Below, piece after piece: positions 1-24,147 of a DNA stretch of 24,147 bases. This DNA comes from a virus. The stretch spans positions 1-24,147 of IMG/VR virus record IMGVR_UViG_3300030104_005123; one strand, written 5' to 3'. Below the pieces are notes generated by a model, which had not been told where the DNA came from, ran no database searches, and worked only from the letters and a program-made list of their open reading frames with translations. The translations under genes were made by a program, and so were the position numbers. Positions within the stretch are counted from its first letter, which is position 1, and every line of letters begins with the position of its first letter.

Positions 1-542
1 CATTCCTGCGTTTGCAGTTCCCCCCGCTATAACAGCACCAACTCCAGAGGAGATGTTAACTTCTCCCCCGAGAATCGCGCCGAATTGTTTATGTACTTTG
101 TGTTCTTCACCCCCCCCTATAAAACTATAACCATGATAAATTTTATTATTAGCGCCTCCGCCAATAACCGCATACTCTGGATTGACACCCGAGACGCTGA
201 CAATCTCATTTGCCGTCCCTCCCACAACAACTCCCGCATTGGTACCTTTAATGGCATTTGCTGACCCACCCCCAATAAAATTATTATTATCAGAAACACC
301 ATCTCCGCTAATTAAATTATTTTTACCACCAGCTATGACAGAATAATTACCTGTGATAATATCATTATTTTCACCACCCACGCTGGAAGCGAACTTTGAC
401 TCTGAGATATCTACTCCAGAGCCACCACCAATAAAATTAAAATCACCTCCAATGCCCGAAATTTGATTATCCGCACCACCAGCAATTGCATCATAATCAC
501 CACTAATGATATGACCCGAACCACCAACAATAACAGAACCAG
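1..542 (-). repeat. YadA-head-like GGxxNxI repeat array in the fibre gene
   Basis: About eleven successive units are encoded here, for example VIVGGSGHIISG, AIAGGADNQISG, VIAGGKNNLISG and AVIGGGANNKIYH. The spacing varies between about 12 and 20 residues. The array reaches the window edge and may continue. Repeats of this form stack as a beta-roll in trimeric adhesin heads; a host-binding role here is inferred. Confidence 0.7.
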
Positions 543-3003
543 TTGAGTAGATGTTTGAGTTGCTTGCTGATAGGATTGATTTATGAGCTTGAACTATTGT
601 TTGCACAACGCCTATTGCATCTTTAATCGACATGACCCCCTCGTCACTAGAATCAGCTTTGATTTCTACCACGGAGTCTCCCCCAGCATCATAAACGTCC
701 ATCTTGCCCCTCTTATTAGAGTCACTACTCAGGACAATACTCTCGTTCGCAGAGGAATCGAGTAGCGTCATTTTACCTTGACTATTACCATCAACAACCA
801 AGGTCATTCTTGCGGTGCCGCCCGCGTCATAGAAGTCGGCTTGTCCCCTGCTGCTAGTGTTGGATAACTTAACGCTATCAACTCCAGCCGTATCCTTGAC
901 TATGATTTCACCTGCGTTATTTGAATCAGCCTTAAGTGTCAGAATTCTATTTGAGGTATCACCATCGGCATAGATATCAACTCCCGCATCATCACTCGAA
1001 TCAGTCTTTATAGTTAGTGGGGCGGTTGGAGTGATACTAGTCCCAACGCTTATATCATTGGTCGTTGTCTTACCGTTATCGGTGGCCGTCTGGAGAGTTA
1101 CCGCAGCAGCACCCCCACCAGCATCTCCCGTAAGAAGGTAAGGCTTTCCTCCTGGACCAGTTAGCCTATTTCCCGCTCCTGACCCCATTGTATTCCCCCA
1201 GACATGTAATTTTGAGTCGTCAGAGGTCAAGGGGTTTTGCGTTCCGATTCCAACGGTGCCTTCAACTATCATACCATTGGTCGGGGCCGCTGTCGCGCCC
1301 GCGTAGTTAGCGCCAAAGCTTGCGTTACCATGAACGTCTAATTTGCTCGCAATTGATGTGCTAGCGCGACTGTTGGGTGTTCCAATAGCTACTTGTTCAT
1401 CTTTAGTGAGCAAGGTAATTGGGTAACCGTCTGAATCATGGGTTATACTTAGGCATTCCCCCGTAATATAACCACTTACATTAAAGCTACCACTTACATT
1501 CGTGTGATGATTGTGAACATCAACATCGAAAATCGTGAGATTATTTTCGTTGAAGTTTTGAACTTGCAAGCCACTGCATCTTAATTGTCCACTTAATTGT
1601 TGATTTCCAGAGTCTAATATTACTTCGTTTCTATCCGCAAAGGTTTCTTCGGATATTTCATGTGGCTCAAGGCTATAAGGCCCAACACACCATGTAGTTC
1701 CCGTGTTTGTGGTGCTTTTGGGTACAATTTTAAAGTAATGACCCGATTCGTAGTTTATATTTTGGTCGGCATTATCACTTGCCTGATTATCAGAAATATG
1801 GTCTTGGGTGATATATATACTACTTTGCACTCTTCCCTGACGCGCAGGAAAGTGACCTAAAAAATTACTCGGAGATATATCGAAAGATTCCGTAGGTTCT
1901 GCGTATACGTCATAACCTTTAAATTTAGTAAACCTTGGATCGGTGCGGTTATTAATAATAAAAACAATAGACCCCGTGTTTGGCGAGCCGCTTTCTATCA
2001 TCTTGCGGCTTGTAAAGGCCATTAAATCACTGAATCCTGTGTATCCCGTAGAGGTGCCACTGTTTATGAAATTATTAAAAGACTCATTTCTGAATAATCC
2101 GCCCGATGCTAATACGGTAATATTTTCAATTTCTAGTTGATTACTATATAGATAAAATTCTGTAGTCGCAGTCTTCCCATCAGTTGCATTAACCTCGAAT
2201 CTAATTCCATACTCACCTGTCCACTGGCCAAATATATCTTTATTGTCTTCTTGTGATACAGTTAATGTGCGTTGGCGATAACCGCTTTTAAAATTCGGAA
2301 AAGCTATATGTTGGTCGTGTTCAGCGCCAGTTGAATTTAGAATCGATGCGTTATACTCTTTAAACCACGGGTTATTTGCAAATTCTTGACTACTCGCCAA
2401 TTGCTTACCCATTCTATCGGTTAGGTTCAGCGTTACATCTACACTTCTCCTTTTTAAGATACCGCTACCCGTGGCTGTTTTGTTAAAGTCTCCTGTATTT
2501 GGAGTCAGATTAGTCTGAAACTGATGCTCTGTTTTTAAGGTGGTGAAGTCAACTCCGTAATAGTTGGTATTGTTGGAAGCAGAGGTCGTTCCGATGCCAA
2601 CATTCTTTGTCGCGGGAACCCTACCCGTAAAAAAATTACCGCCGCCTTGAAAAACTACGAATGGCACATTCGTGTAACTTGTGTTTGAGGTTAAGCCTGT
2701 GGCTTCACTTCTTCCATCGTGACACGGTAAACCAACAACAGTATTAACATCTCCCGTGATGACGGCGCCAGTGGTTATCCAGTCGTTTGAGTAACCGCCG
2801 TAATCAAAGGGGTTATAACTCGGAATAGTTGCCCAGCTAGGATAAGTAGCATTAAAAATTGTTTTAATCGAGGTGAATCCAGAAGACGTTAAGGCTGTAT
2901 TAGCGCCCGTTAAGCCCGAAGCGTTAACTATGAGGTCGGTATTATAAATTCTGGCCCCTGTGGGCTGAATGACCGTTACAAATGATGATTCAGTTTGATA
3001 CAT
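1..3003 (-). CDS. Tail fibre / adhesin with YadA-head-like repeats (partial, C-terminus beyond left edge)
   Basis: The minus frame is open for 1001 codons from the ATG at 3003 to base 1 with no stop, so the C-terminus lies outside the window. It starts 14 bases after the tip gene J and is the last visible gene of the tail operon. Residues 1-650 are beta-rich and Gly/Ser/Thr/Asn-rich. They contain VGIGT-type motifs and KLDVHG/KLHVWG phrases typical of phage fibres, plus a His-rich HNHH stretch near residue 500 that recalls metal-binding HxH sites in trimeric fibres. Residues about 660-805 carry imperfect repeats of the form DSxxxGxxxxYDAGG. Residues about 820-1001 carry eleven or so short repeats of the form [VIF]-x-G-G-x-x-N-x-I, which resemble the left-handed beta-roll head of trimeric autotransporter adhesins such as YadA. 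The likely role is receptor binding by a trimeric fibre at the tail tip. A chaperone or peptidase C-terminal domain cannot be excluded because the end is missing. Confidence 0.85.
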   Translation of the reverse strand, partial: MYQTESSFVTVIQPTGARIYNTDLIVNASGLTGANTALTSSGFTSIKTIFNATYPSWATIPSYNPFDYGGYSNDWITTGAVITGDVNTVVGLPCHDGRSEATGLTSNTSYTNVPFVVFQGGGNFFTGRVPATKNVGIGTTSASNNTNYYGVDFTTLKTEHQFQTNLTPNTGDFNKTATGSGILKRRSVDVTLNLTDRMGKQLASSQEFANNPWFKEYNASILNSTGAEHDQHIAFPNFKSGYRQRTLTVSQEDNKDIFGQWTGEYGIRFEVNATDGKTATTEFYLYSNQLEIENITVLASGGLFRNESFNNFINSGTSTGYTGFSDLMAFTSRKMIESGSPNTGSIVFIINNRTDPRFTKFKGYDVYAEPTESFDISPSNFLGHFPARQGRVQSSIYITQDHISDNQASDNADQNINYESGHYFKIVPKSTTNTGTTWCVGPYSLEPHEISEETFADRNEVILDSGNQQLSGQLRCSGLQVQNFNENNLTIFDVDVHNHHTNVSGSFNVSGYITGECLSITHDSDGYPITLLTKDEQVAIGTPNSRASTSIASKLDVHGNASFGANYAGATAAPTNGMIVEGTVGIGTQNPLTSDDSKLHVWGNTMGSGAGNRLTGPGGKPYLLTGDAGGGAAAVTLQTATDNGKTTTNDISVGTSITPTAPLTIKTDSSDDAGVDIYADGDTSNRILTLKADSNNAGEIIVKDTAGVDSVKLSNTSSRGQADFYDAGGTARMTLVVDGNSQGKMTLLDSSANESIVLSSDSNKRGKMDVYDAGGDSVVEIKADSSDEGVMSIKDAIGVVQTIVQAHKSILSASNSNIYSTGSVIVGGSGHIISGDYDAIAGGADNQISGIGGDFNFIGGGSGVDISESKFASSVGGENNDIITGNYSVIAGGKNNLISGDGVSDNNNFIGGGSANAIKGTNAGVVVGGTANEIVSVSGVNPEYAVIGGGANNKIYHGYSFIGGGEEHKVHKQFGAILGGEVNISSGVGAVIAGGTANAGM
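530..1025 (-). repeat. Imperfect YDAGG-type protein repeat in the fibre gene
   Basis: On the minus strand this stretch encodes repeated units such as SSRGQADFYDAGG, KRGKMDVYDAGG and ADSSDDAGVDIYADGD, roughly 20-25 residues each, alternating with KADSS/SSDS turns. The next stretch (about 542 down to 1) encodes the different GGxxNxI repeat. The two repeat types abut, which suggests modular assembly of the fibre shaft. Confidence 0.6.
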
Positions 3004-3017
3004 TTATTTTCAAAGTT

Positions 3018-6000
3018 TTAACGAATACCGACGAAGTTCACAAACATCTTATCAAAAGTAGTTATTTGTTCAAATAAAACAAAAAAGCCTGTTGAGTCAT
3101 ACGAGGAGTCGAAGTATGCCGCTTCATTTGGATTGGCACCTCTGTTGCCCAAGCAGTTTACGGATAGCCCTACATGTCCAATTGTGTTTAGGTTATCCAT
3201 TGTCACAGTTGTGTTGGATGTGGGTACATTTACAGTTCTAGTTACACCATTTGACAATTGTAAGCGACAATTGTAACCCGTTGCTGTCGTTGGTGAGCCA
3301 TTGAGGGTATCTGTCCATCCAGCTTTTACAAAAAAGGTGTCATCTATACTACCTTCTCCCGTTATGATACCAGTGAGTGTTGGGGCTTTTAATGTTTCAA
3401 ATGTTCTACCGTCAACAACCTGACTAACTTGGTAAGCAAAAGTATTAGTTTCGGGAAGAATACTAATGTCGGAATCAATTAATTTATATTTACCTGTATC
3501 GTATTTAGTGGCAGAAACAGTGTATTCATTTGGCGCCTGTTCTGCAACGCTAACGACTTTATAAATAAAGTCACTTGCATCTTTTATTTTAAATTTAACT
3601 GGGCTCCCAAGCTTAATGAATGGTAGTAAACTGTAATTATCAATACCCGTTACAGTGCAGCCGTAGTCTTCGTTCCTTACTCCGCTAAAATTTAAAACGG
3701 TGGTTTGAGTTGGCGCTGTAATACTAAAATCGGACTCACTGAATCCTCGGGTCGCTCCATGCATAGTTCCAGAGAATACACCTGTAGTTCCCGAAAACAT
3801 TTCGTAAGTAGGGCCTGCTGGGTCACGCCACGGCACACCTAGACCACTAAAAGTGTTTACTCCTGTTCTACTTAATTCATAAAGGGTATGAGTTCCAGTT
3901 CCACTGCTAATAAAATCCCATGTTCCAGTGTTAGCTATTTTGTTTTTACCCCCACTACTGAATACCCATCCAGTGTATTCTGGAGCAAAATGTAAAACGT
4001 TAAGACCAGTTCCTGATGCTGGATGCGCTAATGTGCCCGTGTAATAAGCGTATTGCTGGAATTTTGGGTCTGCGAAACCTGTGGCGTCAACGTATCCTCC
4101 TGTATATCCTCCAAACTTATAAAGACCAGTGTACATTTGGTCAAAATTCTTCGGCGCACCATTAAATAATAAACCTGTAATATGAAAAGATTCGACTCTT
4201 TGCCTGCGTTTTTGAGCGCGTTTTTGAGTAGCAAAAAAGTCATCTCTCCCCGTCGGCGTAAATACGGTCAATTGCCCCGTGTAGTCGCTAGCATCGAACT
4301 GAGTGCTTAAGCGAATTGTTCCTGTTCCATGAGTATAAGCCTGCTCATCTACATCTAAAACACGAGCAATATTACTTTTATTTGTTTTTAAATCATCTTC
4401 AATAATTATTAAATCTCCAGGTCTACACAATAACGACTCTAAACCAGCATTAAAGGCGACATTTTGATTTTCTTGAATAGATTCAAAAACGTAGTGTTGA
4501 GCGATCCTCCTTGCCATCGAACGCGAAGTTACGCCAACTCCAGCGATTCGTGTTTTGAAAACGCCGCGCTGTCTCACGTCCTCCTCATCTTCTATGACTT
4601 CAATTTTAGGTTCAAAAGCCTCAAATCGATCTTTGTAAGATATTTCAATAGTGTTGTATTGTTGGTCCCTCCTATTGTTGGAGTATGAAAACAATCCATC
4701 CCTAACTGTTTCGTTCGTGAATAGGGCGACAGGACTACGCGGCCTATCATCAGCAAAGTTTAATTCGGAGTTGCCATAAAAGACCTTACCCCTGAATAAG
4801 TTTGCGATTAAGTTAACTGCGTCATACACTTTTTCGCCTTTTGAAAAAACTATATTACAAGAATAACGTGGTTCTAAACCTCCGTGACCATCAGGCACAC
4901 CCTCAAAATAACCCTCGGAATCAACAGCGTCACAAAAGCGTCCTATTTTGTAAAGCTCCCATTTATTAATGTCTTCCTCTGCCACCTGATTCCCAAGGCC
5001 ATATCTTTTATTGGTTAATAAATCATATAGAATCCACGCGGGATTATCAGTCCATTTTAGTTCAGACGCGAAAGTTCCATCCCAGTCTCCTACATATACC
5101 TGTTTCTTTTTACGAGGAGTGTTATCAAAAGCGTTGGGATTGTAACTGGTAGAATCTGGGTCATTTGACGCTTTAATTTGCGAGTAGTACCTTTTGTCCA
5201 TACCATTAGAGTCAACGGGGAAATAATTACTGGGGACCCTTACCAGTTTTAATTTGGCGTCATAACTCCTTTGTGGTAATTGACCAAAAGTCCTAGAGTC
5301 CAGCTTTGTACCTATTATGGAAGACAGTGGATAGTTTAATTTGGTGTCAATTATTTCGGTGACTTTATCTAAACTTATTGCTTTGTTTATCAATACCGAA
5401 TTCGTTTCTGTAGAGAGTTTTTCCACTCTTACATATCTTTTCCTTAATGTTCCTTCTTTTATTTCGTCATTATCTATGCAATCCTGTTCTGTGTAGATTG
5501 GAGGTAATTTTATAGGGACATTTGTGTTGCCCCTGCCAAAACCCTGCTTCTTCTGGCCAACATTTAGATACGCTATATGTTGCATAGGACCCATGGGCCT
5601 ATCTAGGTGCTCGGGGTTTATCCCGCCGTCTGGGTTTCCTATGTCAATTAAAACAGGGCTTTCTACCAAAGCTATCATTCTAAAGTAGTGTCGAGCGTAC
5701 ACCTCTTTTGTGCCGTCTTCTGTAATTTCGCCCGTTTCTATAAGAAAATTAATTGGAGCAGGATAGGCTTTCCCTATGGAAAATACCTTGGTCGCCCCAC
5801 CTGGTGTGCCATCCCACATCGACGCAGACGTGGATCTTGCTATGTGATCACTTAAATTGCTAACATTTAAGGTTATAAAAACCTGATTAACATTTGGGTT
5901 AGTGACAACATGAATGGCGGGGACAGCATCTTCATCCCACTTATCATTTCCAAAAAAGCCACCTGCCCATGTATCGAAACGTTTATACAAGAGTTGGTTA

Positions 6001-8108
6001 CGAGACCCTCTTCCAGCATAACGTCTATCTTGACTACCTTCGTTTAGGGGGAGCGCTAAGGGTTGCGGTGGCCCCGTAGGATCTCCACGGCCCCAAAATC
6101 TTGGGCCGTTCCGATGATATGGGTATTCATATTGGTGGTTTCCTCCATCGGGACCAAAAAGTGTCCTGCCGTTACCCGCGAGCATATATCGCGTGACCGC
6201 TATTCGCTGAACGTCACCATTTGCTCTAAAAGCGCCAAAAAGTTTTTGGTTGTAAGGTACATCAATAAAAACCCTGTTAAAATGTTTTAAAGGAGCTTGG
6301 TTTTCTTTGCCGTCCCTGAATTCAGCAAGTATGTTTGAGTAGTTATACTTTAGCGTATCAAAGCCCCATTGGTTAGGGGATATACCATTTTGGGTAGGAG
6401 GAACGTCGTCTACGGTATAGTCTACAGAACTTATTGAAGTTAACAGATCTAAAATTTCAGCGTTTATTCCATGAATTGCTCGACTTAATCTTATCGGTGG
6501 TGTGTTTTCGGACCACTCCTTAGAGGCGCCATCCCAATACTCCTTAGTGATCAGGCTCTCTTTTGGAAATACCAAAAGCATGAAACCCCTCAATTCTCCC
6601 GTCAAAAATCCATCTTTTCTAAGCACTAAGTCGCCAATGTTTCCTTCTTGGTTTGCGCCATCCAACCGTTGTACGACGGGTGTTAAAAAATCAAATATCT
6701 TAACGCCGTGCAAATCGGCTAGTTTTGCAGACACATTTTCACCTTTGGCGTTTTTAAATTTAAACGAGGCTTTTAATAAAGGCGATCCTGCGAAACGGAT
6801 GCCGTCTGGTTTTTCACTGACTGGGAATGCAGTCATGGCTTTGTCACTCAAGTCGCTTTGGAAAGAATCGGGTTTAAAAATGCAATAAAAACCCATGTCC
6901 TTTAATTGATTTTGCAAAAATTCCCCAAACATTTGCTGTAAAGGCGACTCACCATTATCTCCGTCAGTGGTGTAGTCTTCCCAATTTGAATTCATTTGCG
7001 ATAACGCCCTGCCCGCTATTATCGAACTGTATCCAAGTGCAGTTTCAAACCCATTATCTTCAGCCAAACTTTGTATACCAAATAACCCCATTGGATCACC
7101 CTCAACACTGCCCTCTGAGGGGTTATTAAAAAGAGGCACCTTCGGGAATCTTTTACCAACACCACAAAAGCCCACATAATCCATAGCTGAAGGGCTTGGG
7201 GGTCTCTGTGCATATTGCTCTTGGTTTCGCGCTGCACCCAATATATCATCAGAGTTAACACCTAATAAAACGTTTGATCCAGTCCATGCTCCCGTCCAAT
7301 CATTAGTGCGCGTGTCTACATCGGAAGATATATTTTGTCCCGTGTGAGCATTAACCCAACGTAAATTATCAATATTGTTTCCTACATATTCTCCATAATC
7401 TCCACCCGCCAATTGTAATTGAGCCAACCCTGGAAATCTAAAAGGATTAGCGGGGTTGGTTTTTTGGGTTGATCCTTCGTTTTCTCTACCACCCCATCCA
7501 ATTAAAAAAGTATTAGACCCAGTATCTAGCACATTGTAATAAGCTTCAGAAACTGGACTGAAGATATCTGTTTCTCCAGCGGGAAGGTCGGTTGAAAAAT
7601 TTTCTTGATAGTAAAGTGGTGAACCCTCAAACAGGGGCGTATTAGTATTTGCGGCGCGACCCGTAAGAAGAAGGGAGTTGACGCCAGTTTGAATATTTTT
7701 GAAAAAATTGGTAAAGTCACTTACATTGCTACCGCTTAAGCTGCCCAGTTTTTCAATTTGAGCCTCCTTGGCAACCCCGCGTATAATCTTTGAATCAGTT
7801 ATAGCTACAGGAACATCATCAAGATAAACACCTTGTAAGATATTTTGACTGTCCGTAACTACACCCTGCCCATTCACAAGGCCCGCGATTGGCCCATCGG
7901 AAAGTAGGTCTACGGTTTCAGCGAAACTGTATGACGTACCGAAGACCATGTTGCCTAGCGTTGGTGGCCTGTACACCGCTGGCTTAGGTTTAGCGTAAAC
8001 AACCTTTGTTTCTCGCTGAACTACTACTTGAGGTGGTTGTGGAGGTTGCGCCCTTCGACTTCTTTTGCCGCCGCCAGCAAGTCTTAATTTTTTCCGTAGA
8101 TGCCTCAT
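3018..8108 (-). CDS. J: Tail tip / host specificity protein J
   Basis: The 1696-residue protein is the lambda gpJ-type central tip protein, placed directly after K and I homologues. Near the N-terminus (residues about 62-100) it has the family phrase LLSDGPIAGLVNGxxxVYLDDVPV. The conserved core begins at W1025 with WILYDLLTNKRYGLG, followed by ELYKIGRFCDAV, a PRYSCN segment and a YNTIEISYKD segment. This matches the lambda order, but lambda J is about 1130 residues and reaches this core several hundred residues earlier. A large insertion therefore lies between roughly residues 110 and 880. The C-terminal third is Gly/Thr-rich with an FN3-like stretch near residues 1590-1660. The ATG at 8108 shares its A with the stop of gene I (TAATG), so translation is probably coupled. 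J forms the tip hub and receptor contact in siphoviruses. Confidence 0.93.
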   Translation of the reverse strand: MRHLRKKLRLAGGGKRSRRAQPPQPPQVVVQRETKVVYAKPKPAVYRPPTLGNMVFGTSYSFAETVDLLSDGPIAGLVNGQGVVTDSQNILQGVYLDDVPVAITDSKIIRGVAKEAQIEKLGSLSGSNVSDFTNFFKNIQTGVNSLLLTGRAANTNTPLFEGSPLYYQENFSTDLPAGETDIFSPVSEAYYNVLDTGSNTFLIGWGGRENEGSTQKTNPANPFRFPGLAQLQLAGGDYGEYVGNNIDNLRWVNAHTGQNISSDVDTRTNDWTGAWTGSNVLLGVNSDDILGAARNQEQYAQRPPSPSAMDYVGFCGVGKRFPKVPLFNNPSEGSVEGDPMGLFGIQSLAEDNGFETALGYSSIIAGRALSQMNSNWEDYTTDGDNGESPLQQMFGEFLQNQLKDMGFYCIFKPDSFQSDLSDKAMTAFPVSEKPDGIRFAGSPLLKASFKFKNAKGENVSAKLADLHGVKIFDFLTPVVQRLDGANQEGNIGDLVLRKDGFLTGELRGFMLLVFPKESLITKEYWDGASKEWSENTPPIRLSRAIHGINAEILDLLTSISSVDYTVDDVPPTQNGISPNQWGFDTLKYNYSNILAEFRDGKENQAPLKHFNRVFIDVPYNQKLFGAFRANGDVQRIAVTRYMLAGNGRTLFGPDGGNHQYEYPYHRNGPRFWGRGDPTGPPQPLALPLNEGSQDRRYAGRGSRNQLLYKRFDTWAGGFFGNDKWDEDAVPAIHVVTNPNVNQVFITLNVSNLSDHIARSTSASMWDGTPGGATKVFSIGKAYPAPINFLIETGEITEDGTKEVYARHYFRMIALVESPVLIDIGNPDGGINPEHLDRPMGPMQHIAYLNVGQKKQGFGRGNTNVPIKLPPIYTEQDCIDNDEIKEGTLRKRYVRVEKLSTETNSVLINKAISLDKVTEIIDTKLNYPLSSIIGTKLDSRTFGQLPQRSYDAKLKLVRVPSNYFPVDSNGMDKRYYSQIKASNDPDSTSYNPNAFDNTPRKKKQVYVGDWDGTFASELKWTDNPAWILYDLLTNKRYGLGNQVAEEDINKWELYKIGRFCDAVDSEGYFEGVPDGHGGLEPRYSCNIVFSKGEKVYDAVNLIANLFRGKVFYGNSELNFADDRPRSPVALFTNETVRDGLFSYSNNRRDQQYNTIEISYKDRFEAFEPKIEVIEDEEDVRQRGVFKTRIAGVGVTSRSMARRIAQHYVFESIQENQNVAFNAGLESLLCRPGDLIIIEDDLKTNKSNIARVLDVDEQAYTHGTGTIRLSTQFDASDYTGQLTVFTPTGRDDFFATQKRAQKRRQRVESFHITGLLFNGAPKNFDQMYTGLYKFGGYTGGYVDATGFADPKFQQYAYYTGTLAHPASGTGLNVLHFAPEYTGWVFSSGGKNKIANTGTWDFISSGTGTHTLYELSRTGVNTFSGLGVPWRDPAGPTYEMFSGTTGVFSGTMHGATRGFSESDFSITAPTQTTVLNFSGVRNEDYGCTVTGIDNYSLLPFIKLGSPVKFKIKDASDFIYKVVSVAEQAPNEYTVSATKYDTGKYKLIDSDISILPETNTFAYQVSQVVDGRTFETLKAPTLTGIITGEGSIDDTFFVKAGWTDTLNGSPTTATGYNCRLQLSNGVTRTVNVPTSNTTVTMDNLNTIGHVGLSVNCLGNRGANPNEAAYFDSSYDSTGFFVLFEQITTFDKMFVNFVGIR

Positions 8109-8911
8109 TATCCCCTTATGCTTATGCTTCTAATAACTTGAGCTTCACCGTCATTGCGGTTAGTGCCGTATTCTTGGGATGTTTTATAATCCTCTGGGTC
8201 ACCCAACATCATGCTTACAGGCTCCAATTCACATGGATATGATTTCACAGACGCTTGAATAACATTAGAGCCAATCCTTAATCTACCATACCCAATAGGC
8301 AATGGTGCGCCTTGTGCTGCTAAATTTGCTCTACCACCGAAAACATAAGAATTTGCTGATGCGCCAGCTTCCGCTGATGCACCAGCGGTTTCTTCTATTA
8401 CGGTTATAGGGTCAAGTGCTTTGGGTGGTTTGGGCGCTTCCATTACGGGCGGTTTAGGCGTAAGAGCCTTCGATAACAGAGACATTCCCACGCCCTTGAT
8501 GATAGTGCCGCCGATACCACTTAGTGCGCCTCCCGCACCAAAAGCGCCACCTATAGCTCCCACAGCGCCACCTATAGCCCCACCGACAGCGCCTATAGCT
8601 CCTCCCACAGCACCCGCTACACTACCAACAGCACCAATAACCGCTGGTATAACACCTGCACCTGCAATAACGGGAACTAGATCGATTTGAGTTGCAGTTC
8701 GCAACTTCTCTGGCGCGATATCCCTAAGGCGTTCATTATCGACTATGATATCATAAAAGAATCCCTGTAATTGTAGTTGTCCCAGTCTATGAAGAAATCC
8801 ATCCCTATTGCAGTCAATTGCGCGGACAACATCCGTAACTTTACCCAGCCGAAGAGAAAATTGTTTTCCATATTCTTGCGCTAAAATACCATGTAAATTT
8901 ACCCGTGTCAT
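8108..8911 (-). CDS. I: Tail assembly protein I
   Basis: This 267-residue protein matches lambda gpI in order and architecture. Residues 1-80 form a ubiquitin-like N-terminal domain starting MTRVNLHGILAQEYGKQF and including the VVRAIDCNRDGF segment. Residues about 84-155 are almost entirely Gly/Ala/Ile/Val (repeated AVGGAIG), a hydrophobic segment typical of this family. The C-terminal part has a PLPIGYGRLRIGS phrase. In lambda, gpI is needed for assembly of the tail tip and is not found in the mature virion; the same role is inferred here. The start overlaps the stop of the upstream JAMM gene by 4 bases (ATGA), and its own stop overlaps J by 1 base. Confidence 0.88.
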   Translation of the reverse strand: MTRVNLHGILAQEYGKQFSLRLGKVTDVVRAIDCNRDGFLHRLGQLQLQGFFYDIIVDNERLRDIAPEKLRTATQIDLVPVIAGAGVIPAVIGAVGSVAGAVGGAIGAVGGAIGGAVGAIGGAFGAGGALSGIGGTIIKGVGMSLLSKALTPKPPVMEAPKPPKALDPITVIEETAGASAEAGASANSYVFGGRANLAAQGAPLPIGYGRLRIGSNVIQASVKSYPCELEPVSMMLGDPEDYKTSQEYGTNRNDGEAQVIRSISIRG

Positions 8912-9327
8912 ATCAATGCCTTTATCCTGTTAAGTATCTTTACATCTGATTCTGTTTTTTGCGGTGTAAAAATATGAGTTTTTTTAGTATTTAAACTATA
9001 AATTAAAAAGGGTTGACATGAGATTTCGGCCATCTTAATATCAAATTCAGAAGGTTCTTCATTACCGACAATGTGACTGTGAAAAATGGCCACCATTTCA
9101 TATTTTGCTTTAAAGAGTAGGTAATTTAGCGGATTTATCATAAAATATTGCGATGGTTCATCAGCTTCATTTTGTTCCATCTGAAGAATAAAATTATTAT
9201 TTTTTTTATCAAATCCTACAAATCCGCATATTTCTAGCGCCAAATAACTATGGGCCAGTTCTGATACTTTAAGCAAAAGCTCGCGTGGGTCTTTAAAAGT
9301 TTGTTCCTTCTCCATAAGAAAATCCAT
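8908..9327 (-). CDS. K-like JAMM/MPN metallopeptidase of the tail tip, lacking the NlpC/P60 domain
   Basis: The chosen start (ATG at 9327, preceded by AGGA 4 bases upstream) gives 139 residues; a TTG at 9348 would add seven. E32 (in LEICGF) and the motif HSH-x7-S-x-x-D (H83, H85, S93, D96) are the complete zinc site and catalytic set of a JAB1/MPN/Mov34 peptidase. Lambda gpK has this domain at its N-terminus and an NlpC/P60 cysteine peptidase at its C-terminus. Here only the JAMM half exists and no NlpC-like gene follows, because I comes next with a 4-base overlap. The reading frame overlaps the end of L by about 35 bases. The likely role is tail-tip assembly or processing, or cell-wall access on injection. 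Confidence 0.88.
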   Translation of the reverse strand: MDFLMEKEQTFKDPRELLLKVSELAHSYLALEICGFVGFDKKNNNFILQMEQNEADEPSQYFMINPLNYLLFKAKYEMVAIFHSHIVGNEEPSEFDIKMAEISCQPFLIYSLNTKKTHIFTPQKTESDVKILNRIKALI

Positions 9328-11512
9328 CAGTTCCTGGGAATCCACCAAATCTAGGAATTTGCTGATCGGCGTCTTTTGTTAAGGTGATGGTGCCGTATTG
9401 CAGCCATGATGCAGCTAATTTCCCATCAGCCACTTGCTGACCCCCGTAATTGCCGCTACCTGTTAGGTGTAGCGCGTTGGGAGTCACGTCAAAAACACCA
9501 GTGTCAGCCCATGTGCTTGGGTCATCTCGGTTCGAGCCCGTTACAAATCCAGTTTTCATTTCCCACCACGCCACTAAACCTATTTTTCCATCAGCGTCAT
9601 AGGGCGCGGGTTGTCCAGCGCCCGTAAATCCAGTTATGCCAGTGCCAATACTTCCAGTGCATTCGTGATATAATCGTGGCGCACAATTACTCACTGTGGG
9701 TAATGTTTCAGGCGTTCGAACTTTCCTGTATAAAAAGTTTTTTTCCTCGTCGCTTAACACCCTATTCCAAACAGCCCAAGGACCCAATTCACCATTGAAG
9801 CATAATTTTTGTTCCTCGCCATTTAAGCCTGTCCAAGTTGCGTTTCCGAAGTTAAACCTTCTTGCGCCACTGTTTCCATAAAAGGAGTGACTCACCAGCG
9901 CTGTTGTTCGTGCGTCAGCGCGAAGTTGATTCCTGTTTAATATTTGTTCTTTTAGGTCATCAAAATCCTGATTGCTGTAGACTCTAATGCGTCGCTCACC
10001 CTCAGTTGTGGATTCGGGGTCTGTATCAGTAAATATTTCAATCAGTTGAAAATTCCAACGTTCTCCAAGTGATGTTTGATAACTTTCAGGTACGTTTAGA
10101 TTAGTATCACTAGCCTCTGCCGTCCACGACCACACATTAGCCCCTTCTCCAAGTGGGCGTTTTTGCTGTGGGACTTCAAAAGCGTCAAATGCAGGACTGG
10201 CTTGCATTAGGTCACTACCTTTTGCGTGAGTAAAATTCAAAAAGGTTGAATAATAGCTGTCGTAAATTTGAAGGCTTGGAGTCAAATGGGGGTCTTCTTG
10301 GTTTAAGTCGTCGCCCCCATCCCCATCTGGTGAGTTAGAGTAGTAGGGGTTGATATCAATTCCCCAGTTTGTATTAAAAATACCACCACGATGAGGGCTA
10401 GCCTTGTTTACCTTGGTCCATCCCGCAATTGTAAAATCTCCATTCAAGACCCCAGTTAATTCTTCTTTAGTATTATATAGCATGGCGGGAATATTTGTTC
10501 CCTCCGTGCCCCCTCCCGAGAATATCACACTATTAAATCCTGTTTGAGCCAATGCCCCCTGACTTTGATAGTTAACTACTGTTGAGTTATTAAATCTTTT
10601 TCTACATGCCGAAAGCCTTTTATTGCAACCATCTTTTTGCCAGTAACTAGGATTCAGTGCGGGATGTCGCCCACTGTTAAAATCTCCGAGTTCGGGGTCA
10701 CCACTAACACATACATAGACTGTCTTGTAAGCCATTTTAGGCGCATTTACCGAAGAATCTAAGTAGTTTAATAAAATATTCGGGTTTTCGATACACGCGA
10801 CCTCACCAACTTTATAGTTCCTGTTTGTATTCCACAGGTAGTTTGGGTCAATGTAGAAATCCCCGCTTACACCCTGTGGGTATACGGAATTTTCATCCGC
10901 ATCAAGAAAGGGCCTTCCGTCGTCCCTTTCTATTGGAATACTACTGTATCTACATCCTTCCCCCCTATATTGCCAGTAACAAAATTTGGAACTAATACTC
11001 CTTTCATTTACTCTTGCGCTTTCTGTATCTAGCGGTGAATTTAATTCAAACTCTACAAAAACTTTAGATTCATAAAGCTTCTGCCCGATTATGTACTTTT
11101 CATCACTAATAATGGCTGTCGGATCTGCCGCTCCGAAGGGGTTACCTCCATCGAAATTGCTATCATCCAGATTACTCATAAAGGCGCGTTGTCTTACTAC
11201 TTTAGCATTTATAAAATCTCTAAAGTTCTGCAAAAGATTGGTAATAAAACGATCTTTATTAGCTATTCTAATCTTTGGTCGCGCAAGCGTTCCATCTGCG
11301 GCTGTTTCAAACCCGTCGCCTTCAATAGCTAACGGAAAATAAGAGATACCCTGCCACTTGATAGCTTCCCCAAATAATGTTCCCCCATGAAAACTATAAA
11401 ACGACTCAGGATGATTTACTGTATCTGGATATAGGCGGTAAAAATCCAATATAGCTGTAGGTTGTAACTCCAGTAAGTTTTTAGCTACATTATTTTTTCC
11501 TTGATCCGCCAT
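9293..11512 (-). CDS. L: Minor tail protein L with Fe-S cysteines, an insertion and a C-terminal LamG-like domain
   Basis: Residues 1-180 match the lambda gpL family: a beta-domain with WQGISYFPLAIEGDGFE and ARPKIRIANKD. Four cysteines follow, C178-x8-C187 and C296-x6-C303. The same x8 and x6 spacings bind the [4Fe-4S] cluster in lambda gpL (C173/C182, C205/C212). In lambda the pairs are 23 residues apart. Here about 108 residues separate them, and the extra part (about 225-295) has Trp/Tyr-rich NYKVGEVA and PSYWQKDG phrases that recall small carbohydrate-binding modules. After the cluster, residues about 340-650 look like a concanavalin/LamG fold (GDFTIAGWTKVN; GPWAVWNRVLSDEEKNFLY). At 739 residues it is about three times lambda L. 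It is the first gene of the tail operon. The lectin role is inferred. Confidence 0.88.
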   Translation of the reverse strand: MADQGKNNVAKNLLELQPTAILDFYRLYPDTVNHPESFYSFHGGTLFGEAIKWQGISYFPLAIEGDGFETAADGTLARPKIRIANKDRFITNLLQNFRDFINAKVVRQRAFMSNLDDSNFDGGNPFGAADPTAIISDEKYIIGQKLYESKVFVEFELNSPLDTESARVNERSISSKFCYWQYRGEGCRYSSIPIERDDGRPFLDADENSVYPQGVSGDFYIDPNYLWNTNRNYKVGEVACIENPNILLNYLDSSVNAPKMAYKTVYVCVSGDPELGDFNSGRHPALNPSYWQKDGCNKRLSACRKRFNNSTVVNYQSQGALAQTGFNSVIFSGGGTEGTNIPAMLYNTKEELTGVLNGDFTIAGWTKVNKASPHRGGIFNTNWGIDINPYYSNSPDGDGGDDLNQEDPHLTPSLQIYDSYYSTFLNFTHAKGSDLMQASPAFDAFEVPQQKRPLGEGANVWSWTAEASDTNLNVPESYQTSLGERWNFQLIEIFTDTDPESTTEGERRIRVYSNQDFDDLKEQILNRNQLRADARTTALVSHSFYGNSGARRFNFGNATWTGLNGEEQKLCFNGELGPWAVWNRVLSDEEKNFLYRKVRTPETLPTVSNCAPRLYHECTGSIGTGITGFTGAGQPAPYDADGKIGLVAWWEMKTGFVTGSNRDDPSTWADTGVFDVTPNALHLTGSGNYGGQQVADGKLAASWLQYGTITLTKDADQQIPRFGGFPGTDGFSYGEGTNF

Positions 11513-11553
11513 GTTTAAATTTACACTTCAATGTTATATAATATAAGAAAGAA
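11513..11553. promoter_or_regulatory. Divergent promoter region between the tail operon and the GNAT-like gene
   Basis: On the minus strand the AGTGTAA box (GTGTAA at 11526-11521) ends 8 bases before the ATG of L, with no evident -35. On the plus strand TATAAT at 11537-11542 ends 11 bases before the GTG at 11554, with only a weak TTTAAA candidate -35 at 11514-11519. Neither gene has a clear Shine-Dalgarno sequence at the usual distance. Confidence 0.5.
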
Positions 11554-12282
11554 GTGAAAATTATATATTTAAAAGATGATGTTGAGGTGTTATGGCCATA
11601 TTTCTTAGACTATTGCTTGCATTCAAAGCCGTATGATCGTTTACATCATTCTGCTGGTGTGGGATCACGAAAAATGAGACTGCATCAGATACGAAAAGAA
11701 TTTAATGATTTCACGGAAGACCACGAGGTTTACATGATGACCGATAATGATTCTGTAATTTCTGCGGCCTTTCTGAGACTAGAAAAGGGTGTTATAGATG
11801 TAGATTTTATTTTCGGCATAAGGAAAAACTGTAGTAGCTCTCATTTGATGAAGGCCATGCATTACGGTTGGGACTTTGTGTTGAAAAAATATAATAAAAA
11901 TTATTTAAAAACTGAAATTACTCGTAATTTTAAGAAAAATTCTTTTAAAAAATGGGTTGAGAGATACGATAAGAGGGCTATTATATTTAATGACGACGCA
12001 AATAGTGTCGTTTGGTGTAAATCAGATCGGATGAAGGCGAAATTTAAGGTAGTGGGAGCTAATAAAAACACAGAACATTTAATGGGCCAAGAGGCGGTGT
12101 TGGGTAAAACGCATAAAACTAATTCATTTCTTATGCGGGAATTGGTTTTTGGTGAGCAGGTTTACCTTTTAGATGAAAAAAGTGTTGACTTTTTACCAGA
12201 TCATGTTTTAATCAAGGGGTTCCTTTCAAATAATAAGGATAGAGTTGGAACAATTGCACTTGAATTTATACCACAAAAATGA
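11554..12282 (+). CDS. Unknown protein, possibly a GNAT-fold acyltransferase
   Basis: The frame of 242 residues starts at a GTG; the next internal Met is near residue 41. No signature is certain. Residues about 55-150 read like the core of a GNAT fold: a strand with VYMMTDNDSVISAAFLRLE, a strand VIDVDFIFGIRK, a helix SHLMKAMHYGWDFVLKKY, then a strand YLKTEI and a helix NFKKNSFKKWVERY. The usual R/Q-x-x-G-x-G/A acetyl-CoA loop is not clearly present, with only a degenerate IRKNCSSS at that place. The gene is very AT-rich and diverges from the tail operon across 41 bases. The four-base ATGA overlap with the next gene suggests an operon. Genes beside tail modules sometimes encode such acyltransferases, but this assignment is tentative. 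Confidence 0.6.
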   Translation: MKIIYLKDDVEVLWPYFLDYCLHSKPYDRLHHSAGVGSRKMRLHQIRKEFNDFTEDHEVYMMTDNDSVISAAFLRLEKGVIDVDFIFGIRKNCSSSHLMKAMHYGWDFVLKKYNKNYLKTEITRNFKKNSFKKWVERYDKRAIIFNDDANSVVWCKSDRMKAKFKVVGANKNTEHLMGQEAVLGKTHKTNSFLMRELVFGEQVYLLDEKSVDFLPDHVLIKGFLSNNKDRVGTIALEFIPQK

Positions 12283-12476
12283 ACAAACCAAAACAATATA
12301 TAGTATACACTAAACGGGGGGAGTATCACCACGGCTATAATGGTTCTTTAGAGGGCGCTTTAAATTGGGCTATTGATTGCGCTAAGACAGTTAGAGGTTC
12401 CGTTATTGAGGTTTGGAGTAACGGAAGTGAAGTGGAAGTTTTCAATTGCTATAAAAAAGATTCATGTTCTCGTTAA
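12279..12476 (+). CDS. Small hypothetical protein
   Basis: A 65-residue protein starting MNKPKQYIVYTKRGEYHHG, with a GALNWAIDCAKTV helix and a GSVIEVWSNGSEVEVF strand pair. This would suit a compact alpha/beta domain. It overlaps the preceding stop by 4 bases and its own end overlaps the candidate spanin gene by 13 bases, which supports real translation in a tight operon. No membrane segment or known motif is seen, and no function is proposed. Confidence 0.65.
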   Translation: MNKPKQYIVYTKRGEYHHGYNGSLEGALNWAIDCAKTVRGSVIEVWSNGSEVEVFNCYKKDSCSR

Positions 12477-12712
12477 TTAAATCCGTCTTAAAATCCTTAG
12501 AGCTTTTCTTAAGCCTAAAAAATAAAAAATTTTATTATGACTTGCACCAAGAACACAACGATAGGGAATACGCGATTACTCAAGCTATTGAAAAGCTTAG
12601 GGACACTGGCAACAGTAACGATGCTGATCGGGCTGACCTCTTGCGCGACCGCCTTGCCGCCGAACGTAAGCGATTTGAACATATATCAGCCTTCTACACT
12701 AAGACTCAGTAA
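12464..12712 (+). CDS. Candidate inner-membrane spanin subunit (Rz-like)
   Basis: The protein has 82 residues. Residues 2-17 form a hydrophobic or amphipathic N-terminal helix (FSLIKSVLKSLELFLSL). The rest is highly charged and helical, with an EKLRDTGNSNDADRADLLRDRLAAERKRFEHISAFY stretch that would suit a coiled coil crossing the periplasm. A lipoprotein gene lies inside and beyond it in another frame, which is the classical Rz/Rz1 arrangement. The N-terminal helix is shorter and more Lys-rich than a normal transmembrane segment, so anchoring is uncertain. An alternative is a virion-associated or other coiled-coil protein. If it is a spanin, it would span the periplasm with its partner and fuse the membranes at the last step of lysis. 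Confidence 0.6.
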   Translation: MFSLIKSVLKSLELFLSLKNKKFYYDLHQEHNDREYAITQAIEKLRDTGNSNDADRADLLRDRLAAERKRFEHISAFYTKTQ

Positions 12713-12821
12713 GGGTAACCCCATTCAAACTAGAGATGGCATCTATACACCTCAGACTGACGAGGTGTGGCATTCTGACGCTCGATATCGACGACTGGAA
12801 AGACAAGTATATTCTAAATAA
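12537..12821 (+). CDS. Candidate outer-membrane spanin lipoprotein (Rz1-like)
   Basis: The 94-residue protein has a basic N-region (R13, K16, K19), a hydrophobic stretch (residues 21-33) and a good lipobox L33-T34-S35-C36, so signal peptidase II would leave a lipidated Cys36. The mature part begins ATALPP and ends TDEVWHSDARYRRLERQVYSK. Its start lies inside the preceding gene in a different frame, with 176 bases shared, like Rz1 within or overlapping Rz. The stop overlaps the start of the deaminase gene (TAATG). The mature chain of about 59 residues is in the range of o-spanins. Two overlapping frames that both make sense (a coiled coil and a lipoprotein) argue strongly that both are real. 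Confidence 0.7.
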   Translation: MTCTKNTTIGNTRLLKLLKSLGTLATVTMLIGLTSCATALPPNVSDLNIYQPSTLRLSKGNPIQTRDGIYTPQTDEVWHSDARYRRLERQVYSK

Positions 12822-13252
12822 TGAGAATTTCATGGGAGCAATATGCATTGAATATTGCCCAAACTGCCTCTGAGCGCAGTGAAGACCCCCATAGGAAGGT
12901 GGGGGCTTGCGCCCTAAATGATCAGAATATGGTTCTTGCCGTTGGTTACAATGGGCTAGCGCCAAGGAAAGAAGTGATGGATCTATTCTGGAAAGACAGG
13001 GATTTGCGTAGACCCTACATGATTCACGCCGAAGCCAATTGTTTGAGTCTTGTAAAAAGGGGTGAAGTAAGTTTGTTGGCCGTTACTCTTTTACCTTGTG
13101 CATCTTGCGCTACACTTATAGCCGCGTATAATATTCCCAAGGTCATCTATGGAGACGTATACGAACGAGATAAAAAAGCTTTAGAGATTTTTGACTTTTA
13201 TGATATAAAATGTGTAAAGAAAGACTTGACAAAGATGACAAAATTGTCATAA
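12821..13252 (+). CDS. dCMP deaminase / cytidine-deaminase-fold zinc enzyme
   Basis: The 143-residue protein has the zinc-dependent deaminase signature: H69-A-E71 (in MIHAEANCL) with the catalytic Glu, and P92-C93-x-x-C96 (LLPCASCA). KVGACALND and VGYNG before the HAE are typical of the dCMP deaminase/ComEB family. The enzyme would convert dCMP to dUMP, feeding dTMP synthesis, or act on a related cytosine nucleotide. The length is normal for small phage dCMP deaminases. It is coupled to the spanin lipoprotein by TAATG and is followed, within its own 3' end, by the promoter of the next gene. Confidence 0.9.
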   Translation: MRISWEQYALNIAQTASERSEDPHRKVGACALNDQNMVLAVGYNGLAPRKEVMDLFWKDRDLRRPYMIHAEANCLSLVKRGEVSLLAVTLLPCASCATLIAAYNIPKVIYGDVYERDKKALEIFDFYDIKCVKKDLTKMTKLS

Positions 13253-13253
13253 T
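13226..13253 (+). promoter_or_regulatory. Sigma70-like promoter with operator-like inverted repeat for the outer-membrane barrel gene
   Basis: TTGACA at 13226-13231, a 16-base spacer, and CATAAT at 13248-13253. The -10 ends 7 bases before the ATG at 13261, so the transcript would start at or next to the start codon. Between the boxes sits the inverted repeat TGACAA-AA-TTGTCA (13236-13249), placed where a repressor would block RNA polymerase. The promoter lies inside the end of the deaminase gene. Confidence 0.7.
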
Positions 13254-13260
13254 AAGAGAT

Positions 13261-13923
13261 ATGAAGAAATTAATACTCGGTTTTATAACCATGTTGGGCA
13301 TTACTTTTAGTAATGCAGGAGATATTCAACTCGATTTTACCGCTGAAGATCAGCAGTTTTATCGGGGGCTGGGAAGGGCCAAAGACGCCTTCTCAACTAC
13401 ACTGTCAACAGATCAGTCATTTGCGGGTGTTGGACTCAACGCTTCAGCCTCCTTGGTTGCAGATAGTGAATCTGAAAGTCATTTTGGCCTTGGTGCTTCA
13501 CGCCATATCAAACTAGGCTCTTTGAGCATTTTGGCGGACGCACAATTTCGTTATCATCAATTCGAGGGTGCGCTTCCGACATCACAGGAAGTTGGCCTTG
13601 GTGGATGGGTAGCCACATCTTTCGCTGACATCGGTGTGCATTTCTGGAGTGATCTGGAATATGATTGGGAGGGTGTCGAGTTGACAGTGAAGCAAGATAT
13701 CCCTGTCGGTGCAGTCAAGAACCTTACGCTGTCACCATTTATCACTTGCAGTTGGTTTGACGCTTATGACGCGATCCATGCGGGAGTTAAGCTGACATAC
13801 GCCCTAAAGGAAAATACAGATGTTTTTGTCCAAGGCGCTTATGCTGATAATGACATTGATGTTGCCACCTTTGCAGTTGATGAAGAAATCTTCTGGAGTG
13901 CAGGATTGACGTTTAAGTTCTAA
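13261..13923 (+). CDS. Outer-membrane beta-barrel protein (phage cargo gene)
   Basis: The start at 13261 is chosen because it gives a clean signal peptide (MKKLILGFITMLGITFSNA, cleavage after residue 19) directly behind a promoter; an upstream in-frame ATG at 13210 would spoil it. The mature part of about 200 residues is a series of alternating amphipathic strands with aromatic ends (SFAGVGLNASASLVAD, LGSLSILADAQFRYHQF, VGLGGWVATSFADIGVHFW, HAGVKLTYAL). It ends in FWSAGLTFKF with a terminal Phe, the hallmark recognised by the BAM complex. It therefore looks like an eight-to-ten strand outer-membrane barrel. Promoter, operator-like site and strong terminator make it an autonomous unit. Likely roles are receptor masking or superinfection exclusion, a porin, or serum or grazer resistance; none is shown by sequence. 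Confidence 0.8.
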   Translation: MKKLILGFITMLGITFSNAGDIQLDFTAEDQQFYRGLGRAKDAFSTTLSTDQSFAGVGLNASASLVADSESESHFGLGASRHIKLGSLSILADAQFRYHQFEGALPTSQEVGLGGWVATSFADIGVHFWSDLEYDWEGVELTVKQDIPVGAVKNLTLSPFITCSWFDAYDAIHAGVKLTYALKENTDVFVQGAYADNDIDVATFAVDEEIFWSAGLTFKF

Positions 13924-13937
13924 TTTAAACGTTTAAA
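13924..13937. repeat. 14-base perfect palindrome TTTAAACGTTTAAA
   Basis: It lies directly after the stop codon of the outer-membrane barrel gene and before its terminator. The sequence reads identically on both strands. The related GACGTTTAA occurs 15 bases earlier in the end of the gene. It could be a protein-binding site or part of a larger 3' stem; no partner is seen. Confidence 0.5.
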
Positions 13938-13946
13938 AATATAATT

Positions 13947-13978
13947 AAAAAGCCTCCCGAAAGGGGGGCTTTTTTTTT
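13947..13978 (+). terminator. Strong intrinsic terminator
   Basis: The arms AAAAAGCCTCCC and GGGGGGCTTTTT pair over 12 bases with one G-U pair around a GAAA tetraloop (13959-13962), and a run of T continues to 13978. It closes the outer-membrane barrel unit and insulates it from the holin gene. Confidence 0.92.
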
Positions 13979-13983
13979 ATAAA

Positions 13984-13998
13984 GTGTAACTAAGAGAT
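13984..13998 (+). promoter_or_regulatory. AGTGTAA-type box before the holin gene
   Basis: GTGTAA at 13984-13989 lies 9 bases before the ATG at 13999 and directly after the terminator T-run, so the lysis genes need their own promoter here. No -35 is possible except within the terminator stem. The following TAAGAGATATG is also found before the ATG at 13261. Confidence 0.5.
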
Positions 13999-14316
13999 AT
14001 GGAACCCGAAAAATCTATTATAAAAGAGTTTCTTAATGGAGGTTGGTTAGTGCCGTTAGTTGGCGCGGCAGCAATGTTTGCGCGACTTTTATCGGGTGAT
14101 AGTGGATTATCGGCAAAACAACAATTTAAAAGAATCGTTACAGCGGCGATTGCCGCTGGCATAGCTTGGTTCGTGCTGGAGCAAACCGAAGTCTCCTCGC
14201 TTACTAAGGCGATTGCTTACGGGATAATTGGGGTTGTAAGCCCTGAGGTTATTGGGGGCATAGTTAGACTTGGCAAGAAATTCGAAAAGAATCCCTCTGA
14301 ATTCATAAAAAAATGA
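13999..14316 (+). CDS. Holin (three-TM, LydA-like)
   Basis: The 105-residue protein has three predicted hydrophobic helices at about 13-31 (GGWLVPLVGAAAMFARLL), 46-60 (IVTAAIAAGIAWFVL) and 69-87 (AIAYGIIGVVSPEVIGGIV). The C-terminus is basic (KKFEKNPSEFIKK). Size, topology and position two genes before an endolysin fit a class I holin of the LydA/superfamily III type. It would permeabilise the cytoplasmic membrane and release the endolysin at a set time. Its stop overlaps the next start by 4 bases (ATGA). Confidence 0.82.
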   Translation: MEPEKSIIKEFLNGGWLVPLVGAAAMFARLLSGDSGLSAKQQFKRIVTAAIAAGIAWFVLEQTEVSSLTKAIAYGIIGVVSPEVIGGIVRLGKKFEKNPSEFIKK

Positions 14317-14918
14317 GACCTAGATTTATAGTTTACTGCTTGTCAGTTATTTGTTTAGCCTTTGGATTGAAAGGTTTACAGTTAAATGACGATATAAAAA
14401 CAACATTAGAAGAGAATGCTCGCCAATCTGAATCATCTATTATGGAAATAGGGATGTGCTTTGATTGGTATGGCGTTATAATTGTCAATTCCGTTATTCA
14501 AACATCGCATGGAATCATGTCTCCAGAAGAAATGGTTGAAGTGCTTGAGGAAGAAAGTGGCTATAAGGATGAATATTTAGAGGGCTACAAGAAAGATATT
14601 ACGCCCAAAGAAATACCTTATGCAGATTTTGTTTTCGCTCAGGAGGATAAAATAAGTTTATATGTCGATGACTTAATTGATTGGGCTAAGGCGGGAGACA
14701 TCGAGAAGATCAAAGGTTCAATTCCTCAAATGTATGAAATGACTGAGCCTACTATTGAAGCAATTAATAACATTATGGATACCAAAATGTATCACAATGA
14801 GGCTCAATCTGCTATTTTAAATAAAAAAATAGATAGATTTGGGGAATTTATTTGGACACTCATGGCCCTCTGCGGGGTTATGTCCGTATGCGCTTCGTTC
14901 AGTAGAAGGTGTCAGTAA
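14313..14918 (+). CDS. Two-TM membrane protein of the lysis cassette, unknown role
   Basis: The 201-residue protein has an N-terminal hydrophobic segment (residues 4-20) and a C-terminal one (about 179-194, FIWTLMALCGVMSVCASF) followed by a basic tail. The acidic, helical middle of about 150 residues is probably periplasmic. It includes PEEMVEVLEEESGYKDEYLEGYKKDI and ends in a long helix. There is no good lipobox at C11 or C14 because Ile precedes C14. The order holin - this gene - endolysin and the coupled starts suggest a lysis role such as antiholin, pinholin partner or sensor of timing. A spanin role is less likely because a spanin pair already lies upstream. I do not recognise the family. 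Confidence 0.7.
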   Translation: MRPRFIVYCLSVICLAFGLKGLQLNDDIKTTLEENARQSESSIMEIGMCFDWYGVIIVNSVIQTSHGIMSPEEMVEVLEEESGYKDEYLEGYKKDITPKEIPYADFVFAQEDKISLYVDDLIDWAKAGDIEKIKGSIPQMYEMTEPTIEAINNIMDTKMYHNEAQSAILNKKIDRFGEFIWTLMALCGVMSVCASFSRRCQ

Positions 14919-14920
14919 TC

Positions 14921-15541
14921 ATGGAATTTAAAGGTAAAAAACAAGTAATCAAAGCCGTTCAAAAACTACTTGGGATTCCAGCGGATGGTGCGGACGGTCC
15001 AATTACTTGGAATGCGATACTATCCAAACTTTCAACTAGAGAGAAGGTGGCTGAAAAGGCAACGATTCCACAAAGAATGATAACGCTTGCGCGAGAGCAA
15101 ATCGGCGTATCTGAAGTGGACGGAACCAATTGTGGTCCCATGGTAGATACATACAAAGCTGCAACGTGGCTTGACCCAGATAAAGGGTGGCCATGGTGTG
15201 CGGCTTTTATTTGTTGGTTAGTAAAGGAAGCCATAGAGGGGCAGGATGTCGAATTTGAGCGTCCTAGAACTGCGGGTGCGTGGGATTTTGAAAACTGGGC
15301 AAAGAAACAAGCAGCAAGTGGCATTGACCTTCGTAAACCAACCAATGAGGACATAAAGGCGGGGGATATTGTGGTATTTACTTTTTCTCATATCGGCTTG
15401 GCTGTTGCGGATGCTGATTCTAGCGGTTATGTAAAAACTATTGAGGGGAATACGAATGGCGCGGGAAGTCGAGAGGGTGGCTCAGTTCTAGAAAAAAATA
15501 GGCACGTTTCAAAAATTCGTAGTCGCATAAGAATTCTGTAA
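14921..15541 (+). CDS. Endolysin: peptidoglycan-binding domain plus CHAP-type amidase/peptidase
   Basis: The start ATG at 14921 is preceded by AGAAGG (14904-14909) at 11 bases; an in-frame GTG at 14909 is possible. The 206 residues have two parts. Residues 9-35 (VQKLLGIPADGADGPITWNAI) form a short PG-binding-1-like repeat. Residues 52-206 are a CHAP-like cysteine peptidase/amidase of the TIGR02594 type, with catalytic Cys93 in PWCAAFICW, His157 in FSHIGLAVA, and E175-G-N in the third position, plus the GDIVVF strand. It cleaves peptide or amide bonds of peptidoglycan after release through the holin. It has no signal peptide, which fits holin-dependent export. Confidence 0.9.
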   Translation: MEFKGKKQVIKAVQKLLGIPADGADGPITWNAILSKLSTREKVAEKATIPQRMITLAREQIGVSEVDGTNCGPMVDTYKAATWLDPDKGWPWCAAFICWLVKEAIEGQDVEFERPRTAGAWDFENWAKKQAASGIDLRKPTNEDIKAGDIVVFTFSHIGLAVADADSSGYVKTIEGNTNGAGSREGGSVLEKNRHVSKIRSRIRIL

Positions 15542-15548
15542 AATTTAC

Positions 15549-15579
15549 TTGATATAGTAGCTTAAAGGTTTAGTATTAT
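15549..15579 (+). promoter_or_regulatory. Possible promoter for the gene at 15585
   Basis: TTGATA at 15549-15554 and TATTAT at 15574-15579 with a long 19-base spacer. The -10 ends 5 bases before the GTG start. No Shine-Dalgarno lies close to the GTG. Confidence 0.35.
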
Positions 15580-15584
15580 AAACA

Positions 15585-16016
15585 GTGTTTAGAGAAGAGC
15601 CCATTAAAATTAGCAAGACGGACATTTTCAATTACGTTGTTGGAAAGAGCCAGTTCGATCCCGTGGAGCATTGCATTGACCCCACTCGATATGAGGTTCA
15701 AGAGAACTTTATTTATGATCACGACACAAAGTCTCGTCAACAACAAACCTCCGATTTTACTTTTTTCAATAAGGAAATATACAAATTGAGAGAGGTTGTG
15801 CGAGATCCAAATAATCAAATAAATACCGCCGAAATAATTAAGATTTGTAAAGAATTAGGGGAAATGGCCCCTACCAAAGTTAGACTCCCCGAACCCTTTT
15901 CCAGCACCTTTGATTATCCCATGGAGGATAAGCATAGAAAAAAGATACAAAAACTCTTTGGCAAAATTAATACAAAAAAGTTTGGAGACGCCAAAAAGAA
16001 TTCAGATGAAGAGTAA
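15585..16016 (+). CDS. Hypothetical protein
   Basis: The frame of 143 residues starts at GTG, because no ATG exists before residue 90. The sequence is hydrophilic with no membrane segment. Residues 60-95 form helical FFNKEIYKLREVVRDPN and IIKICKELGEM segments, and the C-terminus is strongly basic then acidic (KKIQKLFGKINTKKFGDAKKNSDEE). The family is not recognised. It sits between the endolysin and cupin genes, spaced 43 and 3 bases from them, so it is probably transcribed with the cupin. Confidence 0.65.
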   Translation: MFREEPIKISKTDIFNYVVGKSQFDPVEHCIDPTRYEVQENFIYDHDTKSRQQQTSDFTFFNKEIYKLREVVRDPNNQINTAEIIKICKELGEMAPTKVRLPEPFSSTFDYPMEDKHRKKIQKLFGKINTKKFGDAKKNSDEE

Positions 16017-16019
16017 TAT

Positions 16020-16415
16020 ATGAATGTACGCCACCCCTCAAGCTGTTTACAGCCCGTTTTTTCTCAAGTAGAGCATCACCCTAAAGCTTGGGGTGATGAA
16101 TACTGGATCGCTAACAATGAGAAATATTGCGGTAAAATATTAAAGTTTAAAAAAGGATCTAACTTTTCGATGCATTTTCACATCAAAAAGCAGGAGAGTT
16201 GGTATGTCATGGAGGGAGAATTGAACTTGGAATATTTTGATCTTCAAACTGCCACAAGGCATTCCAAAGTTTTATCGGAGGGGGATTGCGTTCATCTTAA
16301 ACCTAATATCCCTCATAAATTAACGGCCCTAAAGGATTCTAGCGTGTTCGAGGTAAGCACTCAACACTTTGAAGATGATTCATATCGAACAGAAAAAAGT
16401 AATAAAGATAGTTAA
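16020..16415 (+). CDS. Cupin-fold protein (mannose-6-phosphate isomerase-like / cupin_2)
   Basis: The 131-residue single-cupin protein has motif 1 as H52-x-H54-x4-E59-x6-G66 (MHFHIKKQESWYVMEGEL) and motif 2 as GDCVHLKPNIPHKL with H99. These four ligands would bind a divalent metal. HPKAWGDEYWI and KILKFKKGSNFSMHFH resemble the cupin half of GDP-mannose pyrophosphorylase/mannose-6-phosphate isomerase-like proteins, which suggests a sugar-phosphate substrate, but a small dioxygenase or a sensor is possible. Phage cupins of this type are often thought to alter host surface sugars or metabolism. It is 3 bases after the previous gene and 2 bases before the next. Confidence 0.82.
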   Translation: MNVRHPSSCLQPVFSQVEHHPKAWGDEYWIANNEKYCGKILKFKKGSNFSMHFHIKKQESWYVMEGELNLEYFDLQTATRHSKVLSEGDCVHLKPNIPHKLTALKDSSVFEVSTQHFEDDSYRTEKSNKDS

Positions 16416-16417
16416 AT

Positions 16418-16549
16418 ATGGCAAAAGGTCAAAATACTTATACAAAATCCAAAAAAAAGCGCAATAAAGGCGTTCATTCTAAGAATAAGTGTTCGCGTAG
16501 TAAGGCTAGCACCCACTACAAAAAGAAATATCGGGGTCAGGGAAAATGA
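16418..16549 (+). CDS. 43-residue Lys-rich basic protein
   Basis: The frame MAKGQNTYTKSKKKRN to KYRGQGK contains about one third Lys/Arg and ends with HYKKKYRGQGK. I recall small phage proteins sharing the pattern HSKxKxSxxKxSxxYKKxYRGQG in marine and Bacteroidetes phages, which would make this a conserved gene and not chance; a search is needed. The high charge suggests nucleic-acid binding, for instance in condensation or as a minor head component. It starts 2 bases after the cupin stop. Confidence 0.65.
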   Translation: MAKGQNTYTKSKKKRNKGVHSKNKCSRSKASTHYKKKYRGQGK

Positions 16550-16559
16550 CACCCAATAC

Positions 16560-16588
16560 TTGCATCTTTGCGGGTTTTAGTGTAATTA
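16560..16588 (+). promoter_or_regulatory. Promoter region with AGTGTAA-type box before the small membrane protein gene
   Basis: GTGTAA at 16580-16585 within TTTTAGTGTAATTATAAG, 28 bases from the ATG at 16614. TTGCAT at 16560-16565 could be a -35 at a 17-base distance from TAATTA. Here the leader is long enough for translation from the AAAAAAG before the ATG, unlike the other cases. Confidence 0.4.
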
Positions 16589-16613
16589 TAAGTAACAAAC
16601 AAATATAAAAAAG

Positions 16614-16796
16614 ATGGATACTATTCTACAATTAGTTCAAGATAACCCTTGGTTTGGCGTTGTAACAGCGGCGATTGCTTTGGCGTCAGCTTTTGCGGCG
16701 GCAACCCCAACCCCTGCCAAAGGGAGCCTGTGGTCAAAAGTTTACGGCGTAATCGATTGGCTCGCTCTCAACGTTGGCAAAGCCAAGCAGAAATAG
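16614..16796 (+). CDS. Small single-TM phage protein
   Basis: The 60-residue protein has an N-terminal hydrophobic helix (about 9-30, NPWFGVVTAAIALASAFAAA), then the conserved-looking TPTPAKGSLWSKVYGVIDWLALNVGKAKQK. Similar short proteins with the TPxPxKGSxWxKxYxxIDxLALNxGKAK tail are familiar from podovirus and marine phage genomes, where they are sometimes called holin-like. It could be an accessory holin or pinholin, or a virion membrane component. It forms its own short unit with a promoter box in front and tandem terminators behind. Confidence 0.75.
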   Translation: MDTILQLVQDNPWFGVVTAAIALASAFAAATPTPAKGSLWSKVYGVIDWLALNVGKAKQK

Positions 16797-16809
16797 TCTT
16801 GATACAATC

Positions 16810-16862
16810 AAAATCCTTGGATGGATTTTTAAACCCCATCGTTTATGCGGTGGGGTTTTTTC
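16810..16862 (+). terminator. Two tandem intrinsic terminators
   Basis: The first hairpin pairs AAAATCC with GGATTTT (16810-16829) and ends in a T-run. The second pairs AAACCCCATCG with CGGTGGGGTTT (16831-16858) with one G-U pair and a six-base loop, followed by a T-run to 16862. Together they isolate the following nuclease-like gene. Confidence 0.85.
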
Positions 16863-16889
16863 TGTGTGCGAATTACCTTGCAGTTCTTC

Positions 16890-16917
16890 TTGACTAATAA
16901 TATTTATCGTTTATCAT
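16890..16917 (+). promoter_or_regulatory. Sigma70-like promoter of the nuclease-like gene
   Basis: TTGACT at 16890-16895, 16-base spacer, TATCAT at 16912-16917. The ATG at 16925 lies 7 bases after the -10, so transcription would begin at or beside the A of ATG. No Shine-Dalgarno is present. Confidence 0.6.
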
Positions 16918-16924
16918 ATATAAT

Positions 16925-17458
16925 ATGATTTCAGACAAGGCAAAGGGATTATCTGGTGCAAGCCATGTAGCACATACTAGGAAGCTCATGGACGAGTCCA
17001 CTGAGAGATATCACCATTCCTGCTTGTCTGCTGGTTTAACTATTAAGAAAACTGGTAAGACTCAGGATATTGGGCATGTGGATTTTGTAGTAGATGGAGA
17101 AACGGTTGATTTAAAAGGTTTAAAAAACTCAACCCGAGAAGGTAAGCTGTTGTTGGAGTTCTTGAATGTAAACGGCAAGACTGGTTGGTGTAACGAAAAT
17201 GGAACTCCGTTATGGGTAGCTTTTGACTTTGGAGCCTTCTTTCTTCATGTTAAAAATGTTGACTTATACAATTTAGCAAAAGAAAAATGCAATTTGCGCG
17301 AAACAGTATCCCGAGTGGACGCTTGCCTTTATAAGGGGTATCGGCGTAAAGGTAGGAAGGATTTGATGTCAATGGTTCGCCTTCAGGACGTTCTTGAGAA
17401 TTGCGAGCATTGGTTTTTACCCTACTCCAAATACCAAATTCCCTTTGAGCAGGTTTAA
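16925..17458 (+). CDS. Candidate PD-(D/E)XK-type nuclease
   Basis: The 177-residue protein has a helix at the N-terminus, then GKTQDIGHVDFVVDGETVDLKGLK, where D53 followed by D62-x-K64 fits the D...(D/E)xK metal-binding core. This is followed by a LLLEFLNVNGKTGW strand with E78. A strand-helix run, LWVAFDFGAFFLHVKNVDLYNLAKE, resembles the late part of type II restriction-like folds. The C-terminal half is basic (YKGYRRKGRKDLM). Phages use such enzymes for DNA repair, recombination or host DNA breakdown. The family is not certain; another nucleic-acid enzyme is possible. The gene stands alone with its own promoter, and its stop overlaps the stop of the convergent gene by 4 bases. Confidence 0.6.
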   Translation: MISDKAKGLSGASHVAHTRKLMDESTERYHHSCLSAGLTIKKTGKTQDIGHVDFVVDGETVDLKGLKNSTREGKLLLEFLNVNGKTGWCNENGTPLWVAFDFGAFFLHVKNVDLYNLAKEKCNLRETVSRVDACLYKGYRRKGRKDLMSMVRLQDVLENCEHWFLPYSKYQIPFEQV

Positions 17459-17985
17459 GCGTCGCAGCTTACAATCATTGTGATTCCTGTTCCCGCTGTA
17501 TCAGTAACGGTTAACGTTCCTGCGGTAGAACTTGGGTCGTTGTGCGATCCCCCCACGATGCTACTAATAATTATATCTTCATCAGAGGCGTAAGTGAAGT
17601 CTGATACTTGACCTATACCAGTGAAGACTGCTATTCTTTGGTAACTGGTTGTAAGGGCAATACCATTAATTGTCATGTTCCCTGCTTCTATTTTTGAAGA
17701 ATTAATACCCTTCGCATCAAAAGCAAACAAACCCTTAATTTCACTGAAATCTCCCGTGCCCACATAGCGGAATCCTGCATCGTAAGGTTCAATCAGAAGT
17801 CCCGTTGGCTGTCCTAACACATCAATCTTTCTGTTGTATTCTCTAATAACATGATTGTCGAAGTCATCATATCGCTCGCTAGTTCCCGTCGAATACAATC
17901 CTGTGATATCTCCCCGATATTGCATCCAAAGTCCCGATCCCGTTGCGTAGTTCGTGTGGACTAAATCTTGAATTGTTCTGGGCAT
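17455..17985 (-). CDS. Hypothetical protein, possibly virion-associated
   Basis: This 176-residue protein is the only minus-strand gene between 11.5 and 23.1 kb. It is rich in Gly, Thr and Ser with short strand-like segments (SGLWMQYRGDITGLYSTGT, GNMTINGIALTTSYQRIAVFTGIG, GTLTVTDTAGTGITMIVS). This composition is shared with the tail proteins of this window and suggests a beta-structured virion protein such as a decoration or fibre-associated protein. No motif proves it. An AGTGTAA box like that of the tail operon precedes it (GTGTAA at 18002-17997, 11 bases from the ATG). The stop codons of this gene and its convergent neighbour share the bases TTAA. Confidence 0.7.
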   Translation of the reverse strand: MPRTIQDLVHTNYATGSGLWMQYRGDITGLYSTGTSERYDDFDNHVIREYNRKIDVLGQPTGLLIEPYDAGFRYVGTGDFSEIKGLFAFDAKGINSSKIEAGNMTINGIALTTSYQRIAVFTGIGQVSDFTYASDEDIIISSIVGGSHNDPSSTAGTLTVTDTAGTGITMIVSCDA

Positions 17986-17996
17986 AGTATTTCTTT

Positions 17997-18039
17997 TTAC
18001 ACATAAATTGCTTTACAGGGTCACAAATATCAATATAAT
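17997..18039. promoter_or_regulatory. Divergent promoters between 17985 and 18049
   Basis: Minus strand: GTGTAA at 18002-17997, 11 bases from the start at 17985. Plus strand: TTTACA at 18012-18017, 16-base spacer, TATAAT at 18034-18039, 9 bases from the ATG at 18049. The two promoter classes of this window stand back to back here. Confidence 0.6.
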
Positions 18040-18048
18040 AGAACCCTA

Positions 18049-18180
18049 ATGTATTTCGTTATATTTATCGCCTGGATAACCTTTTGTCTTATTATGTGTC
18101 GCGTTTTAGGCATGAATGCGGAGGTTGGTCGCCTGTCGCGGAGAAAAAATACTTCAAATAAAAAATCTCAGAATATATAG
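18049..18180 (+). CDS. 43-residue membrane protein
   Basis: The frame starts MYFVIFIAWITFCLIMCRVLG, a single hydrophobic helix, and continues with a basic tail (GRLSRRKNTSNKKSQ). It is placed exactly behind a good promoter (TTTACA-16-TATAAT), which is the main reason to call it a gene. The positive-inside rule puts the C-terminus in the cytoplasm. The function is unknown. Confidence 0.6.
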   Translation: MYFVIFIAWITFCLIMCRVLGMNAEVGRLSRRKNTSNKKSQNI

Positions 18181-18189
18181 ATTTTCTCC

Positions 18190-18230
18190 TTGACGATTAC
18201 TTTACTGTAGTTAACATTACAAAATAATAT
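18190..18230 (+). promoter_or_regulatory. Possible promoter before the membrane protein at 18236
   Basis: Two readings fit: TTGACG (18190-18195)-16-TAACAT (18212-18217), or TTACTG (18202-18207)-17-TAATAT (18225-18230). The second would place the -10 five bases before the ATG. Confidence 0.4.
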
Positions 18231-18235
18231 TTAAA

Positions 18236-18484
18236 ATGATTAAGGCGCTTTATTTTCTTTTTTCACTCGGGGCGGGTTTGACTATCGGTGTTGTGCTGGC
18301 CTCCGTCCTTGCGGTTATAACCTTCTTCCAGTCGCTAATAAATTTCCCGATTGCTGTCTATCTGAGGTCAGTTCAGAATTACAATTCAAGTCAGCAGGAG
18401 CGTGAACCTACTGATGTATGGGAAAGACACATAGCCAGAATGGAAAAGAAAAAACAACAATACAAAGACCACGAAAAAGCATGA
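18236..18484 (+). CDS. Small membrane protein
   Basis: The 82-residue protein has a hydrophobic region spanning about residues 4-44 (LYFLFSLGAGLTIGVVLASV, then LAVITFFQSLINFPIAVYL) that could make two helices. A charged C-terminal tail with a short basic coiled segment (ERHIARMEKKKQQYKDHEKA) follows. It resembles no family I can name. Its stop overlaps the next start (ATGA), so the two are cotranslated. Confidence 0.65.
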   Translation: MIKALYFLFSLGAGLTIGVVLASVLAVITFFQSLINFPIAVYLRSVQNYNSSQQEREPTDVWERHIARMEKKKQQYKDHEKA

Positions 18485-18837
18485 AAACATTTATACCTCT
18501 AGTGGTGGCGACAACATGTTGTGTAGCCACCCTATATCTTTTGCCCGTGAAAACGTGGATGACGAACGAGGAAACGCCTGTTAAGCTTCCCGCTCATGAG
18601 TTTCCTGACCCCAATTACCAGTGGGTGAGTCCTAGTTCGCGCTACGAAATAAGAATCCAGAACAGCCATGCAGATGAAAGGCTGGAAGTAGTTCAGACAC
18701 TTGAACAGGCATTGGCGTATTTGAAAAAATACTCTATGCATCACGATGATTTATTTGTTTATGATTTAAATAGTGGTCAGATGGTTGCAGATTGCTATGT
18801 TGTGGGGAACGGTGAAGGTCAAGTAGCTATAGATTAA
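18481..18837 (+). CDS. Membrane-anchored or secreted small protein
   Basis: The start at 18481 (118 residues) is chosen over an in-frame ATG at 18418 because it overlaps the previous stop by 4 bases and gives a normal hydrophobic N-terminus (FIPLVVATTCCVATLYLLP, residues 4-22). The rest is soluble: SPSSRYEIRIQNSHADERLEVVQTLEQALAYLKKYSMHHDDLFVYDLNSGQ, an alpha/beta layout that probably faces the periplasm. No known domain is recognised. The stop overlaps the SET gene start as TAATG. Confidence 0.68.
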   Translation: MKTFIPLVVATTCCVATLYLLPVKTWMTNEETPVKLPAHEFPDPNYQWVSPSSRYEIRIQNSHADERLEVVQTLEQALAYLKKYSMHHDDLFVYDLNSGQMVADCYVVGNGEGQVAID

Positions 18838-19145
18838 TGAAAACGGATTATCCCTTCAATAGTTATCGACCTCTTCCACAAGGTTTAACGATAGGCCAAA
18901 GTAAAATTCACGGCTTGGGAGTCTTTGCAACCAAGGATTGGTCAGCCGCTACACATTTGGGGCGCACACATATTGCAGACACAAAAGATAATTGGATTAG
19001 AACGCCCTTAGGTGGTTTTATTAATCACTCTGAAGAGCCTAATGCGTTTATCTTAAACGGTAGAATACATAGAGAACTTTATACTATTAAACCAATTAAA
19101 AAAGGTGACGAAATAGTTGTGTATTACACCCTACAAACAGCTTAA
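18837..19145 (+). CDS. SET-domain protein (putative protein lysine methyltransferase)
   Basis: This 102-residue mini-SET domain has the three conserved parts in order: IGQSKIHGLGVFATKDW (residues 19-35, the SAM-binding start of SET), GGFINHSEEPNA (59-70, with N63-H64-S65) and IKKGDEIVVYYTL (87-99, with the catalytic Tyr at 96 or 97). The middle SET-I region is very short, and no post-SET cysteine cluster is present. Such proteins transfer methyl from S-adenosylmethionine to lysine side chains. In a phage the target may be a host ribosomal, nucleoid or RNA-polymerase protein, but nothing in the sequence shows it. It is translationally coupled to the membrane protein before it and is 2 bases from the Nmad1 gene. 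Confidence 0.85.
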   Translation: MKTDYPFNSYRPLPQGLTIGQSKIHGLGVFATKDWSAATHLGRTHIADTKDNWIRTPLGGFINHSEEPNAFILNGRIHRELYTIKPIKKGDEIVVYYTLQTA

Positions 19146-19147
19146 TT

Positions 19148-19528
19148 ATGACCATCAAAGACTTATTGGAACTACATGACGAAACCTGTGACAAGTGCAG
19201 GGATATAATGGCAAAGAAAAACAACGATTATACAGGTGGCAAAACTGCCAAGGATATATTCGCCAATTTCAAAGCCTCACAAATACTTAACATTCATCCA
19301 GTTAAGGGTATCCTGATGAGGATGATTGATAAAATCCAGAGAATTCAATCATTTACTAATGACCGCAAACTTGAAGTGCCAAACGAAAGCGTGTATGACG
19401 CATGTGAGGACATCATTAACTACGCCATCTTAGCGAAAGCGATGCTCACGGAGGAAAGAGACTTCAGGTCTAAACTCTATGACAAGATTAAAAAAGAGTA
19501 TAAAAACTCCCTTCCCCCATCTAAATAA
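19148..19528 (+). CDS. Nmad1 / DUF1599 nucleotide-modification-associated protein
   Basis: The 126-residue protein shows the family layout: KNNDY at 24-28, NF at 40-41, then GILMRMIDKIQRI (54-66) and NES-x3-DACEDIINYAIL (79-95). The conserved acidic residues in the last two helices resemble the metal-binding sites of all-alpha NTP pyrophosphatases. The family is associated with phage nucleotide-modification loci. It would act on modified or unwanted nucleotides, but no other base-modification gene is visible here. It lies between the SET gene (2 bases) and the LamG-like gene (0 bases). Confidence 0.8.
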   Translation: MTIKDLLELHDETCDKCRDIMAKKNNDYTGGKTAKDIFANFKASQILNIHPVKGILMRMIDKIQRIQSFTNDRKLEVPNESVYDACEDIINYAILAKAMLTEERDFRSKLYDKIKKEYKNSLPPSK

Positions 19529-20368
19529 ATGATTAATAAATTAGGCATAATTAGCGGCGCACGACGAAACCTTCTCTTTGATATTCAAGACGGAGCATAC
19601 GGAGCCTACAGTTTAAGGTATTTAAATCGAGAGTATAACGGAGATGTTATCTTGGGTCATCGTGACTCTGATAATGCAGAACGAGGCTTCACCCCCACGG
19701 AAATAGTCGATGGAACGCTAACCACATGGGGAGCGGGCGATATTGTCAGGGTTAAAACGTGGTATGATCAAAGTGGAAATGAGCATGATGCGACACAAAG
19801 CACAAAGCTTCATAGACCCTCTGTTGTTGTGTCTGGAACGCAAGAGTTTTTAAGTGGTACGATCCCCTCTCTTAACTTTAATACTAATGATTTTTTACCT
19901 TTAGATTCTGCTTTGCCAGATATTGATATCGGTTCGTGTAGTTCATTTGTAGTTGGTAAGTTTGATGATATTGTAGGGTCTACGCAGGAGGTAATGTTTT
20001 CTTTAGGAACAACTTCTGGTGCAAAAAGATGGTATGCACCAACGGCATATCAGAGTGAATTTAATTGGGGCTACGGAAACACATGGAACATGCATCAAGA
20101 AACCCAAGATACAGACCCACATTTATTCACCACCATCGCGGGAACAACTCAAGGTAATTGGCAACCATTTATTGATGGCACCAGCCTAACCAGTAAGACG
20201 TTACAAACTGGGGCGACCTCTGGAACCTATGGGATCGGAGGGCTAAACAGCGCTACATCTTTCGAACTTGACGGTAAAATTGCCGAGGTCATTGTGTATA
20301 GCAGTGACCAAAGCGCAAAACGAACCGCCCTTGAAAAAAACATAATGGATTATTACGGCATAAGCTAA
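19529..20368 (+). CDS. LamG/concanavalin-like protein of the arabinofuranosidase-B-like group
   Basis: The 279-residue protein carries the distinctive phrases AYSLRYL (26-32), RDSDNAERGF (45-54), VKTWYDQSGNEHDATQ (75-90), RPSVV and PSLNFN, and ends in an AEVIVYSSD...EKNIMDYYGI module. These are typical of the jelly-roll domain related to the catalytic part of alpha-L-arabinofuranosidase B, which is common in phage tail fibres and structural proteins. I see no way to tell an active enzyme from a binding domain. It has no signal peptide. Its ATG directly abuts the Nmad1 stop, so it is transcribed on the plus strand away from the tail operon. A virion decoration, fibre or sugar-binding role is inferred. 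Confidence 0.8.
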   Translation: MINKLGIISGARRNLLFDIQDGAYGAYSLRYLNREYNGDVILGHRDSDNAERGFTPTEIVDGTLTTWGAGDIVRVKTWYDQSGNEHDATQSTKLHRPSVVVSGTQEFLSGTIPSLNFNTNDFLPLDSALPDIDIGSCSSFVVGKFDDIVGSTQEVMFSLGTTSGAKRWYAPTAYQSEFNWGYGNTWNMHQETQDTDPHLFTTIAGTTQGNWQPFIDGTSLTSKTLQTGATSGTYGIGGLNSATSFELDGKIAEVIVYSSDQSAKRTALEKNIMDYYGIS

Positions 20369-20385
20369 TTAACATATAGCAATGT

Positions 20386-20541
20386 ATGAAAAATATTTGG
20401 AGACTATGGGCAAAAGCTTTGGGCGAGAAGCAGGGAGCAAACCAAGAAGCCGATTTTATCGCTCTAATCCGAACATTAATCATTTTACAAGCTATCATTT
20501 GTAATCTTTTTATTATCGCTAATATTATTAAGAACTGGTAA
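20386..20541 (+). CDS. 51-residue membrane protein of cyanophage type
   Basis: The frame begins MKNIWRLWAKALGEKQG and continues with ADFIALIRTLIILQAIICNL and FIIANIIKNW: an N-terminal amphipathic part and one transmembrane helix near 27-48. I recall near-identical layouts (MKxIWxLWxxALGxK...E.D..ALIRT.I......N.FII...I.NW) in cyanophage genomes; a search would confirm this. It is followed 2 bases later by the next gene. The function is unknown. Confidence 0.7.
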   Translation: MKNIWRLWAKALGEKQGANQEADFIALIRTLIILQAIICNLFIIANIIKNW

Positions 20542-20543
20542 CT

Positions 20544-20765
20544 ATGCTTTTAGACGACGCTTTAATTTTAGACGGCTTGGATGAGGCCATCGCAGGACAA
20601 TCGGATTGTGGTCGCTTGATATATGATCACAATAAAATGCTTGCAATCTTCATGGAACGAGATAAGATGACTCAGGAGGAAGCCATTGAATGGATTGATT
20701 ACAATGTAATGGGTGTCCAGCCTAACGGCGCAGGCTTCATAATGATGTATGAACACTTTGATTAA
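20544..20765 (+). CDS. Conserved hypothetical phage protein
   Basis: A 73-residue acidic protein. Residues 23-60 read GRLIYDHNKMLAIFMERD then MTQEEAIEWIDYNVMGV, a helix-turn-helix-like layout seen in many small marine-phage proteins (the EEAIEWIDYN phrase is characteristic in my recollection). It lies in a tight run with the next gene (adjacent, no gap). The function is unknown. Confidence 0.75.
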   Translation: MLLDDALILDGLDEAIAGQSDCGRLIYDHNKMLAIFMERDKMTQEEAIEWIDYNVMGVQPNGAGFIMMYEHFD

Positions 20766-21248
20766 ATGAATATATTTGCAGTAGACAATGACCCCAAAAT
20801 CGCAGCACAACAATTGTGTGACAAACATGTAGTCAAGATGATTCTTGAGTCAGCGCAGATGCTTTGCGCTGTGTTCCCTAATGGGGACGCTCCATACAAG
20901 AGAGCATTCTACAATCACCCTTGCACTAAGTGGGCTAGAGAATCAGTCGAGAACTACGAGTGGTTGCTCAATCACGCATACGCTATGTGTCAAGAGTATA
21001 CTCGTCGCTACGGCAAGGTGCATAAGTCTCTTAATGCTATCGGTTGGTGCGGATCTAATTACCACAAGCTAAATATGCCATCCAAGGGACTCACTCCTTT
21101 CGCACAAGCAATGCCAGAGGAATACAAAAACGATTGTTCTGTTACAGCTTATCGCTCCTATTACAATGGTGAGAAAGCTTACTTCGCCAAGTGGACCAAG
21201 AGAGAGACTCCCAATTGGTTCCAGATCGAAAGAGAAATGGCTAAATAA
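20766..21248 (+). CDS. Conserved phage protein of unknown function
   Basis: The 160-residue protein starts MNIFAVDNDPKIAAQQLCDKHVVKMILE and has conserved-looking phrases NHPCTKWARES, NYEWLLNHAYAM, EYTRRYGKVHKS, LTPFAQAMPEEYK and AYRSYYNGEKAYFAKWTKRETPNWF. The pattern is familiar from many marine and other phages, always as a compact protein of this size. The His, Asp and Arg-rich motifs and the aromatic C-terminus suggest a nucleic-acid-related enzyme, but I cannot name a reaction. Base composition is noticeably more GC-rich than that of the endonuclease gene that follows with a 1-base overlap (TAATG). Confidence 0.8.
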   Translation: MNIFAVDNDPKIAAQQLCDKHVVKMILESAQMLCAVFPNGDAPYKRAFYNHPCTKWARESVENYEWLLNHAYAMCQEYTRRYGKVHKSLNAIGWCGSNYHKLNMPSKGLTPFAQAMPEEYKNDCSVTAYRSYYNGEKAYFAKWTKRETPNWFQIEREMAK

Positions 21249-21784
21249 TGAAACACAAACCACTGCCACCACTAGAAGAACTAAAAGAATATTTAGATTA
21301 TAATCCAGATAGGGGGTCATTTACTTGGAAGAAAAAACGTAAATATTCAAATATTAAAATAGGTCAAAAAGCAGGAGGATTAAATAATGAAGGTTATCAC
21401 CGAATTGACTGGCTGAAAAGCTCCTATCTGGGGCATAGACTAGCTTACTATATGTATCATGGTATAGATCCACTAGAAAAGCAGGTAGATCACATAAATG
21501 GTAATACACTAGATAATAGAATCAAAAATCTTAGATTAGCCACTCATAAACAAAATAGAAAAAATTCTAAGGTATGTAAGAATAATAATTCTGGTGTAAC
21601 TGGAGTCTTTTGGCATAAAGCTGGAAGAAAATGGGTTTCTTGCATAAATGTAGATTGTAAGCCTATATATTTAGGTTCTTTTAAGAAAAAAGAAGATGCT
21701 ATACAAGCTCGTATAGAAGCAGAGAAAAAATATTTCAGTGAGTTTAGGCGAAACCCCCAGATCGACTGCGATTTTCCCAAATAA
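21248..21784 (+). CDS. HNH homing-type endonuclease with AP2 domain
   Basis: The 178-residue protein has three parts. Residues 8-65 form an NUMOD-like start (LEELKEYLDYNPDRGSFTWKKK, HRLAYYMYHG). The HNH core is at 79-100 (QVDHINGNTLDNRIKNLRLATH; D81-H82, N90, H100). An AP2 DNA-binding domain is at 116-165 (GVTGVFWHKAGRKWV, YLGSFKKKEDAIQARIEAEKKYF). Such free-standing genes cut DNA of phages lacking them and so spread. The gene is far more AT-rich than its upstream neighbour, a sign of transfer. The last ten codons (NPQIDCDFPK) lie inside copy A of a repeat found again 1.3 kb downstream. Confidence 0.92.
   Translation: MKHKPLPPLEELKEYLDYNPDRGSFTWKKKRKYSNIKIGQKAGGLNNEGYHRIDWLKSSYLGHRLAYYMYHGIDPLEKQVDHINGNTLDNRIKNLRLATHKQNRKNSKVCKNNNSGVTGVFWHKAGRKWVSCINVDCKPIYLGSFKKKEDAIQARIEAEKKYFSEFRRNPQIDCDFPK
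21751..21784 (+). repeat. Repeat copy A, 34 bases, at the end of the HNH gene
   Basis: It is identical to copy C at 23046-23079 except for one base (C in CCCCCAG against T in CCCCTAG). It encodes the last residues and stop of the HNH gene. AGATCG-ACTG-CGATTT can form a weak 6-base stem before TTT. Confidence 0.85.
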
Positions 21785-21876
21785 TGAAATTATTCTCCTA
21801 TTTTTTAGCGTTTACGGCAATTTTTTGTCAAATTACTTGGGTTTTGTTAATAATAATTAGTGCCACATCACAGTAA
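21784..21876 (+). CDS. Possible 30-residue membrane peptide
   Basis: The ATG overlaps the HNH stop as TAATG, and the frame reads MKLFSYFLAFTAIFCQITWVLLIIISATSQ, almost wholly hydrophobic. The coupled start is the main support; it could be chance in AT-rich DNA. No function is proposed. Confidence 0.35.
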   Translation: MKLFSYFLAFTAIFCQITWVLLIIISATSQ

Positions 21877-21900
21877 GTGAATCGGACATTAACAAATCGG

Positions 21901-21940
21901 TAAAAAGTCGCAGATCAAGCGCGTTTTTCTCAAATAAGAG
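21901..21940 (+). repeat. Repeat copy B (diverged)
   Basis: It shares TAAAAAGYCSCAGATC with copy D and CAAATAAG with all copies. It lies between the small hydrophobic frame and the promoter of the secreted-protein gene. The stretch 21877-21963 otherwise holds only this repeat and the promoter box. Confidence 0.65.
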
Positions 21941-21943
21941 AGT

Positions 21944-21963
21944 GTACATGTGTAATTATATAC
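21944..21963 (+). promoter_or_regulatory. AGTGTAA-type box and imperfect palindrome before the secreted-protein gene
   Basis: GTGTAA at 21950-21955, 8 bases before the ATG at 21964. The box sits in an imperfect palindrome CATGTGTA-ATTA-TATACATG (21947-21966) that covers the start codon. No Shine-Dalgarno is present. Confidence 0.5.
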
Positions 21964-23055
21964 ATGAAACCCCTAGTCTGCTTGTTTGGGGTCTTCACAT
22001 TAGCGTTTGTCTCTTTTGTGGAGGCTCAAAACGCCACATCTGATTACTTTGGCTTCCATTACGAGTTAATTGAACCAAATAGTTTTACTCCCGTTGCCAT
22101 TAACGTTACGGAAAATGCTAATGGAACAAGTAATCGGTCAATTTCTGACATCTTTGGGGAAAAGAATGAAATTAATCTAAAGGTTAGTGCCACCCCCAAC
22201 CAATCTGACGTAATCTGGGTCAAGGAAGAGTCTGGAATCTGGTTGCAGATCTACTACAATGCGACAAATATAGAAGCTTTTGGTATAACTGAGGGCTGGA
22301 GGTATATAGGTGGGGGCAATCATGATATCGGGGATTATGTTATCCCACAAAATAAAGCTTTCTTTATACAATCAAAAAAAGATTTTGAGTGGTATATGGC
22401 TTTTGGTGGGTATGTCAGGCAGGAATCCATGACTTATTGGGTTCAGCATGGATTTAATTTTTTAAATAGGGGTTATCCTGCAAGAATTTCACTGAATGAT
22501 TCCAAGATACACCTGTCCAAAGGATTTAAAAAGGGTGATGCCATGACGGGCGACATTGTTTGGCTATATAGAGATGGTGATTCAGAGGGTGTTGATCCAT
22601 ACTACGAACAATATTATTATTCCGAAGGCAATATCTTTATGACCGAGGGCTGGAAGAAGTTGGGCGGCGATGTGTCAGACGCTGGCGAAGAGTTCATACC
22701 TAATACATTGATCATACAAACAAGAGGGGCTGGAGGAAAAGTTGTCTTACATCCACCCCCAGGTTTTCCATACGCCAAAAAGACAACCGCCACTATACCG
22801 CCCAAACCACAGGTTTACACTTATCTTAGTTTAGATGAATTTGGCGACCCATACTTTAATGTCATTTGGCAATCCGATGATTCTCAAATTAATTATACAA
22901 CTGAAATTTGGGATGATTATAATAAAGGGTGGTGGCAACTTGATAGCCGCACAGTAGAAGCGGGGGTTATTTTAGATCAATGGGCGAGCATATTGAGCTT
23001 GCGTTACGGTTTAGGTAGAGTGGTTGCGGGTTGGGTGGCTGTTGAAAACCCCTAG
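21964..23055 (+). CDS. Secreted protein resembling the verrucomicrobial TIGR02597 family (phage cargo gene)
   Basis: The 363-residue protein has a signal peptide (cleavage after A21, VEA-Q). Two related modules follow: SDVIWVKEESGIWLQIYYN...GWRYIGGGNHDIGDYVIPQNKAFFIQ (about 75-140), and GDIVWLYRDGD...YYYSEGNIFMTEGWKKLGGDVSDAGEEFIPNTLIIQTRG (about 195-260). A C-terminal beta part near 275-363 has YTYLSLDEFGDPYFNVIWQ. The repeated pattern, Trp then YYY then GW(R/K)xxGG then an IP-x-x-(A/T)-xx-IQ strand, is what I recall of TIGR02597, a paralogue-rich secreted family of Verrucomicrobiota of unknown function. It is probably captured host DNA. Repeats A/B lie before and C/D after it, and its stop codon lies in copy C. 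Confidence 0.72.
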   Translation: MKPLVCLFGVFTLAFVSFVEAQNATSDYFGFHYELIEPNSFTPVAINVTENANGTSNRSISDIFGEKNEINLKVSATPNQSDVIWVKEESGIWLQIYYNATNIEAFGITEGWRYIGGGNHDIGDYVIPQNKAFFIQSKKDFEWYMAFGGYVRQESMTYWVQHGFNFLNRGYPARISLNDSKIHLSKGFKKGDAMTGDIVWLYRDGDSEGVDPYYEQYYYSEGNIFMTEGWKKLGGDVSDAGEEFIPNTLIIQTRGAGGKVVLHPPPGFPYAKKTTATIPPKPQVYTYLSLDEFGDPYFNVIWQSDDSQINYTTEIWDDYNKGWWQLDSRTVEAGVILDQWASILSLRYGLGRVVAGWVAVENP

Positions 23056-23079
23056 ATCGACTGCGATTTTCCCAAATAA
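23046..23079 (+). repeat. Repeat copy C, at the end of the secreted-protein gene
   Basis: It is a 33-of-34 match to copy A, in direct orientation, 1295 bases downstream. The single difference creates the TAG stop of the secreted-protein gene. It is followed 4 bases later by copy D. Confidence 0.85.
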
Positions 23080-23082
23080 GCG

Positions 23083-23122
23083 TAAAAAGCCCCAGATCGA
23101 ACGATTTTTTGCCAAATAAGCG
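23083..23122 (+). repeat. Repeat copy D
   Basis: It reads TAAAAAGCCCCAGATCG then AACGATTTTTTGCCAAATAAGCG; compared with A and C it is 2 bases shorter in the middle. Together with copy C it fills most of the 89-base space between the convergent genes, and its T6 run might aid termination of the plus-strand gene. Confidence 0.75.
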
Positions 23123-23144
23123 TGTGCGCGTGGAGAAAAACTTT

Positions 23145-23179
23145 TTAAATCGTTCTTTTAATATAACCTAACGATTTAA
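23145..23179. repeat. Inverted repeat TTAAATCGTT / AACGATTTAA at the end of the minus-strand gene
   Basis: The arms are at 23145-23154 and 23170-23179 and are perfectly complementary, with a 15-base loop. The left arm holds the stop codon of the gene. In the minus-strand transcript the stem would lie at the 3' end and be followed by an A-run and GTTTTTC. It may be a transcript-stability hairpin or weak terminator. Confidence 0.6.
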
Positions 23180-23474
23180 TTTGCATGATTAGATTGTTGA
23201 CGTTAGTAACAGAAATGTTTTTAGTCTTTACGGTCAGGGGATAATTTAATTCCGTATCTAATCTTATTCCTTCTTCTTTTGTATCTTGTGGCAGGATTTC
23301 TGAAACGTAATCGTACAATCCTTTTCTTTTGAGTAGCTTATAATAGTAATCTATTTGTTCTTTCTGAGCCTCGACCAGCACATCCATTCCCAAATAGCTT
23401 TTAACCGTCATAGTTAAATACCTAAAATATAATCCTTCGTTTGTAGTTAGGTGAGACACAACGATAAGGTTCAT
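23145..23474 (-). CDS. Hypothetical protein
   Basis: The 109-residue protein starts MNLIVVSHLTTNEGLYFRYLTMTVKSYLG, goes on with a helical EAQKEQIDYYYKLLKRKGLYDYVSEIL segment, and ends in strands (LNYPLTVKTKNISVTNVNNLIMQIKSLGYI). The early hydrophobic strand, the helix after it, and the YYYKLLKRKGLYDYVSEI phrase resemble small phage proteins with an HAD-like or Rossmann-like layout, but no catalytic motif is seen. It diverges from the next gene across a palindrome that bears an AGTGTAA box on each strand, 8 bases from this start. A 10-base inverted repeat overlaps its stop codon. Confidence 0.68.
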   Translation of the reverse strand: MNLIVVSHLTTNEGLYFRYLTMTVKSYLGMDVLVEAQKEQIDYYYKLLKRKGLYDYVSEILPQDTKEEGIRLDTELNYPLTVKTKNISVTNVNNLIMQIKSLGYIKRTI

Positions 23475-23482
23475 ATTCTTTT

Positions 23483-23501
23483 TTACACTTAACTAGTGTA
23501 A
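23483..23501. promoter_or_regulatory. Palindromic bidirectional AGTGTAA element
   Basis: TTACACTTAACTAGTGTAA contains GTGTAA on both strands, as a 6-base inverted repeat (8 with flanking matches) around a short centre. The minus-strand box ends 8 bases before the start at 23474, the plus-strand box 13 bases before the ATG at 23515. This is the clearest case of the shared leader motif. Confidence 0.6.
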
Positions 23502-23514
23502 TAAAAATAAAGTT

Positions 23515-23844
23515 ATGGCTATTCCACGCGACGAACCCTATATTACCCCACCAGAACCTAAGAAAACTTATGATTCGATTTGGTTGAACCGAATTGAGAT
23601 CGAAATGACAGAGACAGAGGGGCGTTTAGAAATCAAATGTCTACCTTATGACGCTAACAACAAAGAACTAAACATGGGTTTAGAAGGTGGTATAGAATAT
23701 ATTCAAACCCGTGATCTATGGAAAGCTATTGCTGAAGTGCCTGAAGTGTCGGGCGCGATGGACGCTATCACTAATGCGGTTGTTCCACTGAGGAACTGGA
23801 TTAATAATCCACCTCCACCACCTAGTGGTGATCCACCAGCATAG
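23515..23844 (+). CDS. Hypothetical protein with proline-rich ends
   Basis: The 109-residue protein begins MAIPRDEPYITPPEPKKTYDSIWLNRIEIEM and has strands RLEIKCLPYDANNKELNMG, a helix TRDLWKAIAEVPEVSGAMDAITNAVVPLRNWINN, and a Pro-rich end (PPPPPSGDPPA). The layout is a small alpha/beta domain with flexible tails and could be a virion accessory protein. No family is recognised. The end of the gene is followed by an A-rich stretch and the next promoter. Confidence 0.7.
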   Translation: MAIPRDEPYITPPEPKKTYDSIWLNRIEIEMTETEGRLEIKCLPYDANNKELNMGLEGGIEYIQTRDLWKAIAEVPEVSGAMDAITNAVVPLRNWINNPPPPPSGDPPA

Positions 23845-23884
23845 GTGGTTGCGAAAAAAAAATCAATTTAAGTAAAAAAAACGC

Positions 23885-23922
23885 TTGCGCCCCTATTTTA
23901 TATGGTTTATAATTGACCATAT
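23885..23922 (+). promoter_or_regulatory. Sigma70-like promoter with operator-like inverted repeat across the -10
   Basis: TTGCGC at 23885-23890, 17-base spacer, TATAAT at 23908-23913, ATG at 23921. The inverted repeat ATATGGT (23900-23906) / ACCATAT (23916-23922), with a 9-base centre, brackets the -10 and reaches the start codon. The transcript would begin at or next to the ATG. A regulator bound here would block both RNA polymerase and the start. Confidence 0.72.
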
Positions 23923-24147
23923 GAACGAGACATCTAAGAAGAGGGGTCGCCCAAGAGGGTCTACATCGTTCACTAGAATCAACATCAATGATCTAGTGCA
24001 GCAAGTAGGCTCTAATGCGACCATCGTCGTGTCGAAGAAGTGGTTGGAAGAGATTGGTTTAACCATTCAGCCAGCAACTCCTAAAAGCACACCTATCCGT
24101 GAGGTCACGGAAGAACCCGAAGAGAAGATTCAATTCTCTGTTAACTC
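23921..24147 (+). CDS. AT-hook-type DNA-binding protein (partial, runs off the right edge)
   Basis: The 75 visible residues have an AT-hook-like motif KKRGRPRGS (6-14), which would sit in the minor groove of AT-rich DNA, followed by SFTRININD, VVSKKWLEEIGL, and an acidic Pro-rich part (VTEEPEEK). The rest is outside the window. Small phage proteins with a GRPRGS(x)SFTR start are, in my recollection, common in marine phages. Its promoter has a palindromic operator, so it might regulate itself or a neighbour; this is inference. Confidence 0.75.
   Translation, partial: MNETSKKRGRPRGSTSFTRININDLVQQVGSNATIVVSKKWLEEIGLTIQPATPKSTPIREVTEEPEEKIQFSVN

What the first reader, a model, noticed from the sequence alone, without database searches (positions are those of the whole stretch)
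21964..23055. Phage-borne paralogue of a verrucomicrobial secreted family
The protein has a signal peptide and two copies of a Trp / YYY / GWxxxGG / IP-x-x-x-xx-IQ module, which I recall as TIGR02597, a large secreted family of Verrucomicrobiota with no known role. A phage copy with its own AGTGTAA promoter suggests that it alters the surface or envelope of the infected cell. It is also the best host clue in the window.
Basis: partly seen in the sequence, partly recalled or inferred. Interest (0 to 1): 0.6.

Follow-up and report, generated by a model that had tools for sequence, protein, structure and literature searches.

The report
Phage copy of verrucomicrobial surface protein
A virus of marine Verrucomicrobia bacteria carries its own reshaped, exported version of a bacterial surface-protein family whose bacterial genes usually sit beside a membrane-anchor gene, so the virus probably uses it to change the outside of the cell it infects.

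Summary
ORF 21964-23055 is real, and its family is under purifying selection (dN/dS 0.15-0.17). It encodes a signal-peptide-like N-terminus, two copies of one W/YYY/GWxxxGG/IP module, and a C-terminal FnIII-like domain. NCBIfam TIGR02597 hits it weakly (19 bits, E 5e-4, cut-off 50), so it is not a formal member. Homology is nevertheless established: a profile of the phage family finds Verrucomicrobiota proteins at E down to 2e-43, some of which (others than that best hit) also pass the TIGR02597 cut-off. The phage proteins form one clade (100/100) grouped with verrucomicrobial rows. The host reading has independent support: endolysin and tail-J relatives lie in Verrucomicrobiales assemblies, and a related phage carries a DUF1501 protein 74% identical to verrucomicrobial ones. 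The gene is optional cargo in a hotspot where related phages carry nothing, or glycosyltransferase, sulfotransferase or prepilin-like genes. A GTGTAA promoter motif sits at -14. Bacterial TIGR02597-like genes are mostly followed by a PEP-CTERM gene (30 of 46), a partner not found in the phage loci. Best reading: an exported mimic that remodels the infected cell's surface, perhaps blocking re-adsorption or superinfection. That function is inferred, not shown.

The parts
21964..23055 (+). gene for the exported TIGR02597-like phage protein, 363 aa
   Evidence: ORF; 96% identical copy in L002; dN/dS 0.17 against L002
21950..21955 (+). GTGTAA promoter-like element, starting 14 nt before the ATG
   Evidence: most enriched upstream hexamer in the phage group, modal start -14
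21964..22026 (+). signal-peptide-like N-terminus, residues 1-21
   Evidence: hydrophobic helix 2-16 in the model, then VEA|QN; read by eye, no predictor run
22123..22422 (+). module 1, residues 54-153
   Evidence: repeat of module 2, hhalign probability 98.7
22423..22767 (+). module 2, residues 154-268
   Evidence: no clear solved fold
22789..23052 (+). C-terminal FnIII-like domain, residues 276-363, outside the match to the bacterial family
   Evidence: structure alignments Z up to 6.6; phage profile matches bacteria over about positions 55-265 in the strong hits
21751..21784 (+). 34-nt repeat copy 1, at the end of the HNH gene
21904..21937 (+). repeat copy 2 (76% identical)
23046..23079 (+). 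repeat copy 3, overlapping the end of the gene (97% identical)
23086..23119 (+). repeat copy 4
20766..21248 (+). left border of the cargo hotspot: pyrimidine-dimer glycosylase gene
   Evidence: Pfam PF03013; conserved neighbour
21248..21784 (+). HNH endonuclease gene with an AP2-like segment, second cargo in the hotspot
   Evidence: PF13392 57 bits; AP2 18.9 bits, below cut-off
23145..23474 (-). right border of the hotspot: conserved 109-aa gene
   Evidence: 52 related loci; interval to the glycosylase gene 81 to 2582 bp where both genes stand at the hotspot

Best explanation
The gene encodes an exported phage protein derived once from a verrucomicrobial surface/secreted family (TIGR02597-like). 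It is kept as optional cargo in an envelope-modification hotspot, behind a GTGTAA promoter motif of the type found before tail and holin-like genes. Proposed mechanism: late in infection the protein goes through Sec to the periplasm or cell surface. Its two modules occupy the partner (a PEP-CTERM-anchored protein or a surface polymer) that the host's own TIGR02597 protein would bind, and the added FnIII-like domain replaces or blocks the normal outer face. The changed surface lowers re-adsorption of progeny and superinfection by competitors. Shown: ORF, homology, two modules, single clade, purifying selection, hotspot, promoter motif. Inferred with good support: export, Verrucomicrobiota host. 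Inferred with weak support: late timing, partner competition and exclusion.
For: Homology bridged through bacterial proteins that both the phage profile and TIGR02597 recognise; phage rows one clade grouped with verrucomicrobial rows; purifying selection in three separate pairs; hotspot neighbours in related phages include GT2, sulfotransferase and prepilin-like genes; GTGTAA motif at -14, also before a minor tail gene and a holin-like gene; bacterial relatives paired with PEP-CTERM genes, no such gene seen in the phage loci; host group supported by endolysin, tail J and DUF1501.
Against: No direct evidence of surface location, of a bound partner or of exclusion. The role of TIGR02597 itself is unknown. 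The 46 bacterial loci include relatives without a PEP-CTERM neighbour. Late timing rests on a motif only. Some hotspot cargo (cupin, HNH) is not envelope-related. Host reading lacks CRISPR or culture evidence.
Confidence: 0.42

Rival explanations
1. Exit or dispersal factor: the exported protein binds and loosens the host's PEP-CTERM/exopolysaccharide matrix at lysis, so that progeny are not trapped in it.
For: Promoter motif shared with tail and holin-like genes; relatives paired with PEP-CTERM genes, a tag tied to exopolysaccharide (PMC1569441).
Against: No enzyme family hit; no solved fold with a lytic activity among clear matches.
Confidence: 0.18
2. Host-fitness cargo: the phage supplies a surface protein that helps the infected or lysogenic cell attach or take up nutrients, as in lysogenic conversion.
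For: Optional cargo of host origin in a hotspot; other host-type genes in relatives, such as DUF1501.
Against: No integrase or other lysogeny gene was recognised among the window genes scanned; the record may be a fragment.
Confidence: 0.17
3. Virion-associated adhesin: the protein decorates the particle and binds host glycans or surfaces.
For: FnIII-like domain resembles domains of phage tail tips among other FnIII proteins (lambda tail tip Z 6.5).
Against: Signal-peptide-like N-terminus, unusual for phage virion proteins; encoded away from the tail operon and absent from most related phages (9 of 44 records).
Confidence: 0.1
4. Passenger gene carried along by endonuclease-driven exchange at the hotspot, with no use to the phage.
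For: Neighbouring HNH gene and repeats in the window; patchy distribution.
Against: dN/dS 0.15-0.17 in three separate pairs; old single clade kept in divergent phages and in at least three genomic settings; L100 and L178 carry it at the hotspot without this HNH gene.
Confidence: 0.1

Closest known systems
TIGR02597 (NCBIfam paralog family, Verrucomicrobiota)
   Same: signal-peptide-like start; two tandem modules with the W / YYY / GWxxxGG pattern; homologous across both modules by profile comparison
   Different: scores 19 bits against a cut-off of 50; lacks most of the bacterial N-terminal region; adds a C-terminal FnIII-like domain; on a phage and without a PEP-CTERM neighbour
Unnamed verrucomicrobial subgroup closest to the phage clade (L267, L268, L269, L273, L274, L281)
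   Same: joined with the phage clade at 99/96 support; best phage-profile scores in the phylum sample
   Different: three of them (L267, L268, L269) get no TIGR02597 hit either; no FnIII-like C-terminus within the profile match
PEP-CTERM/exosortase sorted proteins
   Same: their genes stand beside the bacterial relatives
   Different: the phage protein has no PEP-CTERM tail, and no such gene was found in the viral loci
Phage surface-modification and superinfection-exclusion genes (morons)
   Same: optional genes thought to act on the host envelope; the same hotspot carries glycosyltransferase and sulfotransferase genes in relatives
   Different: no homology to a known exclusion protein was found; exclusion was not tested

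Membership tests
TIGR02597 | score at or above the curated NCBIfam cut-off (50 bits) | tested here: not met
   19.0 bits, E 5.3e-4; the other six rows of A1 give no hit
TIGR02597 | full-length match to the model | tested here: not met
   model positions 183-327 of 363 only
TIGR02597 | common descent with proteins that pass the cut-off | tested here: met
   L281, L254, L271 and L259 pass the cut-off and are hit by the phage profile with 91, 62, 60 and 63 bits; hhalign E 1.2e-15; tree
TIGR02597 | secreted, N-terminal signal peptide | tested here: inconclusive
   hydrophobic helix 2-16 and VEA|QN by eye; no predictor and no experiment
TIGR02597 | paralog family of Verrucomicrobiota genomes | tested here: inconclusive
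   carried by a phage whose host is inferred, not shown, to be in this phylum
PEP-CTERM protein | C-terminal PEP motif, hydrophobic stretch and basic cluster | tested here: not met
   sequence ends VAVENP; no PEP-CTERM-like ORF in the viral loci
FnIII fold (C-terminal domain) | FnIII beta-sandwich | tested here: inconclusive
   many FnIII entries at Z 5-6.6 over residues 277-361, but Z under 8 may mean only a common arrangement
superinfection-exclusion protein | blocks adsorption or DNA entry of a later phage | not testable with these tools
   needs a host and phage in culture

The most novel reading that the evidence does not exclude
Verrucomicrobia display a two-component surface system: a TIGR02597 protein held by a PEP-CTERM partner encoded next to it. 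Their phages carry a soluble mimic of the first component, capped by an FnIII-like domain, that invades this system to remodel or seal the surface of infected cells. This would be a dominant-negative type of viral surface exclusion, and would give TIGR02597 its first role.
Probability: 0.25. Interest if true: 0.75.

Novelty: new variant of a known kind. Interest (0 to 1): 0.5.

Why it matters
No paper in the searched library names TIGR02597. Two results make its role testable: its genes are paired with PEP-CTERM genes, and viruses of apparently the same bacteria keep a trimmed and re-capped copy under selection. It also links a group of marine phages, with no near relative in the phage collection searched, to Verrucomicrobiota by several genes.

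Tried and rejected
Single-protein scans found nothing distant: genome contigs with P0001 gave no relative, the INPHARED phages none. Pfam and PDB sequence searches gave nothing. PHROG 11408 (E 0.0014, 32 residues) was judged chance. Foldseek on the full model and on the modules alone gave no PDB match under E 1e-3; the modules' best Z was 4.0, so no fold can be named, which does not show that the fold is new. BFVD hits at E 5e-5 to 8e-4 have TM under 0.2 and were treated as beta-rich noise. A negative control in another phylum could not be run (the E. coli record is not held), so specificity to Verrucomicrobiota rests on the phylum samples and on one plasmid search with a bacterial relative (no match). 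The idea that the D1 repeats make the gene a self-contained mobile unit with HNH was rejected: L002 lacks the left copy at the HNH end and has a different HNH neighbourhood, and the same repeat ends many other genes and cargo-free sites. The dN/dS for L157/L216 is an artefact of a one-codon offset and is not used. The short matches of 22-29 nt (E 0.002-0.006) are near chance level over 309 genomes and are not taken as spacers.

Full report
What is there. ORF 21964-23055 (+) encodes 363 aa. The window is a whole IMG/VR virus record of 24,147 bp with a lambda-type tail module (PHROGs J, tail assembly, minor tail), a CHAP endolysin, a dCMP deaminase, a pyrimidine-dimer glycosylase and an HNH endonuclease, so it is phage DNA. 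A 96% identical copy lies in another contig (L002).

Domain structure. AlphaFold2 on 12 phage sequences gives a mostly beta protein (pLDDT 82, pTM 0.77): N-terminal hydrophobic helix, two modules, C-terminal beta domain. Module 1 and module 2 are repeats of each other (hhalign 98.7%, E 2e-16). The C-terminal domain resembles FnIII domains (Z up to 6.6, a level that can mean only a common arrangement). The modules alone have no clear match among solved structures.

Relationship to TIGR02597. The direct score is weak (19 bits against a cut-off of 50), and the other six phage rows of A1 are not hit. The link was therefore tested the other way. A profile of nine phage sequences searched over 288 Verrucomicrobiota genomes hit 14 genomes, best E 5e-39. 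Several proteins it hits also pass the TIGR02597 cut-off: L281 51.9, L254 72, L271 55.7, L259 53.9 bits, against 91, 62, 60 and 63 bits with the phage profile. The very best hits (L267, L268, L269) get no TIGR02597 hit themselves. Profile-profile comparison gives E 1.2e-15 across both modules. In a tree of 51 sequences the ten phage rows are one clade (100/100), joined with six bacterial rows at 99/96; the root is at the midpoint. The homology is firm, but the protein is outside TIGR02597 as NCBI defines it.

Host. In the order that holds genome G296 and also the Akkermansia genome G046 (hence Verrucomicrobiales, by established taxonomy), a 12-row phage profile hits 43 of 142 genomes, best E 2e-43, against 14 of 288 with the 9-row profile in the phylum-wide sample; the profiles differ slightly, so the ratio is indicative. 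Independent genes agree. The window's endolysin is 52-53% identical to proteins in two Verrucomicrobiales genomes, while the best phage-collection match is 38%. A tail-J relative of 729 bits, 40% over 1,109 columns, lies in the assembly of a third, against at most 242 bits among the phage-collection hits listed; that contig may be viral DNA binned with the genome. A related phage (L291) with the same gene carries a full-length DUF1501 protein, 74% identical to verrucomicrobial proteins, with at most 44% in plasmids of other phyla. No CRISPR evidence was obtained, and no other phylum could be searched as a control.

Locus. The gene sits between a pyrimidine-dimer glycosylase gene and a conserved 109-aa gene. 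In related phages this interval is 81-83 bp (L004, L187) or holds other cargo: GT2 glycosyltransferase (L182, L200), sulfotransferase (L100, L178; weak in L101), prepilin-like proteins (L107, L108, L210; below the Pfam cut-off in L108 and L210, L107 not scanned), a cupin (L084). Several of these act on the envelope or surface polymers by family knowledge. The gene is also found elsewhere: in L157/L216, and in a third group (L287, L291, L292), where in L291/L292 a CAP-domain gene precedes it and a sigma-70 gene follows. A repeat CCAGATCGA..CCAAATAA ends many genes in and near the hotspot, including cargo-free sites; its role is unknown.

Expression. GTGTAA is tenfold enriched upstream of genes in this phage group, most often starting at -14, and sits there before this gene; AGTGTAA lies just upstream of the minor tail gene 9293-11512 (-) and the holin-like gene at 13999. 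Late expression is inferred. In L178, L205 and L141 the codon in the ATG position is ATC, with the same spacing from GTGTAA.

Selection. dN/dS is 0.17 (window/L002), 0.165 (L178/L205) and 0.149 (L291/L292), so the protein is maintained.

Bacterial relatives and a partner. In 30 of 46 verrucomicrobial TIGR02597-like loci the gene is followed on the same strand by an ORF of 185-336 codons (stop to stop) ending in a PEP-CTERM tail, and the TIGR02597-like protein itself never shows such a tail (its script printed 33, of which L266, L282 and L283 are PAP-type false positives and were removed by eye). Five of eleven close Verrucomicrobiales loci show it too, and none of 14 loci fetched for other genes does, though those are mostly shorter. 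PEP-CTERM is a sorting tag of outer-membrane bacteria with exopolysaccharide (PMC1569441). The pairing suggests a two-part surface system. No PEP-CTERM-like ORF was found in the viral loci.

Mechanism. Predicted export, derivation from a secreted family, the kind of cargo sharing the hotspot, and the promoter class point to a protein that acts on the infected cell's envelope. The specific proposal, a mimic that replaces the host's TIGR02597 component and reduces re-adsorption or superinfection, is the most economical use but has no direct test here (confidence 0.42). Exit from a matrix, host fitness, virion decoration and passenger status remain open at lower odds.

Noticed in passing
L237-L286 and L303-L313 (Verrucomicrobiota loci): TIGR02597-like genes are mostly followed on the same strand by a small PEP-CTERM gene: 30 of 46 loci, 5 of 11 further loci.
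   Followed up: partly
window 21751, 21904, 23046, 23086; L004, L097, L098, L100, L104, L187 and others: A roughly 27-nt motif CCAGATCGA..CCAAATAA lies at the 3' ends of many genes and cargo-free sites of this phage group, sometimes in tandem.
   Followed up: partly
window 11521, 13983, 16579, 21950, 23483, 23495 and 17 phage loci: GTGTAA at about -14 from the start codon is the leading upstream motif of this phage group; it implies very short leaders.
   Followed up: partly
L178:17118, L205:16070, L141:16293 (also L157, L216): The codon aligned with the ATG of this gene is ATC, at the same distance from GTGTAA in the first three.
   Followed up: no
L291:4808-6220: A viral contig carries a full-length DUF1501 protein (480 bits) 74% identical to verrucomicrobial proteins.
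   Followed up: partly
window 13258-13920: A second signal-peptide-bearing protein of the window, read by eye as an outer-membrane-barrel type; no Pfam hit, no phage-collection match, one weak match in Verrucomicrobiota genome G212.
   Followed up: partly
window 18837-19145: A small phage protein with a SET domain (PF00856, 36 bits).
   Followed up: no
window 21248-21784 and L002:8930-9918: The end of the HNH gene resembles the end of the glycosylase gene before it (76% over 33 nt); L002 has an extra 153-aa gene between the two.
   Followed up: no
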